Shown one piece after another: positions 1 through 64,000 of a DNA stretch of 64,000 nucleotides. The number at the start of each line of letters is the position of its first letter. Position 1 is the stretch's first letter. This stretch comes from Rosettibacter firmus (lineage in GTDB: Bacteria; Bacteroidota; Ignavibacteria; Ignavibacteriales; Melioribacteraceae), in contig NZ_JAYKGJ010000002.1 of assembly GCF_036860695.1 (NCBI RefSeq), forward strand, positions 378,001 through 442,000. The letters are read 5' to 3'. The notes beneath the pieces were generated by a model. The model was given only the letters and a program-made list of their open reading frames with translations. It did no database searches and was not told where the DNA came from. Both the position numbers and the translations under genes were made by a program.

Positions 1-2
1 TA

Positions 3-2690
3 ATCGGTAATGGTTTTAAAAATAATATTATATTCTTTTTGATATTATTTGGAATAATTTCGATTGAATTGAATGCTGGTACGACAGGAAAAATTGCTGG
101 AAGAGTAACTGATATAAATACTGGAGAACCTCTCATTGGTGTAAATGTTGTTATCACAGGGACATCCATGGGGGCTGCTACAGATGTGGATGGCAATTAT
201 TTTATTATAAATATTCCACCTGGAATTTATGAAATTAAAGCTTCACTGGTTGGATACTCAACAGTAGTTATAAAAAATATTAGGGTGTCAATAGATCAAA
301 CAACCAGAGTTGATATTCAAATGAGAGAAGAAGCAGTTTCTATTAGTGATATTGTTGTTACTGCACAAAAACCAATTGTTCAGAAAGATTTGACTTCTAC
401 AGAAGCAAAGATAAGTGGTGAACAAATATCAATGTTGCCTCTGGAAGATATTCAATCTGTAATCAATCTTCAGGCTGGAGTTGTTGATGGTCATTTTAGA
501 GGTGGAAGAAGTAATGAAGTAAAATATTTAATTGATGGTATTTCTGTAAACGATGCTTATTCTGGTATGTCTGCACTCGAGGCAGAAGTTAATAGCATTC
601 AGGAATTACAGGTTCTTACAGGTACTTTTAATGCTGAATATGGAGAAGCTTTATCTGGTGTTGTAAATCAGGTAACAAAAATTGCTGGCGATAAATTAGA
701 AGCCGATTTTTCATTTTATTCAGGCGATTATTTTACTGCAAGAAAAAATTTATATCAAAATATAAATCATATTTCTCCCAGTGATGTTTATAATATTCAA
801 GGTAATTTGAGTGGACCTGTCCCAGGATTAAAAAAATTTCTAAAGTTCTTTATAAGTGGAAGATATTATTATGATGATGGATATCTATATGGAAGAAGAA
901 TGTTCAATCCATCAGATTCATCAAATTTTTCTGCAAACGATCCGAAAGATTGGTATATAGGTGCTACTGGTGATAATAAATTTGTTCCAATGAATTACAA
1001 TAAAAGATATACTTTGCAGGGAAAACTTTCCATTAATTTTAGTAATAGTGGGAAAGGTTTAATCGTTAATACATTATATCAAAATCAACAATGGAGAGAT
1101 TATAATCATCGATTTAAATTAAATCCCGATGGTGATTATAAAAAGTTTCAGGAAAGTTTTTTGACAAGCTTAAATTATACTTATGTACTAAGTAATTCAG
1201 CTTTTATTGATTTTTTAGCTTCCAGTTTTACAACCAAATTCAAACAATACGTTTATGAAGATCCTCTTGATAATCGTTATGTTAAACCAGATAGAATGAA
1301 AGATGTAAGTGGCAATGCATTTTTAACTGGTGGAACAGAAAACTGGCATTTCTATCATACAACTTCTACTTACACAGGCAAAATAGATTTTACCTGGCAA
1401 ATTAATAACTTGCATCAAATTAAAAGCGGATTTGAATATAAATATCATAACATTGAATATAAAGATTTTCAAATTGTTATTGATGCAACAACGAATTATA
1501 AACCTTCACTTCCTCAACCAGGTTCATTTAATTATAATATTTATAAAACTAATCCATATCAATTAGCTGCTTACATGCAGGATAAAATTGAATTAGAATA
1601 TTTAGTTGTAAATATTGGTGTAAGATTCGACTTTTTTGAACCTGATGGTTATTATCTAAAAGATGCAAATAAAATTTCTATTCTTGATCAACTAAGTCCA
1701 CCATATCCAGACTCACTTTTACAAAAAGCAAAATATAAATATCAAATTAGTCCAAGAATTGGTATTTCGTATCCAATCACAGATAAAGGTGCTATTCATA
1801 TTTCTTATGGACACTTTTTCCAGATTCCACCATTTGAATATTTATATCGTAATCCAAATTTCAGAATTCCTTTAACAGGAGATTTTCCAGAGAATGTTGG
1901 CAATACAATTGGGAATGCAGATCTTGATGCTCAACAAACTGTTATGTACGAAATAGGACTTCAACAACAATTAGCTACAAATTTTGGAATTACTCTTACA
2001 GGTTATTATAAGGATATAAGAAATCTACTTGGAACAGAAATTCATATTAAAAATGAGTTCAGAAAATTCAGTAAATTAATTAATCGTGATTATGGCTCTG
2101 TAAAAGGTTTTACAATTTCTTTTGAAAAAAGATTTAGTGAAGGAATTGGAGCAACTCTGGATTATACATATCAAATTGCTAAAGGAAATGCATCTGATCC
2201 AAATGATGCATTTAATAAAGCTCAAGCAAATCCACCAATCGAAGCAAATAAACAAATGGTACCTCTTAACTGGGATAGAAGACATTCAGTTAATATAACT
2301 TTAACCGCTGGTAAACCAAATGATTTTATTGCAAGTTTAATTGGAAGATTAGGTTCTGGTTTACCATATACACCATCTTTTCAAAATCAAAGAACTGGAT
2401 TAGAAAACAGCGAAAACAAACCAGCATTTTATAATGTAGATTTATATTTAACTAAATATCTAAAAATGTTTGGTAAAATATTTTCTGTTTATGCAAAAAT
2501 TTATAATCTTTTTGATACTGCAAACGAAGTTGAAGTTTTTACAGATACTGGTAGAGCTGGATATACTCTTGAATTAACAAGAGCACAGGAAGCTCCGAGA
2601 GGTGTTAATACTTTAGAAGAATATTTTACAAGACCAGATTTTTATTCACCACCAAGACAAATTATTATTGGTGCATCAATAAGTTTTTAG
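3..2690 (+). CDS. TonB-dependent outer-membrane receptor, 5' end cut by window edge
   Basis: An outer-membrane active-transport receptor. The frame is open back to position 3 with no ATG; a TTG at 39 is the only obvious internal start, and the hydrophobic stretch before Asn-Ala-Gly looks like a signal peptide, so the true start probably lies just upstream of the window. In order: a carboxypeptidase-regulatory-like beta-sandwich (GRVTDINTGEPLIGVNV), a TonB plug (QSVINLQAGVV, LIDGISVNDAY, EYGEALSGVVNQVT) and a long beta-barrel ending in Ser-Phe. This is the CarboxypepD-reg/TonB type seen in SusC-like proteins, but no SusD follows. Next gene is 12 bp downstream. From context the substrate is probably an oligosaccharide taken up with the ABC system at 8531-24169; that is inference. 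Confidence 0.9.
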   Translation: MGNGFKNNIIFFLILFGIISIELNAGTTGKIAGRVTDINTGEPLIGVNVVITGTSMGAATDVDGNYFIINIPPGIYEIKASLVGYSTVVIKNIRVSIDQTTRVDIQMREEAVSISDIVVTAQKPIVQKDLTSTEAKISGEQISMLPLEDIQSVINLQAGVVDGHFRGGRSNEVKYLIDGISVNDAYSGMSALEAEVNSIQELQVLTGTFNAEYGEALSGVVNQVTKIAGDKLEADFSFYSGDYFTARKNLYQNINHISPSDVYNIQGNLSGPVPGLKKFLKFFISGRYYYDDGYLYGRRMFNPSDSSNFSANDPKDWYIGATGDNKFVPMNYNKRYTLQGKLSINFSNSGKGLIVNTLYQNQQWRDYNHRFKLNPDGDYKKFQESFLTSLNYTYVLSNSAFIDFLASSFTTKFKQYVYEDPLDNRYVKPDRMKDVSGNAFLTGGTENWHFYHTTSTYTGKIDFTWQINNLHQIKSGFEYKYHNIEYKDFQIVIDATTNYKPSLPQPGSFNYNIYKTNPYQLAAYMQDKIELEYLVVNIGVRFDFFEPDGYYLKDANKISILDQLSPPYPDSLLQKAKYKYQISPRIGISYPITDKGAIHISYGHFFQIPPFEYLYRNPNFRIPLTGDFPENVGNTIGNADLDAQQTVMYEIGLQQQLATNFGITLTGYYKDIRNLLGTEIHIKNEFRKFSKLINRDYGSVKGFTISFEKRFSEGIGATLDYTYQIAKGNASDPNDAFNKAQANPPIEANKQMVPLNWDRRHSVNITLTAGKPNDFIASLIGRLGSGLPYTPSFQNQRTGLENSENKPAFYNVDLYLTKYLKMFGKIFSVYAKIYNLFDTANEVEVFTDTGRAGYTLELTRAQEAPRGVNTLEEYFTRPDFYSPPRQIIIGASISF

Positions 2691-2702
2691 TGAGGTAAGA
2701 TA

Positions 2703-5700
2703 ATGTTCTCAAATAAAAAATTGTTAACTATTATTTCATTAATTTATTTATTCAGTGTTATTGCCAATGCTCAGATTATTGTTGATAAAAACAAAGGGGA
2801 TCATAATCAAACAAGAAAAGGTTATATGGATGGTAACTTAGCTGCTACAGTTTATTATAATTTTGGTGAAATAGCAGATTGGCTTAACGAACCAAGTAGA
2901 AGCGGAGTTTGGCCCAAAGGTACAAATCATACATATGTAGATGGAGTTGCTGTAATTGTTCAGGCAGAAACACAGGATCCATTAGGTAATATTATTCATC
3001 CACTTGAAACTAATTATTATGAATTTACAAGATATGATCCTGCTACTGGTATAACATATGGATGGTGGCCCTTACCTGGTTATGCAGCTCCTTATTCAAG
3101 AATTCCTGCAAGAAGTGATGATCCTTCAAGTTGGCCAACTAAGTGGCCAGATAGAACTTCTGATTGGAATGGTCTATGGAATGGTTTCTTTGGTAAGGGA
3201 GTAAAAAATGCGGATGTGGAAACATATTTTGTATTTGATGATAATGAAGATAGAGAATATTTGATTAAAAATAATTTCAAACCTGATGCTGACGATCCTA
3301 CACGTGGTGGACTTGGTATGCAGGTTAAAGCTCGTGGCTTTCAATGGTCTCAAGTCTTAGCCGAAGATGTTATTTTCTGGTATTATGAAATTACAAATAT
3401 GAGTACAACTGATTATGAAAAAACATTATTTGCACAATATATTGATTGGGGAATTGGTGGTCACGATAACTCTTCAAACAATGCAGGAGATTATGATGAT
3501 TTACTTGATATCTCATATGCATGGTCGACTGTTCCAACTGGAAGTCCTGGCAATTGGAGTCCAGTTGGTTTAGCAGGTTATGCATTTCTTGAAAGTCCAG
3601 GAATTTCAGATGATCGAAAAGATAATGACCAGGATGGACTTACTGACGAAAATAGAAATAATTTAGCTCATAGATTTATTAATACTCCCTTTGAAGATCC
3701 ATATTTATTAAATCCTGCAAGAGATACAGTTAATTTCAAAACCTTTTATGGTCACTCATGGAAACCTCACTGGGATGCTGATGAAAATGGAAACTGGCGT
3801 TCCTTTACAGATATAAATTCTAATGGCAAATGGGATAAAGATGAACCTTTGAATGATGATGTAGGAACCGATGGTATCGGTCCATTTGACGAAGGTTATA
3901 CAGGTCCAGATCCAGATGGAACAGAAGGAAATGGAAAACCAGATCAGGGTGAACCTAATTTTGGAATTCTTGATAAAGATGAATCAGATCAACTTGGTTT
4001 AACTGGATTTGCTATTTTCCCGGTTCATCGTTATGAATTAAATAGAGATGAAGAAAACTGGCAGGTTCTTTCTGCATTACCTGCTCCACATGGTCAATCT
4101 TTGGTTGGTGTTAATCTTGCAAATTATTTCTCGAGTTATCTCTTCCACCTCTGGGGTAGAAATAAATATTCTCAAATATCAGGAACAATAAAAGAAACTG
4201 GTGAGACAGAAAGATTTTCTATGTCTTTAATTTTTGGTATTGATAAAGATGATTTGTTTAGAAGGAAAAAAACAGTTCAACAAATTTATAATGCAAACTA
4301 TCGCTTTGCTAAACCACCAGAAAAACCAATTGTAAAAGCAATTCCTGGTAATAATAAAGTAACTTTATACTGGGACGACCGTGCCGAAAAAACTTTTGAT
4401 GCTTTTTATCAGAAATATAACTTTGAAGGTTATCGTATCTATCGTTCCACTGAACCAAATTTCCTGGAAAATAAAATTATAACTGATGCTTACGGAAAAC
4501 CAACTTTTAGAAAACCAATTGCACAATTTGATTTAGTTGATGGTGTTAAAGGATTACATCCAATTGATGTAAATGGAGCTTTGTTTTATTTAGGAAATGA
4601 TTCTGGTTTACGTCATTCATTTATAGATACAACAGTTCAAAATGGTCAGACTTATTATTATGCAGTTGCTGCTTATGATCAGGGATTCACTACTACAACT
4701 GTAGAAGGTAAGTTTGAAGGTATTCCTCCATCGGAAACAACAACAATTCTAAAGAAAGATATTAATGGAAATATAATTACAGATGTTAACACTGCTGTCG
4801 TAACTCCAAGAGCACCAGCAGCAGGTTATATTCCTCCTGACATAAAAAACTTTTATGCAAGTGGACCTGGAACAGGAACAGTATCGGTTGAGATTCTGGA
4901 TCCAGATTCAATTAAAGACAATCATACTTATCGAATTGAATTTATTGAAAATTCTATTTTTAATAATGAATCAAAACCAAAATTTCAAATCGTTGATTAT
5001 ACTTCCGGGGATACATTAATTAAACCAACGTTAATGGATAAAAATGTTTTTACATCAAAAGTTATTCATGGATTTTCTTTGACTATTAATAATGATGACA
5101 ATGTTCAAATTGATTTTGAAAAAAGCGGATGGAAAAAAGGAAAAAGTAATTACATTGTTCAACTTGGTTTCGATCCTCGTTTTGCACCAGCTTATAATAC
5201 AAAACGAGTAGATTATCCAGCAGATTTTGAAATTGAACTTACTGAACCTGGTAAAGGGGATCTCTCTTTCCCACAATCAACATTTAGTAAACCTATTCAA
5301 TCAAATATTATTGTGCGAAATGTTACTGAAAATAAAAAATATCAATTCATTTTTAGAGATGTAAATCAGAATGAAATATTTGATGACGGAGATGCTATAT
5401 TTATTGTACTTGGTGATTCAGCAGGAAAACCTGCTACATCATTTTCTAATTTGAGAGTAACCTGGTCAGTAACATTAATGAAAGATACAACAATTGCTCA
5501 AGAAAATCAGAGACCACCTGAGTTTGGTGATGTTTATAAATTAGTTACTAAAAAACCATTTAGAAAAGGAGAATATTTTGAGTTCACAACAAAAGCTCCT
5601 CAATTTGATCAAGCTAAAGCTAAAAATGATTTAGATAAAATTGCTGTTGTTCCTAATCCTTACGTTGGTGCTGCATCTTGGGAACCAGCTACTGTTGAAG

Positions 5701-5942
5701 TAGGAAGAGGAGAACGACTTATTTATTTTATAAATCTTCCAAGACAATGCACTATAAGAATTTATACTATAAGTGGAAAACATGTTAAAACTATTGAACA
5801 TAATAGCAGTATTGATAATGGTCAAGAAGCATGGAATTTGATTTCTAAAGATGGAATGGAAATATCATATGGAGTTTATGTTTATCATGTAGATGCACCA
5901 GGGATTGGAGAAAAAATAGACAAATTCGCAGTGATTAAATAG
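2703..5942 (+). CDS. Very large secreted protein with FnIII-like region and T9SS-type C-terminal domain
   Basis: A 1079-residue exported protein. It has a signal peptide ending near VIANAQ, and the start is supported by GAGG eight bases upstream. Three Asp/Asn/Gly-rich stretches (DNDQDGLTDEN, DINSNGKWDKDE, DPDGTEGNGKPDQ) resemble thrombospondin type 3/EF-hand-like calcium loops. A fibronectin-III-like segment follows (KVTLYWDDRAEKTFD to YYYAVAAYDQG). The last ~90 residues (VVPNPYVGA, IRIYTISGKHVKTI, YGVYVYHVDAPG, KFAVIK) match the T9SS sorting-domain pattern, so it is probably secreted or surface-anchored. It sits between a TonB receptor and a PorV-like barrel and may act with them at the cell surface. 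I do not recognise an enzymatic domain. Confidence 0.8.
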   Translation: MFSNKKLLTIISLIYLFSVIANAQIIVDKNKGDHNQTRKGYMDGNLAATVYYNFGEIADWLNEPSRSGVWPKGTNHTYVDGVAVIVQAETQDPLGNIIHPLETNYYEFTRYDPATGITYGWWPLPGYAAPYSRIPARSDDPSSWPTKWPDRTSDWNGLWNGFFGKGVKNADVETYFVFDDNEDREYLIKNNFKPDADDPTRGGLGMQVKARGFQWSQVLAEDVIFWYYEITNMSTTDYEKTLFAQYIDWGIGGHDNSSNNAGDYDDLLDISYAWSTVPTGSPGNWSPVGLAGYAFLESPGISDDRKDNDQDGLTDENRNNLAHRFINTPFEDPYLLNPARDTVNFKTFYGHSWKPHWDADENGNWRSFTDINSNGKWDKDEPLNDDVGTDGIGPFDEGYTGPDPDGTEGNGKPDQGEPNFGILDKDESDQLGLTGFAIFPVHRYELNRDEENWQVLSALPAPHGQSLVGVNLANYFSSYLFHLWGRNKYSQISGTIKETGETERFSMSLIFGIDKDDLFRRKKTVQQIYNANYRFAKPPEKPIVKAIPGNNKVTLYWDDRAEKTFDAFYQKYNFEGYRIYRSTEPNFLENKIITDAYGKPTFRKPIAQFDLVDGVKGLHPIDVNGALFYLGNDSGLRHSFIDTTVQNGQTYYYAVAAYDQGFTTTTVEGKFEGIPPSETTTILKKDINGNIITDVNTAVVTPRAPAAGYIPPDIKNFYASGPGTGTVSVEILDPDSIKDNHTYRIEFIENSIFNNESKPKFQIVDYTSGDTLIKPTLMDKNVFTSKVIHGFSLTINNDDNVQIDFEKSGWKKGKSNYIVQLGFDPRFAPAYNTKRVDYPADFEIELTEPGKGDLSFPQSTFSKPIQSNIIVRNVTENKKYQFIFRDVNQNEIFDDGDAIFIVLGDSAGKPATSFSNLRVTWSVTLMKDTTIAQENQRPPEFGDVYKLVTKKPFRKGEYFEFTTKAPQFDQAKAKNDLDKIAVVPNPYVGAASWEPATVEVGRGERLIYFINLPRQCTIRIYTISGKHVKTIEHNSSIDNGQEAWNLISKDGMEISYGVYVYHVDAPGIGEKIDKFAVIK

Positions 5943-5957
5943 TGAATGGAGATTGAT

Positions 5958-6983
5958 ATGAATCTAAATAAATTATTAACAATAATTTTTTTACTTACAA
6001 TTAATAATTATATCTATTCACAAAAAGTTTCAAAAAGTGGAACAACTTCAGCTTCATTTCTTGAAATCCCTGTAGGAGCATATGCAATTGGAATGGGAGG
6101 AGCGTATGTAAGTATAGCAAAAGATGCCTCAGCTTTATTCTGGAATCCTGCAGGTATAAGCTCACATGAAAATTATGAAGCAATATTGAATCATACTAAC
6201 TGGATTGCTAATACCAGTTTTGATTTTGCTGGAATTGTAATTCCACTTGGTGTCATTGGAAATGTAGGCTTTAGTTTTACTTCACTCTCGATGGATGATA
6301 TGAAAGTACGAACCGTTGAACAACCTGAAGGAACAGGTGAATATTTTAGTGCAGGTGATATTTCAGTTGGATTATCTTATGCACGAAATTTAACTGATCG
6401 TTTTTCAATTGGATTTACTGCAAAATATATTCAACAAAAAATTTGGCATATGTCAGCTTATGCTTTTGCAGTCGATGTTGGTACAAAATTCAAAACAGAT
6501 CTTTTTGGTGGAATGATTATTGGTGCATCAATCTATAATTTTGGTACTTCAATGCAAATGGCAGGAAGAGATGCACGTTACTTTATAAGAGTTGATCCAA
6601 ATAAACAGGGCTCTAACGACCAAATACCTACTAATATCGAAATGAATTCATGGGATTTACCTTTATCTATTCAAATTGGTGTTTCAACTAATTTAATTCA
6701 TAATGAAGATTACAGATTGACAGTTGCTGCCGATGCTATTCATCCTAATAACGACTATGAAAGCATGAACTTTGGTTTTGAAACGGCATTTAAAGAATTT
6801 CTTTTTTTAAGAGGTGGTTATCAATCAGCTTTTAATAAATATTCAGAAGGTGGATTATCTTTGGGATTCGGGATAAATTCAAAATTAATATTATCAAATG
6901 CATTATTTAGATTTGATTACGCATATAGAGATTTCGGCAGGTTAGAGAATATCCATTCTTTTTCAATTAGTTTAGTGTTTTAA
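5958..6983 (+). CDS. PorV/PorQ-like outer-membrane beta-barrel (UPF0164 type)
   Basis: A FadL-like outer-membrane barrel of the PorV/PorQ/UPF0164 group. The ATG at 5946 has no ribosome site, whereas GGAG at 5948-5951 is correctly spaced for the ATG at 5958, which I take as the start (341 residues: MNLNKLLTIIFLLTI...). After the signal peptide comes the family signature GAYAIGMGGAYVSIAKDASA followed by LFWNPAGI; alternating beta-strands continue to the C-terminal aromatic (SLVF). PorV proteins shuttle T9SS cargo to the attachment complex. This copy, 15 bp after a T9SS-type cargo gene, may be a dedicated paralogue; that is inference. The stop is directly followed by the next ATG. Confidence 0.85.
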   Translation: MNLNKLLTIIFLLTINNYIYSQKVSKSGTTSASFLEIPVGAYAIGMGGAYVSIAKDASALFWNPAGISSHENYEAILNHTNWIANTSFDFAGIVIPLGVIGNVGFSFTSLSMDDMKVRTVEQPEGTGEYFSAGDISVGLSYARNLTDRFSIGFTAKYIQQKIWHMSAYAFAVDVGTKFKTDLFGGMIIGASIYNFGTSMQMAGRDARYFIRVDPNKQGSNDQIPTNIEMNSWDLPLSIQIGVSTNLIHNEDYRLTVAADAIHPNNDYESMNFGFETAFKEFLFLRGGYQSAFNKYSEGGLSLGFGINSKLILSNALFRFDYAYRDFGRLENIHSFSISLVF

Positions 6984-8534
6984 ATGTTCAATAAAATATT
7001 AACAAGAATAAATATCATTTTGGTCAATCAGTTTAAAATGTTTCTGATTATTTTTTGTTACACGATGCTATTCACTTCAAATTCTTATTCTCAGAGTGAA
7101 TATTTACAGGATTCTATTGTAGCTAAAGTAGGTAATATTAATATCACAATTGATGAGTTCGTAAATTGTTATGAATTTGGACCATCATTTTATAAACGAA
7201 ATAAAGATTCGAAAAAAGTTTTTCTTGATTATCTTATAAACGAAAAGCTACTTGCTATAGATGGTTATAATAGAAAGCTCGATACATTACCAGAGATAAA
7301 AAATATAATTCATGAATTTGAAAGTGATTTAGCTACCGAAGAAATGTTCAAACAGGAAATTCAGAAAAACATTTCTTATACAAAAGAAGAAATTGATACC
7401 ATTGCAAAACAAAAATTAATTGAATTAGAATTAAAGTGGATTTACTCTCCAAATGAAAATGAGATTAGAAAAATTTATGATTCACTTAAAGCAGGAATCG
7501 ATTTTGATACTTTATTTTACAGGCAATTTAATGATACAATCTATTACGAAGATAGATACCTGAAATCAAATAGATATGTTTTAGGATTGAAAAATTATGA
7601 ACTCTCAAAAATTGTCGATACTTTAAAAGTAAATACCTTTTCACAACCAATTAAAGCATACGATGGCTGGTACATATTAAAATTAATTAACATTAATTAT
7701 CCTTTGATTGTAAGTGAGACCGAACAAAATAGAATTATGAAAGAAGCTGAAACTGCTATTATAAAAAAGAAAATGGATAAACTTTCTGATGCTTATGTTC
7801 ATTCTTTAATGCTAAGTGCTAAACCAGTAATTAAAAGGAAAGCATTCCAGATTTTAAGATCATATCTTGCACAATATGATTTAAGTAAAGAAGTTTATGA
7901 AAAGTGGCAATTCTCTCAAATCTTAAAAGATGCATTACATTCATATAACTTATCAGATTTGAATAATATTAATAATATTTCTCTTGTTGAAATGAATAAT
8001 GGGAATATAACATTAGAAGATTTTCTTAATTGGTTTCGTGCAAGAAGTCAATATATAAAATTAGATAAACGCAGTTTTGCAAATTATTCACGTTCGCTTG
8101 AAAATATTATCTGGCTTATGGTTCGTGATAAATTGTTAACTGAACAGGCAAAAGCAAAAGGTTATTTTGAATATGAAAATGTCAAGAAGCAAATTAAATG
8201 GTGGAAAGATAAGATACTATATAGTGCTGTAAAAGATGAATTGATAAATTCTATTCATATTGAAGATAAGGAACTGAATTTGTCAAATACAAATACAAGT
8301 AAACAATCTTATAATGAACTTATTGAAGCTGAATTAACAAAAAAAATGTTTTACAAATTAAATGAACTAAAGAAAAAGTATTCAGTAACAATTAATGAAA
8401 AAGTATTAAAAACAATTAACGTAAGCGAAGAGAACAATATTAAAGCAATTGATTTTTATGTGGTTAAAAGAGGTAACCTGATACCACGAACACCATATCC
8501 TGCTATTGATAACTATTGGAAAAGCTGGCAATGA
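6984..8534 (+). CDS. SurA/PrsA-like periplasmic peptidyl-prolyl isomerase
   Basis: Probable periplasmic chaperone/peptidyl-prolyl cis-trans isomerase, 516 residues. It has an N-terminal hydrophobic signal segment; a second in-frame ATG at 7038 gives a tidier signal peptide and could be the true start. A SurA_N-like helical part (VAKVGNINITIDEF, FLDYLINEKLLAIDGYN) is followed by a parvulin-like domain around residues 145-240 (LKAGIDFDTLFYRQF, IVDTLKVNTFSQPI, YDGWYILKLI) and a long helical C-terminal half. It lies directly after a PorV-like barrel and shares an ATGA overlap with the ABC binding-protein gene, so it is co-transcribed with both. A role in folding the preceding outer-membrane proteins is plausible but not shown. 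Confidence 0.75.
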   Translation: MFNKILTRINIILVNQFKMFLIIFCYTMLFTSNSYSQSEYLQDSIVAKVGNINITIDEFVNCYEFGPSFYKRNKDSKKVFLDYLINEKLLAIDGYNRKLDTLPEIKNIIHEFESDLATEEMFKQEIQKNISYTKEEIDTIAKQKLIELELKWIYSPNENEIRKIYDSLKAGIDFDTLFYRQFNDTIYYEDRYLKSNRYVLGLKNYELSKIVDTLKVNTFSQPIKAYDGWYILKLININYPLIVSETEQNRIMKEAETAIIKKKMDKLSDAYVHSLMLSAKPVIKRKAFQILRSYLAQYDLSKEVYEKWQFSQILKDALHSYNLSDLNNINNISLVEMNNGNITLEDFLNWFRARSQYIKLDKRSFANYSRSLENIIWLMVRDKLLTEQAKAKGYFEYENVKKQIKWWKDKILYSAVKDELINSIHIEDKELNLSNTNTSKQSYNELIEAELTKKMFYKLNELKKKYSVTINEKVLKTINVSEENNIKAIDFYVVKRGNLIPRTPYPAIDNYWKSWQ

Positions 8535-9811
8535 GAAAAGTTATTTATCTATTTCTTATTCTGTTATTTATTTCATGCAGTAAAAATAATAGAGAATTCA
8601 AAAATGAAATTATTTACTGGTCATCGAACAATACTGAAGAAATAGAATTTGCAAGGTATATTGTAGATAAATGGAATAAAGAGAATAGTGAATTTAAAGT
8701 TAAATTTCAGCCAGTACCAGAAGGACAATCAAGTGAAGAAGTTATTTTAGCAGCAATTGTTGGAAAAACTACACCAGATATTTATTCGAACATGTGGGAA
8801 GGTGATGTTGAAAATTATGCAAAAGCTGGAATTCTTGTTGCTTTAGATACTCTAAAAGGATTTATGGAATTTCTATATGAACGATGTGATAGTTCGGTTA
8901 TAGAAGAAGTTAGATCTTCTGATGGGCATATTTATCAGATACCATGGAAAATAAATCCAATTATGATGATTTATAATGAAAATATTATTAAATCTCTTTC
9001 ACAAAAAAGTCCACCAAAAACTTATTCGGAGTTTTTTAAGGCAGCAGAAGAATTTAAGAAAGATACAGATGGAGATGGTTATATCGATCGCTGGTTTGGT
9101 TATACTGAAACAATTGTTACATGGTGGCAGAGACTTTTTGATTTTTATCCACTTTATCTTGCCGCAACAAACGGTGGTTCGTTAGTAAAAAACAATAAAG
9201 CAGCATTCAATAACCAGGCTGCAATAAATGTTTTTAAATTTTTACAAAAACTTTATAAAAATAATTATTTCCCTAAAGAAAGATTATCATCTCGTCAGGA
9301 TGTTTTCTTAGATGGAATAATTGCTACTCGATTTACTGGACCGTGGGAAATTTCTCACGCAGAAAAATATAAACCAAAATCTTTTCAATATAATTTCAGT
9401 ACAATGCCAGTTCCAGATAATCATAATGGTCCTGTCTATACGTATGGAGATCCAAAAAATATTGTAATTTTCAAAACCTGTCCCAATCCAAATTTTGCCT
9501 GGAAGTTTTTAAAATATTTTCTTAGTGAAGAGAATGACTTAAAATTTCTTGAAATGACAAATCAACTTCCACGCAGAAAGAATATTGATAGTAATCCATT
9601 ATTCAGAGAATTTTTTTTGAAAAATCCTAAAATGAAAATATTTGCAGAACAAGCAAAGTTTGTAAAAGGAACGGATCAGTCACTCTATCTTAAAGAAGTT
9701 TTTGATATAATTTCTTCTGAATACGAAGCATGTGTAATTTATGGAATTAAATCACCTGAACAAGCAATAAGTGATGCAGAAAAATCTGTTAATCTTTTAT
9801 TTCTGAGATAA
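8531..9811 (+). CDS. Sugar ABC transporter substrate-binding lipoprotein (CUT1)
   Basis: Extracytoplasmic solute-binding protein of family 1, delivering an oligosaccharide to the permeases that follow. The start is the ATG at 8531 in an ATGA overlap with the previous stop; a TTG 15 bp upstream is less likely. The N-terminus MRKVIYLFLILLFISC is a lipoprotein signal with lipobox FISC, so the mature protein is lipid-anchored. Typical family features follow: EEVILAAIVGKTTPDIY, IYQIPWKINPIMMIYNE, DTDGDGYIDRWFGYT and FTGPWEISHAEKY. The permeases follow 2 bp downstream and the ATPase is far downstream at 23078. The neighbouring GH130 and GH2 genes suggest a beta-mannoside ligand, which is inference. 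Confidence 0.92.
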   Translation: MRKVIYLFLILLFISCSKNNREFKNEIIYWSSNNTEEIEFARYIVDKWNKENSEFKVKFQPVPEGQSSEEVILAAIVGKTTPDIYSNMWEGDVENYAKAGILVALDTLKGFMEFLYERCDSSVIEEVRSSDGHIYQIPWKINPIMMIYNENIIKSLSQKSPPKTYSEFFKAAEEFKKDTDGDGYIDRWFGYTETIVTWWQRLFDFYPLYLAATNGGSLVKNNKAAFNNQAAINVFKFLQKLYKNNYFPKERLSSRQDVFLDGIIATRFTGPWEISHAEKYKPKSFQYNFSTMPVPDNHNGPVYTYGDPKNIVIFKTCPNPNFAWKFLKYFLSEENDLKFLEMTNQLPRRKNIDSNPLFREFFLKNPKMKIFAEQAKFVKGTDQSLYLKEVFDIISSEYEACVIYGIKSPEQAISDAEKSVNLLFLR

Positions 9812-9813
9812 TT

Positions 9814-10668
9814 ATGAAGAAAAAATTTGTACCGTATTTATTTGTTGCACCTTATATAATTCATTTTCTTTTATTTGTTGGATTCCCTGTAGGATTTTCC
9901 ATTTACCTTACATTTCACGATTGGAATATAATTTCACCTATGGAATTTATTGGTTTAGCAAACTATGAGAGATTGTTCAACGATACACTTTTCTGGAAAT
10001 CACTTAAGAATACATTAATATTTTTATTGATTCATATACCACTTCAGATAATAGTAGCACTTTTTTTAGCAGAATTATTGACTCAAAAAATTAAACTAAA
10101 AAACTTCTTTCGAGCATCTTACTTTATGCCTGTTGTAGTTTCTGGTGTTGTAATAACAATTTTGTGGCAACAATTGTATGGATTTGAAAGTGGTTTATTA
10201 AATAGACTATTAACATATATAGGAATAAAAAAAATTGGATGGTTAACAGATCCCAATTGGGCAATGCCTTCTATTGCGATTATGGCTACATGGAAAAATG
10301 TTGGATTATATATTGTGCTGTTTTTAGTTGGACTTCAAACAATTCCACAACAATATTATGAAGCAGCTGAACTTGAAGGAGCTACTCATCTTCAAAAATT
10401 TTTTAAGATTACTTTACCAATGATCAATCCTACAATATTTATGGTTGTGATTTTATCTACGATTGGAGGATTTTCATTATTTATTGAACCTTATGTTATG
10501 ACAGGTGGTGGACCTTTAAATAGTACACTTTCTGCTGTGCTTTATATTTATAAACAGGGATTCTTTTATTATCATATGGGTTATGCTGCCACACTTGGAT
10601 TTTTCTTTGCATTTATAATTTTACTTGTTGTTTTTATACAAAAAAAATTTGTTGAAAGAGAATATTAG
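9814..10668 (+). CDS. Sugar ABC transporter permease (MalF/UgpA type)
   Basis: Inner-membrane permease subunit of a CUT1 carbohydrate importer, 284 residues with about six transmembrane helices. The EAA loop that contacts the ATPase is visible as YYEAAELEGATHLQKFFKIT followed by LPMINPT. The N-terminal helix (PYLFVAPYIIHFLLFVGFPV) and the downstream NYERLFND segment are typical of MalF/UgpA. The gene begins 2 bp after the binding-protein stop and ends 2 bp before the second permease. Confidence 0.95.
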   Translation: MKKKFVPYLFVAPYIIHFLLFVGFPVGFSIYLTFHDWNIISPMEFIGLANYERLFNDTLFWKSLKNTLIFLLIHIPLQIIVALFLAELLTQKIKLKNFFRASYFMPVVVSGVVITILWQQLYGFESGLLNRLLTYIGIKKIGWLTDPNWAMPSIAIMATWKNVGLYIVLFLVGLQTIPQQYYEAAELEGATHLQKFFKITLPMINPTIFMVVILSTIGGFSLFIEPYVMTGGGPLNSTLSAVLYIYKQGFFYYHMGYAATLGFFFAFIILLVVFIQKKFVEREY

Positions 10669-10670
10669 CG

Positions 10671-11480
10671 ATGAAAAAAGTATTGTATTATTCTGTTTTA
10701 ATTTTAGGTTCATTCATTTTTTTATATCCATTTATCTGGATGCTATCAGCTTCGATTTCACCAGAAAATGAAATTGGAAATCTGATATTTCTTCCATCAA
10801 ACGTAAATTTTTCTAATTATTTATTGATATTCGATAAAATTCCTATTGATAAAGCATTCATCAATAGTATATTTGTTTCTGTTTCAACAACTCTCGGTGT
10901 ATTAATATTTAGTTCGATGATTGGATATGCATTATCCCGTCTCGAGTTCAAAGGAAGAGATTTAATTTTTTATATAATTATTTTCACTATGACATTACCA
11001 TTTCAAATTACTTTAATTCCACAATACATACTCATCGTAAAATTTGGATGGGTAGATTCCTATGCTGGATTAATTGTGCCTTATTTAATTAATGCCTTTG
11101 CAATAATTATGTTCAGACAATATTTTAAATCAATTCCACAGGATCTAATAGATGCAGCTCGAATTGATGGTTGTAGTGAATTAAGAATTATTTTTGGAAT
11201 TCTCTGGCCAAATTCTATTCCAGCAATTATTACTGTTGGAATTATAACATTTATGAATACATGGAATGAAGTGCTCTGGCCTCTTATTGTTATACGAGAT
11301 GAATCAAAAATGACAATGCCACAATTGGTTACTTTATTTGCTGTAGGGGGGAGAGCAGAATCTCAATTGGGTTTAAAACTTGCAGCTGCAACTCTCCTTG
11401 CCTTACCAATTGTAATAGCCTATGTAATCTTTCAAAAATATTTTATTCAAAGTATGGCTTCTTCTGGTTTGAAAGAATAA
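10671..11480 (+). CDS. Sugar ABC transporter permease (MalG/UgpE type)
   Basis: Second inner-membrane permease of the CUT1 importer, 269 residues. Six hydrophobic helices are evident; the EAA loop reads LIDAARIDGCSELRIIFGIL followed by WPNS. The preceding IMFRQYFKSIPQDL segment and the C-terminal QKYFIQSMASSGLKE tail are standard for MalG/UgpE/LacG proteins. It follows the first permease by 2 bp. The next gene is 36 bp away and carries its own ribosome site. Confidence 0.95.
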   Translation: MKKVLYYSVLILGSFIFLYPFIWMLSASISPENEIGNLIFLPSNVNFSNYLLIFDKIPIDKAFINSIFVSVSTTLGVLIFSSMIGYALSRLEFKGRDLIFYIIIFTMTLPFQITLIPQYILIVKFGWVDSYAGLIVPYLINAFAIIMFRQYFKSIPQDLIDAARIDGCSELRIIFGILWPNSIPAIITVGIITFMNTWNEVLWPLIVIRDESKMTMPQLVTLFAVGGRAESQLGLKLAAATLLALPIVIAYVIFQKYFIQSMASSGLKE

Positions 11481-11516
11481 ATAATCAATTAATAAATAAA
11501 TCGAGGTTGTATTGTT

Positions 11517-12419
11517 ATGCAAATATCAAGGTATATAAAGAATCCTATTATTACAAAAAATGATGTGCCATTTAAAGTAAACAGTATTTTTAATCCTGGA
11601 GCTACAAAATTCAAAGATAAATATTTATTACTTTGTAGAATTGAAATGCCCGATGGAAAATCTTCTTTTATAAAAGCAATTAGTGATGATGGATATAATT
11701 TTAAACTGGATGAAAAACCTGTCTTAACACCTGATGACCATCATCAATTTATTAACTATGTTAATTGGGGAATTGAAGATCCAAGAATTACTAAGATAAA
11801 TGATTCATATTTTATAACATATACTGGTTATTCTAAGTATATGCCTCTGGTAATGCTTGCAGAAACAAAAGATTTTGAAAAATTTGAAATTCATGGATTA
11901 ATAAGTGAACCTTCAAATAAAGATTGTGCAATATTTCCAGAGAAAATTGGTGGCTATTACTGGAAAATTGATAGACCTTCTGCTGAAGAAAGAAAAGATA
12001 TGTGGATAAGTAAAAGTCCAGATTTAATCCATTGGGGAGATTATAGACTTTTACTCGAACCTGAGAAAGGAACATGGGAACATAATAAAATTGGATTATC
12101 AACACCTCCAATAAAAACTAAGGATGGATGGCTTTTGCTCTATCATGGTGTAAGAGGTTTTGGTATTTCTAACCTTTATAAACTTGGTGCATTGTTGTTA
12201 GATTTAGAAAAACCATGGATTGTAATTGGTAAAACTAAAGAACCAATTTTATCTCCAGATTTAGATTATGAAAGAATTGGTGATGTACCAAATGTAGTAT
12301 TTTCTTGCGGATGGATTGATGAACCTGATGGTAAAATAAAAATTTACTATTCAGGGGCAGATTCAAATATCTGTCTTGCCGAAACTACAATTGACGACTT
12401 ACTATCTCTTTGCAAATAA
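11517..12419 (+). CDS. GH130 family enzyme, short form (beta-mannoside phosphorylase-like)
   Basis: A cytoplasmic five-bladed beta-propeller of glycoside hydrolase family 130, a family of beta-1,4-mannosyl-glucose, mannooligosaccharide and 1,2-mannobiose phosphorylases and some hydrolases. No signal peptide; 300 residues. FNPGATKF opens the first blade; NWGIEDPRI carries the family's catalytic acid Asp88; LSTPPIKTKDGWLLLYHGVR and IGDVPNVVFSCGW mark later blades. Phosphorolysis of imported oligosaccharide would conserve bond energy as mannose 1-phosphate. Phosphorylase versus hydrolase, and exact linkage, cannot be decided by eye. AGGT lies upstream of the ATG. A longer GH130 follows at 13704. 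Confidence 0.88.
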   Translation: MQISRYIKNPIITKNDVPFKVNSIFNPGATKFKDKYLLLCRIEMPDGKSSFIKAISDDGYNFKLDEKPVLTPDDHHQFINYVNWGIEDPRITKINDSYFITYTGYSKYMPLVMLAETKDFEKFEIHGLISEPSNKDCAIFPEKIGGYYWKIDRPSAEERKDMWISKSPDLIHWGDYRLLLEPEKGTWEHNKIGLSTPPIKTKDGWLLLYHGVRGFGISNLYKLGALLLDLEKPWIVIGKTKEPILSPDLDYERIGDVPNVVFSCGWIDEPDGKIKIYYSGADSNICLAETTIDDLLSLCK

Positions 12420-12432
12420 TTGATGAACAAGT

Positions 12433-13701
12433 ATGAAAAGAAAGCTTACTTACATTATATTTTTTGTCACCTATATTTTTGCACGTGCAAATTCAGATTC
12501 TCTTTTAATAAATCTTTCTCATCTTAATGATTTGTATGAAGAAATAAATCTGAATGGAAAACATGTTGGCATCATTCATATATACAGTGAATATCCAGAT
12601 TATAAATGGATTGGCGATGACGACGAAGGAATAGCCTGTGTTGATGATGTAGCACGAGCATCAGTAGTTTATATAAATTATTCTAAATTATTTAATGATA
12701 TCGAAAGTAAACAAAAAGCAAAAAAGTTGATAGAATTTATTCTATCAATGCAAAATGAAAATGGCTGGTTTTATAATTTTATATTTGATAAAGGAGTTAT
12801 TAATACTACTCATCAAAATAGCAGAGCAGAACCTAACTGGTGGTCATGGCGTGCTCTGTGGTCTTTAACAATTGCTTATGATTACTTTAAAGAAGATGCT
12901 GATTTATCTTTGAGAATAAGTTCAGCTATAAAGAAGACAGTTTTTGCTATTAAAAATTTTTCCATTAAAAATAAATCTACAATTCTTTTAGACGGCTTTA
13001 AAAGACCAGCATGGTTACCATACAAATATGCAGCAGATCAATCTGCTCTAATAATTTTATCTCTTGTTAATTATTATAAATCTTTTTGTGATACTTCAGT
13101 AATTCCCATAATTAAAGATTACTGTGATGGTATTTTACTAATGCAGGAAGGGAATAAAAATCAATTTCCTTATTATGCATTTCTTAGCTGGGAAAATAGC
13201 TGGCATGGTTGGGGAAATTTGCAATCTTATGCTTTATTAAATGCTTATACAATTCTTAATGATAAAAATTTATTACTGGCTGCATTAAACGAAATAGATT
13301 ACTTCTATAATTTTTTACTAAAAGAAAAATTTATATCCGAATTCAGAATAAGTAAGAATGGAGATGAGATAATTGTTAATGATATAAAAAAATTTCCTCA
13401 AATAGCTTATATGATACGTCCAGTGATTTATGCATCAATTAAAGCAGCAGAAATTACAAACCAACAAAAATATTATGAATTAGCATGCAATGTTTTAAAA
13501 TGGTTTACAGGTTATAACGATGCAAATTTTAAAATGTATAATCCTGAATCTGGCTTATGTTATGATGGTATTATTGATAAGGATAAGATTAATAAAAATT
13601 CAGGTGCAGAATCCACAATCGAAGCTCTACTATCTTTATTAGAAATTCATAGATATAAAATTCATGCTCATATAGATAATTCACAAAAATATAAGGAGTA
13701 A
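12433..13701 (+). CDS. Exported alpha/alpha-barrel protein (six-hairpin glycosidase-like)
   Basis: 422 residues with an N-terminal signal-like segment (LTYIIFFVTYIFARA), so probably exported to the periplasm. The rest is rich in paired amphipathic helices typical of an (alpha/alpha)6 toroid: DDEGIACVDDVARASVVYI, RAEPNWWSWRALWSLTIAYD, AADQSALIILSLVNYY, WHGWGNLQSYALLNAY and NSGAESTIEALLSLLEIH. The clustered acidic residues at DDDEGIACVDD and the Trp-rich motifs suggest a carbohydrate active site. I cannot name the family with certainty. It lies between two GH130 genes, 13 bp after one and 2 bp before the other, so a role in trimming the same oligosaccharide is likely. Confidence 0.6.
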   Translation: MKRKLTYIIFFVTYIFARANSDSLLINLSHLNDLYEEINLNGKHVGIIHIYSEYPDYKWIGDDDEGIACVDDVARASVVYINYSKLFNDIESKQKAKKLIEFILSMQNENGWFYNFIFDKGVINTTHQNSRAEPNWWSWRALWSLTIAYDYFKEDADLSLRISSAIKKTVFAIKNFSIKNKSTILLDGFKRPAWLPYKYAADQSALIILSLVNYYKSFCDTSVIPIIKDYCDGILLMQEGNKNQFPYYAFLSWENSWHGWGNLQSYALLNAYTILNDKNLLLAALNEIDYFYNFLLKEKFISEFRISKNGDEIIVNDIKKFPQIAYMIRPVIYASIKAAEITNQQKYYELACNVLKWFTGYNDANFKMYNPESGLCYDGIIDKDKINKNSGAESTIEALLSLLEIHRYKIHAHIDNSQKYKE

Positions 13702-13703
13702 TA

Positions 13704-14957
13704 ATGAAAGTTCATTTCTCTTCAGTTCTTCTTAAACCAAACATTAATCGTGTTATTCTTAGACCTTTTGAACCATTAAATAAAAATAGAATTAAAAATA
13801 TAGTTAATAGAATTTATTCTTTATCAGAATCAGATGTATTAAATGAATATGAACGCATCAAGAATTTATTTTCATATCGTCATAAAGATATTGAAAAATT
13901 TTTTCTTAAAAGGTACAATGAAATAAAGAAATATATTTCTCAACACAATGAAATTTCAGAAACAAAAAAACTATTAATTGGTTCTTACTTTACTAATGAA
14001 TATTCACTTGAAAGTGCTGCATTATTTAATCCTTCAATGGTGTGGCATCCTGATCAATCTGGTTTACCAGATGATAAGAAGAGATTTATTATAAGTCTAA
14101 GAGCTACTGGAGAAGGACATGTATCATCAATAGTTTTTAGAAGTGGTGTGATAGATATGAATAACAATATTGAACTCGACTCACCTTCTGATTTTGCAGA
14201 AATGCCTGATATTAATATCATATCTGATGATATGTATGAAGCTAAATTTAATGATTCAGATATTTCAGAAAGAACATTGTTCCCTCAATTAGATCTGGAA
14301 ATGAATGGTATGGAAGATGCACGTTTTGTTCAATTCACAGAAGAGAACGGAGAACAAATTTATTATGCTACTTATTGTGCTTATGATGGACATAATATTT
14401 CCATGCAGCTTTTGAAAACAAAAGATTTTATGAATTTTACAATTGCAAGATTGAAAGGAAGAGAAATTCAAAATAAAGGAATGGCACTTTTCCCAAGAAA
14501 AATTAATGGTAAATATGTAATGCTTTCACGACAGGATAATGAAAATAATTTCATAATGTTTTCTGATAATCTATATCAATGGGATACAAAACAGTTAATT
14601 ATGGAGCCAAAATATCACTGGGAATTTTTTCAGATTGGTAATTGTGGTTCTCCAATAGAAACAGAAAAAGGCTGGTTATGTTTAAGTCATGGAGTAGGAC
14701 CTGCAAGGCAATACTCAATAGGTGCATTTTTACTTGATAAAAATGATCCTACAAAATTGATAGGCAGATTAAAAACTCCTTTACTCGAAGCAAAAGAACA
14801 TACAAGAAATGGATACGTTCCCAATGTTGTTTATTCATGTGGTGGAGTAATAAATGGTAATTATCTTGTTTTCCCTTATGCGATGTCTGATTACATAAGT
14901 AGTTTTGCTTACGTTGATGTTAATGAATTACTTGATAAATTATTAAATGAAAAATGA
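13704..14957 (+). CDS. GH130 family enzyme, long form
   Basis: Second GH130 beta-propeller of the operon, 417 residues, no signal peptide. An N-terminal helical extension of about 90 residues (ILRPFEPLNKNRIKNIVNRI onward) precedes the propeller, as in the larger GH130 subgroups. SAALFNPSMVWHP opens the fold; MNGMEDARFVQF carries the likely catalytic Asp205; MALFPRKINGKYVMLSRQDN, NCGSPIETEKGWLCLSHGVG and NGYVPNVVYSCGG are conserved blade motifs. AAGGAG sits upstream of the ATG. It has only motif-level similarity to the short GH130 at 11517, so the two probably act on different linkages or chain ends. The stop overlaps the next start (ATGA). Confidence 0.87.
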   Translation: MKVHFSSVLLKPNINRVILRPFEPLNKNRIKNIVNRIYSLSESDVLNEYERIKNLFSYRHKDIEKFFLKRYNEIKKYISQHNEISETKKLLIGSYFTNEYSLESAALFNPSMVWHPDQSGLPDDKKRFIISLRATGEGHVSSIVFRSGVIDMNNNIELDSPSDFAEMPDINIISDDMYEAKFNDSDISERTLFPQLDLEMNGMEDARFVQFTEENGEQIYYATYCAYDGHNISMQLLKTKDFMNFTIARLKGREIQNKGMALFPRKINGKYVMLSRQDNENNFIMFSDNLYQWDTKQLIMEPKYHWEFFQIGNCGSPIETEKGWLCLSHGVGPARQYSIGAFLLDKNDPTKLIGRLKTPLLEAKEHTRNGYVPNVVYSCGGVINGNYLVFPYAMSDYISSFAYVDVNELLDKLLNEK

Positions 14958-17452
14958 ATAGAAAATCAATAATAATTATCATTGTTGTTTTCATTGGTTC
15001 TTTCCAGATTTCAAAATCAAAAAGTTTTGAAAAAATTGTTTTCAATAAAAAATCTGAAATTGAAGTTGGTAGTTTTTATGCTGGTGTTGAATTCCATAAT
15101 AGTGTACCAGTTCCTCAAAGAATCAGTTTTTATTATCCAGTTGCAAATAGTATCGACTTGAGTACAGATTACTGGCATCGTGATACTTCGTATGTAATGA
15201 ACTTGGGATTAAAATTTGGTGAGAAATTAGAGTGGCTTAACGATCAACAATTCAGTTATGAACTTACTCCATATACAATCAAGTTTTTCAAAGAAGATGA
15301 AGAAAAATTAATTGAGATTTCATATCAGTTTGCAAAAAATAAATCTGCTGTTGTTATATCATATTCTATAACTAATAATTCTAATGATTCAAAAAATGTA
15401 GAACTTTTTACAATATTAGCTTTGTCTTTTAGAACAAGTCATACTTATGCAATCAGGAATGAAATAAAAACTTCTTTAATAAATGCAGATAAAATAATTC
15501 TTGCTGAACATTTATCATCAGAAACTAAGAATACACTTTTATACATTTTGAATCCAGGAGAAAAACCTTATGAAATTTCTTTTAGTGATTCCACAAATAA
15601 TGTTCCGAATTTTAAAGAGTTTGCTACAAGTAAATTAGTAGAACCACCGTCAACTAATCTTGTTTATAAAAAAACTATCAAACCAAAAGAAAAATTTGTT
15701 GTTGAACAAATTATTGGTACGTGTAAACCAGTAGAGTCATCAAATGATATTACGTACTTGATCAATAATTACAAGAAGGAAATAAATGATTATGATAATT
15801 ATATACTTTCAAAAATATCTGATATTGATGTAATTAAAAGTGGTGATGATATAATTGATAGAACAGTAGATTGGTCAAAAACTATACTTGAAGTTAATAG
15901 ACATTATCTGGATGGTAATATTGTTCCTATGCCATGTCCAGCAGAATATAATTTCTATTTTACGCATGATGTGTTAATGACAGATTATGTTGCAGTAAAA
16001 TTTGATCTTCAAAGAGTAAAAGATGATCTCGAGTTTATTATTAAACATGCTAATAGCCAATTTGTTATTCCTCATGCATACTACTGGAAGGACTCAACTT
16101 TTGTTACTGAATATGCAAATTATGATAACTGGAATAATTGCTGGTTTATTATTGTGGCTGCTGAATACTTAAAGTACTCAAAAGATAAAAAGTTTATAGA
16201 AAAAATATATCCTTATTTAGAAAAATCGTTGTCCACAATTTTAATGACAAAAGGGAATGATGATTTAATATGGTCGTATCGTCCAGATTGGTGGGATATA
16301 GGAAAGAATTATGGTCAGCGAAGTTATATGACAATTTTAGCAATAAAGTCTATTCGTTCTTTTATTTATATCTCGGTAGTTATTGAAACGAATCAGGATA
16401 AACTTTGTGAATATGAAGACCTGGCTGATAGAATAGAAAAAAGTTTGAATGAAAAGTTATGGTCTGATAATTATAATTATTTGATGAATTATTTAGAATC
16501 AAATGCAATTGATGAACATTATTACTGTGGTTCACTTTTAGCAGCTCACTTTAATTTAATTGATACTTCAAAAATTTATCAAATGATTAAAACAGCAGAA
16601 AATTTTATTGTAGATAACGAAATTGGTGTCCATACTGTATATCCAATGGATTTTGATACATTAAAAAATATCTGGCATTTCTTAGGTGACGAAGCTGGAA
16701 AGAAATTTTATTATTTAAATGGTGGAATCTGGTTTCACTCAAATGCTTGGTATGTTCTGGCTCTTATTTCTGCTGATTTGAAAAACAAAGCATTTGATTT
16801 TATTAGAAATGTTATGATTATCGATGGAATAATCAATAGTCCTAATGGACAACCAGCAATGTACGAAGTAAGATGTAGCGATAATAATAATTTCAATACT
16901 TATGGTAAAGTTGATAAACCACATTTTTTATGGGCTGCAGGATGGTATTTATACACACTTTATCATTTATTCTTATTGAAAGATAATGAATGGAACATTG
17001 AATTAAATCCATATTTATTACCAGAACAAAAAGAATGTAAAATGAATCTGAATATCAATGACAATCTCTCTTCAGTTTCTATAAAAAGAAATAAATCTCT
17101 GGAAGTTAATATTGATGGCAAAACAATAAACTCGTTTGTTCTACCAGAAAATTTAAATAATACTGATGTTGTTAATATTTTATTGGGAGAATTAAAAACA
17201 CCTTTCTTGAAATCTACTAATTCAATTCTTAGAGATATAAAATATGATAATGGAAATATGAAATTAAAGTTTGGAGCTTTTGAAGGTCATAAAAACAAAA
17301 CAACTATTGTTTGTAAAAGTCTTCCTGTAGAAATAAAATCTTTATTGAATAACACACTTAAATATAATTTTCAAAAAATTAAAGATGGATGGGAAATTGA
17401 GATCTATTTTAAGCATAATAAAAAAGAAGAAGAACTAATCATAAAATTTTAA
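14954..17452 (+). CDS. Exported two-domain six-hairpin glycosidase-like protein
   Basis: 832 residues with an N-terminal hydrophobic segment (KSIIIIIVVFIGSFQISKS) that looks like a signal peptide or anchor. The first ~280 residues look like a beta-sandwich; residues ~300-650 are an (alpha/alpha)6 barrel with TVDWSKTILEVNRHYL, PAEYNFYFTHDVLMTDYVAV, NWNNCWFIIVAAEYL, WSYRPDWWDIG and HFLWAAGWYLYTLYHLFLL; a C-terminal beta domain follows. This plan occurs in GH63/GH78/GH94-like and amylo-1,6-glucosidase-like enzymes, but I cannot assign a GH number. Acidic residues in the CPAEYNF and RPDWWD motifs are candidate catalytic groups. It starts in an ATGA overlap with the GH130 gene, so it belongs to the same operon. 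Confidence 0.6.
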   Translation: MNRKSIIIIIVVFIGSFQISKSKSFEKIVFNKKSEIEVGSFYAGVEFHNSVPVPQRISFYYPVANSIDLSTDYWHRDTSYVMNLGLKFGEKLEWLNDQQFSYELTPYTIKFFKEDEEKLIEISYQFAKNKSAVVISYSITNNSNDSKNVELFTILALSFRTSHTYAIRNEIKTSLINADKIILAEHLSSETKNTLLYILNPGEKPYEISFSDSTNNVPNFKEFATSKLVEPPSTNLVYKKTIKPKEKFVVEQIIGTCKPVESSNDITYLINNYKKEINDYDNYILSKISDIDVIKSGDDIIDRTVDWSKTILEVNRHYLDGNIVPMPCPAEYNFYFTHDVLMTDYVAVKFDLQRVKDDLEFIIKHANSQFVIPHAYYWKDSTFVTEYANYDNWNNCWFIIVAAEYLKYSKDKKFIEKIYPYLEKSLSTILMTKGNDDLIWSYRPDWWDIGKNYGQRSYMTILAIKSIRSFIYISVVIETNQDKLCEYEDLADRIEKSLNEKLWSDNYNYLMNYLESNAIDEHYYCGSLLAAHFNLIDTSKIYQMIKTAENFIVDNEIGVHTVYPMDFDTLKNIWHFLGDEAGKKFYYLNGGIWFHSNAWYVLALISADLKNKAFDFIRNVMIIDGIINSPNGQPAMYEVRCSDNNNFNTYGKVDKPHFLWAAGWYLYTLYHLFLLKDNEWNIELNPYLLPEQKECKMNLNINDNLSSVSIKRNKSLEVNIDGKTINSFVLPENLNNTDVVNILLGELKTPFLKSTNSILRDIKYDNGNMKLKFGAFEGHKNKTTIVCKSLPVEIKSLLNNTLKYNFQKIKDGWEIEIYFKHNKKEEELIIKF

Positions 17453-17473
17453 TATCTAAAAAGGTATAAATTT

Positions 17474-19915
17474 ATGTACAAAATAATTTATCTCAATGAT
17501 AACTGGAAATTAAAAATAGGTGATAATCATTCTAAGTCAACACCAGACTTCATTAAGAAAATTAAAGATATACCAGCTGAAGTACCTGGAACAGTACACA
17601 CTACACTTTTGAAAAATAATTTAATTGAAGATCCATTTTATTCTGATAATGAAATAAAAATGCGATGGATATCAGAATCTGATTGGATTTATCAAACGAC
17701 TTTTGATTTTCCATCAGAAAATAAAAAGAATTCTTTGCCAGTAAAATTGGTATTTGAAGGTATCGATACTATTGCCAGGATTTATTTTAATAATGTTTTA
17801 CTGGGCTCAACTTCAAATATGTTTTTAAAATATGAATATGATATAACTAAGTTAATTAAACCTGAGAACAATGAATTAACATTACATTTTACATCTCCAG
17901 TAAATTATGCAATTGAGCAGGAGAATATTCATGGTAAACTTCCTGTTGCACTGGAATCACATAGAGTTTATATACGAAAAGCTCAATATTCATTTGGCTG
18001 GGATTGGGGACCATCTTTTCCTACTATGGGAATCTGGAAAAATGTCTATCTAAAATGTGAAAGTAAAGCAGAAGTAGAAAATATCTTTTTTAATACTCTG
18101 GAAATAACAAACAATTATGCTGTTGTAGAAATTCTTTTTAGTGTGAATAAAAATTCCGATGAAGAAATATCTGCATCAATAAAATTTGCTGACAAAAATT
18201 ACGTTATACAAACTGCCAGAAATATAAATAGAGTAATATTTAAAGTTGAAAATCCCAAACTATGGATGCCTGCTGGCTATGGTGAACAGAATTTATATGA
18301 GATTGAAGTTATATTATTCAATAAACATAATGAAATACTGAATTCTATTACAAGAAAAGTTGGTATAAGAAAAATTGAACTACAATTGAAAGATGATGAT
18401 AAAAATACTTTTAGATTTCTTGTAAATGGAGAAAAAATTTTTGCAAAAGGTGTAAATTGGATTCCTGCAGATTCATTTCTAACAAGAGTTAAAAAAGATA
18501 CCTATCATAAACTCATCACTTATGCTAAAGATGCAAATGTAAATTTTATTAGAGTATGGGGCGGTGGTATTTATGAAGACGATTACTTTTATAACTTATG
18601 CGATGAACTTGGGATTCTTGTATGGCAGGACTTTATGTTTGCTTGTGCTGCATATCCAGAACATCATGATTTTTTGAATAATATTGAAAATGAAATTTTA
18701 TATAATGTTAGTAGACTGCAATATCATCCTTCTATTGCAATATGGTGTGGTAATAATGAAAACGAGTGGATCTGGTATCAAGAACAGAAATGTAGTTATA
18801 AAAAAATGCCTGGTTATAAAATATTTAGTAAAATCATTCCTAAAATTCTAAAAAAAATTGATCCCTTTAGACCTTACTGGGAATCTTCTCCATTTGGCTT
18901 TGATGAAGATCCAAATTCTGTTAATAGTGGAAATCGCCATCAATGGGAGATATGGAGCAGGTGGATTGATTATAATTATGTGAAATATGATAATAGTTTA
19001 TTTGTAACAGAATTTGGATTTCAAGCACCTGCAAATCAATCTACTCTTGAAAAAGTTATTCCAGAAGAAGAACGAAGAATTAATAGTAGAATTTTTGAAT
19101 TTCATAATAAACAAATAGAAGGGAATGAAAGGTTAATAAAATTTTTAATCTCACATTTACCATTAAGTAATAAGTGGGATGAATTTATTTATTTGACTCA
19201 GCTTAATCAGGGCTTGGCACTTAAAACCTGCATTGAACACTGGAGATTTAATCAACCTAAAACAAATGGAACAATTATTTGGCAACTTAATGATACCTGG
19301 CCAGTTGTAAGCTGGTCTTTAATCGATAGTGAACTTATACCAAAATTATCATATTATTTTGTAAAAGAAGCATTTAGTGAAATAGCTTTGAAATTTATAG
19401 CAGATGATAAAGAAATATCTATAATTGGATTAAATCAGAGAAAAAATAAATTTTCAGGTAAATTAAACTTACTGATAATAAATTCTAATAATGGGGATGT
19501 AGTATTTGAAAAGAATAAATCTATTGTGATAAAAGAGAATTCCATTCATAATATACTTTCATTGAATAATCGTTTTAAACAATCTGATATTTTAATTGCA
19601 ACACTTTATGATGATAATAACAAACAGGTTTTTCGTAACTTTTATACATTCAATGAGTGGAAGTATATTAAACTTCCTGAAACTAAAATTAATTTTGAAC
19701 TAAAAAATCAAAATCAGGAAAATTATTTAGACATAACAACAGATAAACCTGCTTTTTTTGTTGATATTGTTATTTCAGGTGCAATATTAGAAGAAAGAGG
19801 ATTCATAATTGTTCCTGGTGAAACAAAATTAATTAAAGTGAATAATCTGCAGAATTCAAAAATTAACAAAAAGAATGTTTCTGTTTTTTGTTTAAATCAA
19901 TTTTTATGTAAGTAA
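17474..19915 (+). CDS. GH2 beta-mannosidase
   Basis: Hydrolyses terminal beta-linked mannose from oligosaccharides by a retaining mechanism. 813 residues, no signal peptide, so cytoplasmic. Domain order fits GH2 mannosidases: N-terminal jelly roll (LNDNWKLKIGD, VPGTVHTTLL), the FGWDWGPSFPTMGIWKNVYL segment typical of beta-mannosidases rather than beta-galactosidases, an Ig-like domain, then the TIM barrel (RVWGGGIYEDDYFYNLCDEL). The acid/base is Glu429 in WCGNNEN and the nucleophile is Glu513 in FVTEFGFQ. A C-terminal beta domain completes the protein. This is the most specific substrate clue in the operon and points to beta-mannosides such as mannan fragments or N-glycan cores. Confidence 0.9.
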   Translation: MYKIIYLNDNWKLKIGDNHSKSTPDFIKKIKDIPAEVPGTVHTTLLKNNLIEDPFYSDNEIKMRWISESDWIYQTTFDFPSENKKNSLPVKLVFEGIDTIARIYFNNVLLGSTSNMFLKYEYDITKLIKPENNELTLHFTSPVNYAIEQENIHGKLPVALESHRVYIRKAQYSFGWDWGPSFPTMGIWKNVYLKCESKAEVENIFFNTLEITNNYAVVEILFSVNKNSDEEISASIKFADKNYVIQTARNINRVIFKVENPKLWMPAGYGEQNLYEIEVILFNKHNEILNSITRKVGIRKIELQLKDDDKNTFRFLVNGEKIFAKGVNWIPADSFLTRVKKDTYHKLITYAKDANVNFIRVWGGGIYEDDYFYNLCDELGILVWQDFMFACAAYPEHHDFLNNIENEILYNVSRLQYHPSIAIWCGNNENEWIWYQEQKCSYKKMPGYKIFSKIIPKILKKIDPFRPYWESSPFGFDEDPNSVNSGNRHQWEIWSRWIDYNYVKYDNSLFVTEFGFQAPANQSTLEKVIPEEERRINSRIFEFHNKQIEGNERLIKFLISHLPLSNKWDEFIYLTQLNQGLALKTCIEHWRFNQPKTNGTIIWQLNDTWPVVSWSLIDSELIPKLSYYFVKEAFSEIALKFIADDKEISIIGLNQRKNKFSGKLNLLIINSNNGDVVFEKNKSIVIKENSIHNILSLNNRFKQSDILIATLYDDNNKQVFRNFYTFNEWKYIKLPETKINFELKNQNQENYLDITTDKPAFFVDIVISGAILEERGFIIVPGETKLIKVNNLQNSKINKKNVSVFCLNQFLCK

Positions 19916-19918
19916 TTT

Positions 19919-22900
19919 ATGATAAAGAGAAATAATATCGGGCTCTTATTAATTTTTTTTACAATCAATATCTATTCTCAACAAATTAGTATTGAACGAA
20001 TTGAAAAAATGCCAAATATTCCATCACCATATCACATGAGAAACTGGAAACAGGTAGCAAGAGGCTATGATTCATTAATCTATAATATCAATGCAAAAGG
20101 AGAATATTTACCTTTAGTATTTTTGAATTATAATACACTGAATTATCCAGACCATGTAAGTTTTGGTTTGCATTCATATGTTGGAACTAATTATCCATCT
20201 AATAGTGAAGCAATAAATGTTTTACCTTCATTGGTTGGATCAACTTTAGTTGGAATTAATAAAAGAAATCAATTTGGTTATGATTGGATTAAAATGAGCA
20301 GAGAGTATTTCAATAAACGACCTGAAATGAATGTGTATAAAAATTCACCTTATGATAATTCTTATGATGATTGGTGGTATGAAACAATACCTAATTTATT
20401 TTTTTATCAATTGTATTCTCTCTATCCAGATATCGAAGACTATGACTATCAATTTAAAACCATAGCAGAACGATTCTTGGAAGTTGTAAAATTAAGTGGT
20501 GGAAATGTTACACCATGGAAAATTCCTGATTTTAATTATAGAGGCTGGGATTTTATAAATAAAAAGCCTTACCAAGTTGGTGTTGCAGAACCAGAAACAG
20601 CAGGAGCTATTGCTTATATACTTTACAATGCATATCTGGTTACACAAGAAAAAAAATATTTAATTGGTGCTGAATTGTCTTTAGAGTATCTCAATTCATT
20701 AATTGTTAATCCAGCTTATGAAATACAATTGCCATACGGAGTTTATACTGCTGCAAGAATGAATGCTGAAATTGGGACAGATTATGATTTAGAAAAAATG
20801 TTTAAATGGTGTTTTAGTTATACGAATTTAAGAAGATGGAATGTATTAACTGGAAAGTGGGGAGTATATGATATTAATGGTTTAATTGGAGAAGATTCAG
20901 AAAGGCAATACGCATTTTCAATGAATACATTTCAACAAATTGCAGCACTTGTTCCAGTTGCAAGATATGATGAAAGATTTGCTCGAGCAATTGGTAAATG
21001 GATATTAAATGCTGCCAATTCATTAAGATTATTTTATAGCAAATTTTTAGATGATATAAGACAGGATAGTGAAAATTGGTCTCATCTCTATGATCCTGAT
21101 TCTTATATTGCTTATGAATCATTATTAAAATTAGATTCAGGCTGGCCACTGGCTACAGGAGATGCGATTAAAGGTGGATGGGCTAAAACAAATTTATCGC
21201 TTTATAGTTCTTCTTCAGTTGGTTATTTAGCTGCAATTGTTGATACTACTGATATCCCAAAAATTTTAAAATTAGATTTGAATAAAACAGATTTTTTTCA
21301 GAAGAAAGCATATCCAACTTTTTTGTTGTTCAATCCTTATGATGAAGCAAAGACTGTGAAAATCGATCTCCCTGATGGTGTTTTTGATATATATGAAACA
21401 ACAAGCAATACTTTTATTAATTATGGTGTATCAAATTATGCTGAAATATTAATTCCTTCGAATAATGCTTTAGTGATTGTTCTTGCACCTTATAATGGTG
21501 AAAAAAAATATGAACTCAATAAGTTATTAATTAATGACATTGTAGTTGATTACAATGTGAATCAAAGTGTTGAGAATTATCCACCACGAATAAAAAGTCT
21601 TGCTGCAGTTTCAGAAGAAATATTAAAGAATACATCAACTAAAATTTATTGTACAGCAGTAGATAAAAATGAAAGTGTATTAAATTATTATTGGTATGTA
21701 AACGAAGGAAGTATCAAGGGAGAAGGATCTGTAATTGATTATTTTGCTCCTGACAAAGCTACTCAAGATACAATAAAAGTAATAGTAGTAGATTCAAAAG
21801 GTGAAAAAGATTCATCTAAATTAATTCTAAATGTTGTTGATTATTTAAATCGTTCACCAAAAATAAATTCTATAAAAGCAACTCCAAGAAAAATTAAACC
21901 TGCTACAACTACCAGATTATTTTGCTTTGCAGAAGATGAAGATGATGATAGTCTAATTTATTATTGGAGTAGTGATGTAGGTAGTATTGAACCAGATTTA
22001 AATTATGCTTTGTGGACTGCCCCAAATTATGAAGGAGATTTTTATATTAAATGTATTGTAAGTGATATAAGAGGGAATATAACAGAAGATAGTTTGAAAA
22101 TAATGGTTAGAAATTTTTCTGATTATTCTTCAGCTAATCTTGTATTGTATTTACCATTTAATAATAATGTAAATGATGAAAGTGGAAATGCTAATAGTGT
22201 AATAAACTATGGTGCAACATTTGTTGAAGATAAATATGGAGTGAAATCATCTGCATTATATTTTGATGGTTTTAATGATTACGTATTAATAAAGAATAAT
22301 ACATTATTGAATTTTCAAGATGCTATTGGTATAAGTTTTTGGATTAAACAGGATGGAATTAGTAATAAAGAAATGTATATAATTTCTCATGGTAGCTGGG
22401 ATAAACGTTATAAAATATCGATAGCAAATAAAAAACTAAGATGGACAATTAAAACAGATAAATTAAGTAATAACATATTTGATCTTGACAGTGAATCTGA
22501 AATCAAACCTAATGAATTTATTTTTTGTGTTGTAAATTATAATGGTCAGGATGTTGAGCTGTGGATTAATGGTGAATTAGATTCATTTGCTCAGTGGACT
22601 GGTAAATTACAAACAACAAATATTGATTTAACAATAGCTCAAATGCTTCCAGATAATTCTAATTATAATTTTAAAGGTGTTATTGATGACATAAGAATTT
22701 ATAATAATGCCTTAATGCCTGGTGATATCAAAAATTTATATTCAATTAATAGTTATTTGAAAGATGAACTTAATTATTCTGATTTGCAGAGCTTAGATAT
22801 TTCTAATTTTCCAAATCCTTTTAATTCTACAACTTCTATTGTCTATAAAATATCGAATCCAGCGAAAGTTCTTATTGAAGTTTATAATGTACTTGGTCAA

Positions 22901-23062
22901 AAAATAAATACATTAGTGGATAAAGAACAATCTTCTGGCTTATATGAAATTACTTGGAATGGTAAAAATAATTATGGGATAGATGTACCATCAGGAATCT
23001 ATTTTTGTGTTATAAAAACAAAACAAGAAATGAAAATGAGAAAATTAATTTTGATAAAATAA
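19919..23062 (+). CDS. Secreted multidomain protein: helical domain, Ig-like repeats, LamG, T9SS sorting domain
   Basis: 1047 residues with a signal peptide (IGLLLIFFTINIYS). Residues ~20-480 form a helix-rich, probably alpha/alpha-barrel region (WWYETIPNLFFYQLYSLYP, AEPETAGAIAYILYNAYLV, EDSERQYAFSMNTFQQIAAL) that may be catalytic. Two Ig/PKD-like repeats follow (NYYWYVNEGSIKGEGSVIDY; YYWSSDVGSIEPD), then a LamG/concanavalin-like domain (LVLYLPFNNNVNDESGNAN, GVIDDIRIYNNALMPGDIKN), and finally a clear T9SS type A sorting domain (FPNPFNSTTSI, YNVLGQKI, SGIYFCVIKT). It is therefore a surface or secreted carbohydrate-binding or degrading protein, encoded inside a cytoplasmic uptake operon. The enzymatic family is not recognised. 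Confidence 0.72.
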   Translation: MIKRNNIGLLLIFFTINIYSQQISIERIEKMPNIPSPYHMRNWKQVARGYDSLIYNINAKGEYLPLVFLNYNTLNYPDHVSFGLHSYVGTNYPSNSEAINVLPSLVGSTLVGINKRNQFGYDWIKMSREYFNKRPEMNVYKNSPYDNSYDDWWYETIPNLFFYQLYSLYPDIEDYDYQFKTIAERFLEVVKLSGGNVTPWKIPDFNYRGWDFINKKPYQVGVAEPETAGAIAYILYNAYLVTQEKKYLIGAELSLEYLNSLIVNPAYEIQLPYGVYTAARMNAEIGTDYDLEKMFKWCFSYTNLRRWNVLTGKWGVYDINGLIGEDSERQYAFSMNTFQQIAALVPVARYDERFARAIGKWILNAANSLRLFYSKFLDDIRQDSENWSHLYDPDSYIAYESLLKLDSGWPLATGDAIKGGWAKTNLSLYSSSSVGYLAAIVDTTDIPKILKLDLNKTDFFQKKAYPTFLLFNPYDEAKTVKIDLPDGVFDIYETTSNTFINYGVSNYAEILIPSNNALVIVLAPYNGEKKYELNKLLINDIVVDYNVNQSVENYPPRIKSLAAVSEEILKNTSTKIYCTAVDKNESVLNYYWYVNEGSIKGEGSVIDYFAPDKATQDTIKVIVVDSKGEKDSSKLILNVVDYLNRSPKINSIKATPRKIKPATTTRLFCFAEDEDDDSLIYYWSSDVGSIEPDLNYALWTAPNYEGDFYIKCIVSDIRGNITEDSLKIMVRNFSDYSSANLVLYLPFNNNVNDESGNANSVINYGATFVEDKYGVKSSALYFDGFNDYVLIKNNTLLNFQDAIGISFWIKQDGISNKEMYIISHGSWDKRYKISIANKKLRWTIKTDKLSNNIFDLDSESEIKPNEFIFCVVNYNGQDVELWINGELDSFAQWTGKLQTTNIDLTIAQMLPDNSNYNFKGVIDDIRIYNNALMPGDIKNLYSINSYLKDELNYSDLQSLDISNFPNPFNSTTSIVYKISNPAKVLIEVYNVLGQKINTLVDKEQSSGLYEITWNGKNNYGIDVPSGIYFCVIKTKQEMKMRKLILIK

Positions 23063-23077
23063 AGTTAGAGGATATTA

Positions 23078-24169
23078 ATGGCAGAAGTAAAATTATTAAA
23101 TGTTACAAAAGTTTATAATTCTGGGAGTGTTGCAGTAAAAAATGTAAATATTATTGTAAATGATGGAGAGTTTTTAGTACTTGTTGGTCCAACTGGTTGT
23201 GGAAAATCAACGATATTGAGAATGATAGCAGGCCTGGAAGAAATAACAAGTGGCGAACTTTATATTGATGGTAAATTAATGAATAATGTTCCACCATCGA
23301 AACGTGATATAGCAATGGTATTTCAAAATTATGCATTATATCCACACATGACAGTTTATGATAACATTGCGTTCGGATTAAAATTAAGAAAATATTCCAG
23401 AGATGAAATTAAAAAGAAAGTTTTAACTACTGCAAAAATTTTGGGTCTGGAAAATTTTCTCGATAAAAAACCTAAAGAACTTTCAGGTGGACAAAAACAA
23501 AGAGTAGCCGTAGGAAGAGCAATTGTAAGAAATCCAAAAGTATTTTTATTTGATGAACCATTAAGTAATCTCGATGCAAAAATGAGAGTTATGATGCGTG
23601 CAGAAATCTCAAAATTACATCGAGAAATTAAAGGTACAACAATCTATGTAACTCATGATCAAGTAGAAGCAATGACAATGGGAGATAGAATAGTAATTCT
23701 TAAAGATGGAGAAGTTCAACAAATTGATACACCTTTGAATTTATATAAATATCCAGTAAATAAATTTGTAGCTGGATTTATTGGAAGTCCATCTATGAAT
23801 TTTTTAGAAGGTGAAATAGTAAATGGTAGTAATATAAAATTCAGAAGTCTACATAATTCCATATCAATCAATTTAGAAAATAAAGAAGCCTCAAAGTTAA
23901 GTGAATATATTTATAAGAAAGTATTTTTAGGAGTAAGACCAGAACATATTATTATTAATGATAATACAAGATATGATTATGAATGTAGTATTGATCTTGT
24001 AGAACCAATGGGCAATGAATTATTTATTTACTTTAAAGTTGAAGACACAAATTTTGTTGCTAAATCATTTGCATCCGAAATACCTCAGGTAGGCACAAAA
24101 ATAAAAATATCTTTCGATCCTCAGAAATTATACTTTTTTGATTATGAAAGTGGGCTGGCGATATATTAA
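23078..24169 (+). CDS. Sugar ABC transporter ATP-binding protein (MalK/UgpC/MsmK type)
   Basis: ATPase that powers the CUT1 importer, 363 residues, start supported by AGAGG upstream. Walker A is GPTGCGKST at 37-45, the ABC signature LSGGQ at 135-139, Walker B FLFDEP with Asp159-Glu160, followed by LSNLDAKMR and the switch TVYVTHDQ-like segment (TIYVTHDQVEAMTMGDRI). The C-terminal ~120 residues form the TOBE/MOI domain (GSPSMNFLEGEI, LGVRPEHI). It is the last gene of the run, about 11.6 kb from the second permease. This separation is odd, but no other ATPase is present in the window, so it is the probable partner. Confidence 0.95.
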   Translation: MAEVKLLNVTKVYNSGSVAVKNVNIIVNDGEFLVLVGPTGCGKSTILRMIAGLEEITSGELYIDGKLMNNVPPSKRDIAMVFQNYALYPHMTVYDNIAFGLKLRKYSRDEIKKKVLTTAKILGLENFLDKKPKELSGGQKQRVAVGRAIVRNPKVFLFDEPLSNLDAKMRVMMRAEISKLHREIKGTTIYVTHDQVEAMTMGDRIVILKDGEVQQIDTPLNLYKYPVNKFVAGFIGSPSMNFLEGEIVNGSNIKFRSLHNSISINLENKEASKLSEYIYKKVFLGVRPEHIIINDNTRYDYECSIDLVEPMGNELFIYFKVEDTNFVAKSFASEIPQVGTKIKISFDPQKLYFFDYESGLAIY

Positions 24170-24585
24170 TGTTATTTTTGAAAACTGAAAAAGAGTTAAT
24201 CAATTTTCAAAATTATTATCTTATGACTAAATCTTAAGATATAGTTTTAAGATATGATGACTTTATTCATATGTGGTTCAATTCCTGTAAATATTAATCC
24301 ATTCTATTTATTTTACAAAATCGTTGTTTATATCAAATCCATACATTTCTTAAGTACTAATTTTATTAATGGTTAAAATTATTGATTATTAGCTAAAAAC
24401 CATCTCTATTATATATACAGAATTACTGAAGTTTAATCATTACAAGGGAATTAATTGTGTTATTTCTAAAAAATTGGATTCTTACTTAAGATAGGAGTAA
24501 TTTTTTATTTAATATCTAAAAGATGTATTTATTCAAAAAAGAAGAAAATTTTATATTTTTTACTATAGAATTATCAGAGGGTACA
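24170..24585 (+). other. Intergenic region without a recognisable gene
   Basis: About 415 bp of very AT-rich sequence. A weak hairpin, TTTTGAAAA (24176-24184) with TTTTCAAAA (24204-24212), follows the ABC ATPase stop and may help termination. The 9-mer TTAAGATAT occurs in near-tandem copies around 24234-24256. I see no convincing TAnnTTTG promoter and no tRNA. A stretch starting at 24523 is in frame with the next gene but lacks a credible ribosome site. Confidence 0.4.
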
Positions 24586-25371
24586 ATGAAACCATTAAAA
24601 ACTAATCGAAGAATATTTCTAAAATCTTTTGGTTCGCTTGCCGCTCTTTCTTTTCTATCTTTTTGTGAAAATTCTCGTGTAACAGAACCATTTTTTAATG
24701 ATAATAATACTGATAATAATAGTTCTGTTACCAGTACAGATCTTGTTTTATCTGGCTCTGAACAAGAAATTGCATCGAATATTAAAATGCAATATTCCTT
24801 GATTGAATATTTAGCAAAAAATACTGGCAAAGAAAAAGTTATTGCTTATTATGATAATGGTTTATTAAAGAAATTATCTATTTCTATAGTTAAAGGAAAT
24901 CTTGCAAGTTATCCTTATTTAAGATTAACAAAACAGGAAAATAATGAGAGTGTTAATATTCTCTGGGGGATGGAAGGAATTTATCCATCATTAAAATTTG
25001 TTGATGATAATGGTAAGATTATCGAGAAAGAAAATGAGAAATTAGAATTCGCACTGAAAAAAACTGATGACAGAGATTATACACCTATGGATTGGTTAAA
25101 GCTTGGAGTAAAGATATTTGCTTTTGGTTTGCTGGTATGGCTTGGTGCTACTGTATTAAAATATGTTATTGCTGCAATTGCTTTCGTAGCATTCAATGCT
25201 CTTGTTCTTGGAATAGTAATAGCTGGATTAACATTAATTATTCCATTTGTTAAATGGCTTATAGATCGAACTGGTTGGACAAAAGATAGTGTTAAAGATT
25301 TCTTTAATAATTCCTTTAATGAAATTTTAAATTTCTTACTCGAGATACAAAGATACTTGTTAGAAAGATGA
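24586..25371 (+). CDS. Tat-type lipoprotein with long hydrophobic C-terminal region, unknown function
   Basis: Not a family I recognise. The frame opens at 24523, but the ATG at 24586 follows AGAGGG at good spacing, giving 261 residues. The N-terminus has a twin-arginine pattern (NRRIFLKSFG) followed by a hydrophobic stretch and a lipobox-like LSFC, so it looks like a Tat-exported lipoprotein. A polar Asn/Ser/Thr linker leads to a small domain (residues ~50-150). After that comes roughly 60 residues of hydrophobic sequence (LGVKIFAFGLLVWLGATVL, YVIAAIAFVAFNALVLGIVI, AGLTLIIPFVKWLI), enough for two or three membrane helices, then a short charged amphipathic tail. A Tat lipoprotein carrying transmembrane-like helices at its C-terminus is unusual. 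Confidence 0.65.
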   Translation: MKPLKTNRRIFLKSFGSLAALSFLSFCENSRVTEPFFNDNNTDNNSSVTSTDLVLSGSEQEIASNIKMQYSLIEYLAKNTGKEKVIAYYDNGLLKKLSISIVKGNLASYPYLRLTKQENNESVNILWGMEGIYPSLKFVDDNGKIIEKENEKLEFALKKTDDRDYTPMDWLKLGVKIFAFGLLVWLGATVLKYVIAAIAFVAFNALVLGIVIAGLTLIIPFVKWLIDRTGWTKDSVKDFFNNSFNEILNFLLEIQRYLLER

Positions 25372-25562
25372 TTAATTTTTAATAACACTTTTCCTAAGAT
25401 ATAACATTACATACATATAATAAATTAGCAAGTTTATATTAACATATATATTTTATAATTTGTTGTTAAAGAGTTTTTTGTAGTATATTAAATTTATTTT
25501 ATATTAAATATATCGATAGGGATTTCGATAATACTTATGAAATAATATTTTAAATATCCAAT

Positions 25563-25583
25563 ATGATTTTAAAATAAAATCAT
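25563..25583. repeat. Perfect 8-bp inverted repeat upstream of the 690-residue lipoprotein gene
   Basis: ATGATTTT at 25563-25570 and AAAATCAT at 25576-25583 are exact inverted copies with a 5-base loop, ending about 32 bp before the ATG at 25616. It could be an operator or a 5'-UTR hairpin. AT-rich composition makes chance occurrence possible. Confidence 0.35.
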
Positions 25584-25615
25584 AACATTTATTCTTCTAA
25601 TTATTGTATACCTTT

Positions 25616-27688
25616 ATGGTTAAACATTTACTTCTGCATAATATTTACTTGAGAATTTTATTTACATCCATTATTCTTTTTAATGCTTGTCAAATAAATG
25701 AACCACATTTACCTACTTGGGATGTAGAAATAAATATCCCAATTTTAAAAAGAACTTATTCATTAGAAAATTTATTAGATAGGAGTAATTTTATTAAATA
25801 TTATAATGAAGGAAGTAATAAAAACCTTATATATTATTCACGAGTAATAAATTTTGATAGTATAAGTATAAGTAACAAATTAAATATAGATGAATTTTCT
25901 GAAACATTATCAGAAACAATCGAATCGTTTTTTTTAATACCCGACTCTTTAACAGTTGATATAAATTTGGACTGGTTAGGCTACAATGATCATCCCAAAT
26001 ATCCAGTGGTAATTTATCCTATAAATAATGAAAAGATATCTATCACAACTGATGCTATAGAATCTTTCGAATATGCAATTATAGAATCTGGGAAAATTGA
26101 TTTAGAGATAATTAGTCACCTACCAACGCCTGTATCATTAACAATAAATAATTTTATATTAAAAAATATTGCTACAGGAGAAATTCTTTATATAAATAAT
26201 GATATTTTTATTCCTTTTGGTTCCAGTATAAAAATTAAATCTATAAAACTGCCTAGAGGAATAAAATTATATAATAAATTTTTAATAGAATGTGTTGTAT
26301 CCACAAGTGGAACTAATGGTAAAGCAGTTACATTACCAGAGAACTCATTTACTATTAAAGTTAATATCGCTGATTTTAAAGTAAGTGAAGCAAAAGCAAA
26401 AATACCTTTCCAAGTACTCTTAACTATAGAAGATTCTTTTCTATTTGAAGACGATAATTTACAACCAACAAAGATCAATTCATTAAAAATAGATGATGGA
26501 AATATTAATCTAACTATAACAAATACATTAGATGTTAATATAAAGGTGTCATTGATTATATATAACTTAAAAAATTCATTTGGACAAGTTTTTTCTGACA
26601 CAAAATTTTTAGAAAGAAAACAAACTATAAATATTAAAAATTATTCTTTAAAAGATTATTCCTTTGTTAGTTTAAATGATGCTCCCTCTAATGTGATTAA
26701 GTATAAGATTATCGTTGCGGTAGATTCTTCAAATAATATGAGGATTATAAGAAATACTGATGGTATTTCTGGAAAAATTACAATTAGTAATTTAAAAATT
26801 AAAGAATTTATAGGTCAACTGAAACCATATAATATTACTCCAGAAAGATATTCTTTGGCACTGAAGTTAGAACAATTAAAAGATAAAATTAAGTTTCAAA
26901 ATATTATTATTAATAATGCTATTTTACAATTAGTATTCAAATCAACAGCTGAATGTGAATTTAAAATAATTGGTCATATTGAAGCGAAAAACAATATTGG
27001 TGAGAAAGCTATTTTGAGATTAAATAAAAATACATTAGGCAAAGAAATTATTTCTCCAAGAGATTCTATTCTACGAATTAATGCAGATAGTCTAAATGTA
27101 TTTCTAAAAAAATTTACTCACATACCAGATTCTATCATTATTTATTTAGGAGGAGTAATTAATCCAAACTATAAAACAGTTATTGTAAAAAATAACGATA
27201 TTATTTCTGGTAGTATAAATGTTGAATTACCTTTATATATAAGTATACAAAATGCAGAGTATTATGATTCCGTTAAAGTAGAATTAACAGATGATGATAA
27301 GAATTATATGAGAAATGTTAATTCATTAGACACTGGATTAAGGCTCACAAATGGATTGCCATTTAATTTAACTTTTGTAGGTAAACTTTATGATGAACAA
27401 AATAATTTTTTAACTTACTTCCCTCCATATTACCCTAACCAAGATACTGCAATTACAATAATTGGTGCATCAACAAATTCAAATGGAGATGTTATAGCCA
27501 GTAGAGAACAGCTCATAAAATTCCAAGCTAAAAAGTCTGAAATAGATAAGATTATTAAAGCATCTTATATGAAAATAAAATTAATCATTAATACTTCAGC
27601 AAAAAATAACTTTCCTGTAAAAATTAAAAGTACAGATAATATAGATATTTACGCTTTTGGTAAGTTAAATTATAAAGTTAATCATTAA
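25616..27688 (+). CDS. Large lipoprotein of unknown function, beta-rich
   Basis: 690 residues from the ATG at 25616; a TTG 12 bp upstream is less likely. The N-terminus has a lipobox (IILFNAC), so the mature protein is lipid-anchored. No domain is recognised. The opening after the Cys (PHLPTWDVEINIPILKRTYS) and the later repeated alternation of short hydrophobic and polar residues suggest several beta-sandwich modules. TATA segments such as GKIDLEIISHLPTPVSLTIN, LKIDDGNINLTITNTLDVNI and VELPLYISIQNAEYYDSVKV look alike and may be diverged repeats. It lies 8 bp before a DUF5723-like barrel gene, so the two probably form a unit at the outer membrane. Confidence 0.7.
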   Translation: MVKHLLLHNIYLRILFTSIILFNACQINEPHLPTWDVEINIPILKRTYSLENLLDRSNFIKYYNEGSNKNLIYYSRVINFDSISISNKLNIDEFSETLSETIESFFLIPDSLTVDINLDWLGYNDHPKYPVVIYPINNEKISITTDAIESFEYAIIESGKIDLEIISHLPTPVSLTINNFILKNIATGEILYINNDIFIPFGSSIKIKSIKLPRGIKLYNKFLIECVVSTSGTNGKAVTLPENSFTIKVNIADFKVSEAKAKIPFQVLLTIEDSFLFEDDNLQPTKINSLKIDDGNINLTITNTLDVNIKVSLIIYNLKNSFGQVFSDTKFLERKQTINIKNYSLKDYSFVSLNDAPSNVIKYKIIVAVDSSNNMRIIRNTDGISGKITISNLKIKEFIGQLKPYNITPERYSLALKLEQLKDKIKFQNIIINNAILQLVFKSTAECEFKIIGHIEAKNNIGEKAILRLNKNTLGKEIISPRDSILRINADSLNVFLKKFTHIPDSIIIYLGGVINPNYKTVIVKNNDIISGSINVELPLYISIQNAEYYDSVKVELTDDDKNYMRNVNSLDTGLRLTNGLPFNLTFVGKLYDEQNNFLTYFPPYYPNQDTAITIIGASTNSNGDVIASREQLIKFQAKKSEIDKIIKASYMKIKLIINTSAKNNFPVKIKSTDNIDIYAFGKLNYKVNH

Positions 27689-27696
27689 TAACCTCA

Positions 27697-29085
27697 ATGA
27701 AAAAAATAATATTACTATTAATTTTATTTACAACTGAAAATATTTTTGGGCAGGGGATTGGATTAACTAATTTTACAGATTCTCAATTAATGAGCATGAC
27801 TGGTTCATTTTTATTCTCTTCTGGTTTAATGGCTGTGGGAAAAAATCCAGCAAATATATTTAAATATTCGGGTTCAACAATTGAACTTATTTCCCCATTG
27901 CCAGTTCCTAATTTATCAATAGGTATAGTTTCAAATTTTTTTACTCTCAAAGACTATAACTTTTACCTAGGTACAAAAATTATAGATTCAAATGGAGAAG
28001 TGTATGGGAAAAACTTAACAAGATCTGATAAAGATAAATTGAAAAGTATTTTTAAAAGTAATAATAATGTTAATACCGATATTTCTATACAATTGTTTGG
28101 GATTAAAATTCAGCCGTCAAATAAGTCAGGAGCTTTATCTTTTGCTATGTCTGATAGGATATCATTTTCATTGACTTTTCCTAAAAGCTTAGTTGAATTA
28201 TTATTTGATGGTAATCAACCTGATAAAATTTATAATTTTAGTGACGCAAAATTTAATGCCTGGTGGCTAAGAAAATTCTCTTTAACATATTCAAATGAGT
28301 TTAATATTGTGAAGAATTTTAAGCTCGGGGTCTCATTGAATTTTGTAAATGGTTATTTTCTTACTGCTATCGAAAAGAACAATACTACTATAAAAACAGA
28401 TAGTTTAAATATTATTACAGGTTTTGGAGAGTTTTTGGCATATTCTGCTTTCTCGAGTTTTTTTAATATGAAATATAGTTTTGATAATGTTTTCCCAAAA
28501 CCTTTAGGGAATGGAATAGGTGTTGATTTAGGGATAATAACAAATATTAGTGAAAATTTGGCTTTTGCTTTTTCAATGACTGATATTGGTACCATTACTT
28601 GGAAAAATAATATTATAGAATATTCTTCAAATGCACCTATTTATTTAGATGATATTTCAAATAAAAAACAAGTCGACACATTAATTTCTATATTAACTGG
28701 CAGAGCTAATAAGAAATATATTAATTCGCTTAAAACAAATATGAACACTGCTATTCATTTGGGGATTATGTGGACAAACAAACCAGTTGATATTACTACT
28801 AGTAAATTTGATGCAGTTTTTGAATATCATCAAGTATTAAATTATCAGCCTGGCATAACAAATTATAGTATTGTTTTTAGCTTAGATTATTTTTGGATTA
28901 AAACTTTATATTTCAGAACTGGATTATCATTCGGGGAATTTTATAAATTCAATTGGGCTTTTGGTATAGGATTTAATTTTAAAATTTTGGAAATAAATTT
29001 TGCGACAAATAATTTTCAAAATGTATTATTCCCAGATAAAACAAAAGGCTTAACATTTGCTTGTTATTCTATCTGGAAAATTTAA
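27697..29085 (+). CDS. Outer-membrane beta-barrel, DUF5723-like
   Basis: 462 residues with signal peptide (KKIILLLILFTTENIFG). The N-terminal part of the mature protein (SGLMAVGKNPANIFKY) resembles the GxNPA motif of FadL/PorV-like and DUF5723 barrels, and the rest alternates as transmembrane beta-strands up to the terminal FACYSIWKI. DUF5723 proteins are uncharacterised. The start lies 8 bp after the stop of the large lipoprotein. Function is unknown; pairing with the lipoprotein suggests transport or assembly at the outer membrane, by analogy with PorV. Confidence 0.65.
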   Translation: MKKIILLLILFTTENIFGQGIGLTNFTDSQLMSMTGSFLFSSGLMAVGKNPANIFKYSGSTIELISPLPVPNLSIGIVSNFFTLKDYNFYLGTKIIDSNGEVYGKNLTRSDKDKLKSIFKSNNNVNTDISIQLFGIKIQPSNKSGALSFAMSDRISFSLTFPKSLVELLFDGNQPDKIYNFSDAKFNAWWLRKFSLTYSNEFNIVKNFKLGVSLNFVNGYFLTAIEKNNTTIKTDSLNIITGFGEFLAYSAFSSFFNMKYSFDNVFPKPLGNGIGVDLGIITNISENLAFAFSMTDIGTITWKNNIIEYSSNAPIYLDDISNKKQVDTLISILTGRANKKYINSLKTNMNTAIHLGIMWTNKPVDITTSKFDAVFEYHQVLNYQPGITNYSIVFSLDYFWIKTLYFRTGLSFGEFYKFNWAFGIGFNFKILEINFATNNFQNVLFPDKTKGLTFACYSIWKI

Positions 29086-29141
29086 TATTCACTTATAATT
29101 ATATTCGTTAAATAAATAATTAAGTTTCTAAATGGTTATTA

Positions 29142-29178
29142 AATTAAACGAAAGAAACGTTAGCTTCTTCCTTTAATT
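29142..29178. terminator. Imperfect stem-loop after the DUF5723-like gene
   Basis: AATTAAA (29142-29148) pairs with TTTAATT (29172-29178) and an inner AAGAA/TTCTT stem closes around ACGTTAGC. It lies 57 bp after the stop. The following tract is not a clean T run, so this is a weak candidate. Confidence 0.3.
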
Positions 29179-29263
29179 AAATTTAACTTTATCGAAAATT
29201 CTTTTTTCTATTTTTATATACATAATAGTAAAAATAATCAGTTGATTTTATAACTTATAATTT

Positions 29264-29283
29264 AGATTGTTAGATGACAATCT
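29264..29283. repeat. Inverted repeat upstream of the DUF1848 gene
   Basis: AGATTGT (29264-29270) and ACAATCT (29277-29283) are perfect 7-bp arms around TAGATG, followed by GTTTTAATT. It lies 31 bp before the ATG at 29315. Operator or small terminator; undecided. Confidence 0.35.
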
Positions 29284-29314
29284 GTTTTAATTACTTGCTA
29301 ATAATCGATTTATT

Positions 29315-30241
29315 ATGAAAAAACAAATTATTACTGTAAGTAGAAGAACTGATATTCCCGCATTTTATGCAGATTGGTTTAGAAAAAAATTAGAAACAGG
29401 TTTTGTTTTGTATCCAAATCCATTTTCTCAAAAACCAGTTTATGTTGATTTGAAACCAGATAATGTAAAAGTATTTGTGTTCTGGACTCGAAATCCTAAA
29501 CCATTATTCAAGCATTTAGATTATATTGATGATAAATATGGTAAAAATCATTACATGCATTTTACTATTAATGGATATCCTAAAATACTGGAAAGAAAAA
29601 GTCCCCCAATTGATTATGCAATCTCATTAGCAGAAAATTTAGCTAAAAGATATGGTGACGAATATGTTCAATGGCGATTTGATCCAATAATTATTTCGGA
29701 TATTGCCGATAAAAAATTTATAATTAATAAATTCAATTATATCTCAGAAAGATTAACTGGTATAACCAAAAGATGTTATTTCAGTTTTGTGGATTTATAT
29801 AATAAAACAAAAAGAAATTTATTGACTATCGAAAAGAAATATAATATTAAGTTTTATAATCCTACGATTGATGAACAAATTGAATTAATAAAAACATTAA
29901 TAGATATAGCAAATCAAAGAAATATTAAACTTTATGCATGCACAGAAGACACACTTGTAAATTATATTCCTGAACTTCAAATTGGTCACTGCGTTGATAT
30001 TGATTTAGTTAATAAAATTTGTAAAGATGGAACTAATAATGAATATAAAATTTCACCAACTCGTCCAGGATGTCACTGTTATGAAAGTAAAGATATTGGT
30101 TATTATGATAGCTGTGCTTATGGGTGCATTTATTGTTATGCAAATTCAAATCCAGAAATAGCATTTAAGAATTCAATAGAGTATATGAAAAAAGGATTTT
30201 CGATGGATAAAATTCAGGATTTTAATAGGATTTATGAATGA
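29315..30241 (+). CDS. DUF1848 family protein with C-terminal Fe-S cysteine cluster
   Basis: 308-residue cytoplasmic protein of the DUF1848 family, function unknown. The hallmark N-terminus is ITVSRRTDIPAFYADWF, followed by VFWTRNPKPLF and QWRFDPIIIS. Near the C-terminus are Cys253 and Cys255 (PGCHCYESKDIG) and a Cys267-X3-Cys271-X2-Cys274 motif in DSCAYGCIYCYAN. This spacing is the radical-SAM cluster motif, but it sits at the C-terminal instead of the N-terminal end, as known for the family. Expected to bind a 4Fe-4S cluster. It is a single gene with its own upstream region; no substrate is suggested by the neighbours. Confidence 0.9.
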   Translation: MKKQIITVSRRTDIPAFYADWFRKKLETGFVLYPNPFSQKPVYVDLKPDNVKVFVFWTRNPKPLFKHLDYIDDKYGKNHYMHFTINGYPKILERKSPPIDYAISLAENLAKRYGDEYVQWRFDPIIISDIADKKFIINKFNYISERLTGITKRCYFSFVDLYNKTKRNLLTIEKKYNIKFYNPTIDEQIELIKTLIDIANQRNIKLYACTEDTLVNYIPELQIGHCVDIDLVNKICKDGTNNEYKISPTRPGCHCYESKDIGYYDSCAYGCIYCYANSNPEIAFKNSIEYMKKGFSMDKIQDFNRIYE

Positions 30242-30395
30242 TATTAATGAGAGAACTTACCGCTTAATACCTGTTAGTTTGAGTTTTAATTAGATTTTAC
30301 TTGACAATCATAAATTTTTTTATCAAGTTAAGTTATCATTTAAGTAAACAATGACTTTATTGTTCTATTTTCCATTAAATTCAAATAATCTTTCG

Positions 30396-30405
30396 GGTTA
30401 TAACC
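30396..30405. promoter_or_regulatory. Palindrome GGTTATAACC upstream of the pectin-locus TonB receptor
   Basis: A perfect 10-bp palindrome 22 bp before the ATG at 30428 and next to the ribosome site AAGGAG. A TTGACA at 30301 lies further upstream with an ACTTGA/TCAAGT pair. It could be an operator for the LacI-type regulator at 35366, but I found no second copy in the locus, so the assignment is weak. Confidence 0.3.
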
Positions 30406-30427
30406 AAGCATACTAAGGAGAAAGTTT

Positions 30428-33400
30428 ATGCCAGAAAAAATAATTAAAAAAGTAATTTTATTATCATTACTATTTTTTGGTGTAATTAATGCACAGGGGA
30501 ATTTAAAAGGTATTGTTACTGATTCACTATCAAACGAAGCTTTAATTGGAGCAAATGTTTTTTTGCTCGGAACTTCTTTTGGTAGTGCAACAGATTTGGA
30601 AGGACAATATGTTATCAATCGAATTCCAGAAGGTGAGTATAAAGTAAAAGTTTCTTATGTAGGTTACAAACCAAAAATTTATTATGTTGTTATTCAAAAG
30701 AATAAGACACTTGTATTTAACTTCAAATTAGTTCCAGATGTTATTGAAGGTTCTGAAATAGTTATAACTGCACAGGCAATTGGACAGGTTGCTGCAATTA
30801 ACCAGCAATTATCATCAAATACAATTATTAATGTTGTATCAGAAGAAAAAATAAAAGAACTACCAGATGCAAATGCTGCCGAATCGATTGGAAGATTACC
30901 TGGTGTGTCAATACTTCGTTCTGGAGGTGAAGCTAATAAAGTTATTTTAAGAGGACTCAGTGATAAATATACAACAGTTACAATCGATGGTATTCGTATT
31001 GCCTCTACTGATGCGGAAAGTCGTGGACTTGATTTAAGTACAATTTCTCAAAGTTCTCTTGCAGGAATCGAACTTTATAAAGCTCTAACTTCTGATAAAG
31101 ATGCAGATGCTATAGCTGGAAGCATTAATTTAGTCACCAAAAAAGCTCCCTCATTAAGAGAAATTTCTGCAACATTAAAAGGTGGTTATAATAATGTAAT
31201 GAATTCTATTAAACAGTATGATTTCTCATTAAAATATGGTGAAAGATTCTTTAATGATTTTCTTGGTGTTCGAATTAATGCTAATGCAGAAAGTAAAATT
31301 AGAAGTAATGAAAGAATAGATCTCGATTACGATCAATCAATTAACAATCAAACTGATTATGCAATTAATAATTTTACACTTGAGTTTACTGATGAAGTAA
31401 GAACTCGTAATGGTGGAAGCATCACTTTTGACATTAATACACCAGATGAAGGATCAATAAAAATTAATAATGTATACAATAGCACAAAGCGTGATTATAT
31501 CCTCCATTCAAGAGATTATCCTTCTGGTGGAGGAGTTGGTGGTACAGTAACTTATGCATTTAGAGATAGAGAACAGGAAATTGATATTTTCAATAGTTCA
31601 ATTTCTGGAGATAATAATTTACTTGGATTAAAACTCAACTGGGGTTTTTCTTACGCACAATCAAAAGCTGATTTTCCTTTTGATTATTATGTTGACTTTC
31701 ATGAACCATCAAATGCTGGTGTATCTGGAATGGCAAATACTCCAAGTTTAAAATCAAATCCAGAAAAATTAATTCCTTTCGCTTATAACAATTTTAGAAC
31801 AGCAACACTTTACGAATCATATTATTACACTCAAAGAAACTTTGAAAAAGAAAGAACAGCTTTCTTAAATGCTTCGAGAACATATTTAATTGGAAATATG
31901 ATTACAGGTGAATTCAAATTTGGAGCTAAATATAAAATTATAAACAGGTCAAATTTGAATTCATCTCAATATGCACCTTATTATCTGGGTTATTGGCAAC
32001 CATATGAAGTAGCAGAAGATGGTACTATCAAACAAAAAGATTTAAGTGGTACTCTTTTCAATGATTTTTATCAGAGATATCTTCAAAATCCACTTTACAA
32101 TACACTTTCCTTCATAGAATTTCTGGATGATACACCAGTTTCAAGAGATTTGTATGGTTCTTATAAATTGTATCCTTTAATCAATCGTGATAAAATGCGT
32201 CAATGGTATGAATTAAATAAAAATGGAATTGACAAAACTGGTAACAAAAGAGAATATAATTCCGATCCCTCAGAAGAAGCAAAATATTATGATATATCAG
32301 AAAGTGTTTCTGCAGCTTATTTAATGAATATACTTAAAATTGGGCAGAATATTACATTCATTGCAGGTTTAAGAATAGAAAAAGAATATAATAATTATAA
32401 ATCAAAGTACTCTCCAAATCAAATAGGAGGTTTCCCAATTCCTCTTGGTGTTACAAGAGATACAAGTGGTAGTTTTTCGCAAACAATTTATCTACCTAAT
32501 TTCCATCTTAATATTAAACCAACAAATTTTATGAGTATAAGAATTGCTGCTTATAAAGCACTCGCCAGACCAGATTTTAATATGAGACTTACAAAATATT
32601 TTGCATGGCGTCCAGCTCAAGTTGGTATAGATAAACAACTAATTGTAGGTAATCCAATTCTTAAAACAGCTCAAGCATGGAACTATGAAATAAATACTTC
32701 ATTCTTTGGCAATGAGATCGGTTTGATTTCTATTTCGGCATTTTACAAAGAAATTAAAGATATGTATCACATGCTAAATAGAATTAATACAACTGGAGAC
32801 ACATTATTTCATTATTTAGGCTTACAATGGAAGACTTTACATACAGGTACATATGCATTAACAGTTCCATATAATTCACCAAAACCTACAAAAGTTTGGG
32901 GTTTTGAATTTGAACATCAAATTAACTTTGCATTTTTACCAGGATTACTCAGAAATATTGTATTGAGTTATAATGCTTCTTTAGTTCGTTCAGAAACCTG
33001 GCTGATTGGTTCAAAAACAGATACAACTATTGTAGAAAAAGAAATAGCTCCAGGTATTAAAGTTAAAATTCCTCAGTATTCAGAACGAGCAATTGAAATT
33101 AAACAACAACTTGAAAATCAACCAGAATTTTTCGGGAATATTGCTTTAGGTTATGATATTGGACCTGTTTCTGCTCGAATTTCATTATTCCATCAATCAG
33201 AATATAACTTATCATTTACTCCAAGTGGAAGAGGAGACATTGTTATAAATCCATTTACAAGACTTGATTTTGCATTTAAATATCAATTTAATAAAAATAT
33301 ATCCATTCTTCTTAATATAAATAACTTAACAAATATTAAAGAAGAAAATTTAGTTTATAATAGAGTAAATGGTTATAAAATTTTGAATACAAGTGAAAGA

Positions 33401-33442
33401 TATGGAATGACAGCAGATTTAGGAGTAAAAATTGATTTATAA
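30428..33442 (+). CDS. TonB-dependent receptor with carboxypeptidase-regulatory-like domain
   Basis: 1004-residue outer-membrane receptor; AAGGAG precedes the ATG. Signal peptide to about INAQG, a regulatory-like beta-sandwich at ~22-110 (GIVTDSLSNEALIGANVFLL, GSATDLEGQYVINRIPEGEY), the TonB plug at ~130-250 (DANAAESIGRLPGVSILRSG, VILRGLSDKYTTVTIDGI, DADAIAGSINLVTKKA) and a long barrel ending TADLGVKIDL. The plug resembles the TonB receptors with a VxIRGL motif that act without SusD. First gene of the presumed pectin/galacturonate locus; substrate is inferred from the GH28 and KDG kinase downstream. Confidence 0.92.
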   Translation: MPEKIIKKVILLSLLFFGVINAQGNLKGIVTDSLSNEALIGANVFLLGTSFGSATDLEGQYVINRIPEGEYKVKVSYVGYKPKIYYVVIQKNKTLVFNFKLVPDVIEGSEIVITAQAIGQVAAINQQLSSNTIINVVSEEKIKELPDANAAESIGRLPGVSILRSGGEANKVILRGLSDKYTTVTIDGIRIASTDAESRGLDLSTISQSSLAGIELYKALTSDKDADAIAGSINLVTKKAPSLREISATLKGGYNNVMNSIKQYDFSLKYGERFFNDFLGVRINANAESKIRSNERIDLDYDQSINNQTDYAINNFTLEFTDEVRTRNGGSITFDINTPDEGSIKINNVYNSTKRDYILHSRDYPSGGGVGGTVTYAFRDREQEIDIFNSSISGDNNLLGLKLNWGFSYAQSKADFPFDYYVDFHEPSNAGVSGMANTPSLKSNPEKLIPFAYNNFRTATLYESYYYTQRNFEKERTAFLNASRTYLIGNMITGEFKFGAKYKIINRSNLNSSQYAPYYLGYWQPYEVAEDGTIKQKDLSGTLFNDFYQRYLQNPLYNTLSFIEFLDDTPVSRDLYGSYKLYPLINRDKMRQWYELNKNGIDKTGNKREYNSDPSEEAKYYDISESVSAAYLMNILKIGQNITFIAGLRIEKEYNNYKSKYSPNQIGGFPIPLGVTRDTSGSFSQTIYLPNFHLNIKPTNFMSIRIAAYKALARPDFNMRLTKYFAWRPAQVGIDKQLIVGNPILKTAQAWNYEINTSFFGNEIGLISISAFYKEIKDMYHMLNRINTTGDTLFHYLGLQWKTLHTGTYALTVPYNSPKPTKVWGFEFEHQINFAFLPGLLRNIVLSYNASLVRSETWLIGSKTDTTIVEKEIAPGIKVKIPQYSERAIEIKQQLENQPEFFGNIALGYDIGPVSARISLFHQSEYNLSFTPSGRGDIVINPFTRLDFAFKYQFNKNISILLNINNLTNIKEENLVYNRVNGYKILNTSERYGMTADLGVKIDL

Positions 33443-33494
33443 TTTACCTATTTACTTAACTTAATTTCATTCATAAATAAATCATGGAGGCACC

Positions 33495-35198
33495 ATGAAT
33501 AAAATGAGTAATATTTTAGCAGCTGTTTTTATGGTTTTATTCCTTTTTTCATTAACATATGGACAAAGTGTACTAAAACTAAGACCTTATGATGGTACAC
33601 CAGAATCATATTTTATCGCACAAATTAAAGCAGACACCGCAGCAAATCATGGTGTATTGCCCGATCGTGTTTATGAGCTTGAAAGTGGTGGAGTTTACTT
33701 AAACACAGAAGTATTCAATGTTGCTAAAGGTGTAACAATTAGACTTGTTTGTAATGGTCCTAAAAAGCCAATAATTTATCAATTTCCAACTGGAACTGGA
33801 AGCAATCCACAGAATCCTCCAGGAAATCTTTTTGTATTACAGGGTGGTAATTTAGAAATGAAAAATATTGCTGTTGCTGGCTATTTCGAACCAATTTATG
33901 ATTACCTTGATAATTTGCAAGGCGGAATTATTAACACAACACAAGAAGGATCATCAATAATTATTGATAATTGTATATTTAATAACATTAATGGTCAACA
34001 TATTAGAACTGGTAGTGCAACAAAAGTTGTTAAAGTTACCAATACAATTTTTGCAAACATGGGATTTTTAGGACGTTCCAATTTAGGTGCTGGTAAAGGA
34101 CTTGATTTAAGAGAAGCTTCGTGCGATTCGTTGATACTTGTAAATAATACATTTGTGAATTATCAGGATCGTGTAGTTCGTCATTATAATTTTAGTAATC
34201 CTCTTGCTGGTACAGGTGGAATTCAATATTGTTTGATTGAACATAATTCATTTGTAAATGGATTGGGCTTTCATGGTCTACTTTCTTTAGGAAATGTTGG
34301 TAAAGAAGTAATAATTAAAAATAATTTATTCTACGATGCTTTTGCTTTAGGTGAAGATTCAACGGATGCAACAAGAACTGCGGAATGGGCTAATACAGGC
34401 GAAACTTATGCTAATGGAAACAATAGAATTTCGTGGATCTTTACAGCTCCAAACGATACAACTCAATGGACTGTTAAAAATAATTATTATGTAATTTCGC
34501 CAGAAGGTCAGGGATTTTTGACAAAATATGGATTTGGCGAAGGTTCACCTCTTTCATTACATATTAAAAGTAGACTTGGAGCTGATGCAGCTAAAGCATT
34601 TAAAAAGATAAATCTGAAATTAAAAGAAATTCCAAGATTAATGATAAATATGATGGAATGGTATGAGAGTCCAGAAGGTGGAAATAAAACTAAAAATACA
34701 CCATCTGATAAATGGAAAAAACAATTACATGATATGGATAGAAGAAATTACAAATATTTTGAAGACACTCTTGATTGTTCATATGATAAAAATGTTGAAG
34801 CTTATTATAGTTCTGATAGAGGATTTCCAGTTGGAGATTTAAATTGGTTTCCTGATATGAAAGTTAGATGGGAAGCTGGCGAAGTTGTAAATGTTGAAAA
34901 TGAAACTATATTAACTAGAGATTTTGTTCTTGAACAGAATTATCCAAATCCATTTAATCCATCAACAACAATTTCTTATAGTTTACCAAAATCAACTAAT
35001 GTTTCATTAATTATTTATAATGCAATTGGTCAGGAAGTTGTAAAACTTGTTGATAATCAAATCCAATCAGCTGGTAAATACACACTTCATTGGGATGGAA
35101 AAAATAAATATGGACAATCATTATCAAGTGGTATTTATTTCTATCAATTGAAAGCTGGTGATGTAACATTAACAAGAAAGATGACTTTAATTAAATAA
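33495..35198 (+). CDS. Secreted parallel beta-helix protein with T9SS sorting domain
   Basis: 567 residues; GGAGG precedes the ATG; signal peptide ends near SLTYGQ. Residues ~60-330 are repeated short coils typical of a right-handed parallel beta-helix (GVTIRLVCNGPKKPIIYQ, NLEMKNIAVAGYFEPIYDYL, SIIIDNCIFNNINGQHI, VVKVTNTIFANMG, SLILVNNTFVNYQDRVV, VIIKNNLFYDAF). The pattern resembles DUF4957/DUF5123-type proteins and chondroitinase-B/polysaccharide-lyase-like helices. The last ~85 residues are a textbook T9SS type A sorting domain (YPNPFNPSTTISYSLP, SGIYFYQLKAG). It lies directly after a TonB receptor and upstream of a polygalacturonase, so a pectin-binding or lyase role is plausible. No catalytic residues could be assigned. 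Confidence 0.8.
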   Translation: MNKMSNILAAVFMVLFLFSLTYGQSVLKLRPYDGTPESYFIAQIKADTAANHGVLPDRVYELESGGVYLNTEVFNVAKGVTIRLVCNGPKKPIIYQFPTGTGSNPQNPPGNLFVLQGGNLEMKNIAVAGYFEPIYDYLDNLQGGIINTTQEGSSIIIDNCIFNNINGQHIRTGSATKVVKVTNTIFANMGFLGRSNLGAGKGLDLREASCDSLILVNNTFVNYQDRVVRHYNFSNPLAGTGGIQYCLIEHNSFVNGLGFHGLLSLGNVGKEVIIKNNLFYDAFALGEDSTDATRTAEWANTGETYANGNNRISWIFTAPNDTTQWTVKNNYYVISPEGQGFLTKYGFGEGSPLSLHIKSRLGADAAKAFKKINLKLKEIPRLMINMMEWYESPEGGNKTKNTPSDKWKKQLHDMDRRNYKYFEDTLDCSYDKNVEAYYSSDRGFPVGDLNWFPDMKVRWEAGEVVNVENETILTRDFVLEQNYPNPFNPSTTISYSLPKSTNVSLIIYNAIGQEVVKLVDNQIQSAGKYTLHWDGKNKYGQSLSSGIYFYQLKAGDVTLTRKMTLIK

Positions 35199-35209
35199 GA
35201 ATTTTTTAC

Positions 35210-35237
35210 GGGGGGAGTTTATTTATCAACTCCTCCC
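35210..35237 (+). terminator. Intrinsic terminator-like hairpin after the beta-helix gene
   Basis: GGGGGGAGTT (35210-35219) pairs with AACTCCTCCC (35228-35237), 10 bp with one G-T pair and an 8-base loop, 11 bp after the stop and followed by AT-rich sequence with a T run at 35247. It probably ends the TonB receptor/beta-helix transcript before the LacI gene. Confidence 0.75.
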
Positions 35238-35365
35238 ATATATAAAATTTTTAAAAAGATTAAGTGAATCAATTTTATTATTTTTATTTAATAAAAAATT
35301 ATCGTTTAATTTGATTATAAGTTTTTATTATTTGAACAAGAGGTTAAAAACAAAAATTTGCAAAA

Positions 35366-36391
35366 ATGAAATCTAAACCTGTTACTTTAAGTGATATTGC
35401 CAAGATATTAAATGTGTCTACTGTAACAGTATCTAAGGCATTAAGAAATCATCCCGATATCTCTCCCGAAACAACAAAAAAAATAAAAAAGTTAGCAGAG
35501 GAACTTGAATACACGCCTAATTTAATTGCCCGTAGTTTATCTGCAAGAAGATCTAATACGATTGGTGTTATTGTTCCTAAAATTGCTCATTTCTTTTTTA
35601 GCTCAATTATTGAAAATATTTATAAAATTGGTTTAGAAAATAATTATGAAATTATTCTTGCAGTATCTCAGGAGGATGCTGAATTAGAAAGAAAACATAT
35701 TCATACTTTACTTGCAATGAAGGTTGATGGGATTATTGTTTCTATTACACAACAAACTACTAATTATGACATATTTGAAACAGTAATTAAAAGAGGTATC
35801 CCGATTGTTTTTATTGATAGAGTTCCTTATTTATCTAATATAAGTACAGTTACTGTCGATGATCGTGGAGGGGCATTTAAAGCAGTAGAACATGCAATTA
35901 AAATGGGCTATAAAAAAATTGCACACTTCGCTGGCTACACAAATATTAATATTGGTAAAGAAAGATTGCAGGGATTTAAAGATGCAATGGAAAAATATGG
36001 TCTTGAAATTAATCCAGACTGGGTTATTGAAGGAGGCTTTGGTGAGGATTATGGTTATAATGCATTTATGAAATTATATAGAGAAAATAATTTACCTGAA
36101 TTTATTCTTACTGTAACTTTTCCTGTTGCACTTGGGGTCTATAAGGCAGTAAAAGAATTAGGCTTAAGAATCCCTGAAGATATTGATTTAATATGCTTTG
36201 GAAATTCTAATATACAGGAATTCTTGTGTCCTCCATTAAGTTGCATAGATCAGTCAACTACTTTACTAAGTCAAAATGCAATGGAAATCCTTTTTGAAAA
36301 TATTCAAAAGCAGGAAGAATTTGAACCAAGAAATATTACCATAGAAACAAATTTAGTACTGCGCGGCACTTGTACTAGAAAGCATACTTAA
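35366..36391 (+). CDS. LacI family transcriptional regulator
   Basis: 341-residue DNA-binding repressor/activator. The helix-turn-helix and hinge occupy residues 5-60 (VTLSDIAKILNVSTVTVSKA, ISPETTKKIKKLAEELEYTP, NLIARSLSARRSNTIGVIVP); the rest is a periplasmic-binding-protein-like effector domain (GIPIVFIDRVPY, VTVDDRGGAFKAVEHAIKMG, GKERLQGFKDAMEKYGLEIN, STTLLSQNAMEILF). It sits in the middle of the pectin locus and most likely controls it, with a galacturonate-derived sugar as effector (inference). An imperfect AAATTA/TAATTT palindrome at 35296-35312 could be an autoregulatory site, though base composition makes this weak. Confidence 0.93.
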   Translation: MKSKPVTLSDIAKILNVSTVTVSKALRNHPDISPETTKKIKKLAEELEYTPNLIARSLSARRSNTIGVIVPKIAHFFFSSIIENIYKIGLENNYEIILAVSQEDAELERKHIHTLLAMKVDGIIVSITQQTTNYDIFETVIKRGIPIVFIDRVPYLSNISTVTVDDRGGAFKAVEHAIKMGYKKIAHFAGYTNINIGKERLQGFKDAMEKYGLEINPDWVIEGGFGEDYGYNAFMKLYRENNLPEFILTVTFPVALGVYKAVKELGLRIPEDIDLICFGNSNIQEFLCPPLSCIDQSTTLLSQNAMEILFENIQKQEEFEPRNITIETNLVLRGTCTRKHT

Positions 36392-36434
36392 TATTTTCTT
36401 TTTTCATTTCATAAGATTCTCAACAGGAGTTAAA

Positions 36435-37826
36435 ATGAAAAATTTCAAATTAATCTTTTCATATTTGTTTTTATTTGTATATTCAACCTGTTTTTCTCAA
36501 TCTGAATGGAAAAAAGCAGATGAAATTTTACAGTACATTAAGCCACCAATATTTCCTGAAAAAGTTTATAATATTACAAATTATGCAAGTACTGATGAAT
36601 TAAAAAAAGATATACGAAATGCTCTTCACAAAGCAATTGATGAATGTTCTTTAAATGGTGGTGGAAAAGTTTTTATTCCAAAAGGTGAATATTATTGCGG
36701 TGGTCCCATTCATCTTAAAAGTAATGTGAATCTTCACCTCGATGATAGTGTTGTAATTAAATTCAGTACAAATCCTGATGACTATTTGCCTGTAGTCTTT
36801 ACTCGATGGGAAGGTGTAGAATGTTATAATTATTCACCATTAATTTATGCAATTAATCAAACAAATATTGCTATTACTGGAAATGGAATATTTGATGGAC
36901 AGGCAGATTCTACAAACTGGTGGAAATGGAATGGGAATAAAAGATATGGATGGAAACCAGGAATGCCAAGTCAAAGAGATAGTTCTTCGCGTCCAAAATT
37001 AATGAAAATGAATAATGATGGTGTTCCGGTTGAAAAAAGAATATTTGGAAAAGGATATTATTTGAGACCAAATTTTGTGCAATTTATTAATTGTAAAAAT
37101 ATACTTTTAGAAAATATAACTATCACAAATTCACCTATGTGGATTATTCATCCTGTCTTATGTGAAAATGTAACTATTAGAAATGTTAAAACAATTAGTG
37201 ATGGACCAAATACAGATGGATGTGATCCAGAATCATGCAAAAATGTTTTAATTGATGGATGCTACTTTGATAATGGAGATGATTGTATTGCTATTAAATC
37301 TGGTAGAAATTTAGATGGCAGAAGAATTAATATTCCAAGTGAAAATATTATTGTTCGAAATTCTATTATGAGAGATGGACATGGTGGAGTATCGATTGGT
37401 AGTGAAATATCTGGTGGATGCAGAAATGTATTTATTGAAAATTGTAAAATGGATAGTCCAAATCTGGATCGTGCTTTAAGAATCAAATCAAATTCTTATA
37501 GAGGTGGAATTGTTGAGAATATCTATATGAGAAATGTTGAAGTTGGCGAAGTCAGTAATGCAGTAATAAGATTAAATATGCTTTATGATCCATCAGAAGG
37601 GAATAATGGTAAATATCCTCCAACTTTTAGAAATATTAAAGTGGAAAAAGTGACAAGTAAAAAAAGTGAATATGCTCTCGAGTTCATTGGCCTTGAAGAA
37701 TCTCCAATAAGAAATGTTCAAATAATTGATTGCAATTTTGATGGTGTAAAAAAAGAAAATTATCTGAAAAATGTTGAAGAATTAAAATTGATTAATGTTA
37801 TAATTAATGGAGAAAAAATAGAATAA
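36435..37826 (+). CDS. Exported GH28 polygalacturonase
   Basis: Hydrolyses alpha-1,4-galacturonic acid bonds in pectin. 463 residues with signal peptide (LIFSYLFLFVYSTCFSQ); AGGAG precedes the ATG. Right-handed beta-helix with all GH28 signatures: N259-T-D261 in PNTDGCDP, D282-D283 in NGDDCIAIKSG, H316 in DGHGGVSIGSE and R349-I-K351 in LRIKSN. D261, D282 and D283 are the expected catalytic acids. No T9SS domain, so it is probably periplasmic, trimming oligogalacturonides taken up by the TonB receptors. Exo or endo action cannot be decided. It stands 43 bp after the LacI gene. Confidence 0.95.
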   Translation: MKNFKLIFSYLFLFVYSTCFSQSEWKKADEILQYIKPPIFPEKVYNITNYASTDELKKDIRNALHKAIDECSLNGGGKVFIPKGEYYCGGPIHLKSNVNLHLDDSVVIKFSTNPDDYLPVVFTRWEGVECYNYSPLIYAINQTNIAITGNGIFDGQADSTNWWKWNGNKRYGWKPGMPSQRDSSSRPKLMKMNNDGVPVEKRIFGKGYYLRPNFVQFINCKNILLENITITNSPMWIIHPVLCENVTIRNVKTISDGPNTDGCDPESCKNVLIDGCYFDNGDDCIAIKSGRNLDGRRINIPSENIIVRNSIMRDGHGGVSIGSEISGGCRNVFIENCKMDSPNLDRALRIKSNSYRGGIVENIYMRNVEVGEVSNAVIRLNMLYDPSEGNNGKYPPTFRNIKVEKVTSKKSEYALEFIGLEESPIRNVQIIDCNFDGVKKENYLKNVEELKLINVIINGEKIE

Positions 37827-37859
37827 TAGTTTTTATAATTAAGAACATTTATTTTCGAT

Positions 37860-37890
37860 AAACTTCAAACCTGTACTCTCATTGAAGTTT
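37860..37890 (+). terminator. Stem-loop between polygalacturonase and second TonB receptor
   Basis: AAACTTCAA (37860-37868) pairs perfectly with TTGAAGTTT (37882-37890) around a 13-base loop, followed by TATAATATTTATTTT. It is either a terminator for the GH28 gene or an operator for the gene at 37942; a promoter-like TTATTTTG lies immediately downstream at 37899-37906. Confidence 0.45.
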
Positions 37891-37941
37891 TATAATATTT
37901 ATTTTGCACAATTATTAATTAGCTCGAAAGGATAAATCTTT

Positions 37942-39771
37942 ATGCCTAAAAAATATTTACTGCTATTATTTCTATTTATTCTGTCATTTGAAATTAAAGC
38001 TCAATATGACACTTTAAAAACTTTTGAACTACAACAAGTTACTGTAACAGGTACTAAATTTGAAAAATTAATTAGAACACTTACACCATCTTATACAATT
38101 ATTTCAGAAAACAGCATTAACCAGAATATTAAATCAGCTTTATTTTCGTCGATAAGTGGAAAAGCACCAGGATTATTTGTAACCGAAAATGGATTTAGTG
38201 GTTTTGGTATTGGTTCTAATGCTTCTGGTAGAATATCAATAAGAGGTATAAATGGCATACAGCAAAATCTTATTGTAGTAGATGGACGACCAGAATTTGC
38301 TGGAATTTTTGGTCATCCTTTAGCAGATGTTTATCATTCTTCTGAAATAGCTGCTGTGGATATTATTCGTGGTCCTGCTTCAGTTTTATATGGCACTAAT
38401 GCAATGGGTGGTGTAATTAATATTACAACAAAGAAAAGTCAAGTTGATGGATTAAAACTCTTTGCGGATATTAATTATGGATCTTACAATACATATAAAA
38501 TTAATGGAACTGTTGATTATAGAAAGAATAGTTTTAATAACACATTTATTATAAGTAGAGATTTTTCGAACGATAATCGTCCATCATCAAATTCCAGTTC
38601 AATATCTGGTGTTTATAATGCAGAATATATATTCAATCCATCGTGGTCTATTAATTTTAATACTTATGTAAATTCTTCCAGTGTATACAATCCCGGACCA
38701 GTTTTTAATCCATATCCTGATAATTCTGTTTGGACAAATGTTACACGTGTTAATTCTTCTTTAAGAGTAAAAAATAAATTCAATAATTCAGAAGGAACTT
38801 TTTTATTTTATTTTAATAATGGAGTTCACGATGTTTATGATGGATTTCATTCTAATGATAATATTTTAGGAATATCTTTAATAGAGAGCTTCGAATTTTT
38901 TGAAAATAATATCATTTCTTTTGGTGCAGAATTTAAAAATTATGGTGGAAAAGCAAGAAGTAATATTCAATTGATTGATAAAAAAGTCTCAGAGAAAAGT
39001 ATCTATGCTATTTTCAGCTATAATATTTTTAAGAATCTTTTTGTTAATGGGGGATTGAGATTAAATAATCACTCAGTATATGGTTCTCTACTAATTCCAC
39101 AATTTAGTTTGAATTATAATCTGAATAATCGAACATCTTTTAATTTTACAATAGCAGAAGGATTCAGAAGTCCAACTCTAAATGAGCTTTTTTTGTTTGG
39201 TGCTAATATAGATTTAAAGCCAGAAAAATTATGGAACTATGAGCTTGGTTTTAAAAGCTATTTTTTTGCAGAACGATTATTGTTGAAAGGAGCTTTCTTT
39301 TTGATGGAAGGAAAAGATTTTATAAGAATGATAGGAATTTATCCTGACATAAAAAATCAAAACATAAGTAGCTTGACAAATCGTGGTGTAGAAATAGAAG
39401 CTGAGTACTTTATTGCAAAAGATTTTTCGCTGAAAGGTAATTATAGTTATTTAAAGAGTTCTACAAAATTACTGGGTTCTCCAGAGATGCAAGCTTTTGT
39501 TGAGATGAATTATACTTATAAGATTTTTACTTTTAATGCGAATATTAATGGTATCAAAAATCTTTATACTTCTTTGAAAACAAATACATCTGATGAAAAA
39601 AAACAAAGCTATGCTTTATTTAATTGTGCTGTATGGCTTGATTTATTAAAAGAAATGAAATTTTATATAAAATTAGATAATCTTTTAAATAAAGGATATG
39701 AAATTATTGATGGTTATCCAATGCCAGGAAGAACAATTATAGCAGGAATTAAGATTAGTGGAGCTCTGTAA
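37942..39771 (+). CDS. TonB-dependent receptor (siderophore/vitamin-type size)
   Basis: 609-residue outer-membrane receptor with signal peptide (LLLLFLFILSFEIKAQ). There is no regulatory-like domain; the plug starts at once (LQQVTVTGTKFEKLIRT, ISGKAPGLFVTENGFSG, ISIRGINGIQQNLIVVDGRP, VDIIRGPASVLYGTNAMGGV), followed by a 22-strand-type barrel including FNFTIAEGFRSPTLNELFLF and the C-terminal GRTIIAGIKISGAL. This is the shorter, BtuB-like form. Its place between GH28 and KDG metabolism genes suggests an oligogalacturonide ligand, but such receptors often take iron or vitamin complexes, so substrate is open. Confidence 0.92.
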   Translation: MPKKYLLLLFLFILSFEIKAQYDTLKTFELQQVTVTGTKFEKLIRTLTPSYTIISENSINQNIKSALFSSISGKAPGLFVTENGFSGFGIGSNASGRISIRGINGIQQNLIVVDGRPEFAGIFGHPLADVYHSSEIAAVDIIRGPASVLYGTNAMGGVINITTKKSQVDGLKLFADINYGSYNTYKINGTVDYRKNSFNNTFIISRDFSNDNRPSSNSSSISGVYNAEYIFNPSWSINFNTYVNSSSVYNPGPVFNPYPDNSVWTNVTRVNSSLRVKNKFNNSEGTFLFYFNNGVHDVYDGFHSNDNILGISLIESFEFFENNIISFGAEFKNYGGKARSNIQLIDKKVSEKSIYAIFSYNIFKNLFVNGGLRLNNHSVYGSLLIPQFSLNYNLNNRTSFNFTIAEGFRSPTLNELFLFGANIDLKPEKLWNYELGFKSYFFAERLLLKGAFFLMEGKDFIRMIGIYPDIKNQNISSLTNRGVEIEAEYFIAKDFSLKGNYSYLKSSTKLLGSPEMQAFVEMNYTYKIFTFNANINGIKNLYTSLKTNTSDEKKQSYALFNCAVWLDLLKEMKFYIKLDNLLNKGYEIIDGYPMPGRTIIAGIKISGAL

Positions 39772-39812
39772 TTTTATATTAAATAAAAATGCTTAATAAT
39801 AGGAGATAAGTA

Positions 39813-40697
39813 ATGAATTACAAACTAAAAATTATTTTTTTAGCATTGGTTTTTTACATAGCACATATTTCAACTCATGCTCAAGAAGTAGATACATCAT
39901 CTAAAGCCACAATTGCTTTTGAACATATTGGAATTAATATAGAAGACACTAAAGCTGCAACTGAGTGGTATACTAAAAATCTAAATATGAAAATAATAAG
40001 AGAAAATATGACTCCATATTATTCTGCATTTATTGCCGATTCTGCTCTTAGTATGATGATTGAATTAAATTACAATAAAGACTTCCCTGCAATTTCTGAG
40101 TTGAATTTTAATTATGATTCGTTTCATCTTGCATTTTGTGTGGACAATATTAATCTAATTAAGGAAAGATTATTAAACGCTGGAGCAACTATTTTAAGTG
40201 ATATAAGAAAGACAGAATCTGGCGATCAGGTATTGGTTTTAAGAGATCCATGGGGATTGTCAATTCAATTTGTTCAAAGAGCTAAACCAATGTTGAATAA
40301 AAAAGGTATTTATTTTGAACATGTAGCATTTAATGTAGAAGATTCAAGAGCAATATCGAAGTGGTATGTAGATAATTTGAATATGGTTGTTATGCGTGAA
40401 GGTAAAGCTCCATCATATGGAATGTTTGTAGCAGATAATGTTAAGAATATGATGTTCGAATTTTATCAGCACAAAGATTCACTAGTAATTGATTTTAAAA
40501 AATTAAATCATGGAAGTCTGCACATTGCATTTAGTGTTAGTGATATTAAATTAACAAAAGAAAGAATATTAAAAGCAAAAGCTGAAGTAGTTAATGATAT
40601 TTATAATACTCCTTCAGGAGATTCTGTATTAAATGTGAAAGATATAAATGGATTACCTATTCAATTTGTAAATAGAGTAAATCCAATGATAAAATAA
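39813..40697 (+). CDS. Exported protein with two tandem VOC (glyoxalase-like) domains
   Basis: 294 residues with a signal peptide (LKIIFLALVFYIAHISTHAQ), so periplasmic. Two copies of a vicinal-oxygen-chelate fold: residues ~30-150 (FEHIGINIEDTKAATEWYTK, DQVLVLRDPWGLSIQFVQRA) and ~160-290 (FEHVAFNVEDSRAISKWYVD, GDSVLNVKDINGLPIQFVNR). Each repeat has the opening His (FEHI, FEHV) and a second His (FHLAF, LHIAF) typical of metal ligands. AGGAG precedes the ATG and a cupin gene follows 16 bp later. Exported double-VOC proteins are not a well-known part of pectin breakdown; a sugar-isomerising or ring-opening role near the cupin is speculation. Confidence 0.8.
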   Translation: MNYKLKIIFLALVFYIAHISTHAQEVDTSSKATIAFEHIGINIEDTKAATEWYTKNLNMKIIRENMTPYYSAFIADSALSMMIELNYNKDFPAISELNFNYDSFHLAFCVDNINLIKERLLNAGATILSDIRKTESGDQVLVLRDPWGLSIQFVQRAKPMLNKKGIYFEHVAFNVEDSRAISKWYVDNLNMVVMREGKAPSYGMFVADNVKNMMFEFYQHKDSLVIDFKKLNHGSLHIAFSVSDIKLTKERILKAKAEVVNDIYNTPSGDSVLNVKDINGLPIQFVNRVNPMIK

Positions 40698-40713
40698 AAG
40701 AGAAAGGATTTTT

Positions 40714-41136
40714 ATGAATTATAAAATATTAATCTTAATAACAATTTTGAGCAATTTATCTTTTGCTCAAATTAAAGATAAAAGCGAATCAAAAAAATTT
40801 ACAATCGATAATTGTGTTAATGAATTTTCAATTGATAAAATTATTAAAACAGAAGTTGGTTATCAGTACTGGTTTGTTGATAAAGATTTTCTTGATGGAA
40901 GGACATTGAAACTTAGTGTAGTAGCTCCGCATTCTGCAACACATCCACCTCATTCACACGAAGAAGATGAATTCTTTTTTGTGCTTGAAGGTACTGCCGA
41001 ATTTTATCTTGATGGCGAAACAAAAGTAGGTAAAGCATATTCAAGCTTTTACTGTCCGCCAAACAGTACACATGGAATTAGAAACATTGGAGATAAAGAA
41101 TTAAAATATCTGGTAATTAAAAAATATAAAAAGTGA
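40714..41136 (+). CDS. Exported single-domain cupin, KdgF-like
   Basis: 140 residues with a signal peptide (ILILITILSNLSFAQ). The cupin motif 1 is H80-X-H82-X3-E86-X6-G93 (HSHEEDEFFFVLEG) and motif 2 contains H120 and N124 (PPNSTHGIRN), so a metal-binding beta-barrel is expected. KdgF cupins speed linearisation of unsaturated uronates released from pectin and alginate and are usually cytoplasmic. Here the gene lies 35 bp before KDG kinase, which supports a KdgF-like role, but the export signal is unusual. General small cupins are alternatives. GAGAAAGG supplies the ribosome site. Confidence 0.75.
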   Translation: MNYKILILITILSNLSFAQIKDKSESKKFTIDNCVNEFSIDKIIKTEVGYQYWFVDKDFLDGRTLKLSVVAPHSATHPPHSHEEDEFFFVLEGTAEFYLDGETKVGKAYSSFYCPPNSTHGIRNIGDKELKYLVIKKYKK

Positions 41137-41171
41137 ATGAATAAAAAGTCATAAACAAAAAGAGGAGTAAA

Positions 41172-42206
41172 ATGCCAGCTAAAGTAGTAACATTTGGAGA
41201 AATTATGCTTCGTTTATCAACACCTGGTTTTACAAGATTTGTACAGGCTCAAAGCTTTGATGTTACTTTTGGAGGTGGCGAAGCAAATGTTGCTGTATCA
41301 TTAGCAAATTATGGTTTAGAATCTTATTATGTTACAAAATTACCCAAACATGAAATTGGTCAGGCTGCTGTAAATCATTTGAGAAGATTTGGTGTTAAAG
41401 ATGATTTTATAGTTCGTGGAGGTGATAGAATTGGAATATATTTTCTTGAAACTGGTGCAAGTCAAAGAGCATCAAAGGTTATTTATGATAGAGCAAATTC
41501 AGCAGTATCTTTAATGAAAAAAGGGGAAGTTGACTGGAATAAAGTATTCGAAGGTGCTGCATGGTTTCATTGGACAGGTATTACACCTGCTTTAGGAAAA
41601 AATGCACAGGAATTATTAGAAGAAGCATGCAAGATTGCTAAAGAGAAAAATGTTACTGTAAGTTGTGATTTGAATTTTAGAGCTAAAATGTGGACACCAG
41701 AACAAGCTCAGGCAGTAATGAAGCCTTTAATGAAATATGTTGATGTTTGCATTGCAAACGAAGAAGATGCAGAAAAAAGTCTTGGCTTAAAAGCCGAAGG
41801 AACTAATATTGAAGCAGGTAAAATTAACGAAGAAGGATATTTTAATGTTGCAAAACATTTAAAAGAAATTTATGGTTTTAAAGCTGTATCGATAACACTG
41901 AGAGAAAGTTATTCTGCTTCGAGAAATGGATGGAGTGCAATTTTACTCGATGATAAAGATTGTAAAGTTCCATATCGTTCTACAAGATATGAAATTGAAA
42001 TCGTTGATAGAGTAGGTGGTGGAGATGCTTTTGCAAGTGGATTAATTTATGGTTTATTAACCAAGAATAATACTAAAGATGCTCTGGAATTTGCAGTTGC
42101 TGCATCTTGCTTAAAACACACAATACCTGGAGATTTTAATTTAGTATCAGTTGATGAAGTAGAAAAATTAGTTAAAAGTGGTGGTTCTGGAAGAGTTGAA
42201 AGATAA
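41172..42206 (+). CDS. kdgK: 2-keto-3-deoxygluconate kinase, PfkB family
   Basis: Phosphorylates 2-keto-3-deoxygluconate to KDPG at the end of uronate catabolism. 344 residues, cytoplasmic; AGAGGAG precedes the ATG. PfkB signature 1 lies at FGGGEANVAVSLANYG (~residues 34-49) and signature 2 with the catalytic Asp is DRVGGGDAFASGLIYGLL (~278-295). The VTFGEIMLRLSTPG opening and the VSCDLNFRAKMW segment are typical of KDG kinases. Other PfkB sugar kinases are possible, but the GH28, LacI and cupin neighbours fit KDG. No aldolase, isomerase or lyase gene follows; the strand switches here. Confidence 0.88.
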   Translation: MPAKVVTFGEIMLRLSTPGFTRFVQAQSFDVTFGGGEANVAVSLANYGLESYYVTKLPKHEIGQAAVNHLRRFGVKDDFIVRGGDRIGIYFLETGASQRASKVIYDRANSAVSLMKKGEVDWNKVFEGAAWFHWTGITPALGKNAQELLEEACKIAKEKNVTVSCDLNFRAKMWTPEQAQAVMKPLMKYVDVCIANEEDAEKSLGLKAEGTNIEAGKINEEGYFNVAKHLKEIYGFKAVSITLRESYSASRNGWSAILLDDKDCKVPYRSTRYEIEIVDRVGGGDAFASGLIYGLLTKNNTKDALEFAVAASCLKHTIPGDFNLVSVDEVEKLVKSGGSGRVER

Positions 42207-42215
42207 TAAAATAAT

Positions 42216-42286
42216 AAACCGCAAAGTTCGCAAAGAATGTTTAATACGAATGATAAAAATTTATTTCTCTGCGTTCTTTGCGGTTT
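42216..42286. terminator. Long inverted repeat between convergent kdgK and trpA
   Basis: AAACCGCAAAG (42216-42226) and CTTTGCGGTTT (42276-42286) are exact inverted copies; the next 11 bases inward on each side also pair with a few mismatches, giving arms of about 22 bp around a ~27-base loop. It sits 9 bp after kdgK and 30 bp from the trpA end, so it probably works as a bidirectional terminator. The motif CGCAAAG is repeated within each arm, which also suggests a dispersed genomic repeat. Confidence 0.65.
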
Positions 42287-42316
42287 TAAATTTAATTAAT
42301 GTTTCTAAATGTTTAA

Positions 42317-43102
42317 TTAAAAATTACAAGCTTCACTAAATTCATTAATAATCCTGACTGTATTATCTAACTTATTATTATCAAGAATTGTTTTAATTAT
42401 TTTGCTGCCGACAATTACACCATCACAATAAGGAGCAAAGTTTTTTATATCTTCTGATTTGGATATACCGAAGCCAATAAGCATTTTATTTTTTTCAATT
42501 ACCGAATATGTTCTTTTTAAATTATTATATGTATCCTCTCCAAATGAATCTTTTATACCAGTTGTTCCAGTTACACTAACACAATAAACAAATCCTTTAC
42601 TTTTATGATCAATCAACTTAATTCTATCATTTGTTGAAGTAGGAGTTACAAGAAGTATAACATCTAAGTTATAAATATCGCAATCAAAGAAATAATCATA
42701 TTCTTCGAGTGGAACATCAGGTACAATAATTCCTTTTACACCAGCAGAAGATGCATCTTTAAAAAAATTATTTTTATTGTAGTGATTGATTGGGTTAGCA
42801 TATCCCATTAATATAATTGGTTTTTCAGAATAGTTTGCTAATTGTTCAGCATATTTTAATACATCTTTTGTAGTTGTATTATTTTTTAATGCAATAGTAG
42901 ACGAAGTTTGAATAATTGGTCCATCAGCTAATGGATCACTGAAAGGGATACCTAATTCAAGTATATCGGCACCAGCATCTAAAACAGATTTTGCTAATTC
43001 TATAAAATTATTTTTATCTGGAAAACCAGCTGTTAAAAATATTGATAATGCTTTTCGGTTTTTTTTATTTATTGTGTCAATGTAATTATGAATAAAACTC
43101 AT
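42317..43102 (-). CDS. trpA: Tryptophan synthase alpha subunit
   Basis: Cleaves indole-3-glycerol phosphate to indole and glyceraldehyde 3-phosphate in the alpha2beta2 complex with TrpB. 261 residues, a TIM barrel. [13 protein letters not shown], the catalytic Glu in [17 protein letters not shown] (with the following conserved Asp), [26 protein letters not shown] and [12 protein letters not shown] are the family motifs; [15 protein letters not shown] and [10 protein letters not shown] close the phosphate site. The ATG overlaps the trpB stop (ATGA). It is the last gene of the operon. Confidence 0.97.
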
Positions 43103-44301
43103 TTATAGTCTTCCTTAAAATTTTCCATGTAAGTAGATAAATCTTTATCGCCTCTTCCACTTAAGTTAATTACAATTATTTCATCCTTAGAAGTTTGTTG
43201 AATAAATTTTTCTAAATAAGCAATTGCATGTGCACTTTCAAGAGCAGGTAAAATTCCTTCAAGCTTCGTTGTAAGATAGGCAGCTTTTAGTGCTTCTTCA
43301 TCAGTAATAGAAAAATATTGAACACGACTTTGATCTTTTAGAAATGAATGTTCAGGCCCAACTCCAGGATAATCTAATCCTGCTGAAATTGAATGAACTT
43401 CTGAAACCTGACCATTTTCATCTTGCAACAGATATGTTAACATACCCTGAAAAATTCCAGGTGAGCCCAGACTTAAAGTTGCGCAGTGTTTATTGGTATT
43501 CAATCCATAACCAGCAGCTTCGACACCAATAAGTTTAACATTCTCATCATTTATAAAAGGATAAAAAATACCAATAGCATTTGAACCCCCACCAACACAG
43601 GCAACAATATAATCGGGTAATCTTTTTTCGATTGATAAAATTTGTTCTTTTGTTTCTTTTCCAATTATAGATTGAAAATCTCTTACAAGCATTGGATATG
43701 GATGTGGTCCAACTACAGAACCAATAATGTAATGTGTATCTCGAACATTAGTTACCCAATCTCTAATTGCTTCGTTTGTAGCATCCTTTAATGTTTTACT
43801 TCCAGATGTAACTGGAATGACTTCTGCACCGAGTAATTTCATTCGAAATACATTTGGCTTTTGTCGCTCTATATCAAGCTCTCCCATATAAACAACACAT
43901 TTAATACCAAATTTAGCACACATAGTTGCAGTAGCAACTCCATGTTGTCCAGCTCCTGTTTCTGCTATTATTCTTTGCTTTCCCAATCTTTTTGCAATTA
44001 AAATTTGTCCAATTGCGTTGTTTAATTTATGTGCTCCAGTGTGACATAAATCTTCTCGTTTTAAATAAATTTTTGCTTTGCCATAATATTTTGTTAGTCT
44101 ATCTGCATAAGTTAATGGAGTAGGTCTTCCATTGTATTCTCTTTGAAGTTGATTATATTCATTAATAAAATCAGGGTCATTCTTTAAATCATTATAAGTT
44201 GTTTCAAGTTCGTATAAAGCAGGTATTAAAGTTTCTGGAACGAAACGTCCACCATAAATTCCAAATTTTCCTGTTGTATCCGGTAGATTATAATTTTTCA
44301 T
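43099..44301 (-). CDS. trpB: Tryptophan synthase beta subunit
   Basis: PLP enzyme joining indole and serine to make tryptophan. I place the start at the ATG at 44301 ([18 protein letters not shown]), giving 400 residues; the frame also opens at a TTG at 44325. Key motifs: [12 protein letters not shown], the PLP lysine in [39 protein letters not shown] and the C-terminal [13 protein letters not shown]. It is a TrpB1-type protein that pairs with the adjacent TrpA. The 184-bp gap to trpF contains a palindromic element, the only large gap in the operon. Confidence 0.97.
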
Positions 44302-44364
44302 CTTATACTCATTTTTATGTTGCAATAAAGTTTTTGCTTATTAACATTATGTTTTAAATAATTG

Positions 44365-44411
44365 CTCGAGCCCTTAAGACATTCATTTTGTGAATGCTCA
44401 GAGGGCTCGAG
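44365..44411 (-). repeat. Palindromic element in the trpF-trpB gap
   Basis: CTCGAGCCCT (44365-44374) and AGGGCTCGAG (44402-44411) are perfect 10-bp inverted arms; inside them CATTCA (44380-44385) and TGAATG (44391-44396) form a second stem around TTTTG. A GC-richer tail with ATGC/GCAT (44420-44432) follows. The composition is unlike the surrounding AT-rich sequence. It has no T run on the - strand, so it does not look like a simple terminator; a REP-like or inserted palindromic repeat is more likely. Confidence 0.7.
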
Positions 44412-44485
44412 AGGAGTGTATGCACCGCGCATAAAGCTATTATTTATTTTGTTTGTAAATATTCTTTTTTGAGTATAGTTATTCA

Positions 44486-45100
44486 TTAACTATATCTTAA
44501 ATTATTTATAACTCTAAAAAATTCTTTTAATTTATCTGGGTCTTTTTTACCTGGCTCTTTCTCAACAGAAGAAGAAAGATCAACACCTTGAGGTTTAATG
44601 TTATTAAAAATGTATTCGACATTTTCAACAGAAATTCCACCAGCTAAAATTATATTATTTCTTATTTGTGCAGGAATTAAATCCCATTTAAATTTTTTGC
44701 CTGTCCCACCAAATGAATCATTTGAATAAGTATCAAGAAGAAAACTGCAGTTTTGAAATTTATTCAGTATTGAAAAATCAAATTCATCATTAATTCTAAA
44801 ACTTTTAATGACAGGTAAATTAATTTGGTTTACAAATTCAGAATTTTGTTCGCCATGTAATTGTACAGCATTTAAACCAAGTGATCTGGATATTTCATTT
44901 ATTTCATTTAATGAATTATCCACAAAAACACCAACCTTTAATACAAAAGCTGGTAATTTTTTTATAATATCTTTTGCACTTGAAAAATCAATATATCTTT
45001 TACTTTTTTCATAAAAAACAAATCCAAGTGCATCAGCACCTAAATTGCAACATAGTAAAGCATCTTCAAGATTTGTTATTCCACAAATTTTAACTCTCAT
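44486..45100 (-). CDS. trpF: Phosphoribosylanthranilate isomerase
   Basis: Converts N-(5-phosphoribosyl)anthranilate to CdRP, third step of the pathway. 204 residues, TIM barrel. VKICGITNLEDALLC carries the catalytic Cys; GADALGFVFYEKSKRY, LNAVQLHGEQ, DTYSNDSFGGTGKKFKWDL (catalytic Asp) and LAGGISVENV follow, with GVDLSSSVEKEPGKKDPDKL at the phosphate site. It begins 13 bp after trpC. Confidence 0.97.
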   Translation of the reverse strand: MRVKICGITNLEDALLCCNLGADALGFVFYEKSKRYIDFSSAKDIIKKLPAFVLKVGVFVDNSLNEINEISRSLGLNAVQLHGEQNSEFVNQINLPVIKSFRINDEFDFSILNKFQNCSFLLDTYSNDSFGGTGKKFKWDLIPAQIRNNIILAGGISVENVEYIFNNIKPQGVDLSSSVEKEPGKKDPDKLKEFFRVINNLRYS

Positions 45101-45113
45101 GGTTTTACTGTTA

Positions 45114-45902
45114 TTATATATAAAGTTGTTTTTGAAAATCGTTTATGCTTTTCTCTAAATTATGTGATTTCATGAAATGTTCTCCAATTAAAACTGCATC
45201 AACATTTGCTTGTTTTAGTTTTGTAATGTCATCATCTGTATTAATTCCGCTTTCTGAAACTTTGATCACATCATCAGGTAGATATTTAGTTAATTGTATT
45301 GTAGTCTTTATATCTGTGTGAAACGATTCGAGGTTTCTATTATTTATTCCGATAATTTTATTTTTATTAAAATCAATTTTATCCAGTTGAGAAGGGGAAT
45401 GAAATTCGAGTAACACTTCCAGTCCACATTCATGTGCTACAGATGTAAGCTCTTGAATTTGATTTTTAGAAAGTATTTCGGCAATAAGTAAAATTGCATC
45501 TGCTCCGAATGCTTTTGCTTCATAAATTTGTATTTCATCTATTATGAAATCTTTTCTTAATAATGGAACTGTTTTGAATTGTGCAATGTCCTTCAAATAA
45601 TTTATATCACCATTAAAGAATTTTCTATCTGTTAAAATAGAAATAGCTTCTACTGAACAACTCATATAACTTTTTGCAATATCAATATGATTAAAGTTAT
45701 TGATTAAAATTCCTTTAGATGGACTTGCTTTTTTAATTTCTGCAATTAATGAAATTTTATTATTCCTTTTTAATGCATTGAATAATGATATTGTTTTATT
45801 TTCAAAATATTTTTCGTTCTTAAATAAGGAGATTGTGAATTTTTGTTTTAAATTTCTTACTTCTTCTTTTTTTTCAAGAAGAATTTTGTCAAGAAAATTC
45901 AT
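45114..45902 (-). CDS. trpC: Indole-3-glycerol phosphate synthase
   Basis: Ring closure of CdRP to indole-3-glycerol phosphate. 262 residues. Family motifs: LIAEIKKASPSKGIL (catalytic Glu and Lys), ISILTDRKFFNGDINYLKDI, VPLLRKDFIIDEIQIYEAKA, ADAILLIAEIL, IIGINNRNLESFHTD and VSESGINTDDDITKL. The ATG overlaps the trpD stop in an ATGA. Confidence 0.97.
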   Translation of the reverse strand: MNFLDKILLEKKEEVRNLKQKFTISLFKNEKYFENKTISLFNALKRNNKISLIAEIKKASPSKGILINNFNHIDIAKSYMSCSVEAISILTDRKFFNGDINYLKDIAQFKTVPLLRKDFIIDEIQIYEAKAFGADAILLIAEILSKNQIQELTSVAHECGLEVLLEFHSPSQLDKIDFNKNKIIGINNRNLESFHTDIKTTIQLTKYLPDDVIKVSESGINTDDDITKLKQANVDAVLIGEHFMKSHNLEKSINDFQKQLYI

Positions 45903-46915
45903 GAATATTTTTCTCCGAAAGTTTTTAATGCAAGGAGTTTTTCATAAGCTTTACCAGATAAAATTGATTCTTCTGCTGCTGTTTTACAATCATTAAAATT
46001 GTTTGAGTAATTTGCTACGTACAATGCCATAGCTGAATTTGCAGCAATAACATAATAAGCATCATTTTTAATTTTATCTTTTAATACAGATAAAATTATT
46101 TCTGCATTTTTATCTATTGAATTGCTCTCTAAATTTTTCTTATCAATTTTATTATAGCCAAAAAATTCGTGTGTAATTTTATAATTTTTTACGATTGAAT
46201 TATGTAACTCGAAAACATTGGTTTCGTCTGTAAGTGAAATTTCATCTAAACTATTATCTGTACAAACAAAGCAAACTTTTTCCATATTTAAATGTTGAGA
46301 AGCTTTAGCCATTAGTTCAGCTGCTTTATTGTTGAATGTACCAATCAACTGTTTTTTTGTATTTGCTGGATTTGTTAAAGGTCCTAAAATATTAAATACA
46401 GTTCTCGTATTTAATTCTCGGCGTACTTCTGCAGCATATTTCATTGCAGGATGATATAGAGGAGCAAATAAAAATGTAATTCCAATTTTATTTAATGCTT
46501 CTTCGGCAACAGGAGGTGTAAGATTTATATTTAATCCCAGATAAGTTAGAATATCTGCACTTCCACATTTACTTGATATCGATTTATTACCATGTTTAGC
46601 GACTTTAACTCCACACCCGGCAACAACAAATGCAGTAGCTGTAGAAATATTAAAAGTATTGGAACCATCGCCTCCTGTTCCACAAACATCAATTGTATTT
46701 TCATCAGAATTAATTTTAATGCTTTTACTACGCATTGCTTTTACGAAACCTGCTACTTCTTCTGGAGTTTCGCCTTTTGTTTTAAGAGCAAGTAAAAATC
46801 CAGCTATTTGTGAATTATTACATGCACCATTCATAATGGCAGTCATTGCATTGTATGCTTCTTCAATAGTTAAGTTGTTTCCAGATGTAATTTTTTCAAT
46901 GTATTCTTTTATCAT
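45899..46915 (-). CDS. trpD: Anthranilate phosphoribosyltransferase
   Basis: Transfers phosphoribose from PRPP to anthranilate. 338 residues. The PRPP site is DVCGTGGDGSNTFNISTATA; further motifs are VAKHGNKSISSKCGSADIL, FLFAPLYHPAMKY and RTVFNILGPLTNPA. The N-terminal helical dimerisation domain (ITSGNNLTIEEAYNAMTAIM) is present. The ATG overlaps the trpG stop (ATGA), so the two are translationally coupled. Confidence 0.97.
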   Translation of the reverse strand: MIKEYIEKITSGNNLTIEEAYNAMTAIMNGACNNSQIAGFLLALKTKGETPEEVAGFVKAMRSKSIKINSDENTIDVCGTGGDGSNTFNISTATAFVVAGCGVKVAKHGNKSISSKCGSADILTYLGLNINLTPPVAEEALNKIGITFLFAPLYHPAMKYAAEVRRELNTRTVFNILGPLTNPANTKKQLIGTFNNKAAELMAKASQHLNMEKVCFVCTDNSLDEISLTDETNVFELHNSIVKNYKITHEFFGYNKIDKKNLESNSIDKNAEIILSVLKDKIKNDAYYVIAANSAMALYVANYSNNFNDCKTAAEESILSGKAYEKLLALKTFGEKYS

Positions 46916-47478
46916 AGCTCAACCCAATTTTTAATTAATTGATAACCCACTTTTGTTAATATCGATTCTGGATGAAATTGAATCCCTTCGATTGGAAAAT
47001 ATTTATGTCTTATACCCATAATTATATCGTCTTGTGTGTAAGCGGAAATTTCCAGAACATCTGGTAATGTATCTTTTTCAATAATTAATGAATGATATCT
47101 ACCACCATTAAAATTTTGTTCAATATTTTTGAAAATTGTTTTGCCATCATGAATTATTTGAGATGTTTTACCATGCATTAAGTAAGGTGCATTGATAATA
47201 TTTCCACCATAACAATAACCAATAGTTTGATGACCCAGACAAACTCCAAGGATAGGTGTATTAGGTCCAAAATTTTTTATAACATCTATTGTAATTCCAG
47301 TATCTTTTGGTGTACCTGGTCCAGGCGATATAACAATTTTATCTGGATTTAATTTTTTTATTTCATCAATAGTAGTTTTATCGTTACGTTTTACGATTAT
47401 ATCGTCTGTAAATTGTCCGATTAATTGAACAAGGTTGTATGTGAATGAATCGTAATTGTCAATAACTAAGATTTTCAT
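46912..47478 (-). CDS. trpG: Anthranilate synthase component II (glutamine amidotransferase)
   Basis: Supplies ammonia from glutamine to TrpE. 188 residues from the ATG at 47478, which follows AGAGG; a TTG just upstream is less likely. Class I amidotransferase motifs: VIDNYDSFTYNLVQ, ISPGPGTPKDTG, the nucleophile Cys in ILGVCLGHQTIGYCYGG, and the His-Glu pair in GIQFHPES. It overlaps the 3' end of trpE by 20 bp. Confidence 0.96.
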   Translation of the reverse strand: MKILVIDNYDSFTYNLVQLIGQFTDDIIVKRNDKTTIDEIKKLNPDKIVISPGPGTPKDTGITIDVIKNFGPNTPILGVCLGHQTIGYCYGGNIINAPYLMHGKTSQIIHDGKTIFKNIEQNFNGGRYHSLIIEKDTLPDVLEISAYTQDDIIMGIRHKYFPIEGIQFHPESILTKVGYQLIKNWVEL

Positions 47479-48937
47479 CAATTACCTCTGCACAATTAAG
47501 TGCGTTAATTAAAACTGCCGATTTATTTTTTACTTCTTTTAGTTCAAGTTCTGGTTTACTATCAGCTACAATTCCAGCACCTGCTTGCCAGTAAATTTTA
47601 TTTTTTGTAGCAAATAAAGTTCTAATTGCAATACACATATCTAAATTCCCACTAAAATCGATATAGCCAACTGCACCTGCATAAATTCCACGTTTAATTT
47701 TTTCGTAATCATTAATCAATTGAATTGCTCTTATTTTTGGTGCACCTGTTACAGTACCAGCAGGGAAAGATGCTTTTAATGCATCAATACAGTCTACATC
47801 ATCTTTTAATATTCCTTCAACTCTCGAGACAATATGCATAACATGCGAAAATCTGTGTATCTTCATTCTTTCACTTATCTTAACTGTACCAAGTTTGCAA
47901 AATCTACCAAGATCATTTCTTGCTAAATCAACAAGCATTACGTGTTCAGCAATTTCTTTTGGATCATTCAGTAAATTATTTTCCAATTCTAAATCTTCTT
48001 CTTCTGTTTTTCCTCGTCTTCTTGTGCCAGCAATTGGAAGGATTTCTGCTTTTCTATTTTTTACTTTTAATAAATCTTCTGGTGAAGTACCGATAATTTT
48101 AATATTGTTATCAAATTCCATAAAGTACATATAAGGAGATGGATTTATCATTCGTAATGCTCTGTAGACATTAAAGGGATCTCCTTCGTAATTTGCTTCG
48201 AATCTTTTTGATAGAACAATTTGAAATACATCACCATTGTAAATATTTCTTTTTGATGTTTTTACAAGTTCACAAAATTCTTCTTCTTCATTATGAGTGA
48301 GTGGGAGGGGATTTGATTTAAAATTGGATTTGTAATCAATCTTTTTATTTAATAATTCTTTTAATTTGTTTATCTCTTCTTTAGCAGCTTCATATTTATT
48401 TTGAATATTATTTTTATCAGTGCAATCAACATTATGAATTAATATAATTTGATGTTTAAAATGATCAAATATTATAAGTGAATTATATAATCCAAGAATT
48501 GAATCTGGAGCTATGCTTTCTAATTCTGTATTATAATTTATACTTTCTTCGATTAATGAAATATTATCAAAACCAATGTAACCGACAAGTCCACCAGTAA
48601 AATAGGGAAGTTCATCTATTTTAGGATATTCAAATTTCTTAATTAATTCCTTTAGATAATCAAATATATTTTTATTGATGATTTCCGTATCAGTTGAATT
48701 TTTAATTGAGATTAATTTATAATTGTTAGAAACTAACATTGATGGGTTTACACCAATAAAAGAGTAACGTGCTAATCTACCAATCCCTTCAACAGATTCA
48801 AGTAAAAATGAAGATGAGTTATTATTCCTGATTTTTAAATAAGCAGAAACAGGTGTTAATAAATCTGCAGCAATACGTTCGTATACAGGAACAATATTGT
48901 ATTTGTTAGATAATTCTAAAAATTTTTTATAATCCAT
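47459..48937 (-). CDS. trpE: Anthranilate synthase component I
   Basis: Chorismate to anthranilate, the committed step. 492 residues. The feedback tryptophan site is suggested by SSFLLESVEGIGRLARYSFI near residues 40-60; the chorismate-binding half carries PFNVYRALRMINPSPYMYFM, IIGTSPEDLLKV, LPIAGTRRRGKTEEED, LVDLARNDLGRF, HIVSRVEGIL, FPAGTVTGAPKIRAIQLI and GAVGYIDFSGNLDMCIAIRT. It is the first structural gene, 77 bp after the leader-peptide stop and 19 bp after the attenuator hairpin. AAAGGG lies upstream of the ATG. Confidence 0.97.
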   Translation of the reverse strand: MDYKKFLELSNKYNIVPVYERIAADLLTPVSAYLKIRNNNSSSFLLESVEGIGRLARYSFIGVNPSMLVSNNYKLISIKNSTDTEIINKNIFDYLKELIKKFEYPKIDELPYFTGGLVGYIGFDNISLIEESINYNTELESIAPDSILGLYNSLIIFDHFKHQIILIHNVDCTDKNNIQNKYEAAKEEINKLKELLNKKIDYKSNFKSNPLPLTHNEEEEFCELVKTSKRNIYNGDVFQIVLSKRFEANYEGDPFNVYRALRMINPSPYMYFMEFDNNIKIIGTSPEDLLKVKNRKAEILPIAGTRRRGKTEEEDLELENNLLNDPKEIAEHVMLVDLARNDLGRFCKLGTVKISERMKIHRFSHVMHIVSRVEGILKDDVDCIDALKASFPAGTVTGAPKIRAIQLINDYEKIKRGIYAGAVGYIDFSGNLDMCIAIRTLFATKNKIYWQAGAGIVADSKPELELKEVKNKSAVLINALNCAEVIDENLSY

Positions 48938-48955
48938 AAAACAACCCTTTAAAAC

Positions 48956-48990
48956 AAAAAACCCTTCTCAGTGACTACTAAGAAGGGTTT
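48956..48990 (-). terminator. Intrinsic terminator of the trp attenuator
   Basis: In RNA order, AAACCCTTCT (48990-48981) pairs with AGAAGGGTTT (48968-48959); the stem continues inward with TAGT/ACTG (one G-U pair) around an AGUC tetraloop, giving 14 bp. A run of six U (48961-48956, overlapping the stem end), then G and four more U, follows. This is a classic intrinsic terminator, located between the leader peptide and trpE. Confidence 0.9.
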
Positions 48991-49014
48991 CAATTATAAA
49001 ATATACATATTACT

Positions 49015-49104
49015 TCAAGTCACTGAGATAGTGCGGATATAAACTTGCCACCACCACCAAGCCCAGACTGAATTGAAGTAATATGTAACTTTTCTTGTTT
49101 TCAT
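49015..49104 (-). CDS. trpL: trp leader peptide, five Trp codons
   Basis: A 29-residue ORF, MKTRKVTYYFNSV then WAWWWW then QVYIRTISVT. The Trp codons are 49065-49063 and 49059-49048. Five Trp among 29 residues, four in a row, in front of trpE and followed by complementary RNA segments and a terminator, identifies it as a sensing leader. It stops at TGA 25 bp before the terminator stem. There is no Shine-Dalgarno sequence: the ATG lies only ~9 bp after the -10-like box, so the mRNA is probably leaderless or nearly so. Confidence 0.9.
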   Translation of the reverse strand: MKTRKVTYYFNSVWAWWWWQVYIRTISVT

Positions 49105-49112
49105 AACGTGTG

Positions 49113-49144
49113 CAAATATAGAAAATTAAAATATACTTTGTCAA
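49113..49144 (-). promoter_or_regulatory. trp operon promoter
   Basis: On the - strand TTGACA (49144-49139) is separated by 18 bp from TATATT (49120-49115). The same -10 element reads TATATTTG (49120-49113), matching the Bacteroidota TAnnTTTG consensus. Transcription would start near 49109-49106, a few bases before the leader-peptide ATG at 49104. Confidence 0.75.
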
Positions 49145-49176
49145 TAGTTATTAAAAATCTTTGTTAATAAATAAGT

Positions 49177-50646
49177 CTATAGCTTGAACCAATCTTCAAT
49201 ATGTTGCCATCTATTATTGTTGTAATATGAATTAGTGTATTCATTTGTTCTTTTAGAATAAACATAATCTTTAGACCATATATGAGCATAATTAATAGTT
49301 TCTTCAATAGCATTTATAATAAAATCAATTTCATTATCTGTCATAGTGGGATGTATGGATAATCTAACCCAGCCTGGTTTTTCGGAGAGATCTCCCTGGT
49401 TAATTTTATCAGTGATATATTTAGAACGTGTAGGATCAACGTGTAATAAATAATGACCATAAGTTCCAGCACACGAACATCCGCCTCTTACTTGAATACC
49501 GAATTTATCATTTAATAACTTAACCATAAGATTATAATGAATATCTTCAACATAAAATGAAATTACACCAAGTCTCTCTTCGTGCTCGGAAGCAAGAATA
49601 TGAATTTTATTAATTTTTTTTAGTTTATTAAAAGCAATTGAAAGTAACTCGTATTCTCTCCTTAAAATATTTTCAATTCCCATTTCTTCTTTAAGTATAA
49701 TAACAAGAGCAGATTTTATTGCTTGTAAAAAGCCTGGTGTGCCTCCGTCTTCACGTGTTTCTATATCAGAAATGTATTTATGTTCACCCCATGGATTTGT
49801 CCAATCTACCGTTCCGCCGCCAGGATGATCAGGTACTTTTTTATTATATAATTCAGAATTAAAAATCAGTACACCTGAAGTCCCTGGACCACCAAGAAAT
49901 TTATGAGGAGAAAAAAATATTGCATCTAATTGTTGTTCTGGGATTTCAGGATGCATATTAATTTCCACATATGGAGCTGCAGCAGCAAAGTCAATAAAAC
50001 AGACGCCTCCATACTTATGCATTAGTTCTGCCATTTTATATATAGGGGGTTGTATTCCTGTTACATTTGAAGCTGCTGTAAAAGAACCAATTTTTAATTT
50101 TCTATGTTCATAAAGTTGTAATAAATTTTCAAGGTGATTTATATTGACCAATCCTTTTTCATCAGGTTCTATTAAAACAACATCACATATTGTTTCTAAC
50201 CATGAAGTTTGATTAGAATGATGTTCCATATGAGTTAGAAATACAACAGGCTTTTCATCTTTTGGTATATGAAAATATTTTTGTAATTGTTCAGGATATC
50301 TTAAACCAAGTATACGCTGAAATTTGTTTATTGCTGATGTCATACCGTAACCAGAAAAGATAAGCACATCTTTATCATTTGCATTAACGTGACGTTTAAT
50401 AATTTTTTTTGCTTCCTGGTAAGATTTAGTCATTGTTGTTCCTGTTATTGATGATTCGGAATGAGTATTTCCAACAAAAGGACCAAATTTTTCTTTTAAG
50501 ATTTTTTCTATTGGCTCATATAATCTTCCACTTGCAATCCAATCAGCATAAATAATTTTCTTCTTTCCATATGGTCCTTCGAAATATTGATTAATCCCGA
50601 TAATATTTTCTCGGTACTTATTGAAATATGCTTCAAGTGAATCCAT
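49177..50646 (-). CDS. Class V aminotransferase / cysteine desulfurase-like PLP enzyme
   Basis: 489-residue PLP enzyme; GAGG precedes the ATG. Motifs: IIYADWIASGRLYEPIE, THMEHHSNQTSWLE (His stacking on PLP), GGVCFIDFAAAAPYVEI (Asp), the PLP lysine in FFSPHKFLGGPGTSGVLIF and a Cys pair in VRGGCSCAGTYGHYLL at the position of the desulfurase active-site loop. The length exceeds that of IscS/SufS (about 400), and the extra C-terminal stretch (NEYTNSYYNNNRWQHIEDWF) is unusual. Substrate is unknown: cysteine/selenocysteine desulfuration or an amino-acid lyase reaction are possible. No Fe-S assembly genes are adjacent. Confidence 0.85.
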   Translation of the reverse strand: MDSLEAYFNKYRENIIGINQYFEGPYGKKKIIYADWIASGRLYEPIEKILKEKFGPFVGNTHSESSITGTTMTKSYQEAKKIIKRHVNANDKDVLIFSGYGMTSAINKFQRILGLRYPEQLQKYFHIPKDEKPVVFLTHMEHHSNQTSWLETICDVVLIEPDEKGLVNINHLENLLQLYEHRKLKIGSFTAASNVTGIQPPIYKMAELMHKYGGVCFIDFAAAAPYVEINMHPEIPEQQLDAIFFSPHKFLGGPGTSGVLIFNSELYNKKVPDHPGGGTVDWTNPWGEHKYISDIETREDGGTPGFLQAIKSALVIILKEEMGIENILRREYELLSIAFNKLKKINKIHILASEHEERLGVISFYVEDIHYNLMVKLLNDKFGIQVRGGCSCAGTYGHYLLHVDPTRSKYITDKINQGDLSEKPGWVRLSIHPTMTDNEIDFIINAIEETINYAHIWSKDYVYSKRTNEYTNSYYNNNRWQHIEDWFKL

Positions 50647-50738
50647 AAGAACCTCATAAACTTTTATACAAATATAAACGAAATTACCGGGAAGATAATT
50701 GTTTTTTTATGGTAGGGAGGATATAAAGAAAGGAAAAA

Positions 50739-50768
50739 ATGCAGGATGAAATGGAATTCATCCTGCAT
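50739..50768 (-). terminator. Intrinsic terminator of the sigma factor gene
   Basis: ATGCAGGATGAA (50739-50750) and TTCATCCTGCAT (50757-50768) are exact inverted copies around six bases. On the - strand the hairpin is followed by a T run (50738-50733), and it starts 9 bp after the gene's stop. Confidence 0.9.
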
Positions 50769-50776
50769 TATAATTT

Positions 50777-51637
50777 TTAACCAAGATAAGCTTTCAAATT
50801 TTTACTTCTTGAAGAATGTCTTAATCTTATTAGTGCTTTTTCTTTAATTTGACGTACTCTTTCTCTTGTAAGATTTAATTTTTCGCCAATTTCTTCAAGA
50901 GTTAATGAATGTTCTTTGCCTATTCCAAAGTATAATCTAATTACTTCAGCTTCTCTTTCCGTAAGGATAGAGAGTGAACGTTCTATTTCAGCTTTTAATG
51001 ATTCTTTCATTAATGAATGATCTGGTGGTGGTTGATCTTCATTAGGCATAACGTCGAGTAAACTATTATTGTTATCTTCGCTATGAGTAAATGGAGCATC
51101 CATCGAGATATGACGCCCTGCAATTTGCATTGCATATGTAACATCCTGTACATCCATATCAAGCTGTTCAGCAATTTCTTCTGGATTAGGACGTCTTTCA
51201 TATTCTTGTTCGAGCTGGCTTAGAGCTTTACTCATTTTATTTAAAGCGCCAACTCTGTTTAATGGCAGGCGCACCATTCTTGATTGTTCTGCAATCGCCT
51301 GCATAATTGATTGGCGAATCCACCATACAGCATAGGAAATAAATTTAAATCCTCTGGTTTCGTCAAACCTTTGTCCAGCTTTTATTAAGCCAAGGTTACC
51401 TTCGTTGATCAGGTCACCTAAAGGGAGACCTTGATTTTGATATTGTTTTGCAACACTTACTACGAATCTTAAATTGGCTTTAGTTAATTTGTCGAGAGCA
51501 GCTTTGTCGCCTTTTTTAATTCGTTTAGCTAATTCAATTTCTTCCTCCGGCGTCAGGAGTTCAACTTTTCCGATTTCCTGCAAATATTGATCTAAAGATT
51601 TACTTTCTCTGTTTGTAAATTGCTTCGTAATCTTCAA
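50777..51637 (-). CDS. rpoD: Primary RNA polymerase sigma factor, short Bacteroidota type
   Basis: 286-residue sigma-70 factor that directs RNA polymerase to housekeeping promoters. Region 1.2 begins at [20 protein letters not shown]; region 2 has [39 protein letters not shown] and [17 protein letters not shown]; region 3 [17 protein letters not shown]; region 4 [16 protein letters not shown] and [19 protein letters not shown]. Region 1.1 is absent, as in Bacteroidota primary sigma factors. No ATG is available: the best start is a TTG at 51637 with GGAGAGAG upstream. That start choice affects only the first few residues. Confidence 0.93.
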
Positions 51638-52100
51638 ATCTAACTCTCTCCTTAATTTATTTATAATTAATTAATTTTTCCTGAGATTCAACTTTAAGTA
51701 ACATAAAATTGTTCCATAATTTTACCTGTAATAAGGTAAAATTTTTAACCAATTTGAGCTATTATTGATTTTTTACTTCCTTCTTATTAAGAAGTGATAC
51801 AAGAATGTATAAATTTGGCTATATTTTGTAGCTCTTTGATTTGTTAATTTTAATTTCACTTTACAAATATAGTAATTTTAAATTAAATATTCTAAAAATT
51901 TTTTACTTTAGTAAAACTTAAATATCCTAACTATTATCGAAATATTTTTTAGCCACTTTAGTCAAAGTAATTTCTTAAACGAGTATAGTTAATTAATAGT
52001 TCAAAAAAAATGATAATTTATCTTATAATTTTGGATTTCAATATGTTTGTGAATAAAAATGTTTAATTTTACAGAATAAAATTTATTAAGCGAGGAATTC
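51638..52100. promoter_or_regulatory. Divergent control region between sigma factor and TPR genes
   Basis: 463 bp without a gene. On the - strand TATATTTG (51871-51864), the same octamer as in the trp promoter, is preceded at 20 bp by TTTTTAG and could start a ~225-nt leader for the sigma gene. Inverted repeats: TTTTACCT/AGGTAAAA (51720-51741, then five T on the + strand), CTTCTT/AAGAAG (51780-51794), TTTTACT-TT-AGTAAAA (51901-51916) and ACTTT-AGTC-AAAGT (51955-51968). The last two share ACTTTAGT and may be paired operators. On the + strand TATGTTTG (52042-52049) could serve the TPR gene. Confidence 0.4.
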
Positions 52101-52718
52101 ATGAAATTTAAATCGGTATATATTTATTTGGTTCTATTCTTATCATTTTTAATATCTGTTTTACTTTTTACACCTGGTGCAAAAAAAACAGTTAATGAAG
52201 ATGAGACTAACATAAATCGTGAAATGCCAGATGATGATATTCATCGTGGGATTAAAACAGATGCATCAAAAATGCCATCGAAAGAAAATGTTTCCAAAGA
52301 AGCAATTGAAAAATTAAATCAGCTAAAATTAGAATATGAAAAAAATCCAGATGATACTATTAAAATTAGAAATTATGCAGATATGTTAATGCTTGCACAC
52401 CAGCCTGACAAAGCGATAGAATTATATAATAAAATTTTAAGCTTTGATTCAAAAAGGATAGATATATTATTGCATCTTACTTATTTGTATTTTAATAAGG
52501 GAGAATTGGAAAAAGCTGAAGAAATATCAAAAAGAATTTTAAGTATAAAAAATAATTTTCCACTTGCACTTTATAATCTTGGAGTTATTTATCACGCAAA
52601 AGGAGATATTGAAAAAGCAAAGTATTACTGGAAAGAAGTTATTCGAAAAGAACCAGATAGTAAATTGGCTAAAAATTCAAAATTAATGATAGAAAACATA
52701 GAGAAGATTAAGCAGTAA
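52101..52718 (+). CDS. Membrane-anchored TPR protein
   Basis: 205 residues. An N-terminal hydrophobic helix (VYIYLVLFLSFLISVLLF) anchors or exports it; a charged linker follows. At least three TPR units span residues ~85-200: RNYADMLMLAHQPDKAIELY, ILLHLTYLYFNKGELEKAEE and PLALYNLGVIYHAKGDIEKA. GAGG precedes the ATG. Its 3' end overlaps the convergent IF-2B-like gene by 11 bp. It is probably a scaffold in the periplasm; the partner is unknown. Confidence 0.85.
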   Translation: MKFKSVYIYLVLFLSFLISVLLFTPGAKKTVNEDETNINREMPDDDIHRGIKTDASKMPSKENVSKEAIEKLNQLKLEYEKNPDDTIKIRNYADMLMLAHQPDKAIELYNKILSFDSKRIDILLHLTYLYFNKGELEKAEEISKRILSIKNNFPLALYNLGVIYHAKGDIEKAKYYWKEVIRKEPDSKLAKNSKLMIENIEKIKQ

Positions 52719-53493
52719 AAACTTTTGTAATTAATTTTTTATTAATTTCTTCAAAATAATAATTGATGATTTTTATATTGTTGTTTTGTTTCCAGATTTC
52801 ATCAGAAGGCATTAGCTTTTTATCGTAAGAATTGTTATTTGAAAGTTTATTTTTATCTGCAAGAACATAAAATGGAATTTTGTAATGCTTACATAAAATT
52901 GCAAGCACATTACTGCCAACTTTATTTATAACATTTCCATTTTTTAATATTGAATCTGCACCAATTATAGCTGCATCTGAGTTTTTAACATATTCACTTA
53001 GCATTGCTTCTGTGATTAGTTGAACATTTATTTTTTCTATAGCAAGCTTTTGAGCTAAAATTCTTCCTTCATATTTTGGTCTTGATTCCGATACATAAAC
53101 CTTGAAGTGTGATTTATCTTTTTTTAGTCTTTTAAAAATTTCAAAAACAGTTGTGCTATTGGATATTGTTATAAAAGTCGAATAATTTATTAAAGTGTTT
53201 TTACACTTTGAATAAATATTATCATATATATTCAGTAACATTTCATCATATAAATTGAAGAACTTTTCTAATTTATTTTTCTTTTTTAATGCAACCTGAA
53301 AATCACCGAGATATTTCTGGATGTTTTTAAATGGAGAAAATTTTTGTTTCAGTTCTAAAATTAGAGCAGGAAAGAGCTGAAAAATTTTTAGTTCCTTTTT
53401 AATATGTTTATGAAGAGATAGCAGTAATTCATTGCTACCAGAAGTTTTATCATTAATTAGCTTTTGAAGAGCTTTGTTTAATTTTATATCCAT
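52708..53493 (-). CDS. IF-2B alpha/beta/delta-like protein (sugar-phosphate isomerase fold)
   Basis: Member of the translation initiation factor 2B / MtnA / ribose-1,5-bisphosphate isomerase superfamily. I prefer the ATG at 53493 (MDIKLNKALQKLINDKTSGS, 261 residues); a TTG at 53520 that overlaps the previous stop is an alternative. The N-terminal half is helical. The Rossmann-like half has INYSTFITISNSTTVFEIF, VYVSESRPKYEGRILAQKLA, DAAIIGADSILKNGNVINKV and GSNVLAILCKHYKIPFYVLA, where the GADSI and NKVGS segments are the superfamily hallmark. In bacteria its substrate is probably a phosphorylated sugar, not an initiation factor. Last gene of the acyl-CoA dehydrogenase run. Confidence 0.82.
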   Translation of the reverse strand: MDIKLNKALQKLINDKTSGSNELLLSLHKHIKKELKIFQLFPALILELKQKFSPFKNIQKYLGDFQVALKKKNKLEKFFNLYDEMLLNIYDNIYSKCKNTLINYSTFITISNSTTVFEIFKRLKKDKSHFKVYVSESRPKYEGRILAQKLAIEKINVQLITEAMLSEYVKNSDAAIIGADSILKNGNVINKVGSNVLAILCKHYKIPFYVLADKNKLSNNNSYDKKLMPSDEIWKQNNNIKIINYYFEEINKKLITKVFTA

Positions 53494-53516
53494 TTTGAAA
53501 TTACAATACAAAAAAA

Positions 53517-53993
53517 TCAATAACTATTTTTATCAAATTTGAATCCTTTAATAGGTTCTCGTAATGTTAGTACTGGACAAGGTGCTTTCCTTACAACTTT
53601 TTCTGCAGTACTACCAAACAATAAATGTTCAACTCCAGTATGTCCATGAGTTGCAATAATTATTAAGTCGATATCTTTTTCTTTTGCTGTTTCATTAATT
53701 TCTACGAATGGTTTACCTGTTTTAATTATTGTTTCTACAGTTAAAGAAGGATCAATAAGAGTTTTTGCAAGATTTTTTAATTCTTCTTCAGCTCGAGTTT
53801 TAATATCAGTATCTATTGATGGAATAGCAACCTGTCCCATACTAAAATCAGCTGGATAGATAACTGGTTCAATAACATAAATTAAATACAATTGTGAATT
53901 AAAATGTTTAGCAAATTCAACTGCATATTTTAATGCATTTTTTGAGTAATCAGAGAAATCAATTGGTATTAATATTTTATTTATCATACTCAT
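53517..53993 (-). CDS. Universal stress protein (UspA family)
   Basis: 158 residues from the ATG at 53993, which has GAGG at ideal spacing; an ATG at 54005 overlapping the previous stop is less likely. Motifs: KILIPIDFSDYSKNALKYAV at the N-terminus and the ATP-binding loop near the C-terminus, IIIATHGHTGVEHLLFGSTA followed by EKVVRKAPCPVLTLRE. The G-X2-G-X9-G-(S/T) pattern (GHTGVEHLLFGST) suggests nucleotide binding. It follows a cyclic-nucleotide-binding protein, so both may sense energy or stress state. Confidence 0.95.
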   Translation of the reverse strand: MSMINKILIPIDFSDYSKNALKYAVEFAKHFNSQLYLIYVIEPVIYPADFSMGQVAIPSIDTDIKTRAEEELKNLAKTLIDPSLTVETIIKTGKPFVEINETAKEKDIDLIIIATHGHTGVEHLLFGSTAEKVVRKAPCPVLTLREPIKGFKFDKNSY

Positions 53994-54001
53994 AATTAAC
54001 C

Positions 54002-54529
54002 TCATTTATTTCTTATTTTGTTATATAGTTCTATGTAATCAAGATTTAAATTTCTAAGTCTTCTCGAAATAATTTGACTAATTCCTTTTAGTATCTTTAT
54101 ACCATCTAATGGATATGATTCAATAAATTCGTCAAGGTCAGGTTTAAAGATTACAGCAATTTGTGATTCTTTAAGAGCAATAGCAGAAGCAGATCTTTTT
54201 TCATTATCAAGAAGTGCAAGTTCACCAAAAAAATCGCCACGTGTAAGATGAGCTAAATCAAATCTTTCGTTGTTTTCTACTTCAAATGTAATTAATACTT
54301 CTCCATTTATTATAATATATAAACCTATTCCAGGATCGTTTTGATAAAATATATATTCGTTTACAGAATAAACTCTATTATGAAATAGTTTTAATAGGTT
54401 TTTGAAATTTTTATTAGTAAGATCTTTAAATGGAGGCATTGATAAAAGAACTTCTTCTAACTGGCTTTTTTCTGCAGGTGTTTTAAATAAATTTGTCCAG
54501 AAACTATTTTGTATTTTTACTTGATTCAT
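54002..54529 (-). CDS. Cyclic-nucleotide-binding domain protein
   Basis: 175 residues; AGAGG precedes the ATG. A single cNMP-binding beta-roll covers ~35-150: FKNLLKLFHNRVYSVNEYIF, PGIGLYIIINGEVLITFEVE, and the phosphate-binding cassette HLTRGDFFGELALLDNEKRS, where Glu is conserved and the usual Arg-Ser/Ala ending is kept (RSASAIAL). There is no helix-turn-helix, so it is not a CRP regulator; it may act as a stand-alone sensor. It lies 9 bp after the HisA-like gene and overlaps the universal stress protein frame. Confidence 0.92.
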   Translation of the reverse strand: MNQVKIQNSFWTNLFKTPAEKSQLEEVLLSMPPFKDLTNKNFKNLLKLFHNRVYSVNEYIFYQNDPGIGLYIIINGEVLITFEVENNERFDLAHLTRGDFFGELALLDNEKRSASAIALKESQIAVIFKPDLDEFIESYPLDGIKILKGISQIISRRLRNLNLDYIELYNKIRNK

Positions 54530-54538
54530 AATTACCTC

Positions 54539-55291
54539 TTATTTGAATAAACCTGCTTCTGCAACACGCCATATTTTTTGACATGGAAATTTATTTTCAT
54601 AAAGTGCTCTTCCAATAATAACAGAATCAACATATCCTTCTGTTTCTCTTTGCAATTTAATTAAATCCTGATAACCACTTATACCTCCAGAGTGTGTTAC
54701 TTTACATTCGGTAATTTCAGCTATTCTTTTAGAAAGTTCTATATTCGGTCCAAGCAACATTCCATTTCTTCTAACATCAGTAACAATGTACCTTTTAGCA
54801 CCAAGTTGTTTTAAAATTCGAGCATAGTCATAAGCATTGACGCCAGTAAAAACTCTTCTGCCCCTTGTAATAACTTCTCCTTCTATTACGTCAATGGCGG
54901 CAACAACTCTATTTGGTGTAAATGTTTCAAGAATTTTAGTGAATTCTTTTGGATTTTCAAAAGCAAGTGTTCCTATCACTATTCTTGCTACACCTAAATC
55001 AAATGCAATTCGGGCATCTTCTAAGTTTCTGATACCTCCACCAAGTTCTACTGGAATAATTACTGCTTCACATATTTTTCTTATGATCTCGTGGTTAACG
55101 TGAGAATGTTCCCATGCAGAATTAAAGTCTACAACATGCAGGCATTTTGCATTTTCTGATCGCCAGATTAATGCCATTTCAACAGGATCATTTCCATAAG
55201 AAGGACAATTTAATTCTGGTATTCCCTGAACTACTCTAACAGTTTTTCCATCTTGAATATCTATTGAAGGAATAACTAATAATTTAGCCAT
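54539..55291 (-). CDS. hisA: HisA-like phosphoribosyl isomerase
   Basis: TIM-barrel isomerase of the HisA/HisF family, 250 residues. The first catalytic Asp is in LLVIPSIDIQDGKTVRVVQG and the second in VVAAIDVIEGEVITRGRRVF; GGGIRNLEDARIAFDLGVAR and THSGGISGYQDLIKL are the two phosphate-binding loops. This matches ProFAR isomerase. No other his gene is nearby; the gene overlaps the acyl-CoA dehydrogenase gene by 8 bp. The trp operon in this window has its own trpF, so a bifunctional PriA role is not needed. A paralogue with another role is possible. Confidence 0.85.
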   Translation of the reverse strand: MAKLLVIPSIDIQDGKTVRVVQGIPELNCPSYGNDPVEMALIWRSENAKCLHVVDFNSAWEHSHVNHEIIRKICEAVIIPVELGGGIRNLEDARIAFDLGVARIVIGTLAFENPKEFTKILETFTPNRVVAAIDVIEGEVITRGRRVFTGVNAYDYARILKQLGAKRYIVTDVRRNGMLLGPNIELSKRIAEITECKVTHSGGISGYQDLIKLQRETEGYVDSVIIGRALYENKFPCQKIWRVAEAGLFK

Positions 55292-56435
55292 CGAATTTCC
55301 ATTTACCTTGATTTTTAATTGTTTTTCTGCTGATTATTAATTTTTGTATTTCACTTGTTCCTTCGAATATTTTAAGTATTCTTACATCTCTATAAAATCT
55401 TTCTATTGGTAATTCACTTGAATAACCCATTGCTCCATGTATTTGAACAGCCATATCAGCAATTTCTTTTACTGCTTCCGAACAATATAATTTTACAATT
55501 GCAGCATCTTGACTTATATCGAGTCCCTGATCATATTTTTCAGCTGCACGATATAAGATACTTTCCATTAAATAAATTTTTGTGGTCATCTCAGCAATCA
55601 TAAATTCAATAGCTTCAAATTGAGAAATTGGCTTGTCAAACTGAACTCTTTGATTTGCAAATTGAACAGAGAGTTCAAGTAATTCTTTAGCAGCACCTAC
55701 ACTGCAAGCTCCTATTGTTAATCTCCCTGCATCTAAAGTTTTCATTGCAATAATAAAACCTCTTCCTTCCTGACCAATAATATTTTCTTCGGGAACTTCT
55801 ACATCATTAAATCTTATTGCATTTGTAACACTACCTCTAATCCCAAGCTTTTTTTCATTATGACCAACTTCCACTCCCTGAAAATTTTTTTCAACTACAA
55901 ATCCTGTAATTCCTTTCTCTGTTCTTGCAAAAACAGAAAATATATCTGCTATTGCTCCGTTTGTTATCCATAATTTTTCACCATTTATTATCCATTTCCC
56001 ATTTTTTTTAGTAGCAGTAGTTTTAAGATTAAAAGAATCAGAACCTGCCTGAGCTTCTGTTAAACAAAATGCAGCAATTTTTTCTCCAGAAGTAAGTTGT
56101 GGTAAATATTTTTGTTTAAGTTCTTCAGAACCACCAACGTATATTGCATTGGTTCCTATTGATTGATGAGCTCCAATAAAAGTAGCAGTAGCACCACATC
56201 CTCTTGAAATCTCTTCTTGAGCAACGCAATAACCTACCATTCCAAAACCACCACCACCATATTTTTCGGGGAATGCTGTACCTAATAATCCTAAATTTGC
56301 AATTTTTTTGATTAATTCATCTGGTATATATTCTTGTTCATCAATTAATCTGGCAAGAGGTTTAATTTCTGCATTTGTAAAATCTCTTACCAGTTTACGC
56401 AGCATTTCATGTTCTTCTCGAAATTTTAGTAACAT
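55284..56435 (-). CDS. Acyl-CoA dehydrogenase
   Basis: FAD enzyme that oxidises acyl-CoA to enoyl-CoA and passes electrons to ETF. 383 residues, full length. N-terminal helices (FTNAEIKPLARLIDEQ), FAD-binding beta domain (AAFCLTEAQAGSDSFNLKTT, INGEKLWITNGAIADIFSVF), and C-terminal helices (GRLTIGACSVGAAKELLELS, QIHGAMGYSSELPIERFYRD) are all present. The likely catalytic base is Glu358 in KIFEGTSEIQKL. It resembles short/branched-chain dehydrogenases; chain length cannot be read. No ribosome site is evident. A possible electron acceptor module lies 2 kb away at 58419. Confidence 0.94.
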   Translation of the reverse strand: MLLKFREEHEMLRKLVRDFTNAEIKPLARLIDEQEYIPDELIKKIANLGLLGTAFPEKYGGGGFGMVGYCVAQEEISRGCGATATFIGAHQSIGTNAIYVGGSEELKQKYLPQLTSGEKIAAFCLTEAQAGSDSFNLKTTATKKNGKWIINGEKLWITNGAIADIFSVFARTEKGITGFVVEKNFQGVEVGHNEKKLGIRGSVTNAIRFNDVEVPEENIIGQEGRGFIIAMKTLDAGRLTIGACSVGAAKELLELSVQFANQRVQFDKPISQFEAIEFMIAEMTTKIYLMESILYRAAEKYDQGLDISQDAAIVKLYCSEAVKEIADMAVQIHGAMGYSSELPIERFYRDVRILKIFEGTSEIQKLIISRKTIKNQGKWKFDG

Positions 56436-56539
56436 AGTAAAATTTTATGATTAGTTAATTGTAAAATAAATAAATGGATTCTAAAATAAAATTAATTATG
56501 TTTTTAATAGTTATTCAATGGAAGGATAATTAGAAGAGA

Positions 56540-56827
56540 TTAAACTGCTTGAGATGTTTCTACTGCAAACATTTTGTATTGTTTATATAATGCAACTGCA
56601 TCTTCGAAACTAAATCGTGTTCTTATGAGAAAACTTTCATCTCGTTTTTTAAGAGGTGGTTCTGGTTCCCATTCTAAATTGGAATTTAAAACTGTATTAT
56701 TTTCTGTATTTACAATTGCCCATTTAGCTACACCATTCTTGTTGGATTTCATTACCAAATGGATTTTGCCCTCTAATCCAAATCTCATTGCTACATCAAA
56801 CCATTTTGCTTTTTCTTCAATAGTCAT
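56540..56827 (-). CDS. Small conserved-looking protein of unknown function
   Basis: 95 residues, no signal peptide or membrane segment. It begins with a helix (TIEEKAKWFDVAMRFGLEGK), continues with beta-like segments (IHLVMKSNKNGVAKWAIVNT, TVLNSNLEWEPEPPLKKRDE) and ends with a helix (SFEDAVALYKQYKMFA). Codon composition resembles its neighbours and it is free of overlapping genes on the same strand, so I take it as real. I do not recognise the family. It stands alone, 104 bp upstream of the acyl-CoA dehydrogenase gene. Confidence 0.6.
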   Translation of the reverse strand: MTIEEKAKWFDVAMRFGLEGKIHLVMKSNKNGVAKWAIVNTENNTVLNSNLEWEPEPPLKKRDESFLIRTRFSFEDAVALYKQYKMFAVETSQAV

Positions 56828-56953
56828 TTTTTAATATTTGCTAATTTTTCTAATTTATAATCGTATAAAAAAAGGAAAGTTTTAGTGTCTATTAAAATTA
56901 AATTTAGTGAGTTCAATCATAGAAAATTTCCTTTATTTGATTTTATATATTTC

Positions 56954-56985
56954 TTGACTTTCCAATCACTTATCTTCATATTTCG
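56954..56985 (+). promoter_or_regulatory. Possible promoter of the hydrolase-bioY genes
   Basis: TTGACT (56954-56959), a 17-bp spacer, then CATATTTC (56977-56984), two mismatches from the TATATTTG of the trp promoter. The ATG at 56992 is 7 bp further, so the transcript would have little or no 5' leader; no Shine-Dalgarno is seen. Confidence 0.4.
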
Positions 56986-56991
56986 CATAAT

Positions 56992-57822
56992 ATGATTAAA
57001 AATTTTACTTATACAGCTTCTGATAATGAAATCATTACCATTACTGCTTATATAAATGATAATTTATTTAATGGTAATGCAATTATTTTTGTACATGGGT
57101 TTAAAGGTTTTAAAGATTGGGGCTTTGTTCCATACTTGGGAAATTATTTCGCAGATAAAGGTTTTTTAACTATTACTTTTAATTTTTCTCATAACGGCAT
57201 TGGGAAAAATTTAAATGAGTTTACAGAGTTAGATAAATTTTCAAAAAATACAATTTCTCGTGAAGTTAGAGAATTAAATGAAATTACAGATGCATTATAT
57301 GATGATTTCTTTAATCTTAATTTCAAAGGAAAAGTTGGTTATATTGGACATAGCAGAGGGGGAGCTATTGCGATTTTAAATGCATCAAAAAGGACTGATA
57401 TAAGTTGTGTAAGTTTATGGGCTTCGATTTCTCATTTTAATAGATATACTCAACATCAAATAGAAGAATGGCGAAAAAAAGGTTATCTTGAAGTCTTAAA
57501 TACTCGTACAAAACAAATTATGAAACTTGATATTGCTCTATTGAACGATATTGAAAAAAATGCAGATGAATTAAATATTAAAAAGGCGATAGAAAATTTC
57601 AAAAAACCTTTATTAATTGTTCATGGCAATCAAGATATGGTTGTTCCTGTAAAAGAAGCACAACAATTATATGAATGGTCAGACAAAGCTCACACAGAAT
57701 TTTTCAAGATTTATGGTACGGGGCACACATTTGATATTGTTCATCCTTTTAATGGTATTAATGAAAAGTTTAAAAAAGTCTTAGAAATAACTTCTAAATT
57801 TTTTATCAATAATCTTAAATAA
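56992..57822 (+). CDS. Alpha/beta hydrolase
   Basis: 276-residue serine hydrolase without signal peptide. The oxyanion region is IIFVHGFKGFKDWGFVPYLG; the nucleophile is Ser121 in YIGHSRGGAIAI; the acid is Asp215 in VHGNQDMVVPV; the His is His245 in YGTGHTFDI. The fold resembles acyl/dienelactone-type hydrolases of the COG1073 kind. Substrate unknown. It is followed after 11 bp by bioY, which raises the thought of a BioH-like esterase, but sequence motifs do not specifically support that. Confidence 0.9.
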   Translation: MIKNFTYTASDNEIITITAYINDNLFNGNAIIFVHGFKGFKDWGFVPYLGNYFADKGFLTITFNFSHNGIGKNLNEFTELDKFSKNTISREVRELNEITDALYDDFFNLNFKGKVGYIGHSRGGAIAILNASKRTDISCVSLWASISHFNRYTQHQIEEWRKKGYLEVLNTRTKQIMKLDIALLNDIEKNADELNIKKAIENFKKPLLIVHGNQDMVVPVKEAQQLYEWSDKAHTEFFKIYGTGHTFDIVHPFNGINEKFKKVLEITSKFFINNLK

Positions 57823-57833
57823 ACAGGTGAATT

Positions 57834-58391
57834 ATGAATTCAAAAGAAACAGTTAAAATCTCAGTTAACATAATTGATAAAATTAAATCCAGAGAAATTT
57901 TAGGAATAATCTCATTTTCATTATTAATGTCTATTAGTGCACAAATTATTATACCTGTTCAACCTGTACCTTTTACACTTCAGACTATGATTGTACTTTT
58001 ATCGGGTGCTTTTTTAGGTTCAAGAAATGGATTTATAAGCCAGATAATTTATTTATTCATGGGAATTTTAGGATTACCAGTTTTTGCAGGATTTAGTTCG
58101 GGTATTTTTAAATTATTTGGTCCAACTGGAGGATATTTGTTATCATTTCCATTTGCAGCATTTTTAGTTGGTTATTTGGTTGAAAAGAAAAATTCTAATC
58201 TCATATTATTAATGTCTTTTATCCTTGGAGAGTTAATAATTCTTCTTGGAGGTGCTTCATATTTAAATTTATTTTTTAATGGGAATCTTAAACAAACATT
58301 GTTTCATGGGGTCTTTATATTTTCTCTATGGGATATAATTAAAATTATTGCAGCCTTTAGTATTTATAAAGCTCTTAAAATAAAAAAATAA
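57834..58391 (+). CDS. bioY: Biotin transporter BioY
   Basis: Membrane S-component of an energy-coupling-factor type biotin importer, 185 residues with about six hydrophobic helices. Signature segments: AQIIIPVQPVPFTLQTMIVL, GAFLGSRNGFISQIIYLFMG, GLPVFAGFSSGIFKLFGPTG and GYLLSFPFAAFLVGYLVEKK. These are the BioY hallmarks for biotin binding. No ecfA/T genes are adjacent, so it works with a shared module encoded elsewhere or alone. AGGTG precedes the ATG. Confidence 0.95.
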   Translation: MNSKETVKISVNIIDKIKSREILGIISFSLLMSISAQIIIPVQPVPFTLQTMIVLLSGAFLGSRNGFISQIIYLFMGILGLPVFAGFSSGIFKLFGPTGGYLLSFPFAAFLVGYLVEKKNSNLILLMSFILGELIILLGGASYLNLFFNGNLKQTLFHGVFIFSLWDIIKIIAAFSIYKALKIKK

Positions 58392-58418
58392 TCTCATAAT
58401 AATTTTTTGGATTAAAAA

Positions 58419-60419
58419 ATGAGCACTAAAAATGTTGTTTTTATAATTGTATTTATTAGTGCATTAACACTATTTGTTTTTAATGTTAGAAAAATTATTT
58501 CTTACATTTTATTAGGAAATAAAGATAATAGATTTCATAAGCCCTTAGAACGAATTAAGAATGTATTGACCATTGCTTTCGCACAATCTAAATTATTAAG
58601 AGAACCTGTTGCAGGGACAATTCATTTTTTTATTTTCTGGGGATTCATAATCTTTCTATTTGCTGTTGTTGAATCAATAGTTCAAGGATTTTATTCACCT
58701 TTCAGCTGGGAATTTTTAGGTTCGTTTTATCGAATTATATCATTTATTCAGGATTTATTTGGATTACTTATAATTATTTCTGTATTGGTAGCACTTTATC
58801 GAAGGTTTATCAAGAAAGTTCCTCGATTGAATGTTGGGAAGGAAGGCAATTTAGATGCTGCAATAATTTTGTTATTGATTTTTGGTGTTGTTTTATCGAT
58901 GTATGGACAAAATTCTGCTTTTATTGCAAAAAACAATTTTGTGCTATCATCTAACGAATTAAGACCTATTTCATTTTATCTAAGTAAATATTTATTTGCA
59001 AACTCAAATCAAATTTCTCCATTATGTTACGAAGTTTGCTGGTGGGTTCATATTTTACTGATTTTTAGTTTCTTGAACTTTCTACCATATTCAAAACATT
59101 TTCATGTAATTTCATCAATACCAAATGTTTATTTTTCAAAACTCAAGAATGAGAAATATGTTTTAAAAAAAATAAATCTTGAAGATGAAAATGTAGAACA
59201 GTATGGAGCAGCAGACTTTGAACACTTGAGCTGGAAACAAATTCTTGATGGATTTGCCTGTACAGAGTGCGGAAGATGTACAGCAAGTTGTCCTGCATCT
59301 ATTACAGGCAAAAAGTTATCTCCTCGAGAAATAATTAAAAATATTAGATATCGAACAGAAGAAAAAGCTCCTCTATTATTTAAAGGATTAAATGATGATG
59401 AAACTTTTTCTAAAACTTTAATTCATAATTATATATTGGACGAAGAAATATGGGCTTGTACAACATGTGGTGCTTGTGTTAATGAATGTCCAGTAATGAT
59501 TGAACATGTAGACTCGATAGTTGATTTTAGAAGAAATCTTGTTTTAATGGAATCAAACTTTCCACCTGAATTAAATTCACTGTTCAAAAATTTAGAGACA
59601 AATTTTAATCCATGGGCATTTAATGCTCAGGATAGAGCGAATTGGTCAGAAGGAATGAATATTAAAACGATGGCAGAAGATTCAAATTGTGAAATTTTAT
59701 TCTGGGTTGGATGTGCTGGCTCGTTTGATGCTCGATATCAAAAAGTGACAAAATCAATTGCAAAATTGATGCAAAATGCAAATATTGATTTTAGAATTCT
59801 TGGAATTGAAGAAAAATGCACGGGTGATTTACCACGAAGATTGGGAAATGAATATTTAGCTCAAATGTTAATTCAAGAAAATGTAGAAACATTGAATAAG
59901 TATAATGTCAAAAAAATTGTTACAGGCTGTCCACATTGTTTTAATATATTAAAAAATGAATATCCACAATTTGGTGGAAACTATGAAGTAATTCATCATA
60001 CTGATTTAATCAAAGAATTATTAAAATCAGGGAGATTAAAACTGAAGAATGAATCATTAATGCAAAAGATTACTTATCACGATTCATGCTACCTTGGACG
60101 TTATAATAATATTTATGATTCACCAAGAGAATCTTTGAAAATGGTTAACAATATTGAATTAGTTGAAATGAAAAGAAGTAAAGATAAAGGATTTTGTTGT
60201 GGTGCTGGGGGTGGTAGAATGTTTCTCGAAGAAACAGAAGGTAAACGAATAAATGAACATCGTACATTAGAAGCAATTGAAACAAATGCAAATGTTATTG
60301 CTTCTGCTTGTCCATTCTGTATGACTATGTTAACTGATGGATTAAAATCATTTAATAAATCAGAAGAAATTGCAGTAAAAGATGTTTCTGAAATTATTCT
60401 TGAACACTTAAATAATTAA
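58419..60419 (+). CDS. Membrane Fe-S oxidoreductase (HdrD/GlcF-like, EMO-type architecture)
   Basis: 666 residues. The first ~240 are membrane helices like the NarI gamma subunit (IHFFIFWGFIIFLFAVVESI, VCWWVHILLIFSFLNFLPYS) with His residues that could hold haem b. Two 4Fe-4S sites follow: C281/C284/C287/C291 (CTECGRCTASCP) and C347/C350/C353/C357 (CTTCGACVNECP). The C-terminal half has two CCG domains (WVGCAGSFDARYQKV with VTGCPHCFNIL; YHDSCYLGRYNNIYDSPRE with GFCCGAGGGRMF and SACPFCMTML). This layout matches ETF:menaquinone oxidoreductases (DUF224 type) as well as HdrDE-like proteins. With an acyl-CoA dehydrogenase nearby, the ETF role is attractive but unproven. Confidence 0.88.
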   Translation: MSTKNVVFIIVFISALTLFVFNVRKIISYILLGNKDNRFHKPLERIKNVLTIAFAQSKLLREPVAGTIHFFIFWGFIIFLFAVVESIVQGFYSPFSWEFLGSFYRIISFIQDLFGLLIIISVLVALYRRFIKKVPRLNVGKEGNLDAAIILLLIFGVVLSMYGQNSAFIAKNNFVLSSNELRPISFYLSKYLFANSNQISPLCYEVCWWVHILLIFSFLNFLPYSKHFHVISSIPNVYFSKLKNEKYVLKKINLEDENVEQYGAADFEHLSWKQILDGFACTECGRCTASCPASITGKKLSPREIIKNIRYRTEEKAPLLFKGLNDDETFSKTLIHNYILDEEIWACTTCGACVNECPVMIEHVDSIVDFRRNLVLMESNFPPELNSLFKNLETNFNPWAFNAQDRANWSEGMNIKTMAEDSNCEILFWVGCAGSFDARYQKVTKSIAKLMQNANIDFRILGIEEKCTGDLPRRLGNEYLAQMLIQENVETLNKYNVKKIVTGCPHCFNILKNEYPQFGGNYEVIHHTDLIKELLKSGRLKLKNESLMQKITYHDSCYLGRYNNIYDSPRESLKMVNNIELVEMKRSKDKGFCCGAGGGRMFLEETEGKRINEHRTLEAIETNANVIASACPFCMTMLTDGLKSFNKSEEIAVKDVSEIILEHLNN

Positions 60420-60438
60420 TTAAAATATGGAGGTATAC

Positions 60439-60633
60439 ATGCAAAAGTATCAAAATCTAGTAGAATTTGTAAAAAGTTTAGAAGCTGATGTTGTTAAGTT
60501 TTATGAAAAAGGTCAGGCTGCTGCTGGTACACGCCTGAGAAAAGGTTTAAGTGAGTTGAAAAGGATGGCTCAAGAAATTAGAAATGAAGTACAGGAAATT
60601 AAAGCACAACGAAAAGCTCCTAAAAGCGAATAA
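60439..60633 (+). CDS. Histone H1-like protein (Hc1 family)
   Basis: Small basic helical protein. The frame opens at 60427, but GGAGG at 60429-60433 is spaced for the ATG at 60439, giving 64 residues (MQKYQNLVEFVKSLEADVVK). The segment FYEKGQAAAGTRLRKGLSEL followed by KRMAQEIRNEVQEIK is typical of the Hc1/histone H1-like proteins common in Bacteroidota; a Lys/Arg-rich tail (AQRKAPKSE) is short here. Likely a nucleoid-associated DNA-binding protein. It has its own terminator. Confidence 0.85.
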   Translation: MQKYQNLVEFVKSLEADVVKFYEKGQAAAGTRLRKGLSELKRMAQEIRNEVQEIKAQRKAPKSE

Positions 60634-60643
60634 TGATATATTA

Positions 60644-60671
60644 AAGGCTGGATATTTGTCCAGCCTTCTTT
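60644..60671 (+). terminator. Intrinsic terminator after the Hc1-like gene
   Basis: AAGGCTGGA (60644-60652) pairs exactly with TCCAGCCTT (60659-60667) around a six-base loop, followed by CTTTT. It lies 10 bp after the stop and ends at the next gene's ATG (60673), which therefore has no room for a ribosome site on a separate transcript. Confidence 0.85.
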
Positions 60672-60672
60672 T

Positions 60673-61800
60673 ATGAAATTGACGGTCATAAAATTTATAC
60701 TAACTGTTATATTAATAGCATTTTACTCTTATCTATTCGAACATCCAAATTATAAAACAAATACATCCTTTCCTGATTCTATCTCGACTGTCAATCTCAC
60801 TTTTGTAGGTGATATTATGTGTCACCTGCCTGAAATTAAAGCTGCACAAATAGAGAAAGATAGTTTCGATTTTAAACCTGTTTTTCAATATGTTAAAAAA
60901 TATCTCGATACTTCTGATATTACATTTGGTAATCTTGAAACAGTAATTGGAAAACAGAAAGATAATTATAAAGGTTATCCACTATTTAATTCACCACCAG
61001 AATTATTAGAAGCATTGAAGTATGCTGGTTTTGATTTTTTATTTACTTCTAATAATCACGCATTTGACCAGGGCTATAATGGTTTAAAAAGAACATTAAA
61101 TGCAATAAAAGAAAATGGGATGCAAGCTGCAGGAACATATGTTTCTAAAGACGATTATGACTCGCTTCTTATTATTTTTAAAAATAATATTAAGATTGGT
61201 ATACTTGCTTATACTTACGACTTAAATCTAAAATTGAAAAAAGAACATAAATACTGCATAAAATTTCTTGATACTCTCTTAATTAAAGATGAAATAAGGA
61301 AACTCAAAGAAAAAGGGGCTGAGATTGTTATAGTTTATTTTCACTTTGGAGATGAATATAAAAGGAAGGTATCAAATTATCAGAAGAAAATAGTTAATAA
61401 AACAATTGAGTATGGGGCTGATTTAATTATTGGAAGCCATCCACATGTTGTCCAACCGATGAAGCTTTTATCTTCAAACAAAAGCAAAATAAAAAAAGTT
61501 TTTGTGGCTTATTCATTAGGGAATTTTCTTTCGAACCAGCGATGGCGTTATTCTGATTCGGGTGTAATCCTTAATGTTGTTATTAAAAAGAATAATCAAA
61601 GTAAAGAAATAAATTTTGAAAATATTTCAATCATTCCCACCTGGGTATACAAAAGTAAATTTAATAATCGAGATAATTTTTTGATTGTCCCATCTGATTC
61701 TACACTAATTAAGAACTTATCTTTTTTATCTAATGTTGATAAGATGAAAATTTTAAGAGCATATAATGATGTAATGGAAATGTATTCCTGCACAAAGTAA
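60673..61800 (+). CDS. CapA-family protein (PGA_cap metallophosphoesterase-like)
   Basis: 375 residues with an N-terminal membrane anchor (FILTVILIAFYSYLF). The CapA fold is marked by TFVGDIMCHLPEI, ITFGNLETVIG, FTSNNHAFDQGYNGL, VIVYFHFGDEYKRK, LIIGSHPHVVQPMKL and VAYSLGNFLSNQ; the Asp, His and Asn residues are those expected for metal binding. CapA proteins belong to poly-gamma-glutamate capsule synthesis, but stand-alone homologues are widespread and of uncertain role. No capBC genes are seen here. Confidence 0.9.
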   Translation: MKLTVIKFILTVILIAFYSYLFEHPNYKTNTSFPDSISTVNLTFVGDIMCHLPEIKAAQIEKDSFDFKPVFQYVKKYLDTSDITFGNLETVIGKQKDNYKGYPLFNSPPELLEALKYAGFDFLFTSNNHAFDQGYNGLKRTLNAIKENGMQAAGTYVSKDDYDSLLIIFKNNIKIGILAYTYDLNLKLKKEHKYCIKFLDTLLIKDEIRKLKEKGAEIVIVYFHFGDEYKRKVSNYQKKIVNKTIEYGADLIIGSHPHVVQPMKLLSSNKSKIKKVFVAYSLGNFLSNQRWRYSDSGVILNVVIKKNNQSKEINFENISIIPTWVYKSKFNNRDNFLIVPSDSTLIKNLSFLSNVDKMKILRAYNDVMEMYSCTK

Positions 61801-61844
61801 TTATTTAATGATTTATTATTTTTGAAAGGTTGGATAGGTTTAAT

Positions 61845-63017
61845 ATGAAAAATAAAGCATCACTCACAGTAATTTTCGTTACAATCTTTATAGATTTAAT
61901 GGGTTTTGGAATTTTAATTCCATTATTACCAACTTTTGCAAGTAAAGAATTAGGAATTTCAGATTTTGGAATTGGGATTATAGTAGCTGCATTTTCGTTA
62001 ATGCAATTTATATTTAATCCTTTTCTTGGAAATCTGTCTGATTCTATTGGAAGAAAGCCAATTATTGCAATAACATTATTATTGACGTCTATTTCATATA
62101 TTATTTTTAGCTTTGCAAATTCATTTGGTGTTTTAATTTTATCAAGAATGTTAGCTGGAATAGGTGGAAGTAATATTGGAGTAGCACAGGCATATATTGC
62201 AGATATAACACAACCTGAAGAAAGATTAAAAGGAATGAGTATTATCGGTATTGCATTTGGACTTGGTTTTGTATTCGGTCCTTTGATTGGTGCCTTAATT
62301 TCAGTATATGGATATTCAGTTGCAGGATTAATTAGTGCAACTTTTTCGTTTACTGCATTTTTATTTGCTTTAATAATATTACCTGAATCAAATATAAGAA
62401 CTGGTAAAAAAAATAAATTGGAAATTAAGTTATTCGATATAAACAATATTAAAAAAGTTATAAGAACATCAAAAGTGAATTTGTTGATTTTTATTTTCTT
62501 CATAATAATTTTTTCAATAGCAAATTTGTATGGTACATTTGCATTGATCGGATATAAACTTTATCATTTCACAGATCGACAGAATGGGATTTTATTTGGT
62601 ACTATGGGAATTATAGGTGCAGCAGTTCAAGGTGGTTTGATGAAATTAATTAAAGATAAAATTTCTGAACGAAAGCTTTTATTAATTGGACTGGCTTTTA
62701 TGATTGCAGGTTTGGCTGGTATTCCGTATGGTATAAATTTTCTGGGAGTAATTATTATTGTAATTATTTTATCGATTGGAACCGGAATATTACAACCTTT
62801 GCTATTAAGTCTAATATCAAAATTTACAAATCAAAATGAACAGGGGATAGTTCTTGGAATCAATCAATCTTTTTCTGCTTTGGCAAGAGTCTTAGGTCCA
62901 CTCTGGGGTGGATTTTCTTTTAATTATTTGGGTTATAAAGCTCCTTTTCTTACCGGAGCTATCTTTACTTTTTTTATATTAGTAATTGTGATTTTTTATA
63001 TGAAAGAATTTGAATAA
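61845..63017 (+). CDS. MFS transporter (drug:H+ antiporter type)
   Basis: 390 residues from the ATG at 61845; a TTG at 61830 is also in frame. About twelve membrane helices. Motif A is GNLSDSIGRKP between helices 2 and 3; the opening IFVTIFIDLMGFGILIPLLP is typical of TetA-like/12-TM antiporters, and GIAFGLGFVFGPLIGALIS contains the motif C-like GxxxGPxxG pattern of exporters. Substrate unknown. The 3' end is 2 bp before the dus gene. Confidence 0.9.
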   Translation: MKNKASLTVIFVTIFIDLMGFGILIPLLPTFASKELGISDFGIGIIVAAFSLMQFIFNPFLGNLSDSIGRKPIIAITLLLTSISYIIFSFANSFGVLILSRMLAGIGGSNIGVAQAYIADITQPEERLKGMSIIGIAFGLGFVFGPLIGALISVYGYSVAGLISATFSFTAFLFALIILPESNIRTGKKNKLEIKLFDINNIKKVIRTSKVNLLIFIFFIIIFSIANLYGTFALIGYKLYHFTDRQNGILFGTMGIIGAAVQGGLMKLIKDKISERKLLLIGLAFMIAGLAGIPYGINFLGVIIIVIILSIGTGILQPLLLSLISKFTNQNEQGIVLGINQSFSALARVLGPLWGGFSFNYLGYKAPFLTGAIFTFFILVIVIFYMKEFE

Positions 63018-63019
63018 AA

Positions 63020-64000
63020 ATGTTAACCATAGGTAAACTGAAAATAGAAAATGCATTATTGCTGGCTCCAATGGAAGATGTAACTGATATTGCATTTAGA
63101 AAACTCTGTAAAGAATTTGGAGCAGATATTGTTTACACAGAATTTGTAAATTCGGATGGATTGGTTCGTTCGAATCAAAAAACATATCGTAAACTTGAAA
63201 TAACAGAATATGAAAGACCTGTAGGAATTCAAATATATGGCGGCAATATTGAACCAATGATCGAAGCAGCGAAGATAGCTGAGCAAAAAAATCCTGATAT
63301 AATAGATATAAATGCTGGTTGCTGGGTTAAAAAGATTGCTAATCGTGGTGCTGGTGCTGGATTATTAAAAGATCCTGATTATATGCAAAAAATGGTAGAA
63401 GTAATTGTGAAAGTAGTTAATGTCCCTGTAACTGTAAAGACAAGATTGGGCTGGGATGAAAATTCAATTATGATACTTGATATTGCAAAGAGATTAGAAG
63501 ATGCAGGTGCTTCAGCTTTAACAATTCATTGTAGAACAAGAAGTCAGGGACATAATGGTAAAGCAGATTGGTCCTGGATACCAAAGATAAAAGAAGTGGT
63601 TAAAATTCCTGTTATATTAAATGGTGGTGTTTATAGTGCAAATGATGTTAAAATGGCTTTTGAATTAACTGGAGCAGATGGAATTATGATTGCACGTGGA
63701 GCAATTGAACGACCATGGATTTTTCAGGAAGCAAAAGAATTATTAACTACTGGTACAATAAATTTACTCGATACACCAGAATTCAGAATTCAAACTGCTC
63801 TGAGACATCTTAAATATTCACTCGAAATAAAAGATTCTCGTGCAGCAATTATTCCTTTTAGAAAATTCTGGTCAGGATATCTTAAGGGTTTGAGAAATTC
63901 ATCTAAAGTCAAACAGGAATTAATGAAAGTTACAGAATATGCTCCCATTGAAGAAATTTTGATGAATTATCTTAATGAATTAAAAAATATAGAAAATATA
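63020..64000 (+). CDS. dusB: tRNA-dihydrouridine synthase, 3' end cut by window edge
   Basis: FMN enzyme reducing uridine to dihydrouridine in tRNA. Read from the ATG at 63020 the frame stays open for 327 codons to the window end. The N-terminal FMN barrel shows LLLAPMEDVTDIAFRKLCKE, PVGIQIYGGNIEPMIEAAKI, the catalytic Cys101 in DINAGCWVKKIANRGAGAGL, VTVKTRLGWDENS, ALTIHCRTRSQGHNGKADW, VILNGGVYSANDVKMAFELT and GIMIARGAIERPWIF. This order fits the DusB/Nifr3 subgroup. Most of the protein is present (about 325-330 residues is usual). Confidence 0.93.
   Translation, partial: MLTIGKLKIENALLLAPMEDVTDIAFRKLCKEFGADIVYTEFVNSDGLVRSNQKTYRKLEITEYERPVGIQIYGGNIEPMIEAAKIAEQKNPDIIDINAGCWVKKIANRGAGAGLLKDPDYMQKMVEVIVKVVNVPVTVKTRLGWDENSIMILDIAKRLEDAGASALTIHCRTRSQGHNGKADWSWIPKIKEVVKIPVILNGGVYSANDVKMAFELTGADGIMIARGAIERPWIFQEAKELLTTGTINLLDTPEFRIQTALRHLKYSLEIKDSRAAIIPFRKFWSGYLKGLRNSSKVKQELMKVTEYAPIEEILMNYLNELKNIENI

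Follow-up and report, generated by a model that had tools for sequence, protein, structure and literature searches.

The trp operon of Rosettibacter firmus is preceded by what we interpret as a ribosome-mediated trp attenuator whose antiterminator would capture the loop and the inner 3′ arm of the terminator hairpin; we give this model as a whole a probability of about 0.82. Classical attenuators use the 5′ arm of the terminator as the partner of region 2, and the usual teaching is that the antiterminator holds this arm before the 3′ arm has been made. The sequence shows the parts of the R. firmus leader and that they are conserved; it also shows that the 2:3 helix covaries with loop and 3′ arm and that region 2 keeps a constant spacing to the last Trp codon. 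An earlier note on this DNA described an attenuator here and missed the real difference, which is the pairing with loop and inner 3′ arm rather than with the 5′ arm.

Organization of the trp leader and operon

All features described below lie on the minus strand of a 64,000-nucleotide stretch of DNA, which we call the window and whose positions we use throughout. A predicted promoter is formed by the −33 element TTGACA (49139 to 49144; 11/12 match), of which TTGAC is kept at equal spacing in most relatives, and the −7 element TATATTTG (49113 to 49120), which is of the Bacteroidota TAnnTTTG type (consensus and −7 placement in the phylum from PMC7366714) and ends 8 nt before the leader ATG. The arrangement recurs among the relatives, where 36 of 48 leaders carry a TTGA / TAnnTTTG-type promoter ending 2 to 13 nt (median, 8) upstream of the leader ATG. 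Given this short gap and the −7 placement in the phylum (PMC7366714), the 5′ UTR would measure only a few nucleotides, suggesting that the leader mRNA, with its start site placed by means of the predicted promoter, is probably near-leaderless; 5′ UTRs of less than 10 nt are rare in Bacteroides (3.7%; PMC7366714).

The leader ORF (49015 to 49104) comprises 29 codons, translates to MKTRKVTYYFNSVWAWWWWQVYIRTISVT, and ends in UGA. As the earlier note had stated, five of its codons specify Trp; these are codons 14 and 16 to 19 (49048 to 49065), which form the predicted stall site. Region 1 (49073 to 49087) and region 2b (49004 to 49018) are the 5′ and 3′ strands of a protector hairpin, 1:2. The 5′ strand of the antiterminator, region 2 (UCUCAGUGACU; 49018 to 49028), begins 20 nt downstream of the last Trp codon; its partner is region 3 (AGUCACUGAGA; 48966 to 48976), the antiterminator 3′ strand, which consists of the terminator loop (48976 to 48973) and the inner 3′ arm. 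The intrinsic terminator itself, found by terminator scan and by folding, is a hairpin of 15 bp with a 4-nt loop (48958 to 48991) and a U run at 48956 to 48961; the earlier note was right about its presence and its place before trpE, and 1 bp short (14 bp) in its length.

The first structural gene of the operon is trpE (47459 to 48937; Pfam PF04715 and PF00425), and the genes trpG through trpB follow it (43099 to 47481), with trpG at 47481 to 46912 (Pfam GATase). The nearest named TrpE records are those of Melioribacter MAGs, at 81 to 83% TrpE identity. By sequence recognition, we take the ORFs at 46915 to 45899, 45902 to 45114, 45100 to 44486, and 44325 to 43099 to be trpD, trpC, trpF, and trpB, respectively. 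The gap between trpF and trpB holds a strong palindrome, CTCGAGCCCT...AGGGCTCGAG (44354 to 44410), which occurs as a single copy in the genome and is thus not an obvious repeat element.

Folding of the 169-nt leader, a check proposed in the earlier note, gave an energy of −58.5 kcal/mol, far more stable than that of shuffled sequences (−32.1 ± 3.4 kcal/mol; z = −7.73; 0/200), and the terminator was the sole terminator-like match in 701 bases scanned, where 0.2 were expected. Both helices that the earlier note had noticed reappeared, and its coordinates proved correct to within about a base, namely, for the 15-bp pairing of region 1 with region 2b, which was recovered exactly (shuffle P = 0.005) and is part of the MFE structure, and the 11-bp pairing of region 2 with region 3. 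In this species the two share one nucleotide only (49018), so that hairpin 1:2 and the antiterminator exclude each other by way of the hairpin’s inner pairs, which are weaker.

Conservation of the leader and its identity as a Trp attenuator

We gathered the regions upstream of trpE at genus, family, and order level. Of 49 order-level loci, 48 have trpE preceded by a Trp-rich leader ORF and then a terminator, the exception being L042, which has a short ORF with Trp-Ile-Trp. Outside the Trp run the leader peptides differ between relatives, as is expected of leader peptides, which vary apart from their regulatory codon run. The earlier note had named such a comparison as a check. The Trp run and the antiterminator are kept, with compensatory changes; hairpin 1:2, the protector hairpin of an E. 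coli-type trp attenuator, is strong in this species and significant in only 17 of 48 relatives, making it less conserved than the antiterminator.

No homologue of TrpR or TRAP was found in the genome (positive controls, E. coli and B. subtilis), and no Rfam family, the known amino-acid leader families included, matched within the window at the gathering threshold; by E-value there were only weak chance matches far below gathering (PyrR, 26.4 of 54 bits). The locus has a leader ORF rich in codons for the pathway product (5 Trp in 29 codons), an intrinsic terminator before the first structural gene, and an alternative helix, 2:3, that shares bases with the terminator, covaries, and stands at a constant distance from the last Trp codon; that the ribosome itself controls this helix is what we infer from these features. 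Because leader and terminator are kept in 48 of 49 loci and neither TrpR nor TRAP was found, we identify the locus as a ribosome-mediated trp attenuator, and it appears nearly certain, judged from sequence, that the trp operon is under ribosome-mediated Trp attenuation in general. The E. coli-like attenuation that the earlier note had proposed is borne out to this extent, with leader, terminator, and competing helix present in 48 of 49 order-level loci.

Choice of terminator arm

The consensus of region 2 in the trp leaders of the order is CUCAGUGAAU. We scored its helices with the terminator loop included; splitting them at the border of arm and loop gave ambiguous results for his leaders. 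Against the loop plus 3′ arm, region 2 reached a mean helix score of 17.7; shuffles averaged 11.5 and partners exchanged between species 14.1, and the leader’s own partner outscored the exchanged one in 43 of 48 leaders. Against the 5′ arm, the score was 10.3 and that of shuffles 10.2, which amounts to no signal across the order.

A covariation test on a structure-blind alignment of 35 leaders pointed in the same direction. The 2:3 helix, which the earlier note had read in the single sequence, had 90.7% of its cells paired, a covariation of 0.308, and 21 compensatory cells, compared with 6.6 ± 2.0 in shuffles (0/500 reaching this count), where, the sequences being related, the compensatory changes represent fewer independent events than cells. 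Sliding the helix by one to three columns reduced the paired cells to 31 to 46%, with about a third left after a shift of a single column. For orientation, the terminator in the same alignment was 94% paired with 15 compensatory cells, and the alternative pairing with the 5′ arm stood at 59.3%, against 59.1% in shuffles. In the column pair 29:102, region 2 offers a C-G pair in 28 of 35 leaders; the corresponding pair of the terminator itself, 90:102, is a U-G wobble in 18 of them all. As region 2 has C-G where the 5′ arm wobbles, it appears to have been selected to match the 3′ arm and to be no mere copy of the 5′ arm.

Of the order’s trp leaders, 45 could be scored, and 35 of these were centered on the 3′ side. 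About 31 of the 35 we take as genuine; in L030, L031, L047, and perhaps L019, the helix seems to be due to chance. The exceptions pair best with the 5′ arm (L020, L024, L040, and L057), are able to use both arms (L025, L027, L028, and L044), or are centered on the loop (L029, L046, and L050). Sequestration of the terminator 5′ arm by the antiterminator, as in E. coli-type attenuators, was not what we found, and we rejected pairing of region 2 with this arm as a general rule, both its score and its pairing being at shuffle level. Taken as a whole, these comparisons make it likely that it is the loop of the terminator, with the inner 3′ arm, that the antiterminator captures.

The same procedure applied to E. 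coli trpL returned the 5′ arm, with region 2 starting 15 nt past the last Trp codon. All 25 of the trp leaders compared from other families of the phylum were centered on the 5′ arm, and the median start of their region 2 was 16 nt beyond the last Trp codon. Of the his leaders from the same order, 13 could be scored, and 11 of these were centered on the 5′ side (inner 5′ arm plus loop). Since E. coli, all 25 of these trp leaders, and most his leaders of the order use the 5′ arm, the swap of arms looks specific to the trp leader of this order.

Several other leaders came to light in this survey. Trp-rich leaders with ordinary 5′-arm attenuators are widespread in the other families of the phylum (L059 to L094), and some of them lie a few hundred bases away from trpE. 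The R. firmus genome also has a His-containing leader ORF, MKVKVLHFNHHLLLKKSAGKF, with a terminator upstream of hisG (L099, 1211 to 1330; G000:C2 near 147434), whose region 2, GCGCCGG, pairs with the inner 5′ arm and loop; many relatives likewise have His-rich leaders upstream of hisG. Family f36, which belongs to the same class, has trp leaders with a long terminator loop; here the main partner of region 2 is this loop together with the inner 5′ arm (L171 and L172) or the inner 3′ arm (L173). Scored with the loop, two of the three are of the 5′-arm-plus-loop kind, and we rejected f36 as an example of the 3′ type; possibly, its leaders are intermediate between the two designs. Simple-pattern searches for ilv and thr leaders gave no matches.

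Spacing of region 2

The start of region 2 lies a median of 21 nt from the last Trp codon (interquartile range, 20 to 23), and nearly all scored members of the order fall between 19 and 24 nt. Relative to the leader stop codon, the start varies from −16 to +17 across relatives, so the antiterminator strand lies within the leader ORF in some of them and wholly past the stop in others. Because the distance to the Trp codons is fixed and that to the stop is variable, the ruler appears to be the stalled ribosome and not the stop codon. The earlier note had singled out two traits as distinguishing this leader from that of E. coli, namely, that the antiterminator strand lies inside the reading frame and that a ribosome reaching the stop hides it. 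Neither survives this comparison: the position inside the ORF is variable and incidental, leaders of other families with 5′-arm antiterminators likewise have their strand within the reading frame (at about −18), and in E. coli a ribosome at the stop codon hides region 2 as well.

Alternative interpretations

The locus could be a trp attenuator of the ordinary E. coli type, its region 2 being the partner of the terminator 5′ arm. The overall logic and the parts are alike, L001 has a weak 5′-arm complementarity (GAAG:CUUC), and L020, L024, L057, and L040 do pair best with that arm. We nevertheless regard this as unlikely, given that pairing with the 5′ arm is at shuffle level across the order whereas pairing with loop plus 3′ arm covaries strongly, and that the same pipeline correctly finds the 5′ arm in E. 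coli and in 25 of 25 leaders from elsewhere in the phylum.

Region 2 might also be a decoy, a duplicated lookalike of the 5′ arm, with only hairpin 1:2 and the terminator acting (for example, through coupling or pausing) and no antiterminator at all. The resemblance of region 2 (CUCAGU) to the upper 5′ arm (CUUAGU) would fit, as would the preference for the terminator at the end of equilibrium folding (see below). A decoy, however, would have no reason to complement loop bases that no terminator needs, to be Watson-Crick where the 5′ arm wobbles, or to keep a fixed distance to the last Trp codon, and we consider it very improbable. Hardly credible to us is another kind of leader RNA (a T-box, a riboswitch, or a protein-binding leader) with a fortuitous Trp-rich ORF: the leader is structured, but nothing more speaks for it, the Rfam matches being weak chance ones below gathering, neither TRAP nor TrpR was found in the genome, and the Trp-rich ORF is kept in 48 of 49 loci while the flanking peptide varies.

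Proposed mechanism

We propose that the ribosome-mediated trp attenuator with loop and 3′-arm capture works as follows. Without translation, region 1 would pair with region 2b, the terminator would form, and the operon would be off. With ample charged tRNA-Trp, the ribosome would reach the UGA codon (49017 to 49015) and cover region 2, again allowing the terminator to form. When Trp is short, the ribosome would stall on the first Trp codons and, given that region 1 lies just upstream of these, would by usual footprints cover region 1, leaving region 2, about 20 nt beyond the last Trp codon, free. Region 2 would contact the loop bases first, since these emerge before any base of the 3′ arm, and would next take the inner 3′ arm before the terminator 5′ arm can do so. 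After that, only a strained pseudoknot, lacking a linker on one side, would allow the outer stem to close, and the polymerase would pass the U run, turning the operon on. We infer where the ribosome stands, in which order the steps follow, that region 2 wins kinetically, and that the pseudoknot acts as a block.

We folded partly exposed transcripts at equilibrium, placing the ribosome at the Trp codons. While the last 6 to 10 nt of the hairpin were hidden, the mean probability was 0.64 to 0.79 for the antiterminator and 0.01 to 0.20 for the terminator, the antiterminator being dominant until the last ∼5 nt. With the hairpin fully exposed, the terminator prevailed (0.94 versus 0.02 for the antiterminator); the classical leaders of the phylum retain somewhat more antiterminator at this stage (0.20). 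As equilibrium prefers the terminator at full exposure, antitermination in this leader would have to be kinetic, acting through steric blocking. More likely than not, in our view, is a lineage-specific design: while transcription is under way, the antiterminator would nucleate on the terminator loop and go on to capture the inner 3′ arm. This design appears to have replaced, or evolved from, the 5′-arm design of trp leaders found elsewhere in the phylum.

Comparison with known attenuators and implications

The R. firmus leader shares with E. coli trpL a short Trp-rich leader ORF, a terminator before trpE, competing 1:2, 2:3, and 3:4 pairings, and a region 2 that is hidden by a ribosome at the stop. 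In E. coli, however, region 2 takes the 5′ arm and has its start 15 nt beyond the last Trp codon, whereas here it takes the loop and inner 3′ arm, has its start 20 nt beyond that codon, and belongs to a probably near-leaderless mRNA. The trp leaders in other families of the phylum likewise have a Trp-rich peptide, a terminator, and trpE, often with region 2 in the ORF, but their region 2 (of the GCAGUGGG type) takes the 5′ arm in 25 of 25 cases. The his leaders of the same order (L095 to L116, including L099 of R. firmus itself) follow the same ribosome logic with a His-rich leader before hisG, and their region 2 often starts 17 to 20 nt past the last His codon; unlike that of the trp leaders, it (GCGCCGG or GUGUCGG) sits on the opposite arm, pairing with the inner 5′ arm plus loop.

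Both Proteobacteria and Actinobacteria are known to use leader-peptide attenuation (PMC1262725 and PMC2965389). The classical trp attenuators of Actinobacteria (PMC1262725) also have repeated UGG codons and a competing antiterminator and terminator; they differ in their conserved complementary triples, gGCC-rGCy-GGCC, and a search of the text of that paper gave no case of loop or 3′-arm capture. Within the same broad phylum group, passages of the main text of PMC9723704 offer clues for leader-peptide attenuation of amino-acid operons in Flavobacterium psychrophilum, and thus suggest it for Flavobacterium; these passages give no architecture at the level of terminator arms. In the open-access literature searched, we found no description of a trp attenuator in Ignavibacteria and none of an antiterminator on the 3′ side or loop of a terminator, and we provisionally regard loop and 3′-arm capture as novel.

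If it takes loop and 3′ arm, the antiterminator has to win while just a few nucleotides are being transcribed. If our model is true, an antiterminator need not hold the 5′ arm in advance but can win a last-moment kinetic race. The ordinary his leaders of the same genomes, together with the trp leaders elsewhere in the phylum, provide matched natural pairs for the effects of timing and strand choice on termination. For the lineage itself, the R. firmus leader would extend leader-peptide control of trp to the Ignavibacteria, with a leader whose translation is probably near-leaderless.
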